Of a stretch of 64,000 nucleotides of DNA, positions 1 through 64,000 are shown piece after piece (the stretch's first letter is position 1; each line of letters opens with the position of its first letter). The DNA lies in the NCBI RefSeq assembly GCF_015624505.1, contig NZ_CP061379.1, positions 7,558,529 through 7,622,528 of the forward strand, given 5' to 3'. Origin of the DNA: Bradyrhizobium commune. GTDB taxonomy: Bacteria > Pseudomonadota > Alphaproteobacteria > Rhizobiales > Xanthobacteraceae. The notes under the pieces were generated by a model. That model was not told the DNA's origin and made no database searches. It saw nothing but the letters and a program-made list of their open reading frames with translations. Both the position numbers and the translations under genes were made by a program.

Positions 1-389
1 AGCACGGCGTGCCGGATCAGGCGCGAATCCTCGACTCCGGCTTGCCGGTGCTTCACGGCCTCCCGATAGACGGGGTCGCGGATCATCTCGACGAAGGCGG
101 CGACGCTCGGGTATTCGGCGATGAAGCAATGGTCCCAACGCTCCTCCCTCGGGCCGATCAGCATCAGCTCGAACCTGCCTTGCCAGACGATGCGGCCGCC
201 GAGGCGCTCGAACACCGGACCGCTCTCGCGGCCATAGGCCGCATAGGCTTCGGCACCGCTGGCTTTCCTCCCATCCGGATAGGCCGCCTCCTTGCGCAAC
301 CGCACCAGATTGAGCATGTGAATCGGGCCCGGGCGGTCGTTCTCCCGGAATTGCGCAAAGATCTCCTTGGTCGGATCGATATGGCCCAT
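1..389 (-). CDS. DUF1330 domain protein, C-terminus cut by window edge
   Basis: Reading leftward from the ATG at 389, the frame stays open to the window edge, giving about 129 residues without a stop. The protein starts MGHIDPTKEIFAQF and contains HMLNLVRLRKEA and FIAEYPSVAAFVEM, the typical beta-strand and helix pattern of DUF1330, a dimeric ferredoxin-like alpha/beta barrel family related to the antibiotic-biosynthesis-monooxygenase/NIPSNAP folds. No biochemical role is established for this family. It is divergent from the penicillin-binding protein gene at 564, with about 175 bp between the starts. The family call rests on the MLNL motif and the overall pattern, and the missing C-terminus cannot be judged. 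Confidence 0.75.
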   Translation of the reverse strand, partial: MGHIDPTKEIFAQFRENDRPGPIHMLNLVRLRKEAAYPDGRKASGAEAYAAYGRESGPVFERLGGRIVWQGRFELMLIGPREERWDHCFIAEYPSVAAFVEMIRDPVYREAVKHRQAGVEDSRLIRHAV

Positions 390-563
390 GCGGGTTCCCT
401 CTTCTTTATATGATATGCCGGCGATCCTAGCGCCACGGCCGGACGGGCGGAACTGCGGCAGGCGAATGCCGCACCTCCTAATCGCGCGTTAAGGTCTGCG
501 TAACCGGGCCTTAAACAGCCGCCGCTAGCGTGCGGCGGGGCGGGGTGACCGGGCGTTTCGCGT

Positions 564-2768
564 ATGGGGTCGGCAAAGAAAAAGGGTGGGCGGAAAGAGC
601 CGCTGTTCGGCTTGCCCGCGGCGCTCGCCGATCTGCGCCTGACGGCGGCGGACCGCATTCCCAACGCCGAGGACAAGCCGAAGAAGTCGGCCAAGCGCAA
701 GACCGAAACGTCCGACGACGAGCCGCCGCGCGAAAGGAAAGCGCCCGTGAGCCGCAGCAGTGCCAAGCGCCGGTCAAAGTCGGGGGGCGGCTTCGGCCTT
801 GGCCGCCTGGTTTATTGGGGCGCGGTCGCGAGCCTGTGGGGCGTGATCGCCGTGATCGGCGTGGTGATCTGGGTTGGCGCCCATCTGCCGCCGATCCAGT
901 CGCTGGAGATCCCCAAGCGACCGCCGACGATCCAGATCGTCGGCATGGATGGCAGCATGCTGGCGCAACGCGGCGAGATGGCCGGCGCCAATGTCTCGCT
1001 GAAGGACCTGCCGCCCTATCTGCCCAAAGCCTTCATCGCCATCGAGGACCGCCGCTTCTATTCGCATTTCGGCATCGACCCGATCGGCATCCTGCGCGCG
1101 CTCGTCACCAACGTGCTCCATCGCGGCGTGTCGCAGGGCGGCTCGACGCTGACGCAGCAGCTCGCCAAAAACCTGTTCCTGACCCAGGAACGCACCATGG
1201 CGCGCAAGCTCCAGGAGGCCGAGCTCGCGATCTGGCTGGAGCGCAAGCATTCCAAGAACGAGATTTTGGAGCTCTATCTCAACCGCGTCTATTTCGGCTC
1301 CGGCGCCTATGGCGTCGAGGCTGCCGCGCAAAAGTATTTCGGCAAGCCGGCGAAGAACGTGACGATCGCCGAGGCCGCGATGCTGGCCGGCCTGGTCAAA
1401 TCGCCCTCGCGCCTGGCGCCGAACCGCAATCCCGAAGGCGCCGAGGAGCGCGCGAAAATCGTGCTCGCGGCGATGGCGGACGCCAAGTTCATCACCGACG
1501 CGCAGGCGCAGGCCTCGATCGGCCATCCCTCCTACAATGTAAAGCCGGCCGGCGCCGGCACGGTGAACTACGTCGCCGACTGGATCGGCGAGGTGCTGGA
1601 CGATCTGGTCGGCCAGATCGACGAGAGCATCAAAGTCGAGACCACGATCGATCCAAAGCTCCAGAGCGTCGCGGAAGCCGCCGTCATCGACGAGCTCGCG
1701 GCCAAGAGCGTGAAATTCAATGTCAGCCAGGGCGCGCTGGTGGCGATGACGCCCGACGGCGCGGTGCGCGCCATGGTGGGCGGGCGGAACTATTCCGACA
1801 GCCAGTACAACCGCGCGGTCACCGCCAAGCGCCAGCCTGGCTCCTCGTTCAAGCCGTTCGTGTACCTGACCGCGATGGAGCAAGGGCTGACGCCCGACAC
1901 CATCCGCCAGGACGCGCCGATCGAGGTCAAGGGCTGGAAGCCCGAGAACTACACCCATGAATATTTCGGCGCGGTCACGCTGACCCAGGCGCTGGCGATG
2001 TCGCTCAACACGGTCGCCATCCGCCTCGGCCTCGAGGTGGGACCGAAGAACGTGGTGCGTACCGCACACCGGCTCGGCATCTCCTCAAAGCTCGAGCCGA
2101 ACGCCTCGATCGCGCTCGGCACCTCCGAGGTCTCCGTGGTCGAGCTGGTCGGCGCCTATGCCCCGTTCGCCAATGGCGGCTTTGCAGCTACCCCGCATGT
2201 GGTGACGCGGATCAAGACGCTCGACGGCAAGCTGCTCTACATGCGGCCTGCCGACGAGCACAACCAGGTGATCGAGCCGCGCTACGTCGCGATGATGAAC
2301 ACGATGATGCGGGAGACGCTGATCTCCGGCACCGCCAAGAAGGCGGAGATCCCGGGCTGGCCGGCGGCCGGCAAGACCGGCACCAGCCAGGATTATCGCG
2401 ACGCCTGGTTCATCGGCTACACCGCCAACCTCGTCACCGGCGTCTGGCTTGGCAATGACGACAACTCGCCGACCAGGAAGGCGACCGGCGGCGGCCTGCC
2501 GGTGGAAGTCTGGACCCGCTTCATGCGCACCGCGCACGAGGGCGTGCCGGTGGCGGCCTTGCCGAACGCGCAAGGCAATTGGGGCCTATCGAACCTCGCG
2601 CAGGCGGCGTCGCAGGTGTCACCGCCAGCGCCCGGACCTGCACCCGCTCAGCCGTCGTACAATGGCGGCTATCGCGCCCCGCCACCCACGCGCACCAATG
2701 TGCGGCCGGAGGCAGCCGCAGGACTTGATGGCTGGCTGATGGACCGGCTGTTTGGCGGGAATCGGTAG
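564..2768 (+). CDS. Class A penicillin-binding protein (PBP1A family)
   Basis: Bifunctional peptidoglycan glycosyltransferase/transpeptidase, 734 aa. A basic cytoplasmic N-terminus (1-78) precedes one transmembrane anchor (about 82-106), so the catalytic domains are periplasmic. The GT51 domain shows EDRRFYSHFG (catalytic Glu161), GGSTLTQQLAKN (192-203) and RKLQEAELAIWLE. The transpeptidase domain shows the SxxK motif (Ser427-Lys430 in QPGSSFKPF), SLN (480-482) and KTGT (604-607). The C-terminus is a Pro/Ala-rich tail followed by a short hydrophobic end. The start at 564 gives the expected cytoplasmic tail. It is a single gene with no operon partner. An alternative reading frame open across 530-1960 is a shadow. 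Confidence 0.95.
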   Translation: MGSAKKKGGRKEPLFGLPAALADLRLTAADRIPNAEDKPKKSAKRKTETSDDEPPRERKAPVSRSSAKRRSKSGGGFGLGRLVYWGAVASLWGVIAVIGVVIWVGAHLPPIQSLEIPKRPPTIQIVGMDGSMLAQRGEMAGANVSLKDLPPYLPKAFIAIEDRRFYSHFGIDPIGILRALVTNVLHRGVSQGGSTLTQQLAKNLFLTQERTMARKLQEAELAIWLERKHSKNEILELYLNRVYFGSGAYGVEAAAQKYFGKPAKNVTIAEAAMLAGLVKSPSRLAPNRNPEGAEERAKIVLAAMADAKFITDAQAQASIGHPSYNVKPAGAGTVNYVADWIGEVLDDLVGQIDESIKVETTIDPKLQSVAEAAVIDELAAKSVKFNVSQGALVAMTPDGAVRAMVGGRNYSDSQYNRAVTAKRQPGSSFKPFVYLTAMEQGLTPDTIRQDAPIEVKGWKPENYTHEYFGAVTLTQALAMSLNTVAIRLGLEVGPKNVVRTAHRLGISSKLEPNASIALGTSEVSVVELVGAYAPFANGGFAATPHVVTRIKTLDGKLLYMRPADEHNQVIEPRYVAMMNTMMRETLISGTAKKAEIPGWPAAGKTGTSQDYRDAWFIGYTANLVTGVWLGNDDNSPTRKATGGGLPVEVWTRFMRTAHEGVPVAALPNAQGNWGLSNLAQAASQVSPPAPGPAPAQPSYNGGYRAPPPTRTNVRPEAAAGLDGWLMDRLFGGNR

Positions 2769-2786
2769 TCCTCAAAACAAAAACCG

Positions 2787-2812
2787 CGAAAACAACCCCA
2801 TGCACAGTAGCC
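2787..2812. repeat. 26-bp repeat, copy 1 (identical to 53397-53422)
   Basis: The 26 bases at 2787-2812, including the core CAACCCCATGCACAGTAG, recur without change and in the same orientation at 53397-53422. This copy starts 18 bp after the stop of the penicillin-binding protein gene, and its flanks are not similar to those of the other copy. No gene is supported here. Confidence 0.85.
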
Positions 2813-2974
2813 GCCGCATTCCGGCGGGATGCCCGGCGGATTGTCGGAAGCCATTGACGCGGCGCTGCAAATCGGGAGCCGACGCAAGCGCCTCAATGAA
2901 TCGGGCGAAGCGCACCCGTGTCGCTTCGCCCTCCCGTCACCGCCCGCGAAAGCGCGCCGCCGTGATGCGCGAGG

Positions 2975-4084
2975 CTACGAGCCTGCCTCTGCGGTAGCCT
3001 CCTTCAGGGCTGGATAATCGGTGTAACCCCTCGGCCCCACGCCGTAGAACGTCGCCGGATCCGGTTTGTTGAAGCCGCGATCGGCTTTGAAGCGCGCGAC
3101 CAGATCGGGATTGGCGATGAAAAGCGTGCCGTAGGCCACCGCGTCGACCTGCCCCTTCTCGATCGCTCGGGTCCCCTTGGCCTTGTCGAAGCCCGTATTG
3201 GCAATGAAAGGCACCGACGTCATGGGGCGAAACGTTTCGGCCACGTGGTCGATCGCCACGCCTTTTGCCTGCTCTTTCTGGTTCGGCTCGAGCATCGTCA
3301 GATAGCCGACGCCTCGCGCGTCGAGCTCCCGTACGACGTAGCCGAACGTCGCGAGCGGATCACTGTCGCCCATGCCGTACAACGAGGTCGATGGCCCGAG
3401 GCGAATGCCGACCCGATCGAGCGACCAGGAAGCGGTCATCGCATCAAGCGTCTCAAGCAGAAGTCGCGCGCGGTTTTCAATCGAGCCGCCCCAGCCGTCA
3501 GTCCGTTTGTTGCTGACATCCTGAAGGAACTGGTCGTGAAGATAGCCATTGGCGCCGTGCAACTCGACCCCGTCGAAGCCGGCGTCGCACGCGTTGCGGG
3601 TCGCCTGCGCAAAGTCGGCGATGATCGCCGGAATTTCGGCGGCGGCGAGTTCACGCGGGACGGGAAAATCCACCTCCCGGTCCGGAAACTTGAACTTGCC
3701 TTGCGCCGGTAGCGGCGAGGGAGCAACCGGGAGCGCGCCACCGCGCATGTCGGGATGGGCGACACGGCCGCAATGCCAGAGCTGGCAGTAAATGCGGCCG
3801 CCGGCGGCGTGAACTGCATTCGTCACCTTTCGCCAGCCTTCGATCTGGTCGGCGCGCCAGATCCCGGGGCCGTTGATGACACCCTTGCCCTGTTCCGAGA
3901 CGGCCGTGCAGTCCGTCACGATCAGGCCGGCCGCGGCGCGCTGGGCAAAATACTCCGCCATCAGCGCCGTGGGCACATTGTCTTGCGTGGCGCGGGTCCG
4001 CGTCATCGCCGACATCCAGATGCGATTGGGCAGAGCCAATCCGTGAAGATCCATTGGCGTGAAGAGGTCAGTCATTTCGTTCAT
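2975..4084 (-). CDS. Old yellow enzyme family alkene reductase
   Basis: FMN-dependent NAD(P)H:ene-reductase of the OYE/NemA family, 369 aa, which is normal length. It begins with LFTPMDLHGLALPNRIWMSAMTR, the usual FMN-barrel opening. It carries HGANGYLHDQFL (substrate and FMN loop) and RTDGWGGSIENRARL, the family signature. The C-terminal phosphate-binding part IANTGFDKAKG and DAVAYGTLFIANPDL matches the family. Members reduce activated alkenes, nitroesters or N-ethylmaleimide in the cytoplasm; the natural substrate here is unknown. Two in-frame ATGs (4084 and 4075) are possible starts and neither has a clear Shine-Dalgarno. No operon partner is seen. Confidence 0.93.
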   Translation of the reverse strand: MNEMTDLFTPMDLHGLALPNRIWMSAMTRTRATQDNVPTALMAEYFAQRAAAGLIVTDCTAVSEQGKGVINGPGIWRADQIEGWRKVTNAVHAAGGRIYCQLWHCGRVAHPDMRGGALPVAPSPLPAQGKFKFPDREVDFPVPRELAAAEIPAIIADFAQATRNACDAGFDGVELHGANGYLHDQFLQDVSNKRTDGWGGSIENRARLLLETLDAMTASWSLDRVGIRLGPSTSLYGMGDSDPLATFGYVVRELDARGVGYLTMLEPNQKEQAKGVAIDHVAETFRPMTSVPFIANTGFDKAKGTRAIEKGQVDAVAYGTLFIANPDLVARFKADRGFNKPDPATFYGVGPRGYTDYPALKEATAEAGS

Positions 4085-4498
4085 CCATCACAGGGTTCGC
4101 AGCCGGGGATCGCGCGGCACCGAAGGCTTGCTGCACATTCCGACGCCATCGGGGCAAGCGAGCACGGGACGCATACGCAATCCGCGCGCAGGCGCGACAT
4201 CGCCTTTAAGTCTTCCGGACCTGCGAGACTTCCAGACGCGCCAACGACCGGAATGGACGAATTTGCCTTATCCGCCACGCTCCATGCTGCCTTGCAGGTC
4301 AACAGACAGGACGCGGTTGGGATCGATCGACGGGATGAACTATTCGTGTAGAGATTGGAACAGCGGGACCGGCTCGCGGCGCCAGGAGGCGCCGACCGAT
4401 CTTGCGATATATCAGATTATCAAAAATGCCGGATCGCGGTGCTTGCCCAGGCCCCGATCGTCGCGCGTCTATCGCTGCGGACGACCGGGGTGCTTGCC
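4085..4498. other. Gene-free stretch between two minus-strand genes
   Basis: No coding frame here looks like a protein family. From 4438 to 4500 the words GGTGCTTGCCC and GGGTGCTTGCCC repeat, flanking an imperfect inverted repeat (CCCCGATCGTC against GACGACCGGGG), which could be a minor palindromic element. Otherwise nothing is recognised. It must hold the promoter of the old yellow enzyme gene. Confidence 0.5.
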
Positions 4499-5254
4499 CT
4501 AATCCTCGACGCCGTACCGGTGCAGATCGTTGCCGTAGGTGTCGAGCCACTTCTTGGCGCGCTCCATCGACGGGCAGACCTTGCCGCAGACGCGCCAGAA
4601 CCGCGCCGAGTGGTTCATCTCGACGAGATGGGCGACCTCGTGGGCGGCGAGATAGTCGAGCACGAAGGTTGGCGCGAGGATCAAGCGCCAGGAGAACGAC
4701 AGCGAGCCGGCCGAGGTGCAGGAGCCCCAGCGGCTGGACTGATCGCGGATCGAGAGCCGCTTGACCCGAACATTGAGCTCGTCGGCATAGGCCTCGGCCG
4801 AGCGTTGGAGATCGCGACGCGCCTCGCGCTTGAGAAAATCATGAATGCGACGGTCGGCATGTTCGACGCCGCCGGCGACGCAGAGAATGCGTTCGCCGCT
4901 GTCCCGCGTCTCCGTCCACACCGTGCCGCGGCTGCCCGCGCGATGAACGATGCGATGGGGAACGCCGCGCAGAGGTATCACTGTGCCAGGCTGGAACGGC
5001 GCGGCCTTCGGCAGACGACCGAGACGCGCTGCGATCCACGCGCCATGACGCTGCGCGAAGTCTTTTGCTTCGGCAAGCGTGCCACGCGGCGGCATCGTCA
5101 GGATGGCTTCGCGATCGCTCGGATGAATTCGCAGCGTATAACGGCGCGCGCGGCGGTGTCTTCGCAAGCGAATCGCAAAATATTGCGACCCATGGGCGAT
5201 CAGGAGGGTCTTTGGTTCGTGGGGCCGACGATAGAGGAGCGCGCGAGTGGCCAT
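4499..5254 (-). CDS. YgjP/WLM-type M48-like zinc metallopeptidase (DUF45)
   Basis: About 251 aa from the ATG at 5254. The zinc site HEVAHLVEMNHSARFW (HExxH, then a downstream His region) and SSRWGSCTSAGSLSFSWRL are the hallmark of the DUF45/YgjP-like metallopeptidase family, cytoplasmic proteins related to M48. Function is largely unproven; E. coli YgjP is not well characterised. The open frame continues upstream to 5455, so ATGs at 5338 or 5455 are possible. I chose 5254 because MATRALLYRR begins the conserved part. No operon link is seen with phaZ, which is 112 bp or more away. Confidence 0.88.
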   Translation of the reverse strand: MATRALLYRRPHEPKTLLIAHGSQYFAIRLRRHRRARRYTLRIHPSDREAILTMPPRGTLAEAKDFAQRHGAWIAARLGRLPKAAPFQPGTVIPLRGVPHRIVHRAGSRGTVWTETRDSGERILCVAGGVEHADRRIHDFLKREARRDLQRSAEAYADELNVRVKRLSIRDQSSRWGSCTSAGSLSFSWRLILAPTFVLDYLAAHEVAHLVEMNHSARFWRVCGKVCPSMERAKKWLDTYGNDLHRYGVED

Positions 5255-5566
5255 GTCTGTCAGTCCGGGGAGCAAGAGTTCGCCCGGATTCTGCCATAAC
5301 CGCCGCCAGGGAAAGCGCTCGGCGCAAAAACAAATCATTTGCCCAATATACAGGGGTTCTGTGGTCCGGGAGACCCTACAGACTGGGGTTGGAACCCCAA
5401 TTTTTCGCCCCCGCCGGACGCATGTGGCACCCCCAAGGGGTGAGGGGGGACTCACTCCTATAAAGCTACCTAATTACCCCGAATCTGGCGGGAACCAAGC
5501 CCCGCCCGAGCCTCCGGCAGGACCGAAATTTTCGACGGGAAAGCCGAAAAACGCGATTAAACGCGA

Positions 5567-6901
5567 TTATTCCGCTGCGAGAGCCTGCAACGAGCTCGGA
5601 TTCGCCGCCGAGACCATGAAGTCATGAATCCGCGGCACGATTTCGGACTTGAAGCGCGAGCCGTTGAACACGCCGTAATGCCCGACGCCCTTCTGGACGT
5701 AATGAACGCGGCGATGATCCGGAATCTCGCTACATAATGTGTGCGTTGCTTCGGTCTGACCGAGACCTGAGATGTCGTCGTTCTCGCCTTCGACCGTCAT
5801 CAACGCAACGCGCGTGATCTTGGAGGGATCGACGCGGGTTCCACGATGGGTCATCTCACCCTTCGGCAGCGAGTGCTTCACGAACACGGTGTCGACGGTC
5901 TGGAGATAATACTCGGCGGAGAGGTCCATCACCGCGAGATATTCGTCATAGAAGTCGCGATGCTTGTCGACGAGGTCGCCGTCGCCCTTCACCAGATTGG
6001 CAAACAGACGCTTGTGGGCATCCATGTGACGGTCGAGATTCATGCTGATGAAGCCGTTCAGCTGCAAGAAGCCCGGATAGACGTCGCGCATCATGCCGGG
6101 ATGCGGGAACGGCACCTTGGTGATGACGGTGTTGCGGAACCAGTCGATGCCGCGCTCCTGGGCGAGCTTGTTCACCCCGGTCGGATTGCGGCGGGTGTCG
6201 ATCGGGCCGCCCATCAGCGTCATCGAGGTCGGCACGAAGGGATCGCGCCGCGCTTCCATGATCGAGACGGCGGCGACGACGGGCACTGACGGCTGGCACA
6301 CCGCGATCACATGGGTGTTGCCGCCGAGAACATGCAGCATCTCGATGACGTAATCGATGTAATCGTCGAGATCGAAGCGGCCTTCGCTGAGCGGCACCAT
6401 GCGGGCGTCAGCCCAATCGGTGATGTAGACCTCATGCGCCGGCAGGAAGGCCTCGACCGTGCCGCGCAAGAGCGTCGCATAATGGCCGGACATCGGCGCC
6501 ACGATCAGCACGCGCGGCTGCGGGCTGCGCAGCGGACGCGCAAACTTGCGATCGAAGTAGAGCAGCTTGCAGAACGACTTTTCCCAGACCGAGCGGACCT
6601 CGACGGGGACGCGGATGCCGTTGACCTCGGTGTCGTTGAGACCCCATTCCGGCTTGCCGTAACGGCGCGTGGTGCGCTCGAACAATTCGCAGGCCGCAGC
6701 CACCGACTTGCCGACCTCGGTGCGCGCCCAGGGGTTCAGCGGATTCTGAAACAGGAGCTTGGTCGCGTCAGTGACCGCACGCGCCGGATTGAGAGAGGCC
6801 TGCGCCATCTCATACATCCAGTACATCGGCGTGGTCAGAACCGGACTGCCTTCTGCAGCCGAGAGCGGCGCGCCGCCAAACTCACCAATGGGCATCGTCA
6901 T
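5567..6901 (-). CDS. phaZ: Intracellular polyhydroxyalkanoate depolymerase
   Basis: 444 aa, the usual length for intracellular short-chain-length PHA depolymerases that mobilise storage granules. The catalytic site is the cysteine variant of the lipase box, AVCQPSVPVVAA (Cys202). EGENDDISG and GVGHYGVFNG provide the likely Asp and His. The N-terminus MYWMYEMAQASLNPARAVTDATKLLFQNPLNP is typical of rhizobial PhaZ and lacks a signal peptide, as expected for granule-bound action. A Shine-Dalgarno-like GAAGAGG precedes the ATG at 6901. It stands alone. The symbol is based on family recognition, and rhizobia often carry more than one phaZ. Confidence 0.95.
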   Translation of the reverse strand: MTMPIGEFGGAPLSAAEGSPVLTTPMYWMYEMAQASLNPARAVTDATKLLFQNPLNPWARTEVGKSVAAACELFERTTRRYGKPEWGLNDTEVNGIRVPVEVRSVWEKSFCKLLYFDRKFARPLRSPQPRVLIVAPMSGHYATLLRGTVEAFLPAHEVYITDWADARMVPLSEGRFDLDDYIDYVIEMLHVLGGNTHVIAVCQPSVPVVAAVSIMEARRDPFVPTSMTLMGGPIDTRRNPTGVNKLAQERGIDWFRNTVITKVPFPHPGMMRDVYPGFLQLNGFISMNLDRHMDAHKRLFANLVKGDGDLVDKHRDFYDEYLAVMDLSAEYYLQTVDTVFVKHSLPKGEMTHRGTRVDPSKITRVALMTVEGENDDISGLGQTEATHTLCSEIPDHRRVHYVQKGVGHYGVFNGSRFKSEIVPRIHDFMVSAANPSSLQALAAE

Positions 6902-7016
6902 ATTCCTCTTCGCATCGCAGCATACTGCCGAATGCGTAATATTGCGTCAATGCATGGTTCCGTACATCTACGTAGCGGATACGGTTAAACCAGCCTAAAT
7001 CCACGGGAAAGTGAAG

Positions 7017-7835
7017 CTATTCGCCGCCCGACAGCAGCGAGCCGTGCGTCTTGGCGCTGCGCAAAAGGGCAAGGAATGCCCCAAAAGAAGCAACCAGAAG
7101 CATCGCATTGATGGCTAACGCCTCCCCCATCAGATCGATCCGGAAGGTGTTGTCGATCAAAAGCGCGCGCATCCCCTCGAACACGTAGGTCGGCGGCAGC
7201 GCCCACGCGGCATATTGCAGCCAGACCGGCAAGACGCTGACGGGATAGTAGATGCAGGCGAGCGGCATGATCGCGAACATCAAGGTCCAGACGATGCTCT
7301 CGGCGCCGAGACCGTTTCGCAGCACCAGGCCCGACACGAAGATGCCGACCGACCAGCTGGTGAAGATCAGATTGCAGAAGAAGGCGATCAGCGGCAGGCC
7401 GAGGCTGTAGACATTGAAGTGAAAGAAGATCAACGCCAGCAGGGTCATCGGGATGATGCCGATCGCGAGCCGGATCAGGCTCATCACCATCAGCGAGAGG
7501 AGAAACTCGATCGGCTTCAGCGGGCTCATCAAGAGGTTGCCGAGGTTGCGCGCCCACATCTCCTCCAGAAACGAGATGGAGAAGCCGAGCTGCCCGCGGA
7601 ACAGGATGTCCCAGAGGATGACGGCGCCGATCAGCGTGCCGCCGGCCCGCGCGAAGAAGCTGGCATTTTGCGCGATGTAATACTGAATGAAGCCCCAGGT
7701 GATGATCTGGAGCGCCGGCCAGTAGAGCAGCTCCAGCAGCCGCGGCCAGGACGACATCAGCAGATACCAATAGCGCAGGATCATCGCGCCGATGCGTTGC
7801 ACGGAAATGCCGCGGTGGAGGGAAAGCTCGGTCAT
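7017..7835 (-). CDS. ABC-2 type transporter permease
   Basis: 272 aa integral membrane protein with about six hydrophobic segments, for example YWYLLMSSWPRLLELLYWPALQIITWGF, FLLSLMVMSLIRLAIGIIPMTLLALIF and the C-terminal AINAMLLVASFGAFLALL. This is the ABC-2 membrane domain found in exporters. Its start overlaps the end of the ATPase gene by 4 bp (7832-7835), so the two are translationally coupled and form one transporter. The exported substrate cannot be read from the sequence. No third component is adjacent. Confidence 0.9.
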   Translation of the reverse strand: MTELSLHRGISVQRIGAMILRYWYLLMSSWPRLLELLYWPALQIITWGFIQYYIAQNASFFARAGGTLIGAVILWDILFRGQLGFSISFLEEMWARNLGNLLMSPLKPIEFLLSLMVMSLIRLAIGIIPMTLLALIFFHFNVYSLGLPLIAFFCNLIFTSWSVGIFVSGLVLRNGLGAESIVWTLMFAIMPLACIYYPVSVLPVWLQYAAWALPPTYVFEGMRALLIDNTFRIDLMGEALAINAMLLVASFGAFLALLRSAKTHGSLLSGGE

Positions 7836-8635
7836 TGCGCCCTCTCCTGCGCGCCATTCACCCGGCCGCGTGCGACGTCCAGAAACACCTCCTCCAGCGT
7901 GGTGCGGTTGTAGCGGGCCATGATGGCCTCTGGCGTGTCATCGTCCTCGATGCGACCGCGCTTCATGATGATGACGCGGTCGCAGAGCCGCTCGACCTCC
8001 AGCATGTTATGCGAGGCCAGCAGGATGGTGGCGTTGTTGTCGCGGCGATAGCGCTCCAGATGCGCCCGCACCCAATCGGCCGTATCAGGATCGAGCGAGG
8101 CGGTCGGCTCGTCCAGCAGCAACAGCTCGGGCTGGTTGATCAGCGCTTTCGCCAGCGCGACGCGGGTCTTCTGTCCGGCGGAGAGCTTGCCGTTGGCGCG
8201 GTCGATGAACTCGTTGAGATCGAGCTCGGCGGCGAGCTTTGCGATGCGGTCGGCCAGATGTTTCACCGCATAGAGCTTGCCGAAGATGGTGAGGTTCTGC
8301 CGCACCGTGAGCCGCATCGGCATATCGACATAAGGACTCTCGAAATTCATCCGCCCGAGCACCGCGGCGCTCTCCTCCGGCATCGGATGGCCGAGCACGC
8401 GGACGCGGCCTGAGGTCGGCAGCACCAGACCCATGATCATGGCGATGGTCGTGGTCTTGCCGGCGCCGTTGCCGCCCAAAAGGCCAGTGATGCTGCCGCG
8501 CGGCAGCGAGAAGGAGATGCCATCGACCGCGCGGGTCTGCTGGTAGACCTTGATCAGGCGATCGACCTCGATGGCCGCGGACAATGTGTCGTCCGCGACA
8601 GTCGGCCGACTTGAAGCCTGGTCGTTCTCAGTCAT
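7832..8635 (-). CDS. ABC-2 type exporter ATP-binding protein
   Basis: 267 aa nucleotide-binding subunit. It shows Walker A GGNGAGKTTT, signature LSAGQKTRVALAKAL, Walker B LLLLDEPTASLDP and the switch His in LLASHNMLEVERLCDR. The C-terminal IMARYNRTTLEEVFLDVARG is typical of CcmA/DrrA-like exporter ATPases. It is the first gene of a two-gene operon with the permease at 7017-7835. A 9-bp tandem word (GACTTGATT/GACTTGATG at 8673-8690) lies about 40 bp upstream of its start and could be a regulatory site. Substrate unknown. Confidence 0.94.
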   Translation of the reverse strand: MTENDQASSRPTVADDTLSAAIEVDRLIKVYQQTRAVDGISFSLPRGSITGLLGGNGAGKTTTIAMIMGLVLPTSGRVRVLGHPMPEESAAVLGRMNFESPYVDMPMRLTVRQNLTIFGKLYAVKHLADRIAKLAAELDLNEFIDRANGKLSAGQKTRVALAKALINQPELLLLDEPTASLDPDTADWVRAHLERYRRDNNATILLASHNMLEVERLCDRVIIMKRGRIEDDDTPEAIMARYNRTTLEEVFLDVARGRVNGAQERAQ

Positions 8636-8751
8636 GCTAGGCGTTCTTCGGCCATTGCCGCGATGAGCGCAAGACTTGATTGACTTGATGAAAATGGCGA
8701 GTCACCCGACCGAATGCAGGGCTATCGCATATAGGAGCGATTCCGCTGTGG

Positions 8752-8885
8752 CCATCCTTCGAGACGCCCGCCGTTGGCGGGCCCTCAGGATGAGGACCGG
8801 GTGTGCGGCTCCGGTCTTGACGAGCGCCGATGCTGCTTAGCCTCATCCTGAGGAGACCGCGAAGCGGTCGTCTCGAAGGACGAGG
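8752..8885. repeat. Palindromic intergenic repeat, family C
   Basis: Two related segments face each other: CATCCTTCGAGACG...CCTCAGGATGAGG (8752-8796) and CCTCATCCTGAGG...CGTCTCGAAGGACGAGG (8841-8885). Each is also internally hairpin-like. This is the CCTCATCCTGAGG repeat that I recall as common in Bradyrhizobium genomes. It fills much of the 350-bp gap between the ABC exporter and regS. No gene is seen in this gap. Confidence 0.85.
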
Positions 8886-8985
8886 CGCGCGCAGGTCGCG
8901 CAAAATGCCATATGCGATTGCCTGCGACCGAATGTAAGAGCCAGCGTGTTTGTGATCGGACACGCGCACCGCTAGATTGGCTGAA

Positions 8986-10296
8986 ATGACCGAGACTTCC
9001 GCTTCCGACTTCCGTCCCTCGCAACGACACATCCGTCTGGACACCATCCTGCGGCTGCGCTGGCTCGCGGTGCTGGGCCAGCTCGCCGCGATCTTCATCG
9101 TGGCGCAGGGGCTGGAGTTCGATGTCGCCATCGTCCCCTGCGTCAGTATCATCGCCCTGTCGGCCGCGCTCAATCTCGCCCTGCAGACCGTGGCCAACCC
9201 GATGCAGCGGCTCGAGCCGCTCCATGCGGCCGGGCTTTTGGCGCTCAACATCGTCGAGCTGGCGGGGCTATTGTTCTTCACCGGCGGATTGCAGAACCCG
9301 TTCTCGTTCCTGTTCCTCGCGCCCGTGCTGATCTCGGCGACCGCGCTGCCGGCCCGGCTCACCTTCGGCCTTGGCCTGCTGGCGGTCGCCTGCGCCTCGA
9401 TCCTGTTCTTCTTTCATCTGCCGCTGCCGTGGGATGCCGAGGATCCCGTCGTGCTGCCGCCGGTCTATCTCGTCGGCGTCTGGCTCTCGATCGTGCTCGC
9501 GATCGGCGTCACCAGCCTCTATTCGTTCCAGGTCACCGAGGAGGCGCGCAAGCTCGCCGACGCGCTGGCCGCGACCGAGCTGGTGCTGACGCGCGAGCAG
9601 CATCTGACCCAGCTCGATGGACTGGCCGCAGCCGCCGCGCATGAGCTCGGCACGCCGCTTGCGACCATCTTCCTGATCTCGCGCGAGCTGGAAAAGACGG
9701 TGAAGGATCCGAGCTTCGCCGCTGATTTGAAAACCTTGCGCGAGCAGACCCAGCGCTGCCGCGACATTTTGAGCAAGATCACGCAGCTCTCCTCCACCGG
9801 CGCGCCGTTCGACCGCATGAAGCTGTCCGAGCTGATCGAGGAGGTGGTGGCGCCGCATCGCGATTTCGGCGTCGACATCAAGGTACGGATCGCGGTGGCG
9901 GCAACAACCGAGCCGGTCGGCTCACGCAATCCGGCGGTGCTCTACGGCGTCGGCAACATCGTCGAGAACGCGGTCGATTTCGCCCACACCACGGTCGAGG
10001 TGAATGCGTGGTGGAACAACGACACGATCGAGATCGTGATTTCCGACGACGGCCCCGGCATTCCGCCCGACCTGATGAAAAGGATCGGCGAGCCCTATCT
10101 GTCGCGGCGACGCAGCCAGGACGCCGGCGGCGGCCTCGGGCTCGGCGTGTTCATCGCACGCACGCTCTTGGAACGCACCGGCGCCAAGGTCTCGTTTACC
10201 AATCGGACCTTTCCGGAACATGGTGCGGTGGTCCAGATCGCGTGGCCGCGGGAGCGTTTTGAGGCTATCGAGAGCCTTGAGGAAACAATAGGATAG
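8986..10296 (+). CDS. regS: RegB/ActS family redox sensor histidine kinase
   Basis: 436 aa from the ATG at 8986 (an in-frame TTG at 8977 is the alternative). Six hydrophobic segments occupy about 22-182 and include GGLQNPFSFLFLAPVLISA (100-118), matching the conserved quinone-linked motif of RegB/PrrB. The H-box AAAAAHELGTPLATI has His219. C258 in REQTQRCRDIL sits where the redox-active cysteine of RegB is expected. The ATPase domain shows NIVENAVDFA, DDGPGIP and GGGLGLGVFIA. It faces regR 79 bp downstream. In Bradyrhizobium, RegSR controls nitrogen fixation and other redox-responsive genes, so the same role is inferred here. Confidence 0.93.
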   Translation: MTETSASDFRPSQRHIRLDTILRLRWLAVLGQLAAIFIVAQGLEFDVAIVPCVSIIALSAALNLALQTVANPMQRLEPLHAAGLLALNIVELAGLLFFTGGLQNPFSFLFLAPVLISATALPARLTFGLGLLAVACASILFFFHLPLPWDAEDPVVLPPVYLVGVWLSIVLAIGVTSLYSFQVTEEARKLADALAATELVLTREQHLTQLDGLAAAAAHELGTPLATIFLISRELEKTVKDPSFAADLKTLREQTQRCRDILSKITQLSSTGAPFDRMKLSELIEEVVAPHRDFGVDIKVRIAVAATTEPVGSRNPAVLYGVGNIVENAVDFAHTTVEVNAWWNNDTIEIVISDDGPGIPPDLMKRIGEPYLSRRRSQDAGGGLGLGVFIARTLLERTGAKVSFTNRTFPEHGAVVQIAWPRERFEAIESLEETIG

Positions 10297-10375
10297 GCCG
10301 CGACCTTGCGTCGCATGTGAGGTCCGATCGACTATTGGCGGCCTTGGCACCGCCCGTTCGCGACGCCATATGTAG

Positions 10376-10954
10376 ATGAGCAGGAGAGAGGACAAAACCT
10401 TGAACGCCATCGCCGAACTGAACGAACAGACCGACCGCTCGCTTCTCATCGTTGAGGACGACAAGCCGTTTCTGGAGCGTCTGTCGCGCGCCATGGAGAC
10501 GCGCGGTTTTGCGGTGACATCCTGTGACACCGTCTCCGGTGGTCTTGCCCAGATCGGCAAGGCCGCGCCGGCTTTCGCCGTGGTCGATCTGCGACTCGGC
10601 GACGGCAATGGTCTCGATGTCGTCTCCGCGCTGAAGAAGAAGCGCCCGGACGCGCGCGCGATCGTGCTGACCGGCTATGGCAACATCGCCACCGCCGTCA
10701 CCGCGGTGAAGATGGGCGCGATCGATTATCTCTCGAAGCCCGCGGATGCCGACGACGTCGTCGCGGCGCTGCTCTCGACCAGCGCGGAGAAATCCGAGCT
10801 GCCGGCGAATCCCATGTCGGCCGACCGCGTTCGCTGGGAACACATCCAGCGCATCTATGAAATGTGCAACCGCAACGTCTCGGAGACCGCGCGCAGGCTC
10901 AACATGCACCGCCGCACGTTGCAGCGGATTTTGGCCAAGCGCGCGCCGAGGTAA
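10376..10954 (+). CDS. regR: RegA/ActR family redox response regulator
   Basis: Receiver domain (VEDDKPF; phospho-acceptor Asp71 in VVDLRLGDGNGLDV; SKPAD near the end) followed by a Fis-type helix-turn-helix (ETARRLNMHRRTLQRILAK). This is the near-invariant architecture of RegA/PrrA/ActR/RegR. It is the cognate regulator of the kinase just upstream. The ATG at 10376 gives 192 aa. A TTG at 10400 preceded by AGGAGAGAGG would give 184 aa starting MNAIAELNEQ, which looks like the better translation start. DNA-binding output is inferred from the family. Confidence 0.94.
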   Translation: MSRREDKTLNAIAELNEQTDRSLLIVEDDKPFLERLSRAMETRGFAVTSCDTVSGGLAQIGKAAPAFAVVDLRLGDGNGLDVVSALKKKRPDARAIVLTGYGNIATAVTAVKMGAIDYLSKPADADDVVAALLSTSAEKSELPANPMSADRVRWEHIQRIYEMCNRNVSETARRLNMHRRTLQRILAKRAPR

Positions 10955-10964
10955 TTTCCGCCGC

Positions 10965-11102
10965 TCTCGTGCCCCGGACGCAGCGCAGCACGAAGTGATG
11001 CGCTGCTGAGCCGGGGCCCATGCCTCAGCTTGAATCACTGCCTTCTGGGTCCCGGCCCTGCGCAGCAGCGTTTCACGCTGCAGCGCGTCCGGAACACGAG
11101 AG
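10965..11102. repeat. Palindromic intergenic repeat, family D
   Basis: The left end CTCGTGCCCCGGACGC and the right end GCGTCCGGAACACGAG are inverted copies of each other. Inner words related to GCGCAGCA/TGCGCTGCT add further hairpins. It fills the convergent gap between regR and mmcB, where it could act as a structured transcript end. Confidence 0.8.
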
Positions 11103-11106
11103 CATC

Positions 11107-11598
11107 CTACTCCCAAAAATCCGCATGGCCCTGCGGATCGACCAGGCGGTTGATCCGCAGCGCCGCGGCCATCGCGAAGCGCACCGTCATCTGCTTGCGG
11201 GTTGCGGCCGCGATCCTGTGCTCGGGCGCTTCGCACTGCATGTGCGCGCCATAGGAATCCGCGATGATCAGGCCGGTCCCTTCCGGAAAGATCTCGCAGG
11301 GCAGATCCTGTGTGAAGGCGAAGAACAGCCGGTCGCAATGGGCGCGGTATTCGTGCCATTTCTGGTCGGCGCGCAGATCCTCCACCGACGATTTGATCTC
11401 GACGATCCAGATCTCGCCGCGCTCGTTCAATGCCACGAGATCGGCGCGCCGGCCCGACGGCAGTGGCAATTCGCTGATGCAGGAAAAACCGAGCGAACGT
11501 AACAACCGCGCGGTGCCGCGTGCGATGGCGAGCGCCGTCTCCGACTGGCGGCGATCGGGCGGCGGAACGAGAGCGATGTTGCGGGCGGGGCTGTCCAT
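11107..11598 (-). CDS. mmcB: MmcB family DNA repair protein
   Basis: 163 aa starting MDSPARNIALVPP. The core GRRADLVALNERGEIWIVEIKSS shows the D...ExK arrangement of the PD-(D/E)XK nuclease-like fold that defines the MmcB family (PF06319). Caulobacter MmcB is linked to mutagen resistance. The start at 11598 is chosen because the upstream extension of this frame runs antiparallel through the GH13 gene and is not protein-like. No LexA-type box was seen in the roughly 40 bp upstream, so SOS control is unsupported here. Confidence 0.85.
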   Translation of the reverse strand: MDSPARNIALVPPPDRRQSETALAIARGTARLLRSLGFSCISELPLPSGRRADLVALNERGEIWIVEIKSSVEDLRADQKWHEYRAHCDRLFFAFTQDLPCEIFPEGTGLIIADSYGAHMQCEAPEHRIAAATRKQMTVRFAMAAALRINRLVDPQGHADFWE

Positions 11599-11628
11599 GG
11601 GGGGAGAGTAGCCGATTCCATTCTCAGT

Positions 11629-11755
11629 GTCGTCCCGGCGAAGGCCGGGACCCATAACCACAGGGAGACGTTTGGCGAAGACTCGTCGTTCGGCACTCCT
11701 ACCGACCGCAATCGATAAATCACGCGGTATGGGTCTCGGCCTTCGCCGGGACGAC
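11629..11755. repeat. Palindromic intergenic repeat, family A copy 1
   Basis: It begins GTCGTCCCGGCGAAGGCCGG and ends with the near-inverse CCGGCCTTCGCCGGGACGAC variant. It shares inner text (CGGCACTCCTACCGACCGCAAT) with the copy at 16898. It lies between mmcB and the divergent GH13 gene. Confidence 0.88.
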
Positions 11756-11835
11756 AGCGGAGCGCGGAACCTCCCCCCGCCCTCGCACTTATCACGCAGC
11801 CGCCGCACCTCGGCAGGCGCATCGAGGCTGCGCGC

Positions 11836-13533
11836 ATGATCGACGATCTCTGGTACAAGAACGCCATCATCTATTGCCTGTCGGTCGGCACCTATATGGA
11901 CGCCAACGGCGACGGCGTCGGCGATTTCAAAGGCTTGCTGCGCCGGCTCGATTACCTGCACGGGCTCGGCATCACCACGATCTGGCTGATGCCGTTCCAG
12001 ACCTCGCCGGGTCGCGACGACGGCTACGATATCGCAGACTATTACAGCGTCGATTCGCGCTACGGTACGCTCGGCGATTTCGTCGAGTTCACCCATGGCT
12101 GCAAGCAGCGCGGCATCCGCATCATCATTGATCTCGTCGTCAACCACACCTCCGACCAGCACCACTGGTTCAAGGAGGCGCGGCGCGACAAGAATTCGCC
12201 CTATCGCGGCTGGTACGTCTGGTCGGACAAGAAGCCTGCCAACGCCAACAAGGGCATGGTGTTTCCCGGCGTGCAGAAATCGACCTGGACGCGCGACAAG
12301 GAAGCCGGTGCGTACTACTTCCATCGCTTCTACGATTTCCAGCCCGATCTCAACACCTCCAACCCGCACGTGCAAGCGGAGATTTTGAAGATCATGGGCT
12401 TCTGGATCCAGCTCGGCGTCTCCGGCTTTCGCATGGACGCCGTGCCCTTCGTCATCGCGACCAAGGGCGCGAAGGTGAAGACGCCGGTCGAGCAATACGA
12501 CATGCTGCGCGCGTTCCGCGAATTCCTGCAATGGCGCGAGGGCGACGCCATCATCCTGGCCGAAGCCAATGTGCTGCCGGAAACGGATATGGAGTATTTC
12601 GGCAAGGACGCCGACCGCATGCACATGATGTTCAACTTCCATGTCAACCAGCATCTGTTCTACGCGCTGGCCTCGGGCGATTCGCGGCCGCTGGCAAAAT
12701 CGCTGAAGGCGACCAGGCCGCGGCCGGCGTCCGCGCAGTGGGGCCTGTTTCTGCGCAATCATGACGAGCTCGACCTGGGACGGCTGACCAAGGCGCAACG
12801 CGACACCGTGTTCAAGGCGTTCGGGCCCGACAAGGACATGCAGCTCTACGACCGCGGCATCCGCCGCAGGCTTGCGCCGATGCTGGGCGGCGACCGGCGG
12901 CGGCTCGAGCTCGCCTACAGCCTGATGTGCACGCTGCCGGGAACGCCCGTGATCCGATATGGCGACGAGATCGCGATGGGCGATGATCTGTCGCTGCCCG
13001 AACGCAATTGCGCACGCACGCCGATGCAATGGTCGACCGAGCCGCAGGGCGGCTTCACCAAGAGTGACAAGCCGGCCTGCCCCGTCATCGACAAGGGGCC
13101 GTACGGCTTCGAGCACGTCAACGTCGCCAGGCAGCGGCGCGATCCCAATTCCATGCTGAACTGGACCGAGCGCATCGTCCGCATGCGGAAAGAGGTGCCT
13201 GAGATCGGCTGGGGCGATTTCACCGTCATCGCGACGCGCGATCCCGCGGTGCTCATCATGCGCTACGACTGGCGCAACAATTCGGTGCTGTTCGTGCACA
13301 ATCTCGACGAAAAGCCACGCGAGACCGCGTTCGCGACCGGCCTGCCGGGCGATGCCGGCGCGCATTTGATCAATCTGCTCGCGGAGGATCACAGCCGCGC
13401 CGACAAGCGCGGCCAGCACCGTATCGTGCTGGAGCCGTATGGCTATCGCTGGTACCGCGTCGGCGGGCTGGATTATCTGCTGAAGCGGAGCGATATCGAC
13501 GGCAGCACGGCGGGCAGCAAGCATCCTGGATGA
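11836..13533 (+). CDS. GH13 alpha-glycosidase, trehalose-synthase-like
   Basis: 565 aa cytoplasmic (beta/alpha)8-barrel enzyme of glycoside hydrolase family 13. Catalytic residues are visible: nucleophile Asp201 in GFRMDAVPF, acid/base Glu243 in ILAEAN and the third carboxylate Asp310 in RNHDELDL. Conserved region I is DLVVNHTSDQHHWF. The opening WYKNAIIYCLSVGTYMDANGDGVGDF resembles trehalose synthase (maltose to trehalose isomerase) and its relatives. Exact specificity cannot be fixed; alpha-amylase or glucosylglycerate-type activity is possible. It converges with a second GH13 gene 20 bp downstream. Confidence 0.88.
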   Translation: MIDDLWYKNAIIYCLSVGTYMDANGDGVGDFKGLLRRLDYLHGLGITTIWLMPFQTSPGRDDGYDIADYYSVDSRYGTLGDFVEFTHGCKQRGIRIIIDLVVNHTSDQHHWFKEARRDKNSPYRGWYVWSDKKPANANKGMVFPGVQKSTWTRDKEAGAYYFHRFYDFQPDLNTSNPHVQAEILKIMGFWIQLGVSGFRMDAVPFVIATKGAKVKTPVEQYDMLRAFREFLQWREGDAIILAEANVLPETDMEYFGKDADRMHMMFNFHVNQHLFYALASGDSRPLAKSLKATRPRPASAQWGLFLRNHDELDLGRLTKAQRDTVFKAFGPDKDMQLYDRGIRRRLAPMLGGDRRRLELAYSLMCTLPGTPVIRYGDEIAMGDDLSLPERNCARTPMQWSTEPQGGFTKSDKPACPVIDKGPYGFEHVNVARQRRDPNSMLNWTERIVRMRKEVPEIGWGDFTVIATRDPAVLIMRYDWRNNSVLFVHNLDEKPRETAFATGLPGDAGAHLINLLAEDHSRADKRGQHRIVLEPYGYRWYRVGGLDYLLKRSDIDGSTAGSKHPG

Positions 13534-13553
13534 CTCCGTCGTCCCGGCGACGG

Positions 13554-15155
13554 CTAGGGTGGCGGCGCCACCACCACGCCTTCATTCCCCCGCAGATCCA
13601 GCACGCCCTCCAGCTTTTCGCCCTCGCGATCCAGAAACGTCGACAGCAAAATCTCGCTGCCAAACTTGATCGCACTGGTGGTCACCGCAATCGGCTCGGG
13701 GCCGAGATTGAGCACCACGATCACCGACCTGCCCTCGGCCTCGCGACGGTAGATCAGGAGATCGCCTTGGGCTGCGATCGGATGATAGTCGCCCGCGACC
13801 AGCGGCGGCGAGGCCTTGCGCAAGCCGATCAGGCGCTTGTACAGGCCGAGGATCGAGCGCGTGTCGGCTTCGAGATTGACGACGTTCTCGCGGACGTGAT
13901 CCTCCGGCAGCGGCAGCCACGGCCGGACCTCGGAGAAGCCGGCGTAGTTCGAAGAATCCCACTGCATCGGCGTGCGGCAGCCATCGCGGCCAACGCCGAT
14001 GCCGGGGACGTTCTTCTCGAAGGGATCGCGGACGTCCGCGGGCGCAATTGCGAGCTGATGCATGCCGATCTCGTCACCGTAATAGAGCGTCGGCGTGCCA
14101 CGCAGTGTCAGCAGCAGCATGCCGGCGACGCGGGCCTGCGCCTCGCCGACCCGGCTTGCGACGCGCGGGCGGTCGTGATTGCCGAGCACCCAGTTGGGCC
14201 AGGCGCCCCTCGGCAGCGCTTTCTCATAATCGTCGACGATCTTCTCGATCGCGCGCGCGCTCCAGAAGGTCGAGAGCAGCGCGAAGTTGAACGGCATTTG
14301 CGCGCCGGTGAGGTCGTTGCCGTAATAGGCCATCAGGCGGTGCAGCGGCAGATAGATCTCGCCGATCAGCACGCGCGCACCAAACGCATCGGTGATGCGC
14401 CGCATCTCGGCGATGACATCCAGCACTTCCGGCTGGTCGGTGGAGTATTGCGTCAGGATCTTCTCGTTGGGGGGCCGGCCCGCGACATAATGCGGATTTG
14501 GCGGATTGTCGCGAAACTCCGCGTCCTTGATCAGGTGCCAGATCACGTCGACGCGAAAGCCGTCGACGCCCTTGTCCAGCCAGAACCGCATCACGTCATA
14601 GATCGCCGCGCGCACCGCCGGATTGCGCCAGTTCAGGTCCGGCTGCTGGGCCAGGAAGGCGTGGTAGTAATATTGACCCGTCGCCGCGTCGACTTGCCAT
14701 GCGCTGCCGCCGAATTCGGACAGCCAGTTGTTCGGCACACCGCCATCGGGACCAGGATCGCGCCAGATGTACCAATCGCGCCTGGGATTGTCGCGCGAGG
14801 AGCGGCTCTCGATGAACCAGGGATGCTGGTCCGAGGTATGATTGGGCACGAGGTCGAGGATCAGCTTCAACCCGTTCTCATGTGCCGCGGCGAGCAGCGC
14901 GTCGAAATCCGCCATCGTGCCGAACAGCGGATCGATGCCGGTATAGTCGGAGATGTCGTAGCCGAAATCGGCCATCGGCGAGGGAAAGATCGGCGACAGC
15001 CAGATCGCATCGACGCCGAGGGATTTCACATAAGGCAGCCGCCGCAGGATGCCCGCGAGATCGCCGACGCCGTCGCCATCTGAGTCCTGAAAAGAGCGCG
15101 GGTAGATCTGATAGAAGACCCCCTCACGCCACCAGTTCTCGCCGCCCTGAGCCAT
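13554..15155 (-). CDS. GH13 alpha-glucosidase (oligo-1,6-glucosidase type)
   Basis: 533 aa from the ATG at 15155; the frame continues upstream without family similarity. It opens with WWREGVFYQIYPRSFQDSDGDG, typical of GH13 subfamilies 23/30/31 alpha-glucosidases. Catalytic residues: Asp203 (GFRVDVIWH), Glu266 (LIGEIYLP) and Asp328 (LGNHDRPRV). No signal peptide is seen, so cytoplasmic breakdown of maltose or trehalose-type disaccharides is likely. It is convergent with the trehalose-synthase-like gene at 11836-13533 (20-bp gap), suggesting a shared alpha-glucan/disaccharide role. Confidence 0.92.
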   Translation of the reverse strand: MAQGGENWWREGVFYQIYPRSFQDSDGDGVGDLAGILRRLPYVKSLGVDAIWLSPIFPSPMADFGYDISDYTGIDPLFGTMADFDALLAAAHENGLKLILDLVPNHTSDQHPWFIESRSSRDNPRRDWYIWRDPGPDGGVPNNWLSEFGGSAWQVDAATGQYYYHAFLAQQPDLNWRNPAVRAAIYDVMRFWLDKGVDGFRVDVIWHLIKDAEFRDNPPNPHYVAGRPPNEKILTQYSTDQPEVLDVIAEMRRITDAFGARVLIGEIYLPLHRLMAYYGNDLTGAQMPFNFALLSTFWSARAIEKIVDDYEKALPRGAWPNWVLGNHDRPRVASRVGEAQARVAGMLLLTLRGTPTLYYGDEIGMHQLAIAPADVRDPFEKNVPGIGVGRDGCRTPMQWDSSNYAGFSEVRPWLPLPEDHVRENVVNLEADTRSILGLYKRLIGLRKASPPLVAGDYHPIAAQGDLLIYRREAEGRSVIVVLNLGPEPIAVTTSAIKFGSEILLSTFLDREGEKLEGVLDLRGNEGVVVAPPP

Positions 15156-15325
15156 GTCGGAAAACCCACCCTGGATATGCCTCGCGCGAGAGAACGCGGA
15201 AGCCGGGCCCAGGTTCAAACCAGCAAGCCAAATGGGACGGCCGTGTGACAATGGGTCGAGCTGTTCCCGGATTTCGACACGACTATTTTGCTTGGCGGCG
15301 CAGCAAAAATCGGCATTGTGAGGCC

Positions 15326-16006
15326 ATGACCGAGCAAAACGACACCCAAGAGTCCTCGCAATCCAAGGCCGGCGCGATCATCGTGCCCGTGACGCTGTTC
15401 GAGCAGAACTGCACCATCATCTGGGACGAGCCCGGCAAGAAGGCCGTGGTGATCGATCCCGGCGGCGACGTGCCGAAGATTTTGGAGGCGATCAAGCAGA
15501 CCGGCGTCACGGTCGAGAAGATCTGGCTGACGCACGGCCATATCGACCATGTCGGCGGCGCGGCCGAATTGCGCGACGCGCTGAAAGTGCCGATCGAGGG
15601 TCCGCATGTCGCCGACAAATATCTGCTCGACAACGTAGTCGAGAGCGGCGCGCGCTTCGGCATGACCGGGGGGCGCAATTTCGAGCCGGACCGCTGGCTC
15701 GACGAGGGCGACACGGTGTCGATCGGCGACCTCACGTTCGACATCCTGCATTGCCCCGGCCACTCGCCCGGCAGCGTGGTGTTCTTCAACAAGGACTTGC
15801 GTTTTGCCCATGTCGGCGACGTCCTGTTCGCAGGCTCGGTCGGACGCACCGATTTGCCCGGCGGCAGTCACGCCACGCTGATCAATTCGATCATGACAAA
15901 ACTGCTGCCGCTCGGCGACGACGTCGGCTTCATCTGCGGCCATGGCGCCGGCTCCAGCATCGGCCAGGAGCGAATGACCAATCCGTTCATCACCGGCGAG
16001 ATGTAG
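15326..16006 (+). CDS. MBL-fold metallo-hydrolase, glyoxalase II-like (YcbL type)
   Basis: 226 aa from the ATG at 15326. The metal-binding motif LTHGHIDHVGG (HxHxDH), the later CPGHSPGSV, GDVLFAGSVGRTD and GHGAGSS match the short type II glyoxalase/YcbL group of the metallo-beta-lactamase fold. Such enzymes hydrolyse thioesters in the cytoplasm, though the natural substrate is often unknown. It is divergent from the alpha-glucosidase (170-bp gap). A strong palindrome at 16020-16067 follows its stop. Confidence 0.92.
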   Translation: MTEQNDTQESSQSKAGAIIVPVTLFEQNCTIIWDEPGKKAVVIDPGGDVPKILEAIKQTGVTVEKIWLTHGHIDHVGGAAELRDALKVPIEGPHVADKYLLDNVVESGARFGMTGGRNFEPDRWLDEGDTVSIGDLTFDILHCPGHSPGSVVFFNKDLRFAHVGDVLFAGSVGRTDLPGGSHATLINSIMTKLLPLGDDVGFICGHGAGSSIGQERMTNPFITGEM

Positions 16007-16019
16007 GACTTTCTTGCTT

Positions 16020-16067
16020 GCGCATGATCTGATCGGAAAACCGCTTCACACTTTCCGGATCATGCGC
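16020..16067. repeat. Palindromic repeat, family F, between convergent genes
   Basis: The left arm GCGCATGATC and right arm GATCATGCGC flank an inner GGAAAA/TTTCC pair, giving a strong hairpin. The motif GATCGGAAAACCGCTTC is a widespread Rhizobiales repeat that I recognise. It lies between the MBL-fold gene and the hxlR-type gene and touches the latter's stop codon. It could act as a bidirectional transcript end. Confidence 0.85.
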
Positions 16068-16441
16068 TATTCGGCGGCGTCCGCGAACGCTGACGCTTCG
16101 CCGAGGTTACGCTCGCCCCATTCGCGGATCGCGGCGACGACGGGCACAAAGCTCTTGCCCTTCCGCGTCAGGCGATACTCGACCTTGGGCGGCACCTCGC
16201 CAAAATCCTTGCGGTCAATCAGGCCGCTCATCGTCAACGCCTTCAATTCGCGGCTGAGCACGCGCGGAGTGATCTCGGCGCTGCCGGACGTGCCGCGCAA
16301 CAGGCCGCTGCGGATCTCGCCATAGCGGCGCGGGCCGTCCTTGAGATCCCAGACGATGCGCAGCTTGTATTTGCCGCTGATCATTTTCTGAAACGCCGCG
16401 ACCGGGCAGCTGCGGGCCGGAAGCGCCTTTGCCTTCGCCAT
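16067..16441 (-). CDS. HxlR family transcriptional regulator
   Basis: 124 aa winged-helix regulator. CPVAAFQKMISGKYKLRIVWDL, RYGEIRSGL and SRELKALTMSGLIDRK...VEYRLTRKG are the conserved HxlR (PF01638) pattern, with Cys16 or nearby as a possible redox or ligand sensor. The ATG at 16441 is preferred to the GTG at 16453 because GGAGG lies just before it. It is divergent from a small monooxygenase-like gene, the usual arrangement for HxlR proteins that control a neighbouring redox or detoxification enzyme. Candidate operator words lie in the gap. Confidence 0.92.
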   Translation of the reverse strand: MAKAKALPARSCPVAAFQKMISGKYKLRIVWDLKDGPRRYGEIRSGLLRGTSGSAEITPRVLSRELKALTMSGLIDRKDFGEVPPKVEYRLTRKGKSFVPVVAAIREWGERNLGEASAFADAAE

Positions 16442-16493
16442 GGTTTCCTCCACAGGTTAGCCTGCGGGCGAGGATAGGAGCGACGGCGAAAAA

Positions 16494-16520
16494 GTCCATA
16501 CTATCAATTTTGTCCGTACT
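16494..16520. promoter_or_regulatory. Candidate HxlR operator (GTCCRTACT direct repeat)
   Basis: GTCCATACT (16494-16502) and GTCCGTACT (16512-16520) are direct repeats 18 bp apart, in the 137-bp gap between the divergent HxlR and monooxygenase genes. Spacing near two helical turns suits a dimeric winged-helix regulator. This is an inference from position and repetition only. Confidence 0.4.
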
Positions 16521-16578
16521 TGCGGGATTGTTCGCAAGGCGCAGATGATGCGTGCACATGACGAACAGGGAGCGTCAC

Positions 16579-16884
16579 ATGAAGCACTTCATGATCAAAT
16601 ACGAATTCAGGAACGGCACGACGGACGCATGGCACCAGGAGATCGGCCGCTTCATCAAGGCGATCAACGACGATCCGGAGCTGAAGGGCCGGATCGGCTA
16701 TCGCGTCCTGAAAAATCGCGACGACGGCCATTACTTCCATCTCGCCAGCGTCACCGACGATGCCGCACAAAAGGCGCTGCAATCGCGCGACTTCTTCAAG
16801 GCCTATACGGAGATGACGCGGAAGGTCGCCGCCGGCGGCGAGGTGACGGTAACGCCGATCGAAATGATCGATCAGACGGGGTAG
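16579..16884 (+). CDS. Small ABM-like monooxygenase/quinol oxygenase domain protein
   Basis: 101 aa from the ATG at 16579, which follows a GGGAG-type Shine-Dalgarno; an earlier in-frame ATG at 16552 is less likely. The alternating pattern FMIKYEFRNG...WHQEIGRFIKAIND...GRIGYRVL...YFHLASV...FFKAYTEMTRKV fits a ferredoxin-like alpha+beta barrel of the antibiotic biosynthesis monooxygenase type. Function is unproven. It is divergent from the HxlR regulator and probably its target. Confidence 0.7.
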   Translation: MKHFMIKYEFRNGTTDAWHQEIGRFIKAINDDPELKGRIGYRVLKNRDDGHYFHLASVTDDAAQKALQSRDFFKAYTEMTRKVAAGGEVTVTPIEMIDQTG

Positions 16885-16897
16885 TACAAACCCCACA

Positions 16898-17020
16898 GTC
16901 GTCCCGGCGAAGGCCGGGACCCATACTCCGAGACGGGAGTTTGGAGTTGGTCGCTCGGCACTCCTACCGACCGCAATAGATAGATTCCGCGGTATGGGTC
17001 CCGGCCTTCGCCGGGACGAC
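16898..17020. repeat. Palindromic intergenic repeat, family A copy 2
   Basis: It begins GTCGTCCCGGCGAAGGCCGG and ends CCGGCCTTCGCCGGGACGAC, a perfect 20-bp inverted repeat. Inner sequence matches copy 1 at 11629. It lies in the convergent gap between the monooxygenase-like gene and the esterase gene. Confidence 0.9.
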
Positions 17021-17026
17021 AAGCCG

Positions 17027-18244
17027 CTACTTCATCAATCCCGCGGCGGTCAGCGCGCGCGTGATGATCTCGCCAATGTCGAAGCCGCGCTTTTTCTCGC
17101 GCTTCGGCTTGGCCTGCTCGTCGGCGACGGCGGCGCGGATCGAGCGGGCGAGATGCGGCGCGGGCGACAGTTTTGGCTGCACCACGGCAGCAGGCGTTGC
17201 CTCCGCCTTCTTCGCAGCGTCCGGAATCCAGCCAGTCAGGCCGAAGAACTTTGCGATGTGATAGGACGAGGAGATGCCGGCCTCGATCAGGAAGGCGCCT
17301 TCGAGGCCGTAGCGCTGATCATTCTCGGCGATGCCGAGCGGCGTGCCATGCGCCATGCCGGTGATGGCATAGGATTCGACCAGCGTCTCGCCGTTCTTGT
17401 TCCACCAAGCCTGGCGCGGATAGCCGTCGACATTGGTCTCCGCCATCGGCACGGCTGGCAGCCCATGCAGGTCGAGCCACTGCTTGACGATCTCGTTGGA
17501 ATTGCCGGGATTGACGGTGCGGTCGGCGCTGCCGTGCCACACCGATACCTTCGGCCACGGCCCGCGATGGGACGAGGCCTTGCGCACGAGATCGCCGAGC
17601 TCGCGCGCAGGCCGCACCGGGGAATGAAACATGCCGTCCAGCGCCTCGCGCAGATTCGAGGCGATGCCGTAGGGAAGTCCTGCGATCACCGCGCCGGCCG
17701 CAAACACGTCCGGATAGGTCGCGAGCATCACCGACGTCATGCCGCCGCCGGCGGAGAGGCCGGTGATGAAGATGCGTCGGGGATCGATCCGGTGCGCCTC
17801 GACCAGATGCGCGATCATCTCGCGGATCGAGCGCGCCTCGCCGGAGTTGCGTGCAGTGTCTTCGGGAGTGAACCAGTTGAAGCAGGTGTTGCCGTTGTTG
17901 ATGCGCTGCTGCTCGGGCATCAGCAGCGCGAAGCCGTAATGCCTTGCGAGCGTCGACCAACCCGCACCGAGATCGTAGGCCGCTGCGGTCTGGCCGCAGC
18001 CGTGCAGCACGACGACGAGCGCGCGCTGCTTCTGCAATTGCGCCGGCACGAACGCGAACATGCGCAGGGCGCCGGGATTGCTGCCAAAGCCCGTGACTTC
18101 CTGCAACGGGCTCGACGCATCTGCGCTCGGGCCAAAGTCTGGAAAGCGCAGGCCATCCAGCTCCAGCCTCGGCAGGCGTCTCAACAGATCGACATTTCGG
18201 GCGAGTGACACGGCAACTCCTGGCGGGCGACGTTCAACGTTCAT
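17027..18244 (-). CDS. PHB depolymerase family esterase
   Basis: 405 aa from the ATG at 18244. An alpha/beta hydrolase: VVLHGCGQTAAAYD forms the oxyanion region, ITGLSAGGGMTSVM holds Ser164, HGSADRTVNP the likely Asp and GMAHGTPLG the His. This matches the esterase_phb / LpqC family, the same fold as extracellular PHB depolymerases. No clear signal peptide is visible at this start, so secretion is uncertain. The substrate may be a PHA oligomer or another ester. The C-terminal 60 residues are Ala/Lys-rich with a final helix (IGEIITRALTAAGLMK). Confidence 0.88.
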   Translation of the reverse strand: MNVERRPPGVAVSLARNVDLLRRLPRLELDGLRFPDFGPSADASSPLQEVTGFGSNPGALRMFAFVPAQLQKQRALVVVLHGCGQTAAAYDLGAGWSTLARHYGFALLMPEQQRINNGNTCFNWFTPEDTARNSGEARSIREMIAHLVEAHRIDPRRIFITGLSAGGGMTSVMLATYPDVFAAGAVIAGLPYGIASNLREALDGMFHSPVRPARELGDLVRKASSHRGPWPKVSVWHGSADRTVNPGNSNEIVKQWLDLHGLPAVPMAETNVDGYPRQAWWNKNGETLVESYAITGMAHGTPLGIAENDQRYGLEGAFLIEAGISSSYHIAKFFGLTGWIPDAAKKAEATPAAVVQPKLSPAPHLARSIRAAVADEQAKPKREKKRGFDIGEIITRALTAAGLMK

Positions 18245-18361
18245 CCCAACCAAATAGTTGCTGCGGTGCAAAATAAAAAGACCGTGTGCTGTCGATCGCT
18301 GCGAAATCACCGAAAAGCCCGCAGGAATCCGCAAAAATCCGGAGGTATTAACCGCAATGCC

Positions 18362-18775
18362 TCAACTTGATGCAGCAGCGCGGCGCATCCACGTCAGGAA
18401 TGCGGCGCAGATCGTGATTAACGTCACAAACAGCGCGAGCGAGACGAGAAATCCTGCGCGCGCCGATTGCAGCGCTTCGATCGCAAAGAACACCGCACCG
18501 ATTGCGGCCACGCCGGCCGCATTCCCGATCTGAGCAATGGTGCCGTACATGCCGGAGGCCGAGCCGGCGGCGACAGGTTTTACAGTCGAGAGCGCCGCAT
18601 CCGACAAAGGCGCCATCACCATCCCCTGGCCATAGCCGAAGATGATCATGATGAGCGCGAGCAGGAGCGGCGTCGGCTTATCGATCTCCACGACAACGAA
18701 CGCGATCGCGGCGAGGCCCGCGATCTGAAGCATGCAGCCTTCGATCAACAGTTTGGTGCCGCGATGCTTCGCCCG
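18362..18775 (-). pseudogene. Remnant of an MFS drug-efflux transporter (C-terminal part only)
   Basis: Only about the last four transmembrane helices of a 14-helix DHA2/EmrB-type transporter remain, for example MLQIAGLAAIAFVVVEI, LLLALIMIIFGYGQGMVMAPLSD, AGSASGMYGTIAQIGNAAGVAAIGAVFF and the final LFVTLITICAAFLTWMRR. The frame runs upstream to 18868, but residues before about 18775 (MQIIPEGPCADPSNRHK) do not look like this family. A normal member has 450-500 residues, so this is probably a decayed gene. Confidence 0.75.
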
Positions 18776-18985
18776 CGCGACGCCACACCAGATCAGCGGC
18801 ACGCCGAATCGATTTGTCTTGTGACGGTTTGATGGATCGGCGCACGGACCTTCCGGAATTATTTGCACCGGATGCTCTCAGATCGGCATCGTCCGCGCGA
18901 TCACCTCAGAGGTAGACCTTGCTGCCTTGGCCCGATTGCTGCATGGGAGTTTCCGCTGGTCTCGCGGGGTTCGGAAGCGCGTCCG

Positions 18986-20377
18986 ATGTACGACTACGAC
19001 ATGGTGGTGATCGGCTCGGGCCCGTCCGGGCGCCGGGCCGCGGTGCAATGTGCCAAGCTCGGCAAGGCCGTGCTGGTGGTGGAGAAGGGCCGGCGGGTCG
19101 GCGGCGTCTCGGTCCATACCGGCACCATCCCCTCGAAAACCCTGCGCGAGACCGTGCTCAATCTGTCCGGCTGGCGCGAGCGCGGCTTCTACGGCCGCTC
19201 CTACCGGGTGAAGCAGGACATCGCGGCCAGCGACCTGATGACCCGGCTGCAGAAGACGCTCGACCACGAGGTCGAGGTGCTGGAGCATCAGTTCAGCCGC
19301 AATCTGGTGCGCACCGCCAATGGCGAGGCGCGGCTGGTCTCGCCGCACGAGGTCGAGATCACGAGCTCGATCGGCGAGACCAAGACTGTGTCCGCCGCCT
19401 TCATCCTGATCGCCTGCGGCACGCGCCCGTTCCGGCCCGACTACGTGCCGTTCGACGGCGCGACCGTGCTCGACAGCGACGAGATCATCGAGCTGCCAAA
19501 GCTGCCGCGCAGCCTCGCCGTGATCGGCGCCGGCGTGATCGGCGTCGAATACGCCACCATCTTCAGCGCGCTCGACGTGCCCGTGACCCTGATCGAGCCG
19601 CGGCCGACCTTCCTCGATTTCATCGACAAGGAATTGATCGACGAGTTCATGCACGAGCTGCGCGACCGCAACGTCGCGCTGCGGCTCGGCGCCAAGGTCA
19701 ATTCGATCGAGAAGACCGCGACGGGCGGCATCGTCACGCATCTCGCCGACGGGCGGCACGTCACCACGGAAATGCTGCTGTTCGCGGCGGGCCGCGTCGG
19801 CGCCACCGATCGCCTCAACCTCGAGGCCGCCGGCATCGAGGTTGACCACCGCGGCCGCATCAAGGTCGATCCCGTGACCTTGCAGACCAGCGTGCCGCAC
19901 ATCTACGCCGCCGGCGACGTGATCGGCTTTCCGAGCCTCGCCTCCACCTCGATGGAGCAGGGCCGCGTCGCCGCCTGCCACGCGCTTGGCATGGAGCCTT
20001 TGGCGCCGCCGGAATTCTTTCCCTATGGCATCTATTCGGTGCCGGAGATCTCGACCGCGGGACTCACCGAAGAAGAGGTGCGCACGCGCGGCATTCCCTA
20101 CGAGGTCGGCATCGCGCGCTTCCGCGAGACCTCGCGCGGCCACATCATGGGCCTGAACAGCGGCATGATGAAGATGATCTTCTCGACCAAGACGCGCCGG
20201 CTGCTCGGCGTGCATATTTTGGGCGAAGGCGCCACCGAGCTGATCCATATCGGCCAGGCCGTGCTCAATCTCAAAGGCACCATCGACTATTTCATCCAGA
20301 ACACGTTCAACTATCCGACGCTGGCCGAGGCCTACAAGATCGCCGGCCTCGACGCCTGGAACAGGATGACGCGGTAG
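18986..20377 (+). CDS. sthA: Soluble (Si-specific) NAD(P)+ transhydrogenase
   Basis: 463 aa flavoprotein that transfers hydride between NADPH and NAD+ in the cytoplasm. It shows the FAD dinucleotide site VVIGSGPSGRRAAVQ, then GGVSVHTGTIPSKTLRE, where lipoamide dehydrogenase would have a CxxxxC disulfide; the missing first Cys is characteristic of SthA. The NAD(P) site is AVIGAGVIGVEYATIFS, followed by YAAGDVIGFPSLAS. The ATG at 18986 gives the canonical start MYDYDMVVIG; the upstream extension is not conserved-looking. It stands alone, next to the MFS remnant. Confidence 0.95.
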   Translation: MYDYDMVVIGSGPSGRRAAVQCAKLGKAVLVVEKGRRVGGVSVHTGTIPSKTLRETVLNLSGWRERGFYGRSYRVKQDIAASDLMTRLQKTLDHEVEVLEHQFSRNLVRTANGEARLVSPHEVEITSSIGETKTVSAAFILIACGTRPFRPDYVPFDGATVLDSDEIIELPKLPRSLAVIGAGVIGVEYATIFSALDVPVTLIEPRPTFLDFIDKELIDEFMHELRDRNVALRLGAKVNSIEKTATGGIVTHLADGRHVTTEMLLFAAGRVGATDRLNLEAAGIEVDHRGRIKVDPVTLQTSVPHIYAAGDVIGFPSLASTSMEQGRVAACHALGMEPLAPPEFFPYGIYSVPEISTAGLTEEEVRTRGIPYEVGIARFRETSRGHIMGLNSGMMKMIFSTKTRRLLGVHILGEGATELIHIGQAVLNLKGTIDYFIQNTFNYPTLAEAYKIAGLDAWNRMTR

Positions 20378-20498
20378 CTTCGCCTCTCCGCACATAGCTG
20401 CATTCCGCCGCGCGGGACACCGCGCGATTGCGTTCGTGCCATCGGGCACGTAGCTTCACGGCACCTAACAAACAGAAAATTCAGCCGGAGAGAACGCC

Positions 20499-21734
20499 AT
20501 GGCGCGCCTGAAGTTTGGAGCCTTTCTGGCCCCGCATCACCCGATCGGGGAGCATCCGATGCTCCAGTTCCGGCGCGACCTCGACCTGGTCGAGCAACTC
20601 GACGCGCTGGGTTATGACGAGTTCTGGTGCGGCGAGCACCATTCCTCCGGCTGGGAGATGATCGCCTCGCCCGAGATGTTTCTGGCCGCGGCCGGCGAGC
20701 GCACCAAGCGGATCAGGCTCGGCACCGGCGTGGTGTCGCTGCCCTATCACCACCCCTTCAACGTCGCGCAGCGCATGGTGCAGCTCGACCACATGACCGG
20801 CGGCCGCGCCATCTTCGGCTCCGGCCCCGGCGCGCTGGCGTCGGACGCGCACACGCTCGGCATCGATCCGATGACCCAGCGCGACCGCCAGGACGAGGCG
20901 ATCGGCGTGATCCGCCGCCTGTTCAGCGGCGAGCGTGTGACCGCCAAGAGCGACTGGTTCACCATGAACGACGCCGCGCTCCAGATCCTGCCGTTGCAGG
21001 AGGAGATGCCGTTCGTCGTGGCGTCGCAGATCTCGCCGTCGGGCATGACGCTCGCCGGCAAATACGGCATCGGCATCATCTCGCTGGGCTCGATGACGAC
21101 GCAGGGGCTGATGTCATTGCAGCAGCAATGGCAGTTCGCCGAGGATTCCGCCAAGAAGCACGGCACGACGGTCAACCGCGCCGACTGGCGCGTGCTCCTG
21201 AGCTTCCACATCGCCGAGACCCGCGAGCAGGCCCGCCGTGAGGCCGCCGCCGGGCTGATGCGCTGGCACAACGAATACAATGTCGGCACGTTGCAGCGGC
21301 CGGGCCTCGAGCCATTCTCCTCGCCCGATGAAGCCGTGGACAAGACCGCCTTCGTCGAGGGCGCGGCGTCCACCATCGGCACGCCCGACGATCTCGTCAA
21401 AACCATCAAGAACGTGATGCAGGTCTCCGGTGGAGTCGGCGCCATCATCGGCTTCGTGCACGACTGGGCCAATCTGGAAGCGACGCGCCGGAGCTGGGAC
21501 ATGGTGGCGCGCTATGTCGTGCCGGAGATCAACGGCTACATCGACGGGCTGCGCAAGTCGCAAAAATTCGTGATCGAGAACCGCGCGATCTTCGAGCGTG
21601 CGGGACAGGCCGTGATGGCCAAGATCATGCAGAACGAGAAGGCCGCCGAAGCGCTGAAAGTGACCGGCCCCGGCCGGGTCGCGATTCCCGCCGTGAATGC
21701 GCCGGATTTGCAGAAGGAAGCGGCGAAGCGATAG
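20499..21734 (+). CDS. Luciferase-like (LLM class) flavin-dependent monooxygenase
   Basis: 411 aa bacterial-luciferase-fold protein. Family features include the opening KFGAFLAPHHPIGEHP, GYDEFWCGEHHSSGWE, RIRLGTGVVSLPYHHPFNVAQRMVQLDHMTGGR and ASDAHTLGIDP. The mid-part TLAGKYGIGIIS also fits. It uses reduced FMN and O2 to oxidise an unknown substrate; the closest pattern I recognise is the limonene-monooxygenase/alkanal-type subgroup. A plausible GGAGAG ribosome site precedes the ATG. A cytochrome P450 follows 88 bp downstream on the same strand, so joint action in an oxidative degradation route is possible. Confidence 0.9.
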   Translation: MARLKFGAFLAPHHPIGEHPMLQFRRDLDLVEQLDALGYDEFWCGEHHSSGWEMIASPEMFLAAAGERTKRIRLGTGVVSLPYHHPFNVAQRMVQLDHMTGGRAIFGSGPGALASDAHTLGIDPMTQRDRQDEAIGVIRRLFSGERVTAKSDWFTMNDAALQILPLQEEMPFVVASQISPSGMTLAGKYGIGIISLGSMTTQGLMSLQQQWQFAEDSAKKHGTTVNRADWRVLLSFHIAETREQARREAAAGLMRWHNEYNVGTLQRPGLEPFSSPDEAVDKTAFVEGAASTIGTPDDLVKTIKNVMQVSGGVGAIIGFVHDWANLEATRRSWDMVARYVVPEINGYIDGLRKSQKFVIENRAIFERAGQAVMAKIMQNEKAAEALKVTGPGRVAIPAVNAPDLQKEAAKR

Positions 21735-21822
21735 CTGCTTGCCGCAAGCCGCTGTGACGGTGATCACAGGCGAAGCATCTCCGCCTGTGCTATGCTGATC
21801 CGGTCAGTCAACCGGAACCTTC

Positions 21823-23202
21823 ATGATGTCGATGCAGAATTTGGCCTCGCCTGCGCTTCAATACACCGCGCCCAGGCGCAACGAGCTGACGCACATCCCC
21901 GGCGACGAAGGCTGGCCGATCATCGGCAAGACGTTTCAGGTGCTGGCCGACCCGAAGGGCCACGTCGAGGCGAACGGCGCCAAATACGGTCCGGTCTACC
22001 GCACCCATCTTTTCGGCGAGACCAATGTCGTGCTGCTCGGGCCGGAAGCCAACGAGCTCGTGCTGTTCGACCAGCAGAAGCTGTTCTCGTCGACCCACGG
22101 CTGGAACAAGGTGCTTGGCCTGCTGTTTCCGCGCGGATTGATGCTGCTCGATTTCGACGAGCACCGGCTGCATCGCAAGGCGCTGTCGGTCGCGTTCAAA
22201 TCCGGGCCGATGAAATCTTATCTCAGCGATCTCGACCACGGCATCGCAGGCCGCGTCGCGCAGTGGAAGGCCAAGCCCGGCGAGATGCAGCTCTATCCGG
22301 CGATGAAGCAGCTCACGCTCGATCTTGCCGCCGCGTCCTTCCTTGGCGCCGACATCGGACCCGAGGTCGACGAGATCAACCGCGCCTTCGTCGACATGGT
22401 CGCCGCCGCCGTCGCCCCGATCCGCCGGCCGCTGCCGGGCACCCAGATGGCGCGCGGCGTCGCCGGGCGCAAGCGCATCGTCGCCTATTTCAGTGAGCAG
22501 ATCCCGCTCCGCCGCGCCAAACAGGGCGGCGAGGATCTGTTCTCGCAGCTCTGCCACGCCACCCATGAGGACGGCGCGCTGCTGTCCGAGCAGGACATCA
22601 TCGATCACATGAGCTTTCTGATGATGGCGGCGCACGACACGCTGACATCGTCGCTGACCTCGTTCATCGGCGAGCTCGCGGCGAACCCGGAGTGGCAGGA
22701 CAAGCTGCGCACGGAGGTTCAGGCGCTCGGGCTTGCCGCCGATGCTCCAAGCTCCTTCGACGATCTCGAAAAGATGCCGCTGTCGGAGATGGCCTTCAAG
22801 GAAGCGCTGCGGATCAAGCCGCCGGTGCCGTCGATGCCGCGCCGCGCGATGCGCGATTTCAGCTTCAAGGGTTTTACGATTCCCGCCGGCACCGCGATCG
22901 GCGTCAATCCGCTCTATACCCATCACATGAAGGAGATCTGGCCCGAGCCGGATCGCTTCGATCCGCTGCGCTTCACCGACGAAGCCCAGCGCAACCGCCA
23001 TCGCTTCGCCTTTGTGCCGTTCGGCGGCGGCGCGCATATGTGCCTCGGCCTGCACTTCGCCAACATGCAGGCGAAATGCTTTGCGCGGCATTTCTTGCAG
23101 AACATCGAAGTGTCGCTGCCGCCTGGCTACAGGCCGGACTGGCAGATGTGGCCGATCCCGAAGCCGCGGGATGGGATGCGGGTGGTGGTGAAGGCGGTTT
23201 AG
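21823..23202 (+). CDS. Cytochrome P450
   Basis: 459 aa. The heme-ligand loop FVPFGGGAHMCLGLHFA has Cys407. The K-helix ExxR is EALR (327-330). The I-helix is MMAAHDTLTSSL, where the usual Ala/Gly-Gly-x-Asp-Thr reads A-H-D-T. The N-terminal IPGDEGWPIIGKTFQVLADP resembles CYP120/CYP26-like proteins rather than camphor-type P450s. No membrane anchor is seen, so it is soluble and needs separate redox partners; none is adjacent. Substrate unknown. It may be co-transcribed with the luciferase-like gene upstream. ATGs at 21823 and 21826 are alternative starts. Confidence 0.94.
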   Translation: MMSMQNLASPALQYTAPRRNELTHIPGDEGWPIIGKTFQVLADPKGHVEANGAKYGPVYRTHLFGETNVVLLGPEANELVLFDQQKLFSSTHGWNKVLGLLFPRGLMLLDFDEHRLHRKALSVAFKSGPMKSYLSDLDHGIAGRVAQWKAKPGEMQLYPAMKQLTLDLAAASFLGADIGPEVDEINRAFVDMVAAAVAPIRRPLPGTQMARGVAGRKRIVAYFSEQIPLRRAKQGGEDLFSQLCHATHEDGALLSEQDIIDHMSFLMMAAHDTLTSSLTSFIGELAANPEWQDKLRTEVQALGLAADAPSSFDDLEKMPLSEMAFKEALRIKPPVPSMPRRAMRDFSFKGFTIPAGTAIGVNPLYTHHMKEIWPEPDRFDPLRFTDEAQRNRHRFAFVPFGGGAHMCLGLHFANMQAKCFARHFLQNIEVSLPPGYRPDWQMWPIPKPRDGMRVVVKAV

Positions 23203-23213
23203 CCGCAGCTCTG

Positions 23214-23312
23214 GTAGGGTGGGCAAAGCGAAGCGTGCCCGCCCTGTTTCTCGATGCTCGAACAACGATGGTGGGCACGGCGCGCGAAGGGCGCGCCTTT
23301 GCCCACCCTACG
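23214..23312. repeat. Palindromic intergenic repeat, family E
   Basis: TAGGGTGGGCAAAG near 23214 and CTTTGCCCACCCTA ending at 23312 are perfect inverted copies. The inner pair CGAAGCGTGCCC / GTGGGCACGGCGCGCG adds more pairing. It occupies the convergent gap between the P450 and SDR genes. Confidence 0.88.
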
Positions 23313-23322
23313 GCTCCGCCTT

Positions 23323-24162
23323 CTACGCTCCCTGATCGAACGCCTTGCGCAAGGCCACATAGCCCTGCTGCTGCTGGGTCCAGTTGCGGCCGCCGGTGAT
23401 GGCGCCGTCGATGACGAGGTCGTGGCCGTTGATGAAGCTGGACTCGTCGCTCGCCAGGAACACCGCGGCATGGGCGATGTCGTCGGGAAGGCCGGCGCGC
23501 GGGATCGGCTGCGCGGTCTTGTAGACATCGCGCATCACCGCCGGCGTCTTCTCGGCGGCCTCGGTGGACAGTCCGAGCGCCTTGCCAAAGATGCCGGTCG
23601 CGATTGCACCGGGCGAGATCGAGTTGACGCGCACGTTGGACTCGCCGAGCTCCATCGCCACGCATTTGGTGAGATGGATCACCGCCGCCTTGGCCGCGCC
23701 ATAGACGACGGAGGACGAGAAGCCGGCCAGGCGGCCGGCAATGCTGCCATTGTTGATGATGCTGCCGGACCCCTGCTTCTTCATGTAAGGCGCGGCGTGC
23801 TTCATGCCGAGCATGACGCTGCGCACCAGCGTCGCCATCGCAGCGTCGAAGCGCTCGACCTCGAGGCCCTCGATGCCGCCGGTCTGGGCCGGACCGCCGG
23901 CATTGTTGAACAGGCAATCGATCCTGCCGAATTTCTCCACGGTGAGCGCGATCAGCGCCTGCATCTGCGCCTCGACCGTCACGTCCGTCTGACGGAAAAC
24001 GCAGGCGACGCCGAGCTGCTTCGCCAGCGCCTCGCCTTCCGGTATGCGCCGGCCTGCGATCACAATTTTGGCACCTTCGGCAACGAAGACTTCTGCGGTA
24101 CGCAATCCGATCCCGCTCGTCGCTCCGGTGATCACCGCAACCTTGCCGTCCAGCCTGCCCAT
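23323..24162 (-). CDS. Short-chain dehydrogenase/reductase (SDR)
   Basis: 279 aa from the ATG at 24162. Classical SDR: cofactor motif TGATSGIG (residues about 12-19), NNAG in CLFNNAGGPAQ, catalytic Ser in GSIINNGSIAG and YGAAKAA supplying Tyr and Lys. Asp/Arg preference around IVIAGRRIPEG suggests NAD(P) use but does not settle it. Reaction is reversible oxidation of an unknown alcohol. Upstream sequence in the same frame is not SDR-like, so the later ATG is chosen. It faces the HWE kinase gene divergently, with 194 bp between them. Confidence 0.93.
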   Translation of the reverse strand: MGRLDGKVAVITGATSGIGLRTAEVFVAEGAKIVIAGRRIPEGEALAKQLGVACVFRQTDVTVEAQMQALIALTVEKFGRIDCLFNNAGGPAQTGGIEGLEVERFDAAMATLVRSVMLGMKHAAPYMKKQGSGSIINNGSIAGRLAGFSSSVVYGAAKAAVIHLTKCVAMELGESNVRVNSISPGAIATGIFGKALGLSTEAAEKTPAVMRDVYKTAQPIPRAGLPDDIAHAAVFLASDESSFINGHDLVIDGAITGGRNWTQQQQGYVALRKAFDQGA

Positions 24163-24356
24163 GGAATGTTCCTGTTCTCGAACGTTTTGAAGCCAAATGG
24201 CGAACGCCGGTCGATGACGTCTCCGCGACAGCCGGAGCCGCGACAATCACTATTCCCGCGGGCTTCCACCAAGGCAAGCTTTGCTTGCGCGGATGACATG
24301 CGTAACATTCCCGACTGCCACTCGATTTTCGAACGCATATCGCGACTGGGCTGCGC

Positions 24357-25322
24357 ATGGGGAAGCTGATCGACGAATTCCGCAGAGGCTGGCAGGGCGT
24401 GGCGCCGCCATCGCTCGGCCTTAGCATCGCCTTTGCGGTGGCTTGCCTCCTGGCCGCGACCCTGGCGCGCTGGGGCCTCGCGCAGGTGCGCCCCGACGTC
24501 TACTTCACGCCGTACTTTCCGGCCGTGTTCTTTGCCGCCGCCTTCGGGGGTTTAAGGATCGGCATCATCACGGCACTGGTCGGCGGCGTGCTTGGCGTTA
24601 TCGTCAATTTCGGCGACGCCCATGCCGATCGCGCCAGGTTCGCCCTGCTGACACTTTATTGGGGCGTCTCGGCGCTTACCATCTGGGGTGTCGAGCATTA
24701 TCGCACGATGCTGACGGAGCAGCGGCGGATCTCCAAGCGCCTGATCGAGGAAGAGGACTATCGCAAGCTCCTGGTCGACGAGCTCCAGCACCGGCTGAAG
24801 AACAAGCTGTCGACCGTGCATGCCGTGCTGCATCAGGTGCTGCATGACCAGCCGCAGGTCTGGGCCCGGATCGACCCGCGACTGCGCTCGCTGGCGGCAA
24901 CCGACGATCTGATCTCGCGGATCGACAAGGCTGGCTGCGATATCCGCGACCTCCTGATCTCCGAGCTCGGCCCCTACGGCCATGTCCGCTTCACCCTCAA
25001 CGGCGAGCGGCTGTTCCTGCCGCCGAAGCTCGCGGTCACGTTGTCACTAATGTTTCACGAACTCGCCACCAATGCTGGCAAGTACGGGGCCTTCTCTGCA
25101 CCGCGCGGATTGTTGCAGGTGTCATGGACCGTCAGCGACGACCGTCTGACCGTTACCTGGGACGAGACCGAGGGACCGACTGTCGACAAGATTTCCGAGC
25201 CGGGCTTCGGCACCAAGCTGCTGAAATCGGCGCTGTCCGCCTTCGATGGCAAGACCGAGATCTCCTACCTGAAGACCGGGCTGCATTGCATCATGCAATG
25301 TCGCATTCCAAAGAGCGAATAG
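24357..25322 (+). CDS. HWE/HisKA_2-type sensor histidine kinase with DUF4118-like membrane region
   Basis: 321 aa. The N-terminal part holds about four hydrophobic segments (20-42, 48-66, 68-84, 97-112), resembling the DUF4118 sensor region of KdpD-like kinases. A coiled linker precedes DELQHRLKNKLSTV with phospho-acceptor His145. The N-box is FHELATNAGKYGAFS, followed by TVTWDETEGP and GFGTKLL. This is the HWE-related kinase class common in rhizobia and often tied to general stress or light responses. No response regulator is adjacent, so its partner is unknown. Confidence 0.9.
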   Translation: MGKLIDEFRRGWQGVAPPSLGLSIAFAVACLLAATLARWGLAQVRPDVYFTPYFPAVFFAAAFGGLRIGIITALVGGVLGVIVNFGDAHADRARFALLTLYWGVSALTIWGVEHYRTMLTEQRRISKRLIEEEDYRKLLVDELQHRLKNKLSTVHAVLHQVLHDQPQVWARIDPRLRSLAATDDLISRIDKAGCDIRDLLISELGPYGHVRFTLNGERLFLPPKLAVTLSLMFHELATNAGKYGAFSAPRGLLQVSWTVSDDRLTVTWDETEGPTVDKISEPGFGTKLLKSALSAFDGKTEISYLKTGLHCIMQCRIPKSE

Positions 25323-25364
25323 AACATGATGCGGTTAGTTCAAATGTCGCAACGTGGGAGGCGC

Positions 25365-25516
25365 GCTCCCTCCCCCCGCTTGCGGGGGAGGGTTGGGGAG
25401 AGGGTATCTCCGCGATCGAGAAACCGCGAAGAGGAGAGGACCCTCACCCGGCGCGCGGGACGATGCTTCATATCGCCCGGGACGCGCCGACCTCTCCCGC
25501 AAGCGGGAAAGGTGCA
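25365..25516. repeat. Palindromic intergenic repeat, family B copy 1
   Basis: Left arm GCTTGCGGGGGAGGGTTGGG and right arm CTCTCCCGCAAGCGGGAAAGG, with CCCTCACCCG in the middle. It belongs to the repeat family also found at 29018, 54646, 57914 and 60797. It fills part of the 439-bp gap before the GGDEF-EAL gene. No gene is seen in that gap. Confidence 0.88.
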
Positions 25517-25761
25517 CCGACCTCGCGGCCGACCGATTCTAGCCAAGCTCATCCTGCGCTAGACTCGTCTCAAACGAAAGCGCACCGCACGCTTCGCTTG
25601 CTCTTCCGCAAGCGCCGTTGACGCTCTGTTAATGACGATCGTCTGCGCGCGTCGCATCGCTGCGAAACACCCCCGTATTTCTTCGGACCCCTTAACCAAA
25701 CCTAAGAGGGAATTGCGCAAAATCGCGTCCATTGCAAAGGCGCGCTGAAACAACAAGATTC

Positions 25762-27501
25762 ATGACTTCTATGAACGACAACAAATATTTTGGCGCGTCC
25801 GAGGCCGAGCTCGGATTTCTCAAGGAAATCGTTAAATTGCTGCCGGCCGGCCTGACCGTGCAGGATGCGCAAGGCGAGCTTCTCCTGGTTAACGATGCTG
25901 CCGCAACCCAGCTCGGCATGGACGGCCGCCGGCCGTCACTCGATCTCGCGCAGCGTCGCGACGCTTGCCGGCGGGCACTGAACGCCGGCCAGGCCGTCAT
26001 CGCTGAGGAAGCACTCCACGACGGCCCCGCGCGCCAGGTGCTGCTCACCACACATCGTCCGGTCCGTCTCGCCGGCCGCGACCTCCTGATCTCGGCCTCT
26101 GCCGACATCACCGAGCAGAAGAATTTCGAGGACCAGCTGTTTCGCTCGGCCTATTTCGACGAGCTGACCGACCTCCCCTCGCGGCGCGTGATCGAGCATC
26201 GCGCCAACAGCCTCTTGGCGCGCGATGGCGAGCGCTTTGCGCTTGCCTTTCTCGACGTCGACAATTTCAAGCACATCAACGACTATTACGGCCATGCCGT
26301 CGGCGATGCACTGCTGGCCGAGCTGTCGAAGCGGCTCGGGCGCGACTTGCGCGATTCCGACATGCTGTCGCGCATCTCCGGCGACGAATTTCTGCTGCTG
26401 CTGTCGCCGATCCAGAGCCAGGAGGAAGTCGCCGAATTCATGCAGGCGACGCTGGAGCGGCTGACCGCGCCGTTCTTCATCGACAATTCGGAGATCTTCG
26501 CCTCCACTTCGGTCGGCGTCAGCCTCTATCCGGATCATGGCCGCAACTTCGAGACGCTGCGCCAGAACGCCGACATCGCGATGTACCGCGTCAAGAACAA
26601 CGGCAAGGGGTCTGCCGCGTTCTTCGATGCCGGCATGGAGCGCGAGGCGCTGGCGCGGATGAAGATCGAGCAGTCGCTGCGGCTCGCCATCCTCGAAAAG
26701 CGCTTCTGCTGCGCGTTCCAGTCCAAGGTCGATATCCGCACGCAGGCCGTGAAAGGCATCGAGGCGCTGGTGCGGTTGCGCGACGACGAGGGCGTCATCC
26801 AGGCGCCCGGCTCGTTCATCAACCTTGCGGTCGAGCTCGGGCTGATCGACGAGCTGACGCATCTGGTGCTCGCCGAGATCGTCAAGTCGATCGACCTGAT
26901 CAACGACATGTTTGGCGCGGATGCGACCATCAGCATCAACGTCGCGGCCAAGCAGGCCGGCAACCCCGAATTCATGCGTAGCTTTGCGATCGCCCTGGAG
27001 GAGACCGGCTTTCCCAAGCGCTTCATGATCGAGGTGACCGAAGATGCCTTCGTCGCCAAGAATCATTTCCAGTCCGAGATCCTGCCGATGTTCCGCAAGC
27101 TCGGCGTCGGCATCTCGATCGACGATTTCGGCACCGGCTTCTCGTCGCTCTCGGCGCTCGCCGACATTACCGCCGACGAGATCAAGATCGACCGCTCCTT
27201 CATCACCGACATCCATAAGCGGCCGCGCAGCCAGGGCATCTTGCGCGCCATCGAATCCTTGAGCGAAGCGCTCGGGATGACGGTGATCGCCGAAGGCCTC
27301 GAATCCTACGAGGAGCTCGCCTATCTCCAGGCCGCGACCAAGATCCGCTATGCCCAGGGCTATTATTTCGCCCGCCCGATCTTCCTGGAAGAGCTGAAGC
27401 TCGCCACGCCCGCCTCCAGCGAGGCCCGCGTCAGCGTCGCCAGCCGGCCGACGCAGCAGAACCGCCAGGGCTATTCGCGCGCCAGCGGCTACCGGCGCTA
27501 G
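25762..27501 (+). CDS. PAS-GGDEF-EAL cyclic-di-GMP signalling protein
   Basis: 579 aa, soluble. A PAS-like segment (about 18-118, ending ADITEQKNFEDQLF) precedes a GGDEF domain with SGDEF (206-210) and the inhibitory I-site RDSD (197-200) five residues before it. The EAL domain has EALVRL (334-336) and DDFGTGFSSLSAL. Key residues for both synthesis and breakdown of c-di-GMP appear present, although the first Gly of GGDEF is Ser, which is tolerated in some active cyclases. The start is ATG 25762 (ATG 25771 is also possible); a TTG at 25732 is unlikely. No operon partner. Confidence 0.92.
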   Translation: MTSMNDNKYFGASEAELGFLKEIVKLLPAGLTVQDAQGELLLVNDAAATQLGMDGRRPSLDLAQRRDACRRALNAGQAVIAEEALHDGPARQVLLTTHRPVRLAGRDLLISASADITEQKNFEDQLFRSAYFDELTDLPSRRVIEHRANSLLARDGERFALAFLDVDNFKHINDYYGHAVGDALLAELSKRLGRDLRDSDMLSRISGDEFLLLLSPIQSQEEVAEFMQATLERLTAPFFIDNSEIFASTSVGVSLYPDHGRNFETLRQNADIAMYRVKNNGKGSAAFFDAGMEREALARMKIEQSLRLAILEKRFCCAFQSKVDIRTQAVKGIEALVRLRDDEGVIQAPGSFINLAVELGLIDELTHLVLAEIVKSIDLINDMFGADATISINVAAKQAGNPEFMRSFAIALEETGFPKRFMIEVTEDAFVAKNHFQSEILPMFRKLGVGISIDDFGTGFSSLSALADITADEIKIDRSFITDIHKRPRSQGILRAIESLSEALGMTVIAEGLESYEELAYLQAATKIRYAQGYYFARPIFLEELKLATPASSEARVSVASRPTQQNRQGYSRASGYRR

Positions 27502-27529
27502 AGACCTAACGTTGTCCCACAACCTCGGT

Positions 27530-27650
27530 GTCGTCCCGGCGAAGGCCGGGACCCATAACCACAGGGAGCGGTTTGGCGGAGGCTGGCGATTACCAGCTCG
27601 CACCACGACATCGTCTGCGGCGTATGGGTCCCGGCCTTCGCCGGGACGAC
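27530..27650. repeat. Palindromic intergenic repeat, family A copy 3
   Basis: It begins GTCGTCCCGGCGAAGGCCGG and ends CCGGCCTTCGCCGGGACGAC, a perfect inverted repeat. The interior is less like copies 1 and 2. It lies in the 326-bp gap before the amino-acid importer operon. The rest of the gap (27651-27827) must carry that operon's promoter, but no convincing -35/-10 pair was identified. Confidence 0.9.
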
Positions 27651-27827
27651 ACTGGGACTGAGCCCCCGATCCAGGGATGGGTTCGCGCTGCCGATTTCCG
27701 TGGCAGGCGCGCGTCAAGACACTGTCACATGCGCTCCCTGCGAAGTCCGCCGGAAGGTGGAATTGCAATGTTCGCAGCGTTGTGCAAATCGCTGTGACCA
27801 AGGCATTTTAATCAAGGAGGAACCATC

Positions 27828-29012
27828 GTGCGTCGATCACTCATTTTAACGGCAGCTGTTCTCGGCCTGGCTGCGAGCTCCTCCGCTCGCGCCGAGGACC
27901 TCAAGGTCGCGCTGATCTATGGCAAGACCGGTCCACTGGAGGCCTATGCCAAACAGACCGAGACCGGCCTGCAAATGGGCTTTGAATACGCCACCAAGGG
28001 CACCATGACCCTCGACGGTCGCAAGATCGTCATCATCACCAAGGACGACCAGGGCAAGCCGGACCTCTCCAAGGCCGCGCTGGCCGAGGCCTATCAGGAC
28101 GACAAGGCCGATATCGCGATCGGCACGACCTCGTCGGCCGCAGCGCTCGCCATTCTCCCGGTCGCCGAGGAGAACAAGAAAATCCTGATCGTCGAGCCCG
28201 CGGTGGCGGACCAAATTACCGGCGAGAAGTGGAATCGCTACATCTTCCGCACCGCGCGCAACTCCTCGCAGGACGCGATCTCGAACGCGGTCGCGATCGG
28301 CAAGCAGGGCGTCACGGTGGCGACGCTGGCGCAGGACTATGCCTTCGGCCGCGACGGCGTCGCCGCCTTCAAGGAGGCGCTCGCCAAGACCGGCGCGACG
28401 CTCGCCGCCGAGGAATATGCTCCGACCTCCACCACCGACTTCACCGCGGTCGGCCAGCGCCTGTTCGATGCGCTGAAGGACAAGCCGGGCCGCAAGGTGA
28501 TCTGGGTGATCTGGGCCGGCGCCGGCAATCCGCTGGCAAAGCTCCAGGACATGGATCCGAAGCGCTACGGCATCGAGCTTTCGACCGGCGGCAACATCCT
28601 GCCGGCGCTCGCGGCCTATAAGGGCCTGCCGGGCATGGAAGGCGCGACCTATTATTACTATGACATTCCAAAGAACCCGGTGAACGACTGGCTGGTCGCC
28701 GAGCACCAGAAGCGCTTCAACGCGCCGCCGGACTTCTTCACTGCGGGCGGCTTTGCCGCCGCGATGTCCGTCGTCGCCGCCGTCACCAAGGCGAAGTCGA
28801 CCGACACCGAGAAGCTGATCACCGCGATGGAAGGAATGGAGTTCGACACGCCGAAGGGCAAGATGGTGTTCCGGAAAGAGGACCATCAGGCGCTGCAGAG
28901 CATGTATCACTTCAAGGTCAAGGTCGATCCGAACGTCGCCTGGGCCGTGCTCGAGCCGGTGCGCGAGCTAAAGATCGAAGACATGGACGTTCCCGTCCGC
29001 AACAAGCGCTGA
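27828..29012 (+). CDS. Branched-chain amino-acid-type ABC importer, substrate-binding protein
   Basis: 394 aa periplasmic binding protein of the LivJ/LivK (PBP type I) family. A signal peptide (1-22, ending SSARAED) precedes LKVALIYGKTGPLEAYAKQTETGLQMGFEYA. Further family marks are IGTTSSAAALAILPVAEE and FDTPKGKMVFRKEDHQA. The start is GTG 27828, fixed by AAGGAGG at 27814-27820. It is the first gene of a set with two ATPases and two permeases downstream, separated by a 181-bp gap holding a palindromic repeat. The ligand is not readable: amide, urea, aromatic or branched-chain amino acid are all possible. Confidence 0.93.
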   Translation: MRRSLILTAAVLGLAASSSARAEDLKVALIYGKTGPLEAYAKQTETGLQMGFEYATKGTMTLDGRKIVIITKDDQGKPDLSKAALAEAYQDDKADIAIGTTSSAAALAILPVAEENKKILIVEPAVADQITGEKWNRYIFRTARNSSQDAISNAVAIGKQGVTVATLAQDYAFGRDGVAAFKEALAKTGATLAAEEYAPTSTTDFTAVGQRLFDALKDKPGRKVIWVIWAGAGNPLAKLQDMDPKRYGIELSTGGNILPALAAYKGLPGMEGATYYYYDIPKNPVNDWLVAEHQKRFNAPPDFFTAGGFAAAMSVVAAVTKAKSTDTEKLITAMEGMEFDTPKGKMVFRKEDHQALQSMYHFKVKVDPNVAWAVLEPVRELKIEDMDVPVRNKR

Positions 29013-29017
29013 GTGCT

Positions 29018-29167
29018 TCACCTCTCCCATCGGGAGAGGTCGGCGCGAAGCGCCGGGTGAGGGATACCGCCCTCCCGTGGGACCTGAGCCCCCTCACCCG
29101 ATTTGCACTGGACGATGCTCCGCATCGCCAGGAGCAAATCGACCTCTCCCCTCCGGGGAGAGGTGAA
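29018..29167. repeat. Palindromic intergenic repeat, family B copy 2
   Basis: TTCACCTCTCCC (29018) and GGAGAGGTGAA (to about 29167) are inverted ends. CGCGAAGCGCCGGGTGAGGG and CCCTCACCCG lie inside. It sits within the importer operon, between the binding-protein and the first ATPase gene, where a stem could stabilise the upstream mRNA. Confidence 0.88.
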
Positions 29168-29193
29168 CCGATGGACCAACCCGGTTTGCAAGA

Positions 29194-29970
29194 ATGACGC
29201 TGACCCTCGAAACCCGCGACCTCACCATCCGCTTCGGCGGCCATGTCGCAGTCAACAACGTCACTTGCGGCTTCCGCCCGGGCGAGCTCACCGCGATCGT
29301 CGGCCCGAACGGCGCCGGCAAGACCACCTATTTCAACCTGATCTCGGGTCAGCTGCGCGCCTCCTCAGGCCACATCCTGTTCGGCGGCGCCGACATCACC
29401 GGGCATTCCGCGCCCTTGCGCACCCGCGCGGGCCTGGGCCGCGCATTTCAGCTCACCAACCTCTTCCCGAACCTCACCGTGGAAGAAAATGTCCGCCTCG
29501 CCGTGCAGGCGGCTGACGGCACCCATTACGACATGCTGCGGCCCTGGATGGTTCGCCGGGACCTGATCGCGCGGGCCGACGCCATTCTCGACCAGGTTGC
29601 GCTCGGCAATCGCCGCGGCGTGGCTGCGACGGCGCTGTCGCATGGCGACCAGCGCAAGCTCGAGGTCGCGCTGATGATCGCGCTGGAGCCAAAGGTGTTC
29701 ATGTTCGACGAGCCGACCGCCGGCATGAGCATCGACGAAGTGCCGATCGTGCTCAACCTGATCGCACAGCTCAAGCAGGACAGGAGCAAGATCATCCTGC
29801 TGGTCGAGCACAAGATGGACGTGGTGCGCTCGCTCGCCGACCGCATCATCGTGCTGCATAACGGACAACTTGTCGCGGACGGCCCGCCGGCCGAGGTGAT
29901 CGCCTCGCCGATCGTGCAGGAGGCCTATCTCGGCGTCGCACCCAAGAAAGCTGCGGAGGGCGCAGCATGA
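29194..29970 (+). CDS. Branched-chain amino-acid-type ABC importer ATPase (LivG-like)
   Basis: 258 aa. Walker A GPNGAGKTTYF (about 37-47), signature ALSHGDQRKLEVALMIA, Walker B VFMFDEPTAGM and switch His in VEHKMDVVRSLADR. The C-terminal GPPAEVIASPIVQEAYLGV is the LivG signature. It pairs with the LivF-like ATPase, whose ATG overlaps its stop by 4 bp (29967-29970), implying coupled translation and a heterodimeric ATPase. Confidence 0.94.
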   Translation: MTLTLETRDLTIRFGGHVAVNNVTCGFRPGELTAIVGPNGAGKTTYFNLISGQLRASSGHILFGGADITGHSAPLRTRAGLGRAFQLTNLFPNLTVEENVRLAVQAADGTHYDMLRPWMVRRDLIARADAILDQVALGNRRGVAATALSHGDQRKLEVALMIALEPKVFMFDEPTAGMSIDEVPIVLNLIAQLKQDRSKIILLVEHKMDVVRSLADRIIVLHNGQLVADGPPAEVIASPIVQEAYLGVAPKKAAEGAA

Positions 29971-30689
29971 CCGATCTGCTCAAACTCTCCGGCGTGCACA
30001 CGCATATCGGCCGCTATCACATCCTCCAGGGCATCGACCTCGCGGTCCCGCAGGGGCAGGTCACGATGCTGCTCGGCCGCAACGGCGCCGGCAAGACCAC
30101 CACGCTGCGCACCATCATGGGCCTCTGGCAGGCCTCGCAGGGTGAGATCAGCCTCGCCGGCGAGCGCATCGAGAGCCGCGCCACGCCCGATATCGCCCGC
30201 CTCGGCGTCGGCTACGTGCCGGAGAGCATGGCGGTGTTCTCCGATCTCACCGTGAAGGAAAATCTCGTTCTCGCCGCCCGCGACGGGCCGATGGACGACA
30301 AGCAGCTCGAGTGGATCTTCGGCTTCTTCCCGGCGCTGCGCCGGTTCTGGCTGTCGCGCGCGGGAAGCCTGTCCGGCGGGCAGAAACAGATGCTCTCGAT
30401 CGCGCGCGCGATCATCGAGCCGCGCAAGCTCCTGCTGATCGACGAGCCGACCAAGGGGCTCGCGCCCGCCATCGTGGTGGCACTGATCGAGTGCCTGAAG
30501 GAGATCAAGCGCAAGGGCGCGACGATCTTGCTGGTCGAGCAGAATTTCTTTGCCGCCCGCGAGCTCGGCGACGTCGTGCTGGTGATGGACAACGGCACCA
30601 TCGTCCATCGCGGCGAGATGGCGGCGCTGGCCGCCGACGTGCCGCTGCAAGAGCGGTTGCTCGGCCTGAGCCTGGAGGCGCATCAGTGA
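29967..30689 (+). CDS. Branched-chain amino-acid-type ABC importer ATPase (LivF-like)
   Basis: 240 aa. Walker A GRNGAGKTTTLRTI, signature SLSGGQKQMLSIARAI, Walker B LLLIDEPTKGLAP and VEQNFFAARELGD, all normal for LivF. It overlaps the LivG-like gene upstream and the LivH-like permease gene downstream, each by 4 bp. Cytoplasmic energiser of the importer. Confidence 0.94.
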   Translation: MTDLLKLSGVHTHIGRYHILQGIDLAVPQGQVTMLLGRNGAGKTTTLRTIMGLWQASQGEISLAGERIESRATPDIARLGVGYVPESMAVFSDLTVKENLVLAARDGPMDDKQLEWIFGFFPALRRFWLSRAGSLSGGQKQMLSIARAIIEPRKLLLIDEPTKGLAPAIVVALIECLKEIKRKGATILLVEQNFFAARELGDVVLVMDNGTIVHRGEMAALAADVPLQERLLGLSLEAHQ

Positions 30690-31696
30690 CTGACCTTGCC
30701 GCAACCGATCCGCTACCGAAGCCGAAGCGCGACCTCGCGCCGATCCTGCTGCCGGTCGCGCTCGCGCTGATCATGATCCCGCTGGTCGGCTCGCCCTCGA
30801 CCTGGCTGACGCTGACCGCGGCAAGCCTCGCCATGGGCATGATGATCTTCATCATGGCCTCGGGCCTCACACTCGTGTTTGGCCTGATGGACGTGCTCAA
30901 TTTCGGCCATGGCGCCTTCATCGCGGTCGGCGCCTATGTCGCAACCCTGGTGTTCGCGCCGTTCGCGGCCTCGGTGCAGGCGGATTCGCTCTGGGTGAAC
31001 CTCGCGGTGCTGGCGCCGGCGGCGCTGCTGTCGATGGCCGTTTCCGGCGCGCTTGGCCTGGTGGTCGAGCGCGTGCTGATCCTGCCGGTCTATGGCCAGC
31101 ATCTGAAACAGATCCTGATGACGACCGGCGGGCTCATCGTTGCGGAACAGACGCTCTATGCGCTGTGGGGCCCGCAGATCATCCCGATGCCGCTGCCGAC
31201 CTCGCTGCGCGGCTCCTTCATCTTCGGCGATGTCGCGATTGCAAAGTACCGCGTGCTGGCGATGCTGATCGGGCTTGCCGTCTTCATCGCGATCCAGCTC
31301 GTGCTCAACCGCACCAAGCTCGGCCTCCTGATCCGCGCCGGCGTCGAGAACCGCGAGATGGTGGAGGCGCTCGGCTATCGCATCCGCCGCCTGTTCCTCG
31401 GCGTGTTCATGACGGGATCGGCGCTCGCCGGCCTCGGCGGCGTGATGTGGGCGCTCTATCGCGAGCAGGTTCACGCCTCCATGAGCGACGAGCTCACCGT
31501 CCTGATTTTCGTCGTCGTCATCATCGGCGGGCTGGGCTCGATCGGCGGCTGCTTCATCGGCGCGATTCTGGTGGCGATGGTTGCCAATTACGGCGGCTTC
31601 CTGGTGCCGAAACTCGCCCTCGTCTCCAACATCCTGCTGATGGTCGCCGTTCTGATGTGGCGGCCGCGCGGCCTCTATGCGGTGACCAGCCGATGA
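30686..31696 (+). CDS. Branched-chain amino-acid-type ABC importer permease (LivH-like)
   Basis: 336 aa from the GTG at 30686, which overlaps the LivF stop as GTGA; the longer open frame upstream is a shadow of livF. Eight or so hydrophobic helices, with the family marks GLTLVFGLMDVLNFGHGAFIAVGAY and FVVVIIGGLGSIGGCFIGAI. The EAA-like loop AGVENREMVEALGYRIRRLF contacts the ATPase. It forms the transmembrane pore with the LivM-like protein; their genes overlap by ATGA. Confidence 0.92.
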   Translation: MTDLAATDPLPKPKRDLAPILLPVALALIMIPLVGSPSTWLTLTAASLAMGMMIFIMASGLTLVFGLMDVLNFGHGAFIAVGAYVATLVFAPFAASVQADSLWVNLAVLAPAALLSMAVSGALGLVVERVLILPVYGQHLKQILMTTGGLIVAEQTLYALWGPQIIPMPLPTSLRGSFIFGDVAIAKYRVLAMLIGLAVFIAIQLVLNRTKLGLLIRAGVENREMVEALGYRIRRLFLGVFMTGSALAGLGGVMWALYREQVHASMSDELTVLIFVVVIIGGLGSIGGCFIGAILVAMVANYGGFLVPKLALVSNILLMVAVLMWRPRGLYAVTSR

Positions 31697-32778
31697 TGCT
31701 TCTCTCCGGCGACCCGCCGCGCAGCCGTGTGCTCACGCTCGTTCTCGTCGTCATCATCCTGGCGCTGGCGGCGACGCCGTTCCTGTTCCCCGGCGCCAAG
31801 GCGCTGAACGTCGCGGCGAAGATCTGCGTCTTCGCGGCGCTCGTTGCGTCCTACGATCTGCTGCTCGGCTATACCGGTTCGGTGTCGTTCGCCCACACCA
31901 TGTTCTACGGCATCGGCAGCTACGCGATCGCAATCGCGCTCTACGGCATGGGCCCGACCTGGACCGCGGTCGCAACCGGCATCGTCGTCGGCCTGCCGCT
32001 GGCCGCGCTGCTCGCGCTCGCCATCGGCCTGTTCTCGCTGCGGGTCGCCGCGATCTTCTTTGCCATGATCACGCTCGCGGTCGCTTCGGCCTTCCAGGTG
32101 CTGGCCTCGCAGCTGTCATGGCTGACCGGCGGCGAGGACGGGCGCAGTTTCCAGCTGCCCGAGCTGCTGCGGCCCGGCACGGTGCTGATCTCCAGGAACC
32201 TGCTCGGCTTCGAGATCAACGGCCGCATCCTGACCTTCTATCTGTTGTTCGCGGTCTCGGCCCTGATGATCCTGGCACTGTTGCGCGTGGTGAACTCGCC
32301 GTTCGGACGCGTGCTCCAGGCGATCCGCGAGAACCGGTTTCGCGCCGAGGCGCTCGGCTTCCGCACCGTGTTCCATCTGACCTATGCCAACTGCCTCGCC
32401 GCGCTGGTCGCCGCCGGCGCCGGCATCCTGAACGCGCTGTGGCTGCGCTATGCCGGCCCCGACACCTCGCTCAGCTTCTCGATCATGCTGGACATCCTGC
32501 TGATGGTGGTGATCGGCGGCATGGGCACGATCTACGGTGCGATCATCGGCGCCACGATCTTCATCCTGGCGCAAAACTATCTGCAATCGCTGATGGGCGT
32601 CGCCTCCAAGGCGGCCTCGGAGGCCGGCCTGCCGCTGTTGCCGGGATTGCTGCATCCCGACCGCTGGCTGCTGTGGCTCGGGCTGCTCTTCATCGCCAGC
32701 GTCTATTTCTTCCCGACCGGCGTGGTCGGGCGTCTCCGCAATGTGGGCGGCGACAAGGGCACGGGCGCCTCGCATTAG
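31693..32778 (+). CDS. Branched-chain amino-acid-type ABC importer permease (LivM-like)
   Basis: 361 aa from the ATG at 31693, overlapping the LivH-like stop by 4 bp. Family features: SYDLLLGYTGSVSFAHTMFYGIGSYAIAI near the start, the ATPase-contact loop IRENRFRAEALGFRTVFHLTYAN and VIGGMGTIYGAIIGATIFI. The last gene of the importer operon. No terminator hairpin with a U-run was identified in the 174 bp after it. Confidence 0.92.
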   Translation: MMLLSGDPPRSRVLTLVLVVIILALAATPFLFPGAKALNVAAKICVFAALVASYDLLLGYTGSVSFAHTMFYGIGSYAIAIALYGMGPTWTAVATGIVVGLPLAALLALAIGLFSLRVAAIFFAMITLAVASAFQVLASQLSWLTGGEDGRSFQLPELLRPGTVLISRNLLGFEINGRILTFYLLFAVSALMILALLRVVNSPFGRVLQAIRENRFRAEALGFRTVFHLTYANCLAALVAAGAGILNALWLRYAGPDTSLSFSIMLDILLMVVIGGMGTIYGAIIGATIFILAQNYLQSLMGVASKAASEAGLPLLPGLLHPDRWLLWLGLLFIASVYFFPTGVVGRLRNVGGDKGTGASH

Positions 32779-32952
32779 GCAGCGGTTAATGATGCAGCGC
32801 AGCGGTTGTTGCGGACGCCGTGCAACTGCGGAGCGATTCGCGCCCTGCTCGATGCCGGCGCGATCGCGCAAACGGATTAATCCTTAGGTAACTGGCTTTC
32901 CTAAGCTTTGGGCCATCTGTGCGGTGTATTTCTGTTCCTCCAGGGGGAGGCA

Positions 32953-35900
32953 ATGCGCCACGCAGTTTCAGGGATGGCAGCCAAACTGTCGCTAGCCGCG
33001 AGGAGCGGCTGGGACGCTGCCATGCGGCGCAGCCCGGTGCTGTGGCTCATCCTGTCAGGCGCGCTGTTAGTCGCCGGCATCTTCACCGCCACCACCATGG
33101 TGATCGGCGACTTCCGCGAGCGCGCCCTCGCCAACAACGAACGAGAGCTGGAGAATACGGTCCTCCTGTTGACCCGCCACTTCGATCAGCAGTTCGAGGA
33201 TTCCGAGACCGTCGCCGCCGATCTGATCTCGCAGATGAACCTGCCGGACATCAGCTCGCCCGAGACATTTCGCGAGCGCATGTCGGGCGCCGACGCGCAC
33301 CGCATGCTCGCGAACAAGATCAGCGCCGTGAACTATCTCGGCGACATCGCGATCTACGACATCAACGGGGACATCATCAACTGGTCGCGAAACGAGCCTC
33401 TGCCGCGCATCAACATCTCGTCGCGGAGCTACTTCCAGACCTTCAAGTCCAACCCCCGATCCGAACCGGTGCTGCTGGAAACCGTGCGGAGCTTTCTCAT
33501 CGACAAATGGACCACCGTGGTTGCACGCCGCTTGACGAGCCCGGCAGGCAAGCTGCTCGGCATCATGGTGCGGCGGATCGATCCTGAGAGCTATCAGAAA
33601 TATTTCTCCTCTGTGGCGCTCGGAAGCGGCGCCGCCATCTCGCTGTTCGACCGCCGCGGCACGATGCTGGCGCGGCACCCTCACGTCGAGGAACTGATCG
33701 GCAAGAGCTACGCCAATGGGCCGTTGTTGCAGAAAATCCTGGCCGAAGGAGGCCAGCAGACGCTGCGGATCGAGAACAGCCCGATCGACGGCCAGGGGCG
33801 CCTGGGCGCGGGGGCGCCGCTTCGGCATTTCCCGATCATCGTCATCGCGACCAATACGATGGAATCGGCCCTTGCAGATTGGCGCGAGCAAACCCGGTTC
33901 ATGATCACCGCGGCCACGCTGGCGGCAACAATCATCGCGCTGATCCTGTTCCTGATCATCCGCCAGATCAACCGGCAGAACCGCGAGGCCCAGCAGCGTC
34001 TCGAGGCGGAGCGGCAGCGGCTCGACACCGCCTTGAACAACATGTCTCAGGGCCTGATCCTGTACGACGCGGCGGGATACATCGTCACCTGCAACCGGCG
34101 CTATGCCGACATGTTCGGCCTCTCCAGCGAAATCATCAAGCCCGGCTGCCACATCCGCCAGGCGATGTATCATCGTAAGGAGCGCGGCGCGTTCGATGGC
34201 GACGTCGAGGCGTTCTGCGCCGATGTCATGAGGGTCGTCGCCGAACGCAAAGTCTCCACCCGGACCCACGAGCTGCCGAACGGCCGCGCCTTCCAGGTCA
34301 TCAACACCCCGCTCGCGCAAGGCGGCTGGGTCGCGACCATTGAGGAGATCACCGAGCGGCGCAATCTGGAGCAGGAGCGCGACCGCAACTACACGTTCCT
34401 GCGCGAGATCATCGACCACATCCCGTCGCAGATCACGGTGAAGGATGCCCGGACGCGGCGCTATCTGCTGGTCAACCGGATTGCCGAGGAGACCTTCAAG
34501 GACGCGGCCGAGACGCTCGTCGGCAAGACCGCCGCCGATATCCTGCCGGAAGCGGACGCCGACATCGTCACGTGCGACGATGACGCCGTGCTGCACTCGC
34601 CCGACTGGCTGTTGCTCAAGGAGCAAAGCTGGCAAACCCCGGCCGGAGGCCAGCGCCATACCATCTCGAAGCGCATCGGCATCCGCGACAAGGCCGGTGA
34701 GCCGCGCTACATCATCAACGTCATCGAGGACGTCACGGAACGGCGAAAGACGGACGAGAAGATCGCCCACATGGCGCATTACGATGCGCTCACCGACCTG
34801 CCGAACCGGGCGCTGTTCCGCGAGCAGATCGAGCGCGAGCTCACGAAGGTCGCCGGCGGCGAGCAGTTTGCGCTGCTCTATATCGACGTCGACGAGTTCA
34901 AGGGCATCAACGATTCGCTCGGTCACCATGTCGGCGACGAGCTGCTGAAGGCGATCGCGGACCGCATCCGCGGCTGCCTCAAGCCGGGCGACCTGATCGC
35001 GCGGCTCGGCGGCGACGAATTCGCCGTGATCCAGACCGGAGTAGAATCCTCCGCCGACGTGCTCGCCTTCGTGACGCGGATCCATGAAGCGATCCGCCGC
35101 CCCTATCACTGCCTCGGCCATCAGCTCTCGACCGACGCCAGCATCGGCATCGCGCTCGCGCCGCAGGACGGCACCGATCTCGACCAGCTCGTCAAGAACG
35201 CCGACCTCGCGATGTACGGCGCCAAGGCGGAAGGGCGGCGCACCTACCGCTTCTTCGTGCCGGAGATGGATGCGAGCGCGAAGGCCCGCCTCACCCTGGA
35301 GCAGGATTTGCGCCAGGCGCTGGTCGATGGCGGTTTCGAGATTCACTACCAGCCGCTGGTCAATCTGCGTTCGGGCGACGTTTCCGGCTGCGAGGCGCTG
35401 TTGCGCTGGCGCCATCCCGAGCGGGGCATGGTGTCGCCGGCCGAATTCATTCCGATCGCCGAGGATACCGGCCTGATCAACGAGCTCGGCGACTGGGTGC
35501 TGCGCACCGCCTGCAACGAGGCCGCGACCTGGCCTGCCCATGTACGGCTCGCGGTCAACGTCTCGCCGGTGCAGCTCAAATGCGACACGCTGGCGCTCAA
35601 GATCGCCGGCGCGCTGGCCGCTTCCGGGCTCGAGCCGTCGCGGCTCGAGCTCGAAATCACCGAGGCCGTGCTGATCCGCGACGACGAGGCGGCGCTCTCG
35701 ATCCTGCATCAGTTGCGCGCGATCGGCGTGCGCATCGCCCTCGACGATTTCGGCACCGGCTATTCGTCGCTGAGCTATCTGAAGCGCTTCCCGTTCGACA
35801 AGATCAAGATCGACCGCTGCTTCGTCGCCGACATCGCCGATGCCGGTGGCGCACCCGTGATCGTGCAGGCGGTGGTGAACATCGCCTCCGCCAGCAACAT

Positions 35901-36066
35901 GACCACGGTCGCCGAAGGCGTCGAGACCGAGGCACAGCGCGAGATGCTGCGCACGCTCGGCTGCACGGAGATGCAGGGCTATCTGTTCAGCAAGCCGAAG
36001 CCGGCGGCCGAGGTCCGAAAACTGTTCGGCCCGGGCGATGCGATGCCCGTGGCGGCGGTGGCCTGA
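32953..36066 (+). CDS. Membrane sensor with Cache-like, PAS, GGDEF and EAL domains
   Basis: 1037 aa from the ATG at 32953, preceded by AGGGGGAGG. A helix at about 31-50 (LWLILSGALLVAGIFTATTMV) and another near 317-337 bracket a roughly 260-residue extracytoplasmic sensor of the dCache kind (SYFQTFKSNPRSEPVLLE). Two PAS-type segments follow. GGDEF is canonical (686-690), but the I-site position reads KPGD instead of RxxD, so product inhibition is probably absent. The EAL domain has EALLRW (814-816) and DDFGTGYSSLSYL. It is followed 1 bp later by a diguanylate cyclase gene. Confidence 0.93.
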   Translation: MRHAVSGMAAKLSLAARSGWDAAMRRSPVLWLILSGALLVAGIFTATTMVIGDFRERALANNERELENTVLLLTRHFDQQFEDSETVAADLISQMNLPDISSPETFRERMSGADAHRMLANKISAVNYLGDIAIYDINGDIINWSRNEPLPRINISSRSYFQTFKSNPRSEPVLLETVRSFLIDKWTTVVARRLTSPAGKLLGIMVRRIDPESYQKYFSSVALGSGAAISLFDRRGTMLARHPHVEELIGKSYANGPLLQKILAEGGQQTLRIENSPIDGQGRLGAGAPLRHFPIIVIATNTMESALADWREQTRFMITAATLAATIIALILFLIIRQINRQNREAQQRLEAERQRLDTALNNMSQGLILYDAAGYIVTCNRRYADMFGLSSEIIKPGCHIRQAMYHRKERGAFDGDVEAFCADVMRVVAERKVSTRTHELPNGRAFQVINTPLAQGGWVATIEEITERRNLEQERDRNYTFLREIIDHIPSQITVKDARTRRYLLVNRIAEETFKDAAETLVGKTAADILPEADADIVTCDDDAVLHSPDWLLLKEQSWQTPAGGQRHTISKRIGIRDKAGEPRYIINVIEDVTERRKTDEKIAHMAHYDALTDLPNRALFREQIERELTKVAGGEQFALLYIDVDEFKGINDSLGHHVGDELLKAIADRIRGCLKPGDLIARLGGDEFAVIQTGVESSADVLAFVTRIHEAIRRPYHCLGHQLSTDASIGIALAPQDGTDLDQLVKNADLAMYGAKAEGRRTYRFFVPEMDASAKARLTLEQDLRQALVDGGFEIHYQPLVNLRSGDVSGCEALLRWRHPERGMVSPAEFIPIAEDTGLINELGDWVLRTACNEAATWPAHVRLAVNVSPVQLKCDTLALKIAGALAASGLEPSRLELEITEAVLIRDDEAALSILHQLRAIGVRIALDDFGTGYSSLSYLKRFPFDKIKIDRCFVADIADAGGAPVIVQAVVNIASASNMTTVAEGVETEAQREMLRTLGCTEMQGYLFSKPKPAAEVRKLFGPGDAMPVAAVA

Positions 36067-36067
36067 G

Positions 36068-37114
36068 ATGGCAAAATCTCCCAAAACCACCATCGACGTG
36101 GCGCATTCCTACGCGGTGCGGCTGATGCAGCATCTGGTGGTGCCGACCTTCGTGATCGACCCCAGGCGCCGCGTCGTGATCTGGAACCGCGCCTGCGAGC
36201 GGCTGACCGGTGTCGCCGCCTCGGAAGTCATCGGCACGACAAAACACTGGCAGGCCTTCTACGAGACCAAGCGCCCTTGCCTGGCCGATCTGGTCGCGCT
36301 CGACCGCCCGGAGCAGCTGCCGGAATATTATTCGGAATACGCCGCGCGCGGCCACAACGGGCTCGGCTTTTCCGCGGAAAACTGGTGCGTGATGCCGAAG
36401 CTCGGCAGCCAGCTCTATCTCGCGATCGATGCCGGCCCGATCCATGACGAGGCCGGCAATCTGATCGCCGTCGTGGAGACGCTGCGCGATCTCACCGACC
36501 AGAAGCGCGCCGAGACGGCGCTGAAGGAGCTCGCCACCAAGGACGGGCTGACCGGGCTTTCCAACCGCCGCTCCTTCGACCAGATGCTGATGACCGAATG
36601 GGCCCGCGCCCAGCGCACGCAAAAGCCCTTGGCACTGCTGTTCGTCGACGTCGACCATTTCAAGCTGTTCAACGACCGCCACGGCCACCAGACCGGCGAC
36701 GAATGCCTGCGCGCGGTGGCTCATGTCGTCAGCCGGCATGCGGTGCGGCCGCTCGACCTCGCCGGCCGCTATGGCGGCGAGGAATTCGCGCTGATCCTGC
36801 CCGATATGAGCTGCGATGACGCCTGCGCCATCGCCGAGGAGATCCGCTGTGCCGTGATGGCCTTGGCGATCGCCCATGGCGCCGACGGCGCGGGAGATCA
36901 CGTCACCCTCAGCGTCGGCGTCGCAGGCCACGTCCCGGGTGAGAGCGACGGCGGCCCCGACCGGCTGCTAGGGGCGGCCGACCAGGCGCTCTATGCCGCC
37001 AAAAGGCTCGGCCGCAACCGCGTCATTTGCGCAGATCGGATGCTGGCCGAATTCGTGGGCCTTGGCCGGGAAAGCCTGCCGGTTCCTGCCCCGACGGCCC
37101 GCAAAACCGCCTAG
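36068..37114 (+). CDS. PAS-GGDEF diguanylate cyclase
   Basis: 348 aa. A PAS domain (about 15-145, [22 protein letters not shown]...[11 protein letters not shown]) precedes a canonical GGDEF domain with GGEEF (236-240) and I-site RPLD (227-230). Synthesises c-di-GMP and should be subject to feedback inhibition. Its ATG at 36068 lies 1 bp after the stop of the preceding GGDEF-EAL gene, so they are almost certainly co-transcribed and translationally coupled. Soluble, with no membrane segment. Confidence 0.93.
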
Positions 37115-37171
37115 AATGACGCGGCGAGACCGGTTGCCCGCCCCTCGCCAATCGGCTAAATGAGCCCCACT

Positions 37172-37248
37172 GCACCCGTAGCTCAGCTGGATAGAGCGTT
37201 GCCCTCCGAAGGCAAAGGTCACACGTTCGAATCGTGTCGGGTGCGCCA
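37172..37248 (+). tRNA. tRNA-Arg (anticodon CCG)
   Basis: A 77-nt cloverleaf ending in genomically encoded CCA. Acceptor stem GCACCCG/CGGGTGC, D-arm GCTC/GAGC, anticodon stem TTGCC/GGCAA with loop CTCCGAA giving anticodon CCG, variable loop AGGTC, T-stem ACACG/CGTGT with TTCGAAT. It reads the Arg codon CGG. Confidence 0.97.
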
Positions 37249-37742
37249 GTAAAATCAGCAACTTAGATCAATCCTATGGTTTCGCGCGTCGCGCCTGGGC
37301 AGCGGTTGCAAAAATCCGTCAATTCGCCTGAGGCCGCAAAGTGAGCTGCCGCACGAGGGTCCGGGCGCGAAGGTGTTACTTTCATGACGCCGTCGACCTC
37401 GTCGCAATGCCTGACAGCGGTTCCCCGAGCACAACCAACGCGATCAGAAGGATGATGACCCCGGCCGGCAGCCGACCAGATAGCCGGCCGAAAAGCCCGG
37501 CGGATGGACTTAATTATTCGGGTCTGACACCATGAAGCACATAGGGCGGCGTCCCGCTATCGAAGCGAATTGGGTTGGCTCCCATCGCTTTAGGAGGTGC
37601 AGTGACCATGGCTGAAATACTTTGCGCAGATCGCCTAAGGAACGACTGCGCCCTGCTCTTGCGCCGCAACGATTTTCCGCGTCCTCGCGCAATCCACTCG
37701 CGCGCTGTTCAGTAATTTCTTCGCATAAGGGTGTTCAGCACG
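37249..37742. other. Gene-free stretch after tRNA-Arg
   Basis: No coding frame resembles a known protein and no repeat family seen elsewhere in the window is present. No second copy of the tRNA 3' end was found nearby. Its composition is slightly less GC-rich than neighbouring genes. It presumably holds the promoter for the N-acetyltransferase gene. Confidence 0.5.
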
Positions 37743-38549
37743 ATGCCGAATACTTTCGACCTCGACGCTTACCTCGGCCGTATCAACTACACTGGCCCGC
37801 GCACGCCGACCTACGAAGCCCTGGCTGGAATCCTCGCGGGCCACGTCGCGCACATCCCCTTCGAAATCTTTGACATCCTCCTCGGCCGCCCGATCAGGCT
37901 GGATCCCGAAGGACTGAAAGCCAAGATCATCACTGCCCGTCGCGGCGGACATTGCGTCGAACACGCAACCCTCATGTATGCCGCCCTGCATGCGATCGGC
38001 TTCAATCCTGTCAGGCACTCGTCCCGCGTCGTTTTCTTCAAGCCCCGTCATGAGAGCGTGCGGGAGCACATGTTTCTCTCGGTCGCGGTCGATGGCGCCA
38101 CCTACGTGGTCGATCCCGGCTTCGGTCCCTTTGCCTGCCCGCACCCGATACCCGTTGACGGCACTCCCGTGCCGATCAGCGCCCCAACCCACAGGCTTGC
38201 CCACGAAGGCAATGATTGGATTCTCTACGTGATCCGTAACGGCGGGGAGACGCGAGGATGGATATCCAAGATGGAGGAGGAGTACCCGGTCGATTTCGAG
38301 ATGATGCACTATTACCTCGTCAGTCACCCGCATTCTTTCTACACGCACAACCTTGTCGCCAGCGCCGTCACGAAGGAAGGCCGCATCAACATCACGAACC
38401 AGGAGGCCAGCTTCATCCGTGATGGCGCGGCTCAACCGGTTCAACTCGCCGACCGCAAGGCGTTGCGCCTGCTCGTCTCACAGCACTTCGGGTTCGACCT
38501 TCCCGAACTGGAAACGATGAAAGTCGACGGCGTGCCCGGCTGGCTATAG
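37743..38549 (+). CDS. Arylamine N-acetyltransferase-like protein
   Basis: 268 aa from the ATG at 37743 (a GTG at 37731 is possible). The Cys-His-Asp triad of the NAT fold appears as RRGGHCVEH (Cys71), REHMFLSV (His108) and VVDPGFG (Asp123), with the family opening DLDAYLGRINYTGPRTPTYEAL and HIPFEIFDIL. NATs move an acetyl group from acetyl-CoA to arylamines. GGHCVEH instead of the usual GGYCFEQN indicates a divergent member. It lies in the accessory-looking patch downstream of tRNA-Arg. Confidence 0.9.
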   Translation: MPNTFDLDAYLGRINYTGPRTPTYEALAGILAGHVAHIPFEIFDILLGRPIRLDPEGLKAKIITARRGGHCVEHATLMYAALHAIGFNPVRHSSRVVFFKPRHESVREHMFLSVAVDGATYVVDPGFGPFACPHPIPVDGTPVPISAPTHRLAHEGNDWILYVIRNGGETRGWISKMEEEYPVDFEMMHYYLVSHPHSFYTHNLVASAVTKEGRINITNQEASFIRDGAAQPVQLADRKALRLLVSQHFGFDLPELETMKVDGVPGWL

Positions 38550-38800
38550 CCGACAGCACCGCACGGAAGGCTGGCGACCTCGGCACGTGGCCTCTGGCTG
38601 CGATATTTTGTTTCTGAATGTTTCTATCAGTTGCCTGGCAATATCAGGCAACCTGCACCGCGTCATGCCGAAGGCTCCGCGCCAGCTCCCATTTCTACCA
38701 CGGCTCAACCGGGCGAACCCAACAGCCAGGGCGAACCCAGGACTGGATAACATTTGGGGGCGATTTCACCTCAAATCCATCACAAGCACGGAAAGCCAGC

Positions 38801-39499
38801 ATGACCTCGATTTCGGCGCTCTCCTCACACCACCACCGCACATCGCCGCTGCAGCGGCTGCAAGACGAACTGCAATCGGAAGTCTCCTCCGGCGCGATCA
38901 GCTCGACCGATCAGTCGGCGCTGTCGTCGGCGCTCAGCGACATCGATACCGCCTTGCAGTCAGGCGACGCGAGCGATCAATCCGGCAGCGGCACGTCATC
39001 GCCCGACGCCGTCAAGTCGAAGATCGATGATCTCATCCAGCAGGAAGTCTCGTCCGGCAAGCTGACCGACCAGCAGGCCACCGAGCTGCAAGGTGTTTTC
39101 AAGGCGGCGTTTTCCGATGGACCGGATGGAGCCGGCGGAGCGGGTGGGCCGCCGCCCGGCGGGCCTCCTCCGGCTGGCGGCCCGCAGGGTTCGTCGAGTG
39201 GCAATTCGGTGGTGGACTTGCTTCAGCAATTCCTTCAGTCGCTGAAAGACGCGCTCACGGGCTCGACCTCCTCGAGCACCACGGCATCAACCGACACGAC
39301 GACGACCAGCGCGTCGTCTGCGACCAGCAGCATCGACAGTTCGTCGAGTGGCAGTTCGACAACGGACCTGCTCGAGCAATTCCTTCAGTCGCTGAAAGAC
39401 TCGCTCACGGATCCGACCTACAGCGCGACGGGATCAGGCAACACCACGAACGCGAACGACCCTTCGCTTTCCGGTGTGATTCTCAACGAGAAAGTCTGA
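38801..39499 (+). CDS. Ser/Thr-rich protein with internal duplications, unknown function
   Basis: 232 aa from the ATG at 38801. Not recognised as a characterised family. Two kinds of internal repeat are visible: LQDELQSEVSSGAISSTDQ resembles LIQQEVSSGKLTDQQ, and DLLQQFLQSLKDALT recurs as DLLEQFLQSLKDSLT, 50 residues later. The linkers are Ser/Thr-rich or Gly/Pro-rich (GGPPPGGPPPAGGPQG). No signal peptide or membrane helix. The helical repeats resemble EF-hand-like or extracellular-assembly proteins I have seen in Bradyrhizobium, but this is only an impression. A longer upstream frame (from 38618) is not protein-like. Confidence 0.75.
   Translation: MTSISALSSHHHRTSPLQRLQDELQSEVSSGAISSTDQSALSSALSDIDTALQSGDASDQSGSGTSSPDAVKSKIDDLIQQEVSSGKLTDQQATELQGVFKAAFSDGPDGAGGAGGPPPGGPPPAGGPQGSSSGNSVVDLLQQFLQSLKDALTGSTSSSTTASTDTTTTSASSATSSIDSSSSGSSTTDLLEQFLQSLKDSLTDPTYSATGSGNTTNANDPSLSGVILNEKV
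39189..39410 (+). repeat. In-frame DNA duplication inside the Ser/Thr-rich gene
   Basis: Segments 39189-39260 and 39339-39410 (72 bp each, offset 150 bp) are highly similar: both start GTTCGTCGAGTGGCA and both contain CAATTCCTTCAGTCGCTGAA. The offset is a multiple of three, so the duplication keeps the reading frame. Confidence 0.85.
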
Positions 39500-39587
39500 C
39501 GACGGCCGCAATCATGCGGCTGGCTTGCGTTCCGATCGCGACGTCCGGACGGGGGCCGCACGCGGCCCTCGTTTTCGTGCCAACGGC

Positions 39588-39989
39588 TCAAGTCGGGAAT
39601 TTGTCGCCGAACATCGGCAGGCCGCTGCGCGACTGCGCCTGCGTTGCTTCGTCCTGGATCACGTCCCAGTGCTCGGCGAGCACATCGTCTTCCATGCGCA
39701 CGATGTCCGCGACGACCCACGCCGCCGGCAGGCCGATGCCGCTGAACCGCCCGTGGAGAATGACGAAATCGCCCGTTGCCGCTGCGACGTGATTCTCGTA
39801 GCGCAGCGTCGCGGGCAAGCCCTTGATCAGATCGAACAGACCCTCACGTCCAGGCGGAATATGTGCGCTGTGCTGGATGTAGCGTGGCGACCAGAACCGC
39901 TCGGCGGCAGCGTAGTCACGCTTGTTGAAGAGCGTATCAAACGCATTCAGGACGATCTGGACGCGGCCACCTTCGCCGGACGTAATCAT
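39588..39989 (-). CDS. SnoaL-like/NTF2-fold polyketide-cyclase-type protein
   Basis: 133 aa. VLNAFDTLFNKRDYAAAERFWSPRYIQHSAHIPPGREGLFDLIKGL and the later VVADIVRMEDDVLAEHWDVIQDE are typical of SnoaL-like proteins of the NTF2 fold, which include small cyclases, isomerases and many uncharacterised proteins. The start is chosen as ATG 39989 because AAGGAG lies 7 bp before it; the ATG at 39995 would be only 1 bp from that site. It follows the secreted hypothetical gene by 27 bp, so the two are probably one operon. Confidence 0.85.
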   Translation of the reverse strand: MITSGEGGRVQIVLNAFDTLFNKRDYAAAERFWSPRYIQHSAHIPPGREGLFDLIKGLPATLRYENHVAAATGDFVILHGRFSGIGLPAAWVVADIVRMEDDVLAEHWDVIQDEATQAQSRSGLPMFGDKFPT

Positions 39990-40016
39990 GGTCATTCTCC
40001 TTGTCGAATCCTGGGG

Positions 40017-40688
40017 TTACTTCCGGACCAAAGGGATTTGCAGATTGGTCGGCCGGTTCTGCTCGGTATCGAACCCGCGGCCGTCGATATTGCGCGCGCC
40101 CCAGAACAGCAGGTCGCCCCTGAGATAGACCAGGTCGTACTCCATGAAGTTCGTTCCCTCCTTGAGACCAAAGGGAACGAAGGTCTTGCCGAAGATGCTC
40201 TGCGACGCATTGACGGCCCAGGGCGCGTACCCGGCTGACGCGACCTTGTTCAGCAGATCGGCAAATCCCTGCACCAGCGGCGTCACCTCGTAGGTCTCGT
40301 CGGCAATGAAGTCGACTTTCTGCGCGCCGGGCGCGATCGGATGCGCACCTTGCCACTGCATGTGCCCGCCGATCTTGATGCGCGCCAACGGCACGGCCCC
40401 GTAGGGGTCGGCCGAGTTGATGATCTCGAGCTCGAACCGGTCGGATGGCAGATATCTGAAGGCGCGCTTGAGATAGAACGGCTTCAGCGTGCCGTCGGCG
40501 TTCTTGCTTGCGCTGGGCCGCACCTCGGGCGCGATGCTTTCCCAGTTTCCGAGCAACGACCCTTTGATCTTGGTGACGTCCGTTTCCATGGCTGCTCTCG
40601 CCTGGTTGGGTGGAGACTGCGCCGCAGCCCCACCGATATCTGCCATCACCAGAAGCGACAGCAGCAACGCTTTAACGCCGTGACACAT
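40017..40688 (-). CDS. Secreted hypothetical protein
   Basis: 223 aa with a signal peptide (1-23, LLLSLLVMADIGGAAAQS). The mature part is rich in aromatic residues and beta-strand pattern, for example FYLKRAFRYLPSDRFELEIINSADPYG, GHMQWQGAHPIAPGAQKVDFIADE and YDLVYLRGDLLFWGARN, which suggests a lipocalin-like or other beta-barrel fold; I do not recognise a named family. A GAGAGG ribosome site precedes the ATG. It is likely co-transcribed with the SnoaL-like gene downstream on the same strand. Confidence 0.8.
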   Translation of the reverse strand: MCHGVKALLLSLLVMADIGGAAAQSPPNQARAAMETDVTKIKGSLLGNWESIAPEVRPSASKNADGTLKPFYLKRAFRYLPSDRFELEIINSADPYGAVPLARIKIGGHMQWQGAHPIAPGAQKVDFIADETYEVTPLVQGFADLLNKVASAGYAPWAVNASQSIFGKTFVPFGLKEGTNFMEYDLVYLRGDLLFWGARNIDGRGFDTEQNRPTNLQIPLVRK

Positions 40689-40857
40689 GTGCGTGCTTTC
40701 CTCTCGCCCGGAGCAGCGCGTGCCTCTGCAAGCCCGCGCATGCCCTGCCTCGCAGGCAGCCCCCGGATACGGCTCTCGCTCTGCTATAGAAGCTGCTAGC
40801 GGGCCTGAAAAAGACTTTGTAGGCTGGCCCCATGCCTGTGAGACATGGGAGATTGGG

Positions 40858-41020
40858 ATGGAGCTCCGGCATCTTCGCTACTTCATCGCCGTCGCCGACG
40901 CCGGTAGCCTGACCGTTGCGGCCGAGCAGAAACTCCACACGTCGCAGCCCTTCCCTCAGTCGGCAGATCCGGGATCTGCTGCTGCTGTCACGAGTCGGCA
41001 AGCTCGCGGGGACGTCGTAG
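40858..41020 (+). pseudogene. Frameshifted remnant of a LysR-type regulator (N-terminus only)
   Basis: MELRHLRYFIAVADAGSLTVAAEQKLHTSQP is the canonical LysR helix-turn-helix start. An extra T in CCCTTCCCTC then shifts the frame. Removing it restores SLSRQIRDLL, the next LysR motif. The restored frame stops at 41018-41020 after about 54 codons, so the effector domain is gone. Preceding bases include a GGGATGG-like ribosome site. A decayed gene marking the end of the accessory patch. Confidence 0.85.
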
Positions 41021-41081
41021 CCGCGCCGAGCCGTCGACCGCCACCGACCGCGCGCGGCGCGCCTGCATCGCGAGTCGAACG

Positions 41082-41768
41082 TTACTCGCTCCTGACCTCG
41101 CCAACCGAGAGCGCGCAGATCCGTGACAGATGCGTGTAGGGCAGACCAGTCTCTTTCGCCCAGGCATTGAACTGCGCCTGCACCTTGGCGAGGTCTCCCT
41201 TGGACTTGACCTCTTCTGCGATGTCGAGGCCGGCCTCGCGGAGGCAGGCAACGACATCCCTGGAGGCGACAAAACCGTCCCAGCCGACGAAGCGCAGCAG
41301 CATCTGGCCGGTGTTGCCGCCGAGCCGGCTGCCGCGCTTGGTGAGGAGATCGAGCAGGCCGATTTCATCGGACGGCGGCCATTTCGCCAGGAACTTGCCG
41401 AAGCTGCCGTGCTCCCTGGCGATTTCCTGCACGAAGGCGGCGTTCTCGCGTACCGACATGATCTTGGCGCCGTTGCGCACGATGCGCGCGTCGCGCGAGA
41501 GGCCTTCCCAATAGTCCTCCGGCTGGAAGCTGAGCTTGGCCGGCGAAAAGTGCAGGAAGGCGTCTTCAAAGCCATCCCACTTCGCATCGATCACGCTCCA
41601 GGCAAAGCCCGCGCAAAACACCCGCTTGGCCATCTCAGCAAGAATGCGGTCGTCGCCGAGCCTGGCGAGCCGCTTCAAATCGGGCTTGTCCGGCATCAGC
41701 GCCTCGAGCGCCTTGGCGCCGCCCTTGCGTTTCTCGGCGCGCGCGCGAATGGTCTTGAACGAGGTCAT
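41082..41768 (-). CDS. DNA-3-methyladenine glycosylase I (Tag) family protein
   Basis: 228 aa from the ATG at 41768. The helix-hairpin core ILAEMAKRVFCAGFAWSVIDAKWDGFEDAFLHFSPAKL...RNGAKIMSVRENAAFVQEI lines up with the Tag/adenine glycosylase family (PF03352), which removes 3-methyladenine from DNA. The canonical zinc-binding Cys/His set of E. coli Tag is not evident, so this is a divergent member whose activity is uncertain. A GTG at 41795 would extend it by nine residues. It is divergent from the metallophosphoesterase gene. Confidence 0.8.
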   Translation of the reverse strand: MTSFKTIRARAEKRKGGAKALEALMPDKPDLKRLARLGDDRILAEMAKRVFCAGFAWSVIDAKWDGFEDAFLHFSPAKLSFQPEDYWEGLSRDARIVRNGAKIMSVRENAAFVQEIAREHGSFGKFLAKWPPSDEIGLLDLLTKRGSRLGGNTGQMLLRFVGWDGFVASRDVVACLREAGLDIAEEVKSKGDLAKVQAQFNAWAKETGLPYTHLSRICALSVGEVRSE

Positions 41769-41970
41769 GCGGTCACCGCGTTGAGGGCGCGCCACGACAT
41801 CAGAATTCGACGATCCGGTCCAGCCCTGCGACGCACCGACACTTGCATCGGCGCCGACGCCGCAGCATGCTTTGGTCGGCCGAAGGATTTGCGGCCGTGC
41901 TGGTCTGCTTCTTGCTTTTCAAGATTCTGGGATTCTCAAACATTTTCAATCTCTCACGGACGGATTTCTA

Positions 41971-42798
41971 ATGCGCTGCCTGGTCGTGGCCGACCTGCAC
42001 TATTCGCTGCCGCAATTCGACTGGCTGGTCAGCGCGGCTGCGCAATTCGACCTCGTGATCTTTGCCGGCGATGCGCTCGACATCGGCTCGATGGTGGATT
42101 TCCGTGCCCAGATCGTGGTGGTGAAGAAGTACCTGGCGCTGCTCGCGGCGCAGACCAAGGTCATCCTCTGCTCCGGCAATCACGACCTCGACGAGCGCAA
42201 CGCGGAGGGCGAGAAGGTCTCACGCTGGATCTCGGAGGTGCGCGAGCTCGGGATTGCCTGCGACGGCGACAACATCGCCATCGGCGACACGCTGTTCACG
42301 GTGTGCCCGTGGTGGGACGGGCCCCTGGTCAAGCAACGCATCGCCGAGCAGCTGCGCGACGCTTCCGTCAACCGCCCATCGCGATGGATCTGGGCGCATC
42401 ACGCGCCGCCGGCGAATTCCCCGACCAGCTGGGGCGGCAAGCGCTTCTTCGGCGATGTCGAGCTGGTGCAGTGGATCATGCAATATCAGCCGTCGATGGT
42501 GATCTCGGGCCACGTGCACCAGTCGCCCTTCATCAAGGACGGCTCGTGGTTCGACCGATTGGGCCAGACCTGGGTCTTCAATGCCGGCCTGCAACCGGGC
42601 CGGCCGCCGACGCACATCGTGCTTGATCTCGATGCGAACAAGGCGTTCTGGCTAGCCGCGGGCGAGGGCCGATGGATCGACCTCAGCGCGCCGCTGAAGC
42701 GGCCGGCCGCCATGATCGTGGATCCGCCGGACTGGCTCACATCCTTGGGTCGGATTGCCGATCCGAGCCTGGCGAGACCTCAAGCGGCGGCAGGTTGA
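41971..42798 (+). CDS. Calcineurin-like metallophosphoesterase
   Basis: 275 aa from the ATG at 41971. All signature blocks are present: VVADLHYSL (DxH), FAGDALD (GD), CSGNHDLDE (GNHD), WAHHAPP (H) and ISGHVHQSP (GHxH). A two-metal phosphoesterase with unknown substrate (nucleotide, phosphoprotein or nucleic acid). The longer open frame upstream (from 41872) is not conserved in character. Its last 62 bp overlap the 3' end of the convergent cyclic-nucleotide-binding gene. Confidence 0.9.
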   Translation: MRCLVVADLHYSLPQFDWLVSAAAQFDLVIFAGDALDIGSMVDFRAQIVVVKKYLALLAAQTKVILCSGNHDLDERNAEGEKVSRWISEVRELGIACDGDNIAIGDTLFTVCPWWDGPLVKQRIAEQLRDASVNRPSRWIWAHHAPPANSPTSWGGKRFFGDVELVQWIMQYQPSMVISGHVHQSPFIKDGSWFDRLGQTWVFNAGLQPGRPPTHIVLDLDANKAFWLAAGEGRWIDLSAPLKRPAAMIVDPPDWLTSLGRIADPSLARPQAAAG

Positions 42799-43225
42799 TC
42801 ATGCTCTGGAGCACCTCGCCGACCATGGCGAGATGGGTGCCATGGCCGGCATATTGCCGCTTGAGATCGGCGAGATAGGTGTTGGCGACGTTGAGCCGCT
42901 GCGCCAGCATGCGCGCGAGCAGCAGCGCCACCTCCGGCTCCTGCTTGAGGAATGAGGCGGCGTCCTCGAACTCGTAAATGACAGTATCGGAGCAGGCCCG
43001 CACCGTCGCGGTGTGCGGCAGTCCGAGCAGCACGGACATCTCTCCGAGCACTGCGCCGGGCTCGGCGATGGTGGCGACCACCATGTCACCCTTGAGCACC
43101 TCGAGCTTGCCGCTCATCAGCACATAGAGACGGCCGGAGGAGGTGCCGCCTTCGATGACCAGATGCATGCCGGCGGCAACCTGCCGCTCTGTTCCGCCGG
43201 TGCAATAATCCAGAACTGCGCGCAT
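42737..43225 (-). CDS. Cyclic-nucleotide-binding domain protein (CAP_ED) without HTH
   Basis: 162 aa, a single cNMP-binding domain: RQVAAGMHLVIEGGTSSGRLYVLMSGKLEVLKGDMVVATIAEPGAVLGEMSVLLGLPHTATVRACSDTVIYEF. The phosphate-binding cassette region GEMSVLLGLPHTATVRA has the Glu and an Arg-containing end. No DNA-binding domain follows, only helices (LLLARMLAQRLNVANTYLADLKRQY). It likely senses a cyclic nucleotide and acts on a partner. It is the last gene of the minus-strand cluster, 68 bp after the UppS homologue, and a hairpin covers its ribosome site. The 3' end overlaps the metallophosphoesterase gene by 62 bp. Confidence 0.85.
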   Translation of the reverse strand: MRAVLDYCTGGTERQVAAGMHLVIEGGTSSGRLYVLMSGKLEVLKGDMVVATIAEPGAVLGEMSVLLGLPHTATVRACSDTVIYEFEDAASFLKQEPEVALLLARMLAQRLNVANTYLADLKRQYAGHGTHLAMVGEVLQSMINLPPLEVSPGSDRQSDPRM

Positions 43226-43252
43226 CTTGCGAAAGCTCCTGCCGCGGGAGCT
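43226..43252 (-). promoter_or_regulatory. Hairpin covering the ribosome-binding site of the cNMP-binding gene
   Basis: On the minus strand AGCTCC (43252-43247) and GGAGCT (43239-43234) pair, with a small loop. The 3' arm contains AGGAG, the Shine-Dalgarno lying 8-10 bases before the start ATG at 43225. The stem would hide the ribosome site unless opened. Read from sequence; effect is inferred. Confidence 0.55.
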
Positions 43253-43293
43253 TACTAGAGCACGATCCGTGCCACGCGGCAAATCATGGCATG

Positions 43294-44034
43294 TCATGCA
43301 CGGGAGAGTGAAGGCACCTCGGCCGGCATGATCGCCTGGAGGCCGCCGAAGCGGCGCTCGCGACCGTGGAAGGAGGCCAAGGCCGCAGCGAGGTCGGCCG
43401 CGTCGAATTCCGGCCACATCCGCTCGGTGAAGTGCAGCTCGGCATAGGCGCCTTCCCAAAGCAGGAAGTCGGACAACCGCTTCTCGCCGGAGGTGCGGAT
43501 GATGAGATCGACGTCGCGCAAACCGGCCTCGCCGGTGACGAGCTGAGAGAACGCCTCGCGGGTGAGGCTCGTCAGCGCGGCCGCCTTGGCCGCGGCGTTG
43601 AGGATGGCGTCGCGCGCGGAATAGTCGACGGCGATGCGCAGATGAAGTGTGCTGCCGTGTGCGGTGGCGTCTTCGGCACGCGCGATCGCCGTGGCGATTC
43701 CGTCCGGCAGACGGTCGCGGCGGCCGATCACGGAAAGGCGCACGCCGTTCCTGACCAGGCTCTGCACCTCGTTGGCGAGATAAAAGCGCAGCAGCGTCAT
43801 CAGCGCACCGACCTCGGCCTTGGGCCTGCGCCAATTGTCGGTGGAGAAAGCGTAGAGCGTCAGCGTGCCGATGCCCTGCTTCGGCGCGGCCTCGACGATG
43901 CGGCGGATGGTCTCGACGCCGGCCTCGTGGCCGCGCACGCGCGACAGGCCGCGCCGCGTGGCCCATCGGCCGTTGCCGTCCATGATGATGCCGACATGAA
44001 GCTTCTCGCTGTGGGACGTGACGTCACTTTGCAT
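43294..44034 (-). CDS. UppS-like cis-prenyl transferase (di-trans,poly-cis-undecaprenyl/decaprenyl type)
   Basis: 246 aa from the ATG at 44034, preceded by GGAG. Motifs of the undecaprenyl diphosphate synthase family: [14 protein letters not shown] (catalytic Asp and phosphate loop), [42 protein letters not shown] and [16 protein letters not shown]. It makes a long polyprenyl diphosphate carrier for wall or glycan synthesis. It is not in the usual pyrH-frr-uppS-cdsA setting but next to a winged-helix regulator and membrane protein, so it is probably a second copy. A palindrome with the regulator-cluster motif overlaps its start codon. Confidence 0.92.
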
Positions 44035-44042
44035 TGCAAAGT
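44026..44042. promoter_or_regulatory. Palindrome ACTTTG-N5-CAAAGT over the uppS-like start
   Basis: ACTTTG (44026-44031) and CAAAGT (44037-44042) are perfect inverted arms. The spacer CATTG includes the uppS-like start codon (44034-44032 on the minus strand). The same arms and spacing occur at 45096-45112 on the promoter of the preceding membrane-protein gene. Confidence 0.7.
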
Positions 44043-44063
44043 CTCCAGTCAAAAAAGGGAGGA

Positions 44064-44441
44064 TCAGGTCGAAAGGATGCCGAGGCGTCCGAGCGGCGGC
44101 GCCTCGCGGCCGGCGGCTCTCGCCGCATCGCGCACCAGCCGCTCGAGCACCGCGAGATAGTCGAGGAAACGCCTGCGGCCGGTCTTGGTCAGGCGGCAGG
44201 TGGTGTGCGGGCGGTTGCCCTCATAGCCCTTGGTCACCTCGACGAGGCCGGCCTCCTGAAGCACGGCGAGGTGCCGGCTGAGATTGCCGTCGGTGAGACC
44301 ACAGAGCTGCTTGAGATCGGCAAACGCCAGTCCCTTCGGATGCGCCATCAGCGAGCTCAGAAGCCCGAGCCTCGCCTTCTCGTGGATCACGCGGTCGAGC
44401 CCTTCATAGGAGAACGGCGCGCTGTCAGTCTTCGACATCAT
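44064..44441 (-). CDS. Winged-helix transcriptional regulator (HTH_34/ArsR-like)
   Basis: 125 aa. [78 protein letters not shown] is a clear winged helix of the PF13601 type, without an evident ligand domain. It overlaps the membrane-protein gene upstream by 17 bp (44425-44441), a common alphaproteobacterial pairing, and lies 29 bp upstream of the uppS-like gene. Two identical palindromes at both ends of this cluster make it the likely owner of the operator motif. Confidence 0.88.
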
Positions 44442-45042
44442 TGTCTCCGGACGCGAAATACAGAATGGTTGCCATCACCGACTGACCGATCACGAAGGGC
44501 AGCCCCATGGTCCAGGGCGACAGCGTGTGGGTCTGGCTCGCGTGCACCACCACCGCAAAACCCGAGATGAAGTACCAGGCGCCGGCGAACGCCACGCTGC
44601 GCGGCAGCGAGCGGACGGATGCGAAAATGCCGAGCGACACCAGGATCTGCCACAGCCCCGGCAAGAACCACAGCGTCTCGGCGGCGAACTTCCACATCAC
44701 CACCGCCAGCAGGACGCCAGCGACGCCGGCGGGCAGGAACTGCTCGACGGCCTGGTGGATCATCGCATCCGCAAGGCCGGAATGATGCCGGCGCGAGCGA
44801 GCGCGCATCTCGACCCAGATCATCAGGCCGGAGAGCGCTGCGGCAACGAACCAGCCGAGGAAGAAGCCGAGCGGCTGACTGCTGGGATCGCCGAGCAGCC
44901 AGAATTGAAGGATCGCGGTGATGAGCGCGACGGCACCGGTCGCAGCCATGGTCGCCGGGCCGTAGCCGCGGAATGCCGTGCCGGCCGCAATCTGGCTGCG
45001 GATCGCCACGATATCGGCCAGCGCCTTGTCGAGATCGCGCAT
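44425..45042 (-). CDS. Membrane protein paired with winged-helix regulator
   Basis: 205 aa from the ATG at 45042 (MRDLDKALADI), or 209 aa from 45054. Unknown function. A short N-terminal helix (ALADIVAIRSQIA) is followed by about five or six hydrophobic helices, for example ATMAATGAVALITAILQFWLL, GFFLGWFVAAALSGLMIWVEM, VAGVLLAVVMWKF, WQILVSLGIFASVRSL and AFAGAWYFISGFAVVV. Its 3' end overlaps the regulator gene by 17 bp. The promoter region contains the ACTTTG palindrome, so it may be autorepressed. Confidence 0.82.
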   Translation of the reverse strand: MRDLDKALADIVAIRSQIAAGTAFRGYGPATMAATGAVALITAILQFWLLGDPSSQPLGFFLGWFVAAALSGLMIWVEMRARSRRHHSGLADAMIHQAVEQFLPAGVAGVLLAVVMWKFAAETLWFLPGLWQILVSLGIFASVRSLPRSVAFAGAWYFISGFAVVVHASQTHTLSPWTMGLPFVIGQSVMATILYFASGDNDVED

Positions 45043-45095
45043 CGGCAACGCCAAAACCTCGCTCCACCCAAGCTTGCGGACCGGCTCACCCGGTC

Positions 45096-45137
45096 ACTTT
45101 GTATCGCAAAGTATACCGCGTCACAAAGCAAACGCAA
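45096..45137 (-). promoter_or_regulatory. Promoter of membrane-protein/regulator operon with overlapping palindrome
   Basis: On the minus strand TTGCGT (45137-45132), 16 bp and TATACT (45115-45110) make a plausible sigma-70 promoter. The palindrome ACTTTG (45096-45101), N5, CAAAGT (45107-45112) overlaps the -10 element, the normal position for a repressor site. The arms match the palindrome at 44026-44042 exactly. Confidence 0.6.
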
Positions 45138-45244
45138 GCGGGAAGGTCTTAACGGGGAGATGACATTCACCGGGGACAACTGCGGGTTGCGCCGAGCCCG
45201 TGACGGCGGATATGATGGCCGCATAAGCGTGCTGGGGGGAAGTC

Positions 45245-46513
45245 ATGTGGCTTAGATCGTTCGCCGTCGTCTCGCTGTTTCAGGCAAGTCTTGCGTTAGG
45301 TCTTGGCGGTGTGGCACATGCGGCGGGGCCGTTTGGCTCCGTCAACGTCGGCAACTGGATCGGCGGCGCCTTCAGCAACGATCAGACCGGCGACTTCTCC
45401 CATTGCGCCGCCACGGCGCCCTACGCCAATGGCGTCATCCTCGTCGTGAGCCAGAATGCCGCCGGCACGTGGTTGCTGGCCTTTGCGAGTCCCAGCTACC
45501 GCTTCAACAAGGGTGAGAACGCCGCGATCGACGTCATCTTCGACGGACAGGAGCAGGCCAGACTGTTCGCTACAGCGAACCAGACCAACATGCTGACGGC
45601 CGTCATGCCGGCCAATGTCGTGCGGACGTTTCAGAAGGCAAGCCTAATGGTCGCCACCAGCGGCCGCACCGTCCTGAATTTCGACCTCAGTTCGACCGGG
45701 CCAGTCATCGCGGCCTTGGCGAATTGCGTCACGCGCGTGAAGGCCGACGGGCTCAGCAAGGCCGGCGATTTCACCAAAGGCGCGGCGAAGCCGGCAGCCG
45801 TGGCGGACAAGCAGGGGTCACCGCCGGCCGGCAAGTCCGGCAAAGGAACCAAGGGTAGCAGCGGCTTCGGCACCGGCTTCGTGGTCAGCGCGAGCGGGCA
45901 CATCGTCACCAACAACCATGTGATCGACGGTTGCAGCGAGCTCAAGGGCAATCTCACCGGCGAAGCCGCGATGGTGTTGCGCGTCGTGTCTGCTGATGCG
46001 AACAACGATCTGGCTTTGTTGCAGCCGTCGACGACGGCATCATTCAAGGACTTTGCCCGGATTCGCGACCGCTCGTTCCACTCCGGCGATTCCGTCGTGG
46101 CGATCGGATTTCCCTATCATGGCTTGCTGACGTCGGACTTCACCGTGACGACCGGCATTGTCAGCTCGCTCAGCGGCATGCGCAACGACACGCGTTTCCT
46201 GCAAATCAGCGCACCGGTGCAGCCCGGCAATAGCGGCGGCCCGTTGTTCGACACCAGCGGTCAGATCGTTGGCGTGGTCACTGGAAAGATTCCCGGATTG
46301 CGCATTGCCGCGCTGACCGGCGATATTCCCGAGAACATCAACTTCGCGATCAAGACCGGCGCGCTGCGCGACTTCCTCGACAATTCCGTGGTGCCTTACC
46401 AGACGGCCGAGCCGAAGGGCGAGCTCAAGACCCCCGAGATTGCCGGCAATGCCCGCGCCTACACGATGCTGATCTCGTGCAAAGGCACGGAGCAGGCCGA
46501 CGCGAAGAAGTGA
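45245..46513 (+). CDS. Secreted trypsin-like serine protease
   Basis: 422 aa. A signal peptide (1-27, ending AHAAG) leads an N-terminal domain of about 170 residues of unknown type with Cys54 and Cys161. A basic linker (179-206, GKSGKGTKGSSG) connects to a chymotrypsin-fold domain with triad His225 (TNNHVIDGC), Asp255 (NNDLALLQ) and Ser330 (QPGNSGGPLFD). No PDZ domain, so it is not a DegP type. Periplasmic or secreted. The start at 45245 has GGGGGGAAG upstream. It stands alone and is divergent from the membrane-protein operon. Confidence 0.9.
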   Translation: MWLRSFAVVSLFQASLALGLGGVAHAAGPFGSVNVGNWIGGAFSNDQTGDFSHCAATAPYANGVILVVSQNAAGTWLLAFASPSYRFNKGENAAIDVIFDGQEQARLFATANQTNMLTAVMPANVVRTFQKASLMVATSGRTVLNFDLSSTGPVIAALANCVTRVKADGLSKAGDFTKGAAKPAAVADKQGSPPAGKSGKGTKGSSGFGTGFVVSASGHIVTNNHVIDGCSELKGNLTGEAAMVLRVVSADANNDLALLQPSTTASFKDFARIRDRSFHSGDSVVAIGFPYHGLLTSDFTVTTGIVSSLSGMRNDTRFLQISAPVQPGNSGGPLFDTSGQIVGVVTGKIPGLRIAALTGDIPENINFAIKTGALRDFLDNSVVPYQTAEPKGELKTPEIAGNARAYTMLISCKGTEQADAKK

Positions 46514-46522
46514 GAACCGCTC

Positions 46523-47260
46523 TCACCCTTGGCAGCACGCGTCCTTATCGGCCTGCGGCTCGTACTGGTCGCGCAAGCGCACCCAGTCCATCGGATAGGG
46601 CAGCCCGTCCTCGTGACGGCCGAGCGGGGTGAGGTCGAGATATTGATAGGCGGCATTCATCATGTCGAGGCCGCGGGCGAAGCAGGAATAGGTGTGGAAG
46701 ATCTCGCCGGCCTCGTTGCGGTAGAACACGCTGATGCCGGGCAGCTCCGGGCCATAGAACGGCGTGGTGCCGAAATTGTATTTCGGCACGCCCTCGTCGA
46801 TCTCCTCGCGCGTGAACGAGACCTCATAGTCGTGATTGAAGTCGTTGCCGCCTGAGGAGACCCAGTCGAAGCTCCAGCCCATCCGCATCTTGAAGGCTTC
46901 GAGCTTCGCAACTGGCGCCAGCGAGATCGCGACCATGGTGGTGTCGCGCGCGGCCAGATGCGGCACCATGCGCTCGAAGCCGTCGGCCCAGAACGAGCAG
47001 CTCTTGCAGGCTGCCTCCCAATCGGGCGCGAACATCACATGCTGGACCACAAGTTGCGGACGACCCTTGAAGAGATCGCCGAACGTGATCTTGCCGTTCG
47101 GCCCTTCGAACACGTAATTCTTGTCGACCTTCACCCAGGGCAGCGCACGGCGCTCCTCGGCGAGGCGCTCGCGGGCCTGCGAGAGCTCCTTCTCATGTGC
47201 GAGATGAGTTTTCCGGGCCGCGATCCATTGCTCGCGCGAGACGATCTGATGTTGCTGCAT
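46523..47260 (-). CDS. DUF899 family thioredoxin-like protein
   Basis: 245 aa. VSREQWIAARKTHLAHEKELSQARERLAEERRALPWVKVDKNYVFEGPNGK is the standard DUF899 opening, followed by QLVVQHVMFAPDWEAACKSCSFWADGF, the thioredoxin-like fold with a CKSC pair (Cys84/Cys87). FHTYSCFARGLDMMNAAYQYLDLTPLGR closes the domain. Function is not established; these proteins often sit with SRPBCC and ArsR genes, as here. Last gene of a three-gene minus-strand operon, 21 bp after the SRPBCC gene. Confidence 0.93.
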   Translation of the reverse strand: MQQHQIVSREQWIAARKTHLAHEKELSQARERLAEERRALPWVKVDKNYVFEGPNGKITFGDLFKGRPQLVVQHVMFAPDWEAACKSCSFWADGFERMVPHLAARDTTMVAISLAPVAKLEAFKMRMGWSFDWVSSGGNDFNHDYEVSFTREEIDEGVPKYNFGTTPFYGPELPGISVFYRNEAGEIFHTYSCFARGLDMMNAAYQYLDLTPLGRHEDGLPYPMDWVRLRDQYEPQADKDACCQG

Positions 47261-47281
47261 GGTGTCCTCCTCTGACAGGGA

Positions 47282-47749
47282 TCAGGCGACGAAGGCGTCG
47301 AGCTTGTCGAAGAACGAGCTCCAGCCGCGCTGATGGTTGTCGCGCGCGGTCTCGTCGACGAACTGGGCGTGATGGAAAATCATCAGGGTGCCGGCGCTGT
47401 CAGGCTTCAACGTGATCGTCACCAGCGATTCACGTTCCGGCGTCGAATGCCAGGCCCAGGTGAAGACCAGACGCTCATTCGGCACCACCTCGCGATAGGT
47501 GCCGCCGGCCTCGAAATATTCGCCATCGTCGCGGGTGAAGGAGATGCGGTAGCGGCCGCCCGTCCGAACGTCGAGCTCGGCGTTCAGCGTCGCCGGCTTC
47601 ATGTTCGGCGGGCCGAACCATTGCGCTAGCTGCTCGGCTTGCGTCCAGGCAGCGAAGACTTTTTCCGGCCGCGCGCGGAGCCGGCGGGTGAGCGTGAGAC
47701 TTGGACGCTCCGATGTGCGGGGATCGGCGTTGACGGCTGCGTTGGCCAT
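47282..47749 (-). CDS. SRPBCC/AHSA1-type protein
   Basis: 155 aa. LTLTRRLRARPEKVFAAWTQAEQLAQWFGPP and RYRISFTRDDGEYFEAGGTYREVVPNERLVFTWAW are the signature of AHSA1 (activator of Hsp90 ATPase homologue) domains of the START-like SRPBCC fold. They bind hydrophobic ligands, and function in this setting is unknown. Its start lies inside the ArsR gene, which overlaps it by 124 bp in another frame. Second gene of the ArsR-SRPBCC-DUF899 operon. Confidence 0.92.
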   Translation of the reverse strand: MANAAVNADPRTSERPSLTLTRRLRARPEKVFAAWTQAEQLAQWFGPPNMKPATLNAELDVRTGGRYRISFTRDDGEYFEAGGTYREVVPNERLVFTWAWHSTPERESLVTITLKPDSAGTLMIFHHAQFVDETARDNHQRGWSSFFDKLDAFVA

Positions 47750-48078
47750 GGTTTGTCCTCCACAAAGGCGGCAAGGCGGTCGAAACTCTCGGACCAGAAT
47801 TGCGCGTAGCGATTGAGCCAGTTCATCGCCTGCTCCATCGGCTGCGCGGTGAGCCGGCAGGCGACCGTGCGCCCGGTCTTCTCGCGCACGATCAGGCCCG
47901 CATCCGTGAGCACGTCGAGATGCTTCATGATCGCCGGCAGCGAGATCGAGAACGGCGCGGCGAGCTCGCTCACTGACAGGCCGTCTTTCTCGCCGAGACG
48001 CGCGAGCAGCGCGCGCCGCGTCGGATCGGACAAGGCCGCGAACGTGCGGTCGAGCGTCTCATCTTTATACTTAACCAT
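47626..48078 (-). CDS. ArsR family transcriptional regulator
   Basis: 150 aa. TLDRTFAALSDPTRRALLARLGEKDGLSVSELAAPFSISLPAIMKHLDVLTDAGLIVREKTGRTVACRLT is a typical ArsR winged helix of the SRPBCC-linked kind; it lacks the metal-binding Cys set of arsenic sensors. The conserved domain ends near residue 112, and the last ~40 residues are read out of frame over the SRPBCC start (124-bp overlap). Predicted to repress its own operon through the palindrome over its start codon. Confidence 0.92.
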   Translation of the reverse strand: MVKYKDETLDRTFAALSDPTRRALLARLGEKDGLSVSELAAPFSISLPAIMKHLDVLTDAGLIVREKTGRTVACRLTAQPMEQAMNWLNRYAQFWSESFDRLAAFVEDKPWPTQPSTPIPAHRSVQVSRSPAGSARGRKKSSLPGRKPSS

Positions 48079-48113
48079 AAGGTTTAGTATAGGCGCGAGC
48101 GCGATGGCGTCAA
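48066..48113 (-). promoter_or_regulatory. ArsR promoter and operator, apparently leaderless
   Basis: On the minus strand TTGACG (48113-48108), 16 bp and TATACT (48091-48086) form a strong sigma-70-type promoter. Only 7 bases separate the -10 from the ATG at 48078, so transcription should begin at or next to the start codon. An 11-bp inverted repeat (TATACTAAACC against GGTTAAGTATA, one mismatch) spans the -10 and the start codon and is the probable ArsR operator. Confidence 0.7.
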
Positions 48114-48129
48114 GCAGGAACTCTGGCAG

Positions 48130-48393
48130 CTAGTTCGGCGAAAGGCGCGGCCTGCGCCGCGCGGGAGGCTGCGCAGGTCGATTCAGGACGAGGCGAGGAT
48201 TTTCGCTGCATGATCCCTTCTGGCCCGACACGCTCTGAAGGCACTGCTCGCGGGTTTGATAGGCGCAGTCCCCGGGATAGCCGTATTCCGCATCCTGAAT
48301 GCACCAGGGGTAGTCATAGTCCGCGCGCGCCGGGCTACCGCCTGCGAGCCACACAAGGACTATGGTGCCAAGCACAATTTGCGCTTTGGGCAT
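48130..48393 (-). CDS. DUF3551 small secreted protein
   Basis: 87 aa from the ATG at 48393. Signal peptide (1-23, ending SPARAD), then YDYPWCIQDAEYGYPGDCAYQTREQCLQSVSGQKGSCSENP, the DUF3551 pattern with four conserved Cys, common in Bradyrhizobium and near relatives. Function unknown, presumably periplasmic. It is paralogous to the neighbouring 48532-48810 gene. Confidence 0.88.
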   Translation of the reverse strand: MPKAQIVLGTIVLVWLAGGSPARADYDYPWCIQDAEYGYPGDCAYQTREQCLQSVSGQKGSCSENPRLVLNRPAQPPARRRPRLSPN

Positions 48394-48531
48394 GACCGAT
48401 CTCCCATGTTGGCCGCTCGCGACATGCGACCTCACAGAGAAAGAGGCTGGCGGAGCCGATTTATTCCGGAGCGATCACGCAAAAATGCGCCGTCGCGGCA
48501 TGCGCGATGGCTTCATAGAATGTGAGCGCGA

Positions 48532-48810
48532 TCAATACGGCGTGACGGGCCGTGCGCGACGATGCGGCCGGGGTAGCGGCTGCGGGGCCTGTCCATAGGC
48601 GACGCGCGGATTGGGACCGCAGTACAGCAGCCGGCCGGAGACGCTGGCCTCGCATTGCTCGTAGGTGCTGTAGGCGCATTCGCCGGGATAGTCATATTCC
48701 CCGCCTTGGGCACACCAGGGATAGTCGCGAGCCGCGGCCGGTGTGACCGTGACGAAGCCGGCAAGGACCGTCGCGCCCAGTGTCAGCAGCGCCAATTGCG
48801 TCTTGCGCAT
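48532..48810 (-). CDS. DUF3551 small secreted protein, paralogue
   Basis: 92 aa from the ATG at 48810. Signal peptide (1-27, ending TPAAARD), then YPWCAQGGEYDYPGECAYSTYEQCEASVSGRLLYCGPNP, the DUF3551 pattern with four Cys. It lies 138 bp upstream of its paralogue at 48130-48393 on the same strand, a tandem duplication. The mature part ends in a Pro/Arg-rich tail. Confidence 0.88.
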   Translation of the reverse strand: MRKTQLALLTLGATVLAGFVTVTPAAARDYPWCAQGGEYDYPGECAYSTYEQCEASVSGRLLYCGPNPRVAYGQAPQPLPRPHRRARPVTPY

Positions 48811-48904
48811 GATCCCAACTCCTCTCTTCACGGCACGAGATACGCGCCATGTATCATCAGGTTTCACAGCACCGTTTTATTCCAGCTTGCCGCGCAGCCT
48901 CGCA

Positions 48905-48945
48905 AGAAAAAAGCCCTGCCGAACGGCAGGGCTCCATTCCCACTC
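48905..48945 (-). terminator. Rho-independent terminator after the Bug-type binding protein gene
   Basis: On the minus strand AGCCCTGCC (48933-48925), a GTTC loop and GGCAGGGCT (48920-48912) form a 9-bp stem. It is followed by a T-run (the complement of AAAAAA at 48906-48911). It starts about 25 bp after the stop at 48958. Confidence 0.85.
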
Positions 48946-48957
48946 ATCACAAGATCG

Positions 48958-49932
48958 CTACTCGACCTTGAGGCCGGCGAATTCGACGACCTTCTTCCAT
49001 TTGGCGGTCTCGGCCTCGATCTCCGTGCCGAACGCCTCGGGCGTCTGCACCAGCGGATCGCCGCCGAGCTCGACCAGGCGCTTGGTCATGTCCGGCTCCT
49101 TCATCAGCGCGTTGATCTCGCTGTTGAGCTTGGCGATCATCTCCTTGGGCATGTTCTTCGGCGCGCCCATGCCGAACAGCGCGCTCGCCTCGTAGTCCTT
49201 CACGGTCTCGCCGATCGCCGGCACGTCGGGCAATTGCGGCGAGCGCTGCGCCGTGGTGACGCCGAGCGCGCGGAGCGAGCCCGAGCGGATGTGCTGGATG
49301 ATCGAGGGCATGTTGTCGAAGATCACCTGCACCTGGCCGCCGAGCATGTCGGTGATCGCGGGCGCAGCACCACGATAGGGCACGTGCTGCATCTTGCAGC
49401 CGGTCAACGCCATGAACATCTCGCCGGACAGATGCACCGAGGTGCCGTTGCCGGAGGAGGCCATGTTCACCTTGCCGGGATTGGCCTTCACATAGTCGAT
49501 GAACTCGGCGACAGTCTTGGCCGGCACGTCCTTGTTGACGGTCATCACGTTCGGCACGCGCTGGAACGAGGCGATCGGCGCGATGTCGCGCACGAAGTTG
49601 AACTTGAGATTGGCGTACAGCGTCGCGTTGATGAAGTTGGCCGGATTGACCAGCAGCACGGTGTAGCCGTCGGGCTCGGCGTTGACGACGGATTCGGTGC
49701 CGATATTATTGCCGGCGCCCGGCTTGTTCTCGATCACGAATTGCTGGCCGAGCTTTTCCGACAGCCGCTGGCCGATCAGCCGGGCCAAAATGTCGGTGGC
49801 GCCGCCCGGCGGATAGCCGACCACGAACTTCACCGGCCGGGACGGATAATCCGCGGCAAAGGCCTTCGACAGCGGGCTGGCTGCAAGAGGCGTGGCGGCA
49901 AGCAGGCCCAGCGCGGAACGGCGAGTGATCAT
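48958..49932 (-). CDS. Bug/TctC family tripartite tricarboxylate-type substrate-binding protein
   Basis: 324 aa with a twin-arginine-like signal (MITRRSALGLLAATPLAASPLSKAFAAD). DYPSRPVKFVVGYPPGGATDILARLIGQRLSEKLGQQFVIENKPGAGNNIGTESVVNAEPDGYTVLL is the standard Bug opening, and GKVNMASSGNGTSVHLSGEMF holds ligand-loop residues. No TctA/TctB permease is adjacent, so this is an orphan binding protein, frequent in this group. The ligand is unknown (carboxylates are common). Divergent from the VOC gene. Confidence 0.93.
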   Translation of the reverse strand: MITRRSALGLLAATPLAASPLSKAFAADYPSRPVKFVVGYPPGGATDILARLIGQRLSEKLGQQFVIENKPGAGNNIGTESVVNAEPDGYTVLLVNPANFINATLYANLKFNFVRDIAPIASFQRVPNVMTVNKDVPAKTVAEFIDYVKANPGKVNMASSGNGTSVHLSGEMFMALTGCKMQHVPYRGAAPAITDMLGGQVQVIFDNMPSIIQHIRSGSLRALGVTTAQRSPQLPDVPAIGETVKDYEASALFGMGAPKNMPKEMIAKLNSEINALMKEPDMTKRLVELGGDPLVQTPEAFGTEIEAETAKWKKVVEFAGLKVE

Positions 49933-50060
49933 CTCAAGGGTTCTCCCAAGTGTTGTTCTTAAAAAGAGGCGTTGTTCTTGATAGCGGCGTCAGCGGCGTT
50001 GTAACAAAGCCCGACTGCTGCGGAAAGTGCGCAAGCCCCATGGCGACGAAAGGATGAGGC

Positions 50061-50471
50061 ATGCCGGTCAAGGTTCAGGCCCTCGATCACCTCGTGATCA
50101 ACGTTGCCGATGTCGCAGCGACCACCGAGTGGTATCGCAAAATCCTCGGGATGGAAGTCAAGGTGTTCGACCCCGGCGGCGGCAAAGCGCCGCGGACGTC
50201 GCTTCAGTTTGGTCAACAGAAGATCAACGTCCGGCCCCGCGATGCCGACAAGGTAGAGTGGTTCACCGCCGACCAGACGACCGCCGGCAGCGAAGATCTG
50301 TGCTTCCTCACCTCCTCGACGCCCGACGAGGTGGTGGCGCATTTAAGGGCACATGGCGTCGCGATCGAGGAAGGCCCGGTTCTCAAGCAGGGCGCCCGCG
50401 GCACCCTGCGCTCGGTCTATTGCCGCGATCCCGACGGGAGCCTGATCGAGATTTCGTCGTACGAGACATAG
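50061..50471 (+). CDS. VOC family protein (glyoxalase/dioxygenase superfamily)
   Basis: 136 aa, one glyoxalase-like domain: ALDHLVINVADVAATTEWYRKILGMEV holds His9, EDLCFL and YCRDPDGSLIEISSYE the Glu-containing end. This is the metal-site pattern of vicinal-oxygen-chelate proteins. Specific activity is unknown. It starts 97 bp upstream of the AMP-dependent synthetase gene and may be cotranscribed with it, suggesting a catabolic link. Confidence 0.9.
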   Translation: MPVKVQALDHLVINVADVAATTEWYRKILGMEVKVFDPGGGKAPRTSLQFGQQKINVRPRDADKVEWFTADQTTAGSEDLCFLTSSTPDEVVAHLRAHGVAIEEGPVLKQGARGTLRSVYCRDPDGSLIEISSYET

Positions 50472-50567
50472 GGCGTTGCCTGCGATTTGCTCCCCGCGCC
50501 ATCCGGTGGCAGAAAGTCTCCCGACAACACAAGCAGCCGCCGCGAAGCAGGCTGCACGGGAGGACAC

Positions 50568-52145
50568 ATGCCGAACGACACGGCCGCCGGAATCGTAGGT
50601 CCATTCGCCGGGCTCGACGTGCCCTGGCTGCTCCGGATGCGGGCCGAGGTGCGCAGCTCACATCCATTCCTGATCTGGGCGCCGTTCGATGCGCCGGCGC
50701 GACGCTGGAGCTATGGCGAGTTTCACGAGCGGGTCGGCGCACTCGCCGCGGGGCTCGTAAAGCGCGGCATCAAGCCGGGCGAGTACGTGCTCATTCATCT
50801 GGACAATTGCATCGAGGCGATGCTGGCCTGGTTTGCCTGTGTCGAGCTCGGCGCCATCGCGGTCACCACCAACACCCGTTCGGCGCCGGCCGAGATCGCA
50901 TATTTCGCCGATCATTGCGGCGCGGTCGCTGCGATCACGCAACCGGCCTATGCGGAGATCGTCGCACAGAATTGCCGCGACATTCGCTGGATGGCGGTGA
51001 CCTCGCACGATGCGGGCGCGGCGCCTGCGCACGCGGTCTCACGCGGCGACAGTTTTGAGGCGCTGTTCGCCGACAGCGCCGACCGGCCACAGCGCGCGAC
51101 CGATCCGCTCGCGCCATGCAGCGTGCAGTACACGTCGGGCACGACCTCGCGCCCGAAGGCGGTGCTGTGGACACATGCCAACGCGCTGTGGGGCGCCAAG
51201 GTCAACGCCGCGCATGAGGATCTGCACGCGGGCGACGTGCACCAGGCTTACCTGCCGCTGTTCCACACCAATGCGCTGGCCTATTCCATGCTGGCGACCT
51301 TGTGGGTCGGCGCCACCTGCGTGATCCAGCCGCGCTTCTCGGCGAGCCGGTTCTGGGGCGTCGCGCGCGAGCACGGCTCGACCTGGACCTCGACCATTCC
51401 GTTCTGCATGAAGGCGCTGCTCGAGCAGGAGATCCCGCGCGACCATAAATTCCGCCTGTGGGGCACCGCGATCAACGAGCCGCCGGCTTTCGCCGCGTTC
51501 GGCGTCAAGATGATCGGCTGGTGGGGCATGACCGAAACCATCACCCACGGCATCGTCGGCGAGGTGGACCAGCCCAACATCCCGATGTCGATCGGCCGTG
51601 CCGCGCCGGAATATCAGATCCGCATCACCGATGATGACGGAAGGCCGACCGAGGTCGGCGACACCGGCAATCTCGCGATCAAGGGCATCCCCGGCCTGTC
51701 GCTGTTCGCCGAATATCTGCACAACGAAAAGGCCACGCGCGAGAGCTTTGACGCACACGGCTTCTTCCTCACCGGCGACCGCGTCGAGCGGCTGGAGAAC
51801 GGCTTCATCAGGTTCGGCGACCGCGCCAAGGACATGCTGAAGGTCGGCGGCGAGAACGTCGCGGCCTCCGAGATCGAGCAGGTGATCGCCGTGGTCCCCG
51901 GCGTGCGCGAAGCGGCCGTGGTGGCGAAGAAGCATCCGATGCTGGACGAGGTGCCGGTCGTCTTCGTCATCCCGCACGGCGGCGTCGCGGGCGCCGCGCC
52001 CGATCTGCATGACCGCGTGATGGCGGCCTGCCGCAAGGGCCTCGCCGACTTCAAGGTGCCGCGCGAGGTCAGGCTCGTCGACGACATGCCGCGCTCGACC
52101 TTGGAGAAGGTCGCGAAGGCGGAGTTGCGGAAGATGCTGGAGTAA
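50568..52145 (+). CDS. AMP-dependent acyl-CoA synthetase/ligase
   Basis: 525 aa from the ATG at 50568, preceded by GGGAGGA; a longer frame exists upstream. Adenylate-forming motifs: VQYTSGTTSRPKAVLWTHAN (phosphate loop), WWGMTETITHG, FLTGDRVERLENGFIRFGDRAKDMLKVGGENVAASEIE and the C-terminal Lys in STLEKVAKAELRKML. It activates a carboxylic acid as its adenylate and transfers it to CoA. The acid is unknown; the closest feel is a short/medium-chain acid or carnitine-type ligase. It follows the VOC gene. Confidence 0.92.
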   Translation: MPNDTAAGIVGPFAGLDVPWLLRMRAEVRSSHPFLIWAPFDAPARRWSYGEFHERVGALAAGLVKRGIKPGEYVLIHLDNCIEAMLAWFACVELGAIAVTTNTRSAPAEIAYFADHCGAVAAITQPAYAEIVAQNCRDIRWMAVTSHDAGAAPAHAVSRGDSFEALFADSADRPQRATDPLAPCSVQYTSGTTSRPKAVLWTHANALWGAKVNAAHEDLHAGDVHQAYLPLFHTNALAYSMLATLWVGATCVIQPRFSASRFWGVAREHGSTWTSTIPFCMKALLEQEIPRDHKFRLWGTAINEPPAFAAFGVKMIGWWGMTETITHGIVGEVDQPNIPMSIGRAAPEYQIRITDDDGRPTEVGDTGNLAIKGIPGLSLFAEYLHNEKATRESFDAHGFFLTGDRVERLENGFIRFGDRAKDMLKVGGENVAASEIEQVIAVVPGVREAAVVAKKHPMLDEVPVVFVIPHGGVAGAAPDLHDRVMAACRKGLADFKVPREVRLVDDMPRSTLEKVAKAELRKMLE

Positions 52146-52155
52146 CGGCGCCGGG

Positions 52156-53250
52156 TCAGAACGACCCGAGCGCCACCGGGCGGAACGCCTGCAACAGCTG
52201 CTGGTCGAGCTTGCCGCCCATGCCTTCCATCATCGTGAAGGCACGCGAATGGGTGAAGGGCATGCGGTAGGCGCGCTTCTCGACCAGGGCGGCGTAGATG
52301 TCGACGATGGTCGTCAGCCGCACGATGTCGCTGATCTGGTTCGACGACAGGGCATTCGGATAGCCGCTGCCGTCGAGGAATTCGTGGTGATGCAGCACCA
52401 CGTCGAGCATCTCCGGCGGGAAGCCGCCTTGGGCTGCCAGCGCGTCATAGCCGCGGCGCGGATGCTGGCGGACCTCGGCCATTTCCTCATCCGTGAGCTT
52501 GCCGGGCTTGTCGAGCAGCGCGGAGGGAACGAAGGCCTTGCCGACATCGTGCAGCAGCGCGGCGCGGGTCAGCCGGCGCTGGTCGTCCTCGCGCATGCCG
52601 AGATGCTGCGCGAAGGCAACCGCGAAGCCGGTGACGAACAGGCAATGGCGATAGCTGCCGACATGGTGGCAGCCGACGGTGGTGAGCCATTCGCGCAGCG
52701 AGGAGTGCTTGATCGCCTTCAGGATCTTGCTCTCGGCGGCGATGACGTCGTCGAAGGTAAAGGGCACGCCGAGCGGCAGCTTCTCGAACATCTTGGCCAG
52801 CACCGCATGCGCCGCCTCGACGCCGCGGTTGAGCGTCTTGCCGCGATCGGTCGCGTCATAGGTCGCGGTGTCCGGGAACGCCGCGCGGATGCGCTGGAGG
52901 ATCGCGTCGGGCTGGAGCGGACGCGAGATGGTGTCGGTGGCCCCGAGCGCCCAGGCCTGCATGGTGCCGTGGTGAAGCGCGTCCGCAAGCACGAACAATC
53001 GCGGCAACGAACGATAGCCTTCGCTGCGCAGCTTGTTGCGCACCCGCTGCACGCTTTCGGGCGAGCGCAGATTGATGTCGACCACGAGGCCGGACAAATC
53101 GCGCGACGGCTGCTCGGGGATATCCTGGGTCGCGACGGTCGCGACGTCGCCGACCGCCTTCAGGATGCTGGCGAGCTCGCTGCTCTGATCACTGCGATCC
53201 GAGGCCAGCAGGAGCTGGCGTTTGGTAGCCGGTTTGGCTGTGGCGTTCAT
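52156..53250 (-). CDS. HD-GYP c-di-GMP phosphodiesterase with degenerate receiver domain
   Basis: 364 aa. The N-terminal 120 residues look like a receiver (Asp58 in GLVVDINLRSP), but the invariant Lys is Arg (ISRPL) and the switch Thr/Ser region reads LADA, so phosphorylation control is doubtful. The C-terminal HD-GYP domain has AALLHDVGKAFVP, KPGKLTDEEMAEVRQHPRRGYDAL and VVLHHHEFLDGSGYPNAL, the canonical metal and GYP motifs. Degrades c-di-GMP. Divergent from the Fic gene. Confidence 0.92.
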   Translation of the reverse strand: MNATAKPATKRQLLLASDRSDQSSELASILKAVGDVATVATQDIPEQPSRDLSGLVVDINLRSPESVQRVRNKLRSEGYRSLPRLFVLADALHHGTMQAWALGATDTISRPLQPDAILQRIRAAFPDTATYDATDRGKTLNRGVEAAHAVLAKMFEKLPLGVPFTFDDVIAAESKILKAIKHSSLREWLTTVGCHHVGSYRHCLFVTGFAVAFAQHLGMREDDQRRLTRAALLHDVGKAFVPSALLDKPGKLTDEEMAEVRQHPRRGYDALAAQGGFPPEMLDVVLHHHEFLDGSGYPNALSSNQISDIVRLTTIVDIYAALVEKRAYRMPFTHSRAFTMMEGMGGKLDQQLLQAFRPVALGSF

Positions 53251-53396
53251 GGCTTCCCCAAAAGCACGGGACTGTCTTTGGCGAGAGCCTAAGCCGGATC
53301 AGGTTCTCCGGGGCTTAAGAGGCGTGCTCAATGGAAGCCTGAGGATTTGGGTACAATTTGAGGAACTTGCGGGCCGGCTGGCTCCGACAAAAATGT

Positions 53397-53422
53397 CGAA
53401 AACAACCCCATGCACAGTAGCC
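53397..53422. repeat. 26-bp repeat, copy 2 (identical to 2787-2812)
   Basis: The 26 bases match 2787-2812 exactly and in the same orientation, core CAACCCCATGCACAGTAG. It lies in the divergent gap between the HD-GYP and Fic genes, 27 bp before the Fic operator repeats. Confidence 0.85.
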
Positions 53423-53448
53423 GGGCCACCTCATTCCCATCAATAAGT

Positions 53449-53511
53449 GACGAGAATAGACTGGACGCGACGAGAATAGGCTTGATATTCTCGTCATAGA
53501 GCGCAGAGAAT
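53449..53511. promoter_or_regulatory. Fic upstream operator: three GACGAGAATA-type words
   Basis: GACGAGAATA at 53449-53458 and 53469-53478 are direct repeats exactly 20 bp apart, each followed by G. The inverse TATTCTCGTC at 53486-53495 pairs with the second, with 7 bp between them. A weaker form (GCAGAGAATA) abuts the ATG at 53512. Position and symmetry fit a repressor site for the Fic gene. Confidence 0.6.
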
Positions 53512-54612
53512 ATGGCCTATATCCATGACAGACCGGACTGGCCCAAGTTTCAGTGGCGCGCGGACACGCTCGCGGCGCGGCTCGCCCAGGTGCGCCACAA
53601 GCAGGGCCGCCTGCTCGGACGGATGGAAAGCCTCGGCTTCAATTTGAAGGCCGAAGCCTCGCTCCAGGTGCTGACCGAGGATGTCGTCAAGTCCAGCGAG
53701 ATCGAGGATGAGATCCTCGACCGCGATCAGGTCCGGTCGTCGATCGCACGCAGGCTCGGCATCGATATCGGCGCGCTTGCACCTGTCGACAGACAGGTCG
53801 AGGGCATCGTCGACATGACGCTCGACGCCACCCGGAATCACGATCAACCCGTCACCGCCGAGCGATTGTTCGGCTGGCATGCGGCGCTCTTCCCGACCGG
53901 CCGGAGCGGCATGTTGAAGATCGTTGTTGGCGGATGGCGCACCGAGCAATCCGGTGCCATGCAGGTCGTCTCCGGACCAGACGGCCACGAACACATCCAT
54001 TTCGAAGCGCCGGCGGCCGGGCGGCTCGACAAAGAGATGCGCGCGTTCCTCGACTGGTTCAACACCGATCGGGACTCAGATCCCGTCATCAAGGCCGCGA
54101 TCGCGCATCTCTGGTTCGTGACCATCCATCCGTTCGAGGACGGCAACGGCCGCATTGCGCGCGCGATCGGCGATCTGGCGCTGGCGCGTTCGGAGCAAAG
54201 CACGCAGCGCTTCTACAGCCTATCGGACCAGATCCGGAAAGAGCGAAGCGCCTATTACGGCATCCTCGAAAAGACCCAGCGCGGAACGCTCGACATCACC
54301 GACTGGCTAAATTGGTTTCTCGACTGCCTCGACCGCGCATTCGACGGCGCCGAGATGATCATCGGCGATGTGCTGCGCAAGGCGAGGTTCTGGGAGCGTC
54401 ACGGCACAAGCTCGCTCAACGATCGCCAGCGACGCATGTTGAACCGCCTGCTCGATGGCCTTGAAGGCAAGCTGACGTCGTCCAAATGGGCGAAGATCGT
54501 CAAGGTTTCGCAGGCGACCGCTGCGCGCGACATCGAGGATTTGATCGACAAGGGCATCCTGCAAAAGGACGCCGCCGGCGGCCGCAGCACAAGCTATTCG
54601 CTGGTGGTGTAG
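53512..54612 (+). CDS. Fic family protein with C-terminal winged helix
   Basis: 366 aa. Fic motif HPFEDGNGRIARAIG with catalytic His206 is complete, so AMP transfer to protein hydroxyls is likely. Inhibitory helix region KSSEIEDE (60-67) resembles the class II inhibitory (S/T)xxxE(G/N) motif, with Asp in place of Gly/Asn. The N-terminal DUF4172-like part (1-85) is typical. The last 50 residues, LTSSKWAKIVKVSQATAARDIEDLIDKGILQ, form a winged helix. No antitoxin gene overlaps. The upstream GACGAGAATA repeats suggest autoregulation by the winged helix. Confidence 0.92.
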   Translation: MAYIHDRPDWPKFQWRADTLAARLAQVRHKQGRLLGRMESLGFNLKAEASLQVLTEDVVKSSEIEDEILDRDQVRSSIARRLGIDIGALAPVDRQVEGIVDMTLDATRNHDQPVTAERLFGWHAALFPTGRSGMLKIVVGGWRTEQSGAMQVVSGPDGHEHIHFEAPAAGRLDKEMRAFLDWFNTDRDSDPVIKAAIAHLWFVTIHPFEDGNGRIARAIGDLALARSEQSTQRFYSLSDQIRKERSAYYGILEKTQRGTLDITDWLNWFLDCLDRAFDGAEMIIGDVLRKARFWERHGTSSLNDRQRRMLNRLLDGLEGKLTSSKWAKIVKVSQATAARDIEDLIDKGILQKDAAGGRSTSYSLVV

Positions 54613-54645
54613 AGACGTGGTGAATTCTGTCCGATCGGGCACTTT

Positions 54646-54785
54646 GGTTCACCTCTCCCCAGCGGGGAGAGGTTGGATTGCGCAGCAATCCGGGTGAGGG
54701 GCCGCAACGCTCAGTGAGACCCTAACCCCTCACCCGGATCGCATCTTCGATGCGACCCGACCTCTCCCTTCGGGAGAGGTGAACC
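54646..54785. repeat. Palindromic intergenic repeat, family B copy 3
   Basis: GGTTCACCTCTCC at the left end and GGAGAGGTGAACC at the right end are perfect inverted copies. GGGTGAGGGG and CCCCTCACCCG lie inside. It separates the convergent Fic and molybdoenzyme genes. Confidence 0.9.
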
Positions 54786-54823
54786 AAAAAAATCCGCCGG
54801 AGGTAGCCCTCCGGCGGATTGTC
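54784..54823 (-). terminator. Rho-independent terminator after the molybdoenzyme operon
   Basis: A 13-bp perfect stem (54791-54803 with 54808-54820; arm AATCCGCCGGAGG) with a 4-base loop. On the minus strand it is followed by a T-run from the A-tract at 54786-54792. It starts 20 bp after the stop codon of the large subunit. Confidence 0.9.
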
Positions 54824-54843
54824 TCGCGCAGCCCTCGGCCGCC

Positions 54844-57126
54844 TTACGCCTTCATCGCGCCCTTCACGGCCTCGGCCGTAATCGGGAGCGACCGCACGCG
54901 GGCGCCGCTGGCGTTGAAGATGGCGTTGCCGATCGCCGGGGCGACCACCGTGACCGCGGGCTCGCCGACGCCGGTCGCCTTCTCGCCATTGGCGATCACG
55001 GCGACGGCGACCTCGGGCATCTGGCTCATGCGGAGCGGCGTGTAGCCATCGAAATTGGTCTGCTCGATGCCACCGTCCTTCAGCGTCGCCTTCTCGTACA
55101 GCGCCAGCGACAGGCCCCACAGCGCCGCACCCTCGACCTGGGCGCGGATGTTGTCGGGATGCACCTGCGTGCCGACGTCGGTTGCGACCGTGAGCTTCTT
55201 CACGGTCACCTCGCCTGACGAAGCCACCGCAACGTGGGCGACGCAGGCTGTCCAGCTTGCGGATGCGCGTTCCTGCGACGACACGCAGGCAACGCCCATG
55301 CCTTCACCTTTCGGCAGCTTCTTGGTGCCGTAACCGGCAAGGCCCATCGCGGCGAGCAGCGTGTTGCGCAGCCGCTGCGCGCCGCCGTCGTTCTCGCCGG
55401 CGCCGTCGAGCAGCGAGATGCGGAGCTGGGCGGGATCCTTGCCCGTCGCAGCCGCGATCTCGTCGATCATGCTTTCGACCGCCCAGAAGGTCCAGCCCGG
55501 CGCCACCGAGCGGAGCTGACCGGACGGGGTGGCGTTGTGCGCCATCTCGTTCTTGATCGCCCGCACATAATGATTGGGCACGGTGTAGAAGAAATCCGAC
55601 CCGTTCACCGTGAAGGCATCGAGCGGTCCCTTCTTGTCGACCGAGGGCGACAGGAAGTCGGGAATTCCCCAGCGCTGGGTCGGCCAGGCCGAGACCACGT
55701 CGTGGCTGAGCGCGACGATCTTGCCGTCGCCGTCCATGCCGGCCTTGATCTTCTGGTAGGTAAGCGGACGCGAGAAATCCATCGTCATGTCGTTCTCGCG
55801 CGTGTAGATCACCTTCACCGGCTTGCCGACCGCTTTCGCGGCCTGCACCGCCGGCACCATCATGTCGGCATCGAGCCTGCGGCCGAAACCGCCGCCGAGC
55901 CACATCTGGTGCATCACCACGAATTTTGGGTCGATCCCGGCGGCGCCTGCGGCGATGGCGCCGGAGCGCGTCGCGAACTGGTTGCCGGAATAAATGTGCA
56001 GGATATCGCCCTTGAACTCCGCGGTGGCGTTCATCGGCTCCATCGGCGCGTGGATGTTGATGCTGGTGGTGTACTCCGCCTCCAGCACTTTTGCCGCCGT
56101 ACCGAGGGCAGCCGCGGGATCGCCGTCCTTGACGAAGAACTGGCCGGAATCGTCGAGCCCTTGAAGCCGCTTGGCCTCGGCGTACAGCGACTCGCTCGAC
56201 ACCTTCGCATTCGGACCGCCGTCATAGCTGACCTTCAGCGCCGCGGCCGCCTTCTTGGCGTTGGCATAGGTGTTGGCGACCGCAACGACCCAACCGGTTG
56301 TCGTCTGGGTCTTGTCGTCGAGGGTGACGGCCTTGATGAAGCCCGGCACCTTCTTGGCATCGCTGTCGTCGACCGACTTCACCGTGGCGCCGTAGCGCAC
56401 CGGCGGCGTCACCACCGCGCCATAGGCCATGCCCGGTATCATCACGTCGATGCCGTATTTGGCCGTGCCGTTGGTCTTGGAGGGGATGTCGATCTGCGGC
56501 ACCGACACGCCGATCATGCTGTATTGATCCGGCGTCTTCAGCTTGATCGCCTTCAGCTCGTCCGGCGTGAAGGTCTTGGTCGCCTTGCCGCTCTTGACGA
56601 TATCGGCGAACGACATCTGCTTCTTCGACTTCGGATGCACGATCATGGAATCGCGCACCACGAGCTCGCCGGCCGGCACGCCCATCGCAGCGGCCGCGCC
56701 TTCCGTCAACGCCATGCGTCCGGCGGCGCCGGCGCGGCTCATGGCGTCAAAGTTCATCATGGTCGACCAGCTGCCGCCGGTGATCTGCGCCCCGAGCACG
56801 GGGTCGTTGAATTTTGGATCGTTGGAGGCGAGATTGACCCGCATGTCGCTCCACTTCGCGCCCAGCTCCTCGCAGACGATCTGCGCCATGGTGGAGGCGA
56901 TGTGCTGGCCCATGTCGGCCTTGCCGCAGGTTACGGTGACGAGACCGTCGGGCGAGATCGCATACCACACGCTCGGCTCGAAGTTCGAAGGTGCGGCGAG
57001 CGCCTCGCCGATGCCGGGCACTCCGGCATAGCCGAGCACGAGGCCGGTCGCGGCGGTGCCGACCAGGAACGAGCGACGGCTGAGATCTGATGTCTCGGGG
57101 ATGATGTTCTTGATGTGCTGATTCAT
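54844..57126 (-). CDS. Molybdopterin-binding large subunit of xanthine-dehydrogenase-family oxidoreductase (IorB type)
   Basis: 760 aa with a Tat signal (SRRSFLVG at 16-23), so it is exported after cofactor insertion. It has the fused double domain of isoquinoline 1-oxidoreductase beta subunits/aldehyde-oxidising relatives. Visible marks: [58 protein letters not shown] and the catalytic region [18 protein letters not shown]. Hydroxylates or oxidises an unknown aldehyde or N-heterocycle. It overlaps the [2Fe-2S] subunit gene by 4 bp; no FAD subunit or chaperone is adjacent. Confidence 0.92.
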
Positions 57127-57614
57127 GTGGGCCTCCGCTCGTTGCCGGCGGCCGATGCGGTGCGCATTTCAGTAGCGGCGCGCATGATCGCTTTCTGGAT
57201 CCGCGAATAGGTCATGCAACGGCAGAGATTGCCGTCCATATGCGCCACGACCTCTTCCTTGGTCGGATTGGCGTTCTTCGCGAGCAGCGAGGCTGCCTGC
57301 ATGATCTGCCCGGACTGGCAGTAGCCGCATTGCGGCACCTGCTCGGCGATCCACGCCTTCTGCAAGGGATGATCGCCCTTGGCGGAGAGGCCTTCGATGG
57401 TGGTGATCTTCTTGCCGGCGACGTCGCCGACCATGGTCTGGCACGAGCGCACGGCTTCGCCGTTGACATGCACGGTGCAGGCACCGCACAGGCCGGCACC
57501 GCAGCCGAATTTCGTGCCGGTCATCTGGAGTTGTTCGCGGATGGCCCACAGGAGCGGCGTGTCGTTCGCCGCATCCACGGACATACTCCGCCCGTTGATG
57601 GTGAGAGTTGGCAT
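57123..57614 (-). CDS. [2Fe-2S] small subunit of xanthine-dehydrogenase-family oxidoreductase (IorA type)
   Basis: 163 aa from the ATG at 57614; the longer frame upstream to 57848 is not conserved-looking. Two iron-sulfur clusters: plant-type Cys38/43/46/58 ([14 protein letters not shown]...SCQ) and Cys96/99/131/133 (QCGYCQ...LCRC). It passes electrons from the molybdenum site. Without a signal peptide, it probably crosses the membrane with its Tat-tagged partner. First gene of the operon. Confidence 0.93.
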
Positions 57615-58100
57615 AGGCGTCTTCCCCTGCCGGTGCATGAAGCCGCTTACGGCGGCAACTTGTGATGACGGACGCCCACCGGGCCGGCGGCCGCCTTGCG
57701 CGCAAGAATGATCGCGTTCGCGCGCCGAGGCAAACGCAATTTGGAATCGATCGAAACTATCGCGGCGTCTGCTCGTTGTGCGTTGCGACAGCGGAACTGA
57801 CGTTAGCGACTGGACACGACAAGCGGTGCGGCGAGGCATGAGTGCCACTGCGCTCAGGCAGTTTCTTCAAGGTAACTTACAGAGCTAGAGTGCAGCCGCG
57901 GATGCGGTCGTTCCCTTCTCCCCTTGTGGGAGAAGGTGGCGCGAAGCGCCGGATGAGGGGTTCTCTCCACTCGCGAAACCATTCGTGAGGAGAGAGACCC
58001 CTCACCCGGCTTCGCTTCGCGAATCCACCCTCTCCCACAAGGGGCGAGGGTGCACCGTCATCGTGGTTAGAATGAACAAGCATAAGGAGGGCGGAAGCAA
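57615..58100. other. Gene-free gap between divergent operons
   Basis: No convincing gene. It contains the family B repeat copy at 57914-58054 and must hold promoters for both flanking transcription units. The sequence just after 57614 is GC-rich with no strong -35/-10 pair seen. Confidence 0.5.
57914..58054. repeat. Palindromic intergenic repeat, family B copy 4
   Basis: Left end CCTTCTCCCCTTGTGGGAGA and right end CTCTCCCACAAGGGGCGAGG are inverted copies. GCGAAGCGCCGGATGAGGGG and CCCCTCACCCGGCTTCGC pair inside. It lies upstream of the alpha/beta hydrolase gene. Confidence 0.88.
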
Positions 58101-58865
58101 ATGCCACGGATCGCTCGGGACGGCGTCGACATCTATTACGAGGTGTACGGTGATGGGCCGCCGCTGCTGCTCACCCACGGCTATTCCTCGACCTCGGCGA
58201 TGTGGCACGGCCAGATCGACGCGCTCGCACGCGACCACAAGCTCGTGCTGTGGGACATGCGCGGTCACGGCCAGTCGGATTATCCCGATGATCCCAACGC
58301 CTACAGCGAAGCGCTGACGGTCGGCGACATGGCGGCGATCCTCGATGCGGTCGGCGCGGAGCGCGCCATCATCGGCGGGCTGTCGCTCGGCGGCTACATG
58401 TCGCTCGCCCTCTATCGTGCGCACCCGATGCGCGCCCGCGCGCTGCTGATCATCGACACCGGACCGGGCTTCAAGAAGGACGACGCGCGCGAGGCCTGGA
58501 ACGCGCGGGCGCTTGCAACCGCGGAGAAGCTCGACCGCGAAGGTCTCGACGTGCTGAAGGCGGCGACGCGCGAGCGCGCCACCGCCAGCCATCGCAACGC
58601 CAAGGGGCTGGCGCTGGCCGCGCGCGGCATGCTGACCCAGCGCGATGCCAAGGTGATGGAGCTATTGCCCGACATCAAGGTGCCGTCGCTGATCGTGGTC
58701 GGCGCCGACGACACGCCGTTCCTGGCGGCGTCCGACTACATGGCAGCCAAAATCCCCGGCGCACAAAAGGTCGTGATCCCCGCGGCCGGACACGCCGTCA
58801 ACATCGATCAGCCGCAGGCTTTTGTTGACGCCGTGCTGCCTTTCCTGAAGAACTTGCCGGAATAG
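58101..58865 (+). CDS. Alpha/beta hydrolase
   Basis: 254 aa. Oxyanion-loop LLLTHGYSSTSAMW, nucleophile elbow GGLSLGGYMS, likely acid Asp in VVGADDTPF and His in AAGHAVNIDQP. The pattern resembles enol-lactonase or esterase members of the MhpC group. AAGGAGG lies 12-18 bp before the ATG. Followed by a small secreted protein gene and a dienelactone-hydrolase-like gene in the same direction, possibly one transcript. Substrate unknown. Confidence 0.92.
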   Translation: MPRIARDGVDIYYEVYGDGPPLLLTHGYSSTSAMWHGQIDALARDHKLVLWDMRGHGQSDYPDDPNAYSEALTVGDMAAILDAVGAERAIIGGLSLGGYMSLALYRAHPMRARALLIIDTGPGFKKDDAREAWNARALATAEKLDREGLDVLKAATRERATASHRNAKGLALAARGMLTQRDAKVMELLPDIKVPSLIVVGADDTPFLAASDYMAAKIPGAQKVVIPAAGHAVNIDQPQAFVDAVLPFLKNLPE

Positions 58866-58884
58866 ACAAACAGGAATCACGACG

Positions 58885-59226
58885 ATGAAGCGGGCACTAC
58901 TAGCTGCGGGCGCAGCGCTTCTCTCCATGGCAGCGTCGGTGCAAGCCGAGCCGTTCGGCACGGTGCCGCCGCGCCGTCCCTTCGTCGACACCCTGTCGAA
59001 CAACACACCCCTGGCGTTCGGGATGGATGCGGACCAAACCGCGCGGGCGCTCGGACAACCCCTGCAATATGTCAAAGGACGTCCCGGCAACGAAATCTAT
59101 CTCGCACTGCGCGACGTCGGCGGCAGCGGATTGATCCCCTATCGCCACCGCCTGTTCCTGCAATTCCGTCACGGACGGCTGGCGGGATGGAAAGAGGATT
59201 ACGGCGAGAACTGGATGTGGGAGTGA
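58885..59226 (+). CDS. Small secreted protein, unknown function
   Basis: 113 aa with a signal peptide (1-21, ending SVQAE). The mature part, with FGMDADQTARALGQPLQYVKGRPGNEIYLALRDVG and LFLQFRHGRLAGWKEDY, vaguely resembles the BamE/SmpA-type two-helix-plus-sheet fold, in which a short motif is followed by strands. I cannot assign a family firmly. It lies 19 bp after the alpha/beta hydrolase gene and 50 bp before the dienelactone hydrolase gene. Confidence 0.78.
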   Translation: MKRALLAAGAALLSMAASVQAEPFGTVPPRRPFVDTLSNNTPLAFGMDADQTARALGQPLQYVKGRPGNEIYLALRDVGGSGLIPYRHRLFLQFRHGRLAGWKEDYGENWMWE

Positions 59227-59276
59227 GGGGCAGCTGCGAGCCCCGCATCGACAATCAACCAAGAAGGACAAACCGC

Positions 59277-59948
59277 GTGGGACAAGACATCAAACTGACG
59301 GCGTCCGACGATTTCCAGCTTGGCGCCTATCGCGCTGACCCGGCCGGAACGCCCAAGGGCGCGGTGGTGGTGATCCAGGAGATCTTTGGCGTCAATCATC
59401 ACATCCGCTCGGTCTGCGACCGCCTCGCCGGCGAAGGCTATGTCGCGATCGCGCCGTCGATCTTCGACCGGACCTCGCCGGGCTTCCAGTCCGGCTACAC
59501 GCCCGATGAGATCGCGGAGGCGCGCAAATTCGTCGCCAATCCGGACTGGGCGGCGATGCTGCGCGACACCCAGGCCGCGATCGATGCGGTGAAGGGCGCC
59601 GGCCCGGTCGGCATCATCGGCTTTTGTCTCGGCGGCAGCATCGCCTTCGTCGCGGCGACGCGGCTGTCGGGCCTCAAGGCCGCGATCGGCTATTACGGCG
59701 GCGCCGTGGTGCGCTTCGCCGACGAGACGCCGAAGGTGCCGACGCAACTGCACTTCGGTGAAAAGGACACCGGCATTCCCCTGACCGACGTCGAGACCGT
59801 CAAGGCGAAACGGCCGGACGTCGAAATCTTCATCTATCCCGGCGCGCAACACGGTTTCCATTGCGACGAGCGGCCGAGCTACGACAAGACCAGCTCCGAG
59901 ATCGCCTGGCCGCGCAGCCTGGCGTTTTTCGCGAAGCATTTGAAATAG
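59277..59948 (+). CDS. Dienelactone hydrolase family protein
   Basis: 223 aa from the GTG at 59277, placed by AGAAGGA upstream; an upstream extension is a frame artefact. The fold shows VVVIQEIFGVNHHIRSVCDRLAGEGYVAIAPSIFDR and GIIGFCLGGSIAF (Cys nucleophile), with the family Asp in FGEKDTGIP and His in GAQHGFHCDERPSY. Hydrolyses dienelactone-like or other activated esters; natural substrate unknown. Probably co-transcribed with the preceding alpha/beta hydrolase. Confidence 0.92.
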   Translation: MGQDIKLTASDDFQLGAYRADPAGTPKGAVVVIQEIFGVNHHIRSVCDRLAGEGYVAIAPSIFDRTSPGFQSGYTPDEIAEARKFVANPDWAAMLRDTQAAIDAVKGAGPVGIIGFCLGGSIAFVAATRLSGLKAAIGYYGGAVVRFADETPKVPTQLHFGEKDTGIPLTDVETVKAKRPDVEIFIYPGAQHGFHCDERPSYDKTSSEIAWPRSLAFFAKHLK

Positions 59949-59952
59949 CGCG

Positions 59953-60693
59953 CTAGAACCAACGCTCGCCGACGAACACGGTGTCGCCGGGGCTGACGGG
60001 CGTGCCGAGCGGCACGACGGCGCGCATGGCGCCGCCGCCTTCGGTGTGGGTGACGGTGACCACGTCGCGCTTGGCGCGCGGCGAGAAGCCGCCGGCGATC
60101 GCGACCGCGCTCTCGACGGTCATGTTCGGCACGTAAGGATATTGGCCGGGGGCGGCGACTTCACCCAGGATGAAGAACGGCCGATAGGATTCGATCTCCA
60201 CCGCCACCGAAGGCTCGCGGATATAGCCGTTGCGCAGGCGAGCGGCGATCTCGCCGGCAAGGCCTGCCGTGGTGCGGCCACGCGCCGGCACCGCGCCGAT
60301 CAGCGGCATGGTGATGGAACCGCCGGCATCAATGGCGTAGCTGTTGGTGAGACCTTCCTGGCCATAGACCACGACGCGCAGCTTGTCGCCGGCATCGAGA
60401 TGATAGGAGGCGTCGTAGCGGACGGGTGCTGCCACCGCCATCGGCGCGGCATAGGCGACCGGCATCGGCGCAGGACCCGAGGCAAAGGAATTGGTGAGCG
60501 CATCGATGGCGCCGCCGCCATTGGCAACGACGACCGGCCGCGGCGCGCTGTAGGGCGCGCCATAGGCCATGGTGTCGAGATCGGGGCGCGGCTGCACGTA
60601 TGCGACGGGACCGGCGGTCTGCATGCAGCCGCCAAGGCACAGCGCGGCGGACGCTGCCAAGATCGACCAATGAGACGCGCGCGCAACCGGCAC
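59953..60693 (-). CDS. Polysaccharide export lipoprotein (Wza/ExoF-like)
   Basis: 246 aa from the GTG at 60693 (no ATG fits; a weak AGGGAT lies upstream). Lipobox LCLGGC gives a lipidated Cys22. A Pro/Ala-rich stretch leads to the Poly_export/SLBB region: [73 protein letters not shown], then [21 protein letters not shown]. An outer-membrane or periplasmic export component. No other export or polymerase gene is adjacent. It converges with the dienelactone hydrolase gene. Confidence 0.88.
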
Positions 60694-60796
60694 TGGAGCT
60701 ATCCCTGAAAACGAGACAGCTTCAGTGATGCACTGGTTATGGTTAATAAAGGGTTGAGGGGGCCCTGGGGCGCGACGATGCCCGCTGCGGGCGCGG

Positions 60797-60931
60797 TGCG
60801 CCCCCTCTCCCGCTTGCGGGAGAGGGTTGGGGAGAGGGTGTTTCCGCAATGGGACTCCCCAAGAGGAGAGAACCCTCACCCGCATTGCATCTTCGATGCA
60901 ATGCGACCTCTCCCGCAAGCGGGAGAGGTGC
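60797..60931. repeat. Palindromic intergenic repeat, family B copy 5
   Basis: Left arm CCCTCTCCCGCTTGCGGGAG and right arm CTCCCGCAAGCGGGAGAGG. CGCATTGCATCTTCGATGCA gives a further hairpin inside. It lies between the polysaccharide export gene and msrA. Confidence 0.9.
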
Positions 60932-60950
60932 AACGCGCCCGGAACGCAGA

Positions 60951-61607
60951 CTACGCGCTCACACCGACGCCGATCGGGCAGGACACGCCGGTACCGCCGA
61001 GGCCGCAATAGCCGGCCGGGTTCTTGGCCAGATATTGCTGGTGGTAGTCCTCGGCGAAATAGAACTCGCCCGCCGGCGCGACCTCAGTGGTGATGGCGCC
61101 GAGGCCTTTTGCCGCGAGCGCCTTCTGGTAGAGCTTCTTCGAGTCGTCGGCCGCCTTCTTCTGCGCATCTGAAGTGGTGTAGATCGCGCTTCGGTATTGC
61201 GTGCCGACGTCGTTGCCCTGGCGCATGCCCTGGGTCGGGTTGTGGCTCTCCCAGAACGTCTTCAAGAGACGCTCGTAGGAGATCTTCTTCGGATCGAACA
61301 CGACCAGCACCACTTCGGTGTGGCCGGTGCGACCCGAGCAGGTCTCTTCATAGGTCGGATTCGGCGTGTGACCGCCGGCATAGCCGACCGCGGTCGTGAC
61401 GATGCCGTCGCCGAGCTCCCAGAATTTGCGCTCGGCGCCCCAGAAGCAGCCGAGCCCGAACACGGCCTGCTCGAGGCCGTCGGGATAAGGCGGCTTCAGC
61501 TGCGCGCCGTTGACGAAATGGGTGCTTGCGGTCGGGATCGGTTGCGCACGGCCGGGCAGCGCTTCAGCTGCGCTCGGCAATGCGGTGGTCTTGCGCATGA
61601 AGAACAT
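60951..61607 (-). CDS. msrA: Peptide-methionine (S)-S-oxide reductase
   Basis: 218 aa. The catalytic motif [13 protein letters not shown] has Cys54, and the resolving Cys is in [14 protein letters not shown] near the C-terminus. [26 protein letters not shown] and [22 protein letters not shown] match MsrA throughout. It repairs methionine-S-sulfoxide in the cytoplasm with thioredoxin. The N-terminal extension of about 45 residues is common in rhizobial MsrA. The start has no strong Shine-Dalgarno. Alone, no MsrB next to it. Confidence 0.95.
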
Positions 61608-61741
61608 GATCGGATCTCCGAAAACGGGCTGCGCATCGCCTGAGCCAGAGGTGCTCGGGCGGCGTGCTCGCGATCAAATGGGAATATAGGTCTTTACGTA
61701 AAAAGAGGCAGCCCTGTTACGGCGCCCCTGACGTGTGGCGC

Positions 61742-62059
61742 TCAGTCCCGCGAATAGCCGATCAACGGTTTCCGCGGCCGGAACAGGATCATCAGCAGGA
61801 TGCCCAAAATGCCGAGAACGGCGAACACCGGCTGATCCAGCACCAGGCGGATCACCGAGGTCCAGAGCCAGGGCGCCTTGGCCTCGATCCAGGTCCGGAA
61901 CGCCGTCTGGCTGGTCTGATTGATGTCGTTCCAGAACTGGCCGAACCGGGTGAACCGCAGGGTCTGGTCGGCCACCCAGCGGGCGCCGTCATAGACCATG
62001 AAGATGAACCCGCCGGCGAGCAGCAACAGCCCTATCAGTCGGAAAAAGCCGCGGATCAT
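61742..62059 (-). CDS. Small membrane protein, unknown function
   Basis: 105 aa from the ATG at 62059. Two hydrophobic helices (LIGLLLLAGGFIFMVYDGA at about 7-25 and VFAVLGILGILLMILF at 79-94) with a middle soluble loop rich in aromatic residues. I recall similar short proteins in Bradyrhizobium and Rhodopseudomonas near rpsT, but no function is known. The longer upstream frame (to 62371) overlaps the rpsT promoter region and is rejected. Confidence 0.75.
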   Translation of the reverse strand: MIRGFFRLIGLLLLAGGFIFMVYDGARWVADQTLRFTRFGQFWNDINQTSQTAFRTWIEAKAPWLWTSVIRLVLDQPVFAVLGILGILLMILFRPRKPLIGYSRD

Positions 62060-62206
62060 GCCCCACCTTATATGGTCGTCCGATCGAACGAGCCTAAGAA
62101 ATCGCTGCCTGCCAATAGCCGCAAGGCGGCAGAAATTCAACCTCATCAGGACGTTACGGCCCCTCCTGGAGCGCCCGAAAGCCGCTTTTTTGGGGCCCGG
62201 AAAGCG

Positions 62207-62235
62207 TTGACGCTGCCAAAGACCGCCTCTATAAG
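62207..62235 (+). promoter_or_regulatory. Predicted sigma-70 promoter of rpsT
   Basis: TTGACG (62207-62212), a 17-bp spacer and TATAAG (62230-62235), near-consensus. Transcription would start near 62242, giving a leader of about 220 nt before the rpsT ATG. No other strong pair was seen in the gap 62060-62463, which otherwise contains no gene. Confidence 0.7.
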
Positions 62236-62463
62236 GGCGCCAACTGGCGGTGGGCGCAATCCTGCCGCCGCTGTTCTTTGAGCAGTTGCAGGCTTCTTGA
62301 GCTTTAAGGCTCTTTGGGCCTTTAGAGATGGCCGCAAGGCCGTCGCTCATGCTCCCGGAACAGCCCAGCACCGAACACCCTAAATCCGAGCGTCGATTAA
62401 GCGGTCAAGCAGCCGGCGCTACCCGACCAAGACGCGACCGGTACCGCAAAGGATATTGAGACC

Positions 62464-62730
62464 ATGGCCAATACCACTTCCGCCAAGAAAGCGACGCGCA
62501 AGATCGCCCGCCGCACTGCCGTCAACAAGTCGCGCCGCACCCAGATGCGCGGTGCCGTGCGCACCGTCGAAGAAGCCATCAAGACCGGCGATCGCGCCGC
62601 CGCCGTGAAGGCGCTGGCGAATGCCGAGCCCGCGCTGATGCGCGCCGCGCAGCGCAACATCATTCACAAGAACAACGCCAGCCGCAAAGTCTCGCGGCTC
62701 ACCGCCCAGATCGCCAAGCTCGCGAAGTAA
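62464..62730 (+). CDS. rpsT: 30S ribosomal protein S20
   Basis: 88 aa, highly basic, [39 protein letters not shown]...[31 protein letters not shown], a textbook S20. It binds 16S rRNA in the 30S body. S20 is often autoregulated at translation through its leader, and a long leader is predicted here. In Bradyrhizobium and Rhodopseudomonas relatives dnaA follows rpsT, and the right edge of the window would fit this. Confidence 0.98.
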
Positions 62731-62793
62731 TCTCCGCCGAGGCCTCCGATCGATGCGTTCGATCGGCTGAAGCGGCCATCGCGTTCGTCACAA

Positions 62794-62826
62794 AGCCCGG
62801 CAGCTGCGCCGGGCTTTTTATTTTTC
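62794..62826 (+). terminator. Rho-independent terminator of rpsT
   Basis: An 8-bp stem AGCCCGGC (62794-62801) with GCCGGGCT (62808-62815), loop AGCTGC, followed by TTTTTATTTTTC. Well-formed. Confidence 0.92.
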
Positions 62827-63093
62827 TGTCACAATTCGCGCTCGCGGTCGCGGGGCAACCAATCTTCCGTTGGAAGAGTCGCATCGTCTTCGCTATGCTG
62901 CATCCGTAATTTTACCTGCCGGCGTTTTTGCAATCGCGGAAACTTTCACTGCGCTGCGATAAATCCCTGCGGGGCAGGCCTAAGTTGGATTCGCACACGT
63001 GCCGCTTCTGCACACCGTAGTTTCCACGAAACGCGTTTCGCAATGGAGTTACCCTGCGAAACGAGACTCAAAAAGCGGTGTCTCGATAATCAC

Positions 63094-63102
63094 TTATCCA
63101 CA
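63094..63102 (+). promoter_or_regulatory. Perfect DnaA box TTATCCACA
   Basis: The consensus 9-mer TTATCCACA occurs once, inside a locally AT-richer stretch. A second, weaker match (TTCTGCACA, two mismatches) lies at 63006-63014. Confidence 0.6.
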
Positions 63103-64000
63103 TAGCGGCGGCAAGCATTTGGAAAACGAGCCGACGCGGCGATCGCGTGACGCTTTTGTAAAATATTTTTGGCTGCTGTTCGGCAATTGTCACACTGCGA
63201 CTTTGGCGTTCGAATCTCTACGCTGATTCAAACTCTTGGTCTCAGGCTTGTGAACAAGCCGCGCGCGGCGTTAACGCAGATCAAGTTTTTAGTTGCCTCA
63301 AGTGTGAATCAATTCGATTGCGCCTCTTAGCGCATCGTGTATTTCTTAAGTCGTTCGCGGCGCCCACGATCCTGAGACCAGCGCGGTATCGGAAACGGGG
63401 CGAGCGTGCAAATCGGCGGCGGTGTGCACGTAGGCGACGCTTCAACAAGCGATTGTCGGATCGAAACCCATAGCAATATGGGAACGGTAGCTCTTTGTCT
63501 GAATGTCTCCAAGCGGGATCTTTCCGATCTCGCTCGCGCCAGGCGCTTGTGAGAGACATCTTGAGGCTATCCCGACACGCGCGATGGCGAAGCCGAGCGA
63601 ACGACACGAGCAGACGGGCAGGGCATTCGCGACTGGAGCGTTTCAGGGGCGGTTGTCTTTTTGACACGCAGGACCTTGCCGTGAGCAATCACGGCAGGAC
63701 GGGGAGGTATCATGTCCTACGGATTCAACGCGGTATTGAGTTTGGCTTCATCGTTCAACGATGCCGTTTCCGATCCGTCCTGCGATCAGCCTCCCACGTG
63801 TGACGGCGCGTCGAGTACGCGCTGACCTCGCGAACCATCCATCTCTGACATCGCTGATCTGACCCGCGGCGTTCCCGCCGAACGGTCGAGCTGTGCCTGA
63901 CGATGGACTCGCTTGAGGTCGCGCCATCCAGAGTCCTGGCAGGAACTCTGCATGGCGCCCACCATGAAACCAAAACTCTCAAGAAAAGTCTTTATAGATG

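Follow-up and report, generated by a model that had tools for sequence, protein, structure and literature searches.

Conserved palindromes at both ends of a membrane-protein and winged-helix gene pair suggest an autoregulated isoprenoid-lipid regulon in Bradyrhizobium commune

What is the function of two identical palindromes that stand about 1.07 kb apart, one at the promoter of a membrane-protein and regulator gene pair and the other on the start codon of the UppS-like gene behind it? The window analysed here is the whole stretch of 64,000 nucleotides from Bradyrhizobium commune (contig NZ_CP061379.1). Within it the locus is read from the minus strand in the order promoter and O1, M, H, O2 and U, with the following features.

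45132..45137, minus strand: predicted -35, TTGCGT, 16 nt upstream of TATACT
45124..45128, minus strand: additional half-site CTTTG between the -35 and the -10
45110..45115, minus strand: predicted -10, TATACT, of the M-H operon; overlaps O1
45096..45112, no strand: O1, operator-like ACTTTG-N5-CAAAGT upstream of M, exact (ACTTTGTATCGCAAAGT); overlaps the predicted -10
44425..45042, minus strand: M, predicted membrane protein of 205 aa; start set by comparison
44064..44441, minus strand: H, winged-helix regulator of 125 aa; PF13601 (HTH_34) at 77.4 bits against a cut-off of 27, residues 24-103
44026..44042, no strand: O2, exact ACTTTG-N5-CAAAGT (ACTTTGCATTGCAAAGT); covers the U start codon, directly 3' of a GGAG Shine-Dalgarno sequence
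43294..44034, minus strand: U, second cis-prenyltransferase, UppS paralogue; PF01255 at 248 bits against a cut-off of 27; ATG inside O2

The sequence-only reading had described one palindrome at both ends of this cluster, with equal arms and a 5-nt spacer, one copy overlapping a predicted -10 and the other holding the start codon of the UppS-like gene. All of this was borne out: both copies are exact (44026-44042 and 45096-45112), TATACT at 45110-45115 overlaps O1 and is conserved across loci, and the ATG of U (44034-44032, minus strand) lies within O2. The M and H genes overlap by 17 nt in the window and by 8-17 nt across 28 loci measured, the H stop lies 21 nt from O2, and the spacing between O1 and O2 is 1033-1176 bp in 28 loci measured. 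The predicted topology of M, with hydrophobicity judged by eye, is an N-terminal helix followed by six long helices, and profile scans gave no Pfam or NCBIfam match. Its AlphaFold model (mean pLDDT 85) has no PDB match at E ≤0.001 in Foldseek; compared with known folds in VIA it reaches a best Z of 9.2, designed helical bundles coming top and channels next, and a Z of this middling size neither excludes nor supports a known fold for the modelled protein. In H the segment TDGNLSRHL is invariant across 28 aligned homologues, and from this and the conserved dyad sites we infer that H would act as a sequence-specific dimer on DNA. In one genome (G1044) M is split into two pieces. An M-H fusion (P0030), found on a single 2.5-kb contig, was set aside as a likely frameshift artefact, since the overlapping M and H genes are read in different frames.

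In the window by itself, a pair of matches at up to two mismatches is not rare by chance, as 13 of 100 shuffles gave at least two; both real copies are exact. Across the genome of 7,622,528 bases, exact ACTTTG-N5-CAAAGT occurs in two places, both at this locus. The same holds for the shorter CTTTG-N5-CAAAG, for which the reversed control gave three places, and the motif at up to two mismatches is at background (52 places, the control giving 77). The sequence-only reading had required a motif that is not common genome-wide and that is conserved at orthologous genes, and it survives on both counts, with just two exact genomic copies and conservation at the orthologues described below.

Conservation was assessed at 94 loci with relatives of H at 66-100% identity, comprising 19 from a family sample (L003-L021) and 75 from named genome contigs. 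The more distant family-sample loci L022-L032 (40-44% identity) were used as control, and one of the 76 named loci (L108) was moved there. Four duplicate pairs were taken out in the distinct-stretch and group analysis only, leaving 90 distinct O1-O2 stretches. M is matched in 94/94 loci and U in 93/94, L020 being without U. O1 is exact in 61 of the 94, with one mismatch in 26, two in six and a single miss at L017, where the contig ends before the region upstream of M; it is thus present at up to one mismatch in 87/94 and up to two in 93/94. O2 is exact in 45, with one mismatch in 31, two in eight, three in nine and five in one (up to one mismatch in 76/94, up to two in 84/94, three or more in 10/94). 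When the loci are collapsed to 32 groups at 80% M identity, O1 is retained within two mismatches in 31 and O2 in 27. Base-shuffled versions of the 180-nt surroundings of O1 contained a site of this quality in 6/1600 cases, and none was found at 12 distant HTH_34 loci. The columns flanking O1 and O2 are little conserved except for promoter and Shine-Dalgarno elements, those at O2 being a T-rich stretch and a GGAG-like sequence. Three Methylobacterium loci (L089, L092, L096) have an extra site upstream of the promoter-side one, 5' of M.

The promoter at O1 shows the same pattern. The -10 is TATACT in 59/93 loci and TANNNT in 71/93, and the stretch from -29 to -20 upstream of O1 holds TTGA, TTGC or TTGT in 90/93, giving a -35 of the TTGC/TTGA type. 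An additional half-site, CTTTG or GTTTG, lies at -19 to -10 upstream of O1 in 61/93. A strict sigma-70 consensus scan of 43200-45300 reported no promoter, so it is conservation that argues for a promoter at O1.

At the other end of the unit, O2 is locked to the start of U. The start codon falls at position +8 of O2 in 87 of the 93 loci with U (ATG 83, GTG 4), and is displaced from that place in six (L011, L012, L013, L018, L040, L097). Codon 2 in the 87 fixed-start loci is CAA in 83, CAG in three and AAA in one, while elsewhere in U glutamine is encoded by CAA in 46/322 and by CAG in 276/322. For codon 3 the counts are 59 AGT and 25 AGC, whereas AGT accounts for 28/1036 of the serine codons elsewhere in U. 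CAA-AGT is therefore favoured at the start of U against its own codon usage, which points to a constraint at the level of DNA. The N-terminus of U is variable except for a near-invariant Met-Gln-Ser start, which is there because the operator O2 lies across it. No O1-like promoter precedes O2 in any of 92 loci (0/92). A DagK-like gene in one relative also starts exactly at the ATG of O2. At L020/L185 (G038), U has been lost and O2 with the ATGCAAAGT start is kept, ahead of a short open frame and, after it, a DUF4153 membrane-protein gene.

Which of the genes the motif belongs with can be judged from its distribution. The 149 family genomes hold 22 exact strict sites, 16 of them in an M-H-U cluster (reversed control, 1). 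An exact cluster site is present in 12 of 19 genomes with the cluster, and an exact site anywhere in 5/130 of the others (Fisher p 1.5e-9). The off-cluster strict sites are in G072, G006, G116, G105 and G066; in G006, G116 and G105 (L120, L121 and L124), genomes without the cluster, the palindrome occurs once each with the spacer TCCGA or its complement. An even draw of the class has M in 5/289 genomes; those five also supply the five best U-type matches, and each has a second UppS-type match as well. M is found in 13/398 genomes of the phylum. In one genome (G777, L178/L179), M, H and an exact O1 stand with no U adjoining and a VIT-domain protein as third gene. M occurs in 3/246 genomes of the order to which G777 belongs and in 10/195 of one genus (f14) of its family. 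Across the 11 M-H loci of G777 and the ten genomes of that genus, O1 is found at up to one mismatch in nine and O2 at up to two in seven, O2 being absent at this threshold from four of the 11 loci of this other alphaproteobacterial family. The third gene in the ten genomes is a P450 in six, a linalool-dehydratase-like (LDI-like) gene (PF18566) in two, a diacylglycerol-kinase-like (DagK-like) gene (PF01219) in one and unassigned in one (L189). The P450s are 64-100% identical to one of their number by tblastn, two of them having been scanned against Pfam, and the best solved relative of one is P450cam. The two LDI loci have a degenerate O1, with three and four mismatches. In G1039 (L198, 6930-9343) the run behind M-H consists of P450cam-like, short-chain dehydrogenase and SnoaL/limonene-epoxide-hydrolase-like genes, and resembles a terpenoid-oxidation operon. 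Taken across these loci, the motif appears to track the M-H pair, and not U.

Genes around the unit do not share this linkage. The window neighbours were rejected as members because their presence across the 75 named loci is partial by tblastn (CAP-like 22, metallophosphatase 22, trypsin-like 34, DUF899 38, AHSA1 41), which places them outside M-H-U. At 47282-48078 of the window, an ArsR-like regulator gene overlaps the AHSA1-domain gene, with the DUF899 gene adjoining.

The identity of U bears on what the pair would control. U carries the family score and the motif residues of the cis-prenyltransferases (PF01255) and is predicted to make polyprenyl diphosphate; against NCBIfam PRK14839 it scores 428.7 bits (cut-off 334). 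In 24 aligned rows, one of which is the housekeeping copy, MDGNGRW, H36, N67, W68, R70, R180, R186, S188 and E199 are invariant. U resembles housekeeping UppS in its family, in its score of about 190 bits to E. coli UppS (1jp3) and in keeping MDGNGRW, but it forms a clade of its own (support 100/100; 24 U against 26 canonical rows), with RLSDF in 24/24 U rows where 25/26 canonical rows have R[LIV]SNF, and DYS[AS]R in 23/24 U rows against none of the eight canonical rows in which the pattern was readable (18 were not read). U does not have the frr-uppS-cdsA context, which in this genome belongs to the other PF01255 gene, the housekeeping uppS (G000:C1:3579356). The proposal that the regulator controls polyprenyl-carrier synthesis therefore holds for a UppS-family gene behind O2 and not for housekeeping UppS; with U a second, divergent cis-prenyltransferase, control by the circuit need not extend to the essential lipid carrier.

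Further genes recur in the same setting. In 27/75 named loci U is followed by a BchE-like B12 radical-SAM gene, as it is in 5/18 family loci, where the flank covers about 1.5 kb only. Some of the Bradyrhizobium species with such a gene behind U we take to be non-phototrophic. At L061, L085, L098, L099 and others, the gene downstream of U is a BchE-like radical-SAM gene that is possibly misnamed BchE. Two full-length proteins of this kind from behind U were tested, and both exceed the NCBIfam BchE cut-off. At E 1e-60 a BchE-like gene is found in 7/19 family genomes with the cluster and 4/130 without (149 in all), and the window's own genome has no match at this threshold. G056 has M-H-U at another place; its BchE-like gene (two frames, 386 and 170 aa) is on its own, preceded within 150 nt by two sites, one exact and one with a single mismatch (L199/L186), and by an M-type promoter, TTGCAT...TATACT. 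At the five other off-cluster BchE-like loci (L203, L205, L207-L209) no site was found at up to two mismatches, which makes G056 one case of six. On plasmid pAU20b of Aureimonas sp. AU20 (L210, 7403-11591), M, H, uppS, LDI-like and DagK-like genes form one run, with an O2 at one mismatch and no O1 within two, and in G1162 an LDI-like gene follows M-H, then DagK-like and BchE-like frames. The circuit had been conceived as a regulator with a UppS-like target. The palindrome at both positions does track the pair, but the regulon looks wider, because the same cassette precedes LDI-, DagK- and P450cam-like genes and, once, a BchE-like gene. To name these genes as housekeeping uppS or bchE would be misleading, given that both BchE-like proteins tested pass the cut-off and yet sit in this operon.

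Other explanations of the two sites have to be weighed. O2 might act as RNA, with a hairpin (7 bp at most) hiding the U start codon and the likeness to O1 secondary. Its innermost pair, 7-11, is possible in 93/93 loci (G-T counted), pairs 2-16 to 5-13 in 90-93, and the AUG falls in the loop and 3' arm in 87/93; however, pair 6-12 is impossible in 18/93 and pair 1-17 in 26/93. O1, moreover, has the same arms even though it would lie mostly outside the mRNA, since it overlaps the -10 and the likely transcription start, and its positions 7 and 11 can pair in just 35/93. From these pair counts a hairpin was judged an unlikely main mode for O2.

As a simple dyad, the palindrome could also be recognised by many winged-helix dimers, so that a different, unlinked regulator might bind it, with M-H merely one target operon. 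We rate this slightly below the hairpin, as the genome has just the two sites, few family genomes that lack the cluster carry such a site (5/130), and the sites follow M-H through the loss or replacement of U. About as improbable as the hairpin is an arrangement in which H is an activator, or in which M-H is constitutive and U alone is controlled. The sign of regulation is unreadable from sequence alone, and the further-upstream CTTTG-type half-site at O1 (61/93) would suit an activator, but O1 covers the -10-like element (TANNNT in 71/93), a repressor position, and O2 lies within the presumed transcribed unit.

We therefore favour a reading in which H is an autorepressor that works through O1 and O2, with M as its membrane partner and with targets that form an isoprenoid-lipid regulon, and put its probability at about 0.78. 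The sequences of the two sites, their conservation, their linkage to M-H, the overlap with the promoter and the swapping of targets are established. Conserved palindromes that track M-H are the trace to be expected of a locally acting autoregulator, and an operator-like site over its own promoter, conserved with the gene, fits what would define an autoregulated repressor. Autoregulation, as first proposed, is in this way partly supported, by conservation at both positions, overlap with the M-H promoter and tracking of the pair. H would be produced from a translationally coupled M-H unit and would bind O1; with O1 over the -10, repression of its own operon is the natural reading. H would also bind O2, which separates the regulator genes from the first target. 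Because this site falls within the presumed transcribed unit and no promoter is visible at it, we infer that H bound there acts as a transcription roadblock or bridges to O1, about 1.07 kb away, tightening repression of the target; the 1033-1176 bp spacing would allow looping of the lac type. M, by its co-occurrence with H and the overlapping coding, is the natural candidate for a sensor of H; as sensor or anchor it may relieve or enforce repression upon a signal soluble in the membrane, probably an isoprenoid. In B. commune the target would be the dedicated second cis-prenyltransferase, and in relatives other isoprenoid-type enzymes. The chemistry shared by the targets (UppS, LDI, P450cam-like and possibly DagK as undecaprenol kinase) suggests an isoprenoid as signal or product of the regulon. 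The LDI and P450 families are broad, which limits this argument, and PF01219 includes true diacylglycerol kinases, solved diacylglycerol kinases being among the matches.

A more tentative extension, to which we give somewhat less than even odds, is that M-H is a membrane-coupled isoprenoid sensor and that O1 and O2 mark an undescribed alphaproteobacterial polyprenyl-lipid regulon of a cis-prenyltransferase, a BchE-like B12 radical-SAM protein, a membrane LDI-like protein, a DagK/undecaprenol-kinase-like protein and, elsewhere, a P450cam-like protein. The operator-over-start-codon element ATGCAAAGT (Met-Gln-Ser) would then be a portable cassette for various targets, and a DNA signature would predict the targets of an uncharacterised regulator pair. 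We know of no account in which a second UppS, a BchE-like radical-SAM protein, an LDI-like membrane protein and a DagK-like kinase belong together. If true, the proposal suggests that Bradyrhizobium, Methylobacterium and relatives contain an isoprenoid lipid not yet known, with a membrane protein that senses it.

Searches of open-access full text found no report of the palindrome (in several spacer variants) or of the circuit, which leaves absence from print unproven. No open-access paper was found on PF13601, or on at least three of the five terms linalool dehydratase, undecaprenyl, radical SAM, diacylglycerol kinase and cis-prenyltransferase in combination. The palindrome arms as separate words led to no paper on this motif in the excerpts of the open-access literature that were available. 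Among such excerpts, the term 'UppS paralog' is used in a Clostridioides difficile paper, and neither uppS nor undecaprenyl occurs in those of PMC12583986 and PMC4842269.

Comparison with known systems places the locus between familiar designs. H is like other PF13601 (HTH_34) regulators (77 bits), and its residues 18-101 match PH1061 (1ub9), the nearest solved relative by sequence; unlike them, it overlaps a membrane-protein gene, and its ACTTTG-N5-CAAAGT site is absent from the 12 distant HTH_34 loci. In PadR/DUF1700-type pairs a small regulator is co-transcribed with a membrane protein, and M-H likewise combines a regulator and a multi-helix membrane protein in one operon, but in Pfam scans H has no PadR match and M belongs to no Pfam family. 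The lac operon has a second operator inside its transcribed unit, and here too one operator-like site stands at the promoter and another downstream in the same operon; unlike its lac counterpart, O2 covers the first target gene's start codon, as it also does for the DagK-like gene of one relative.
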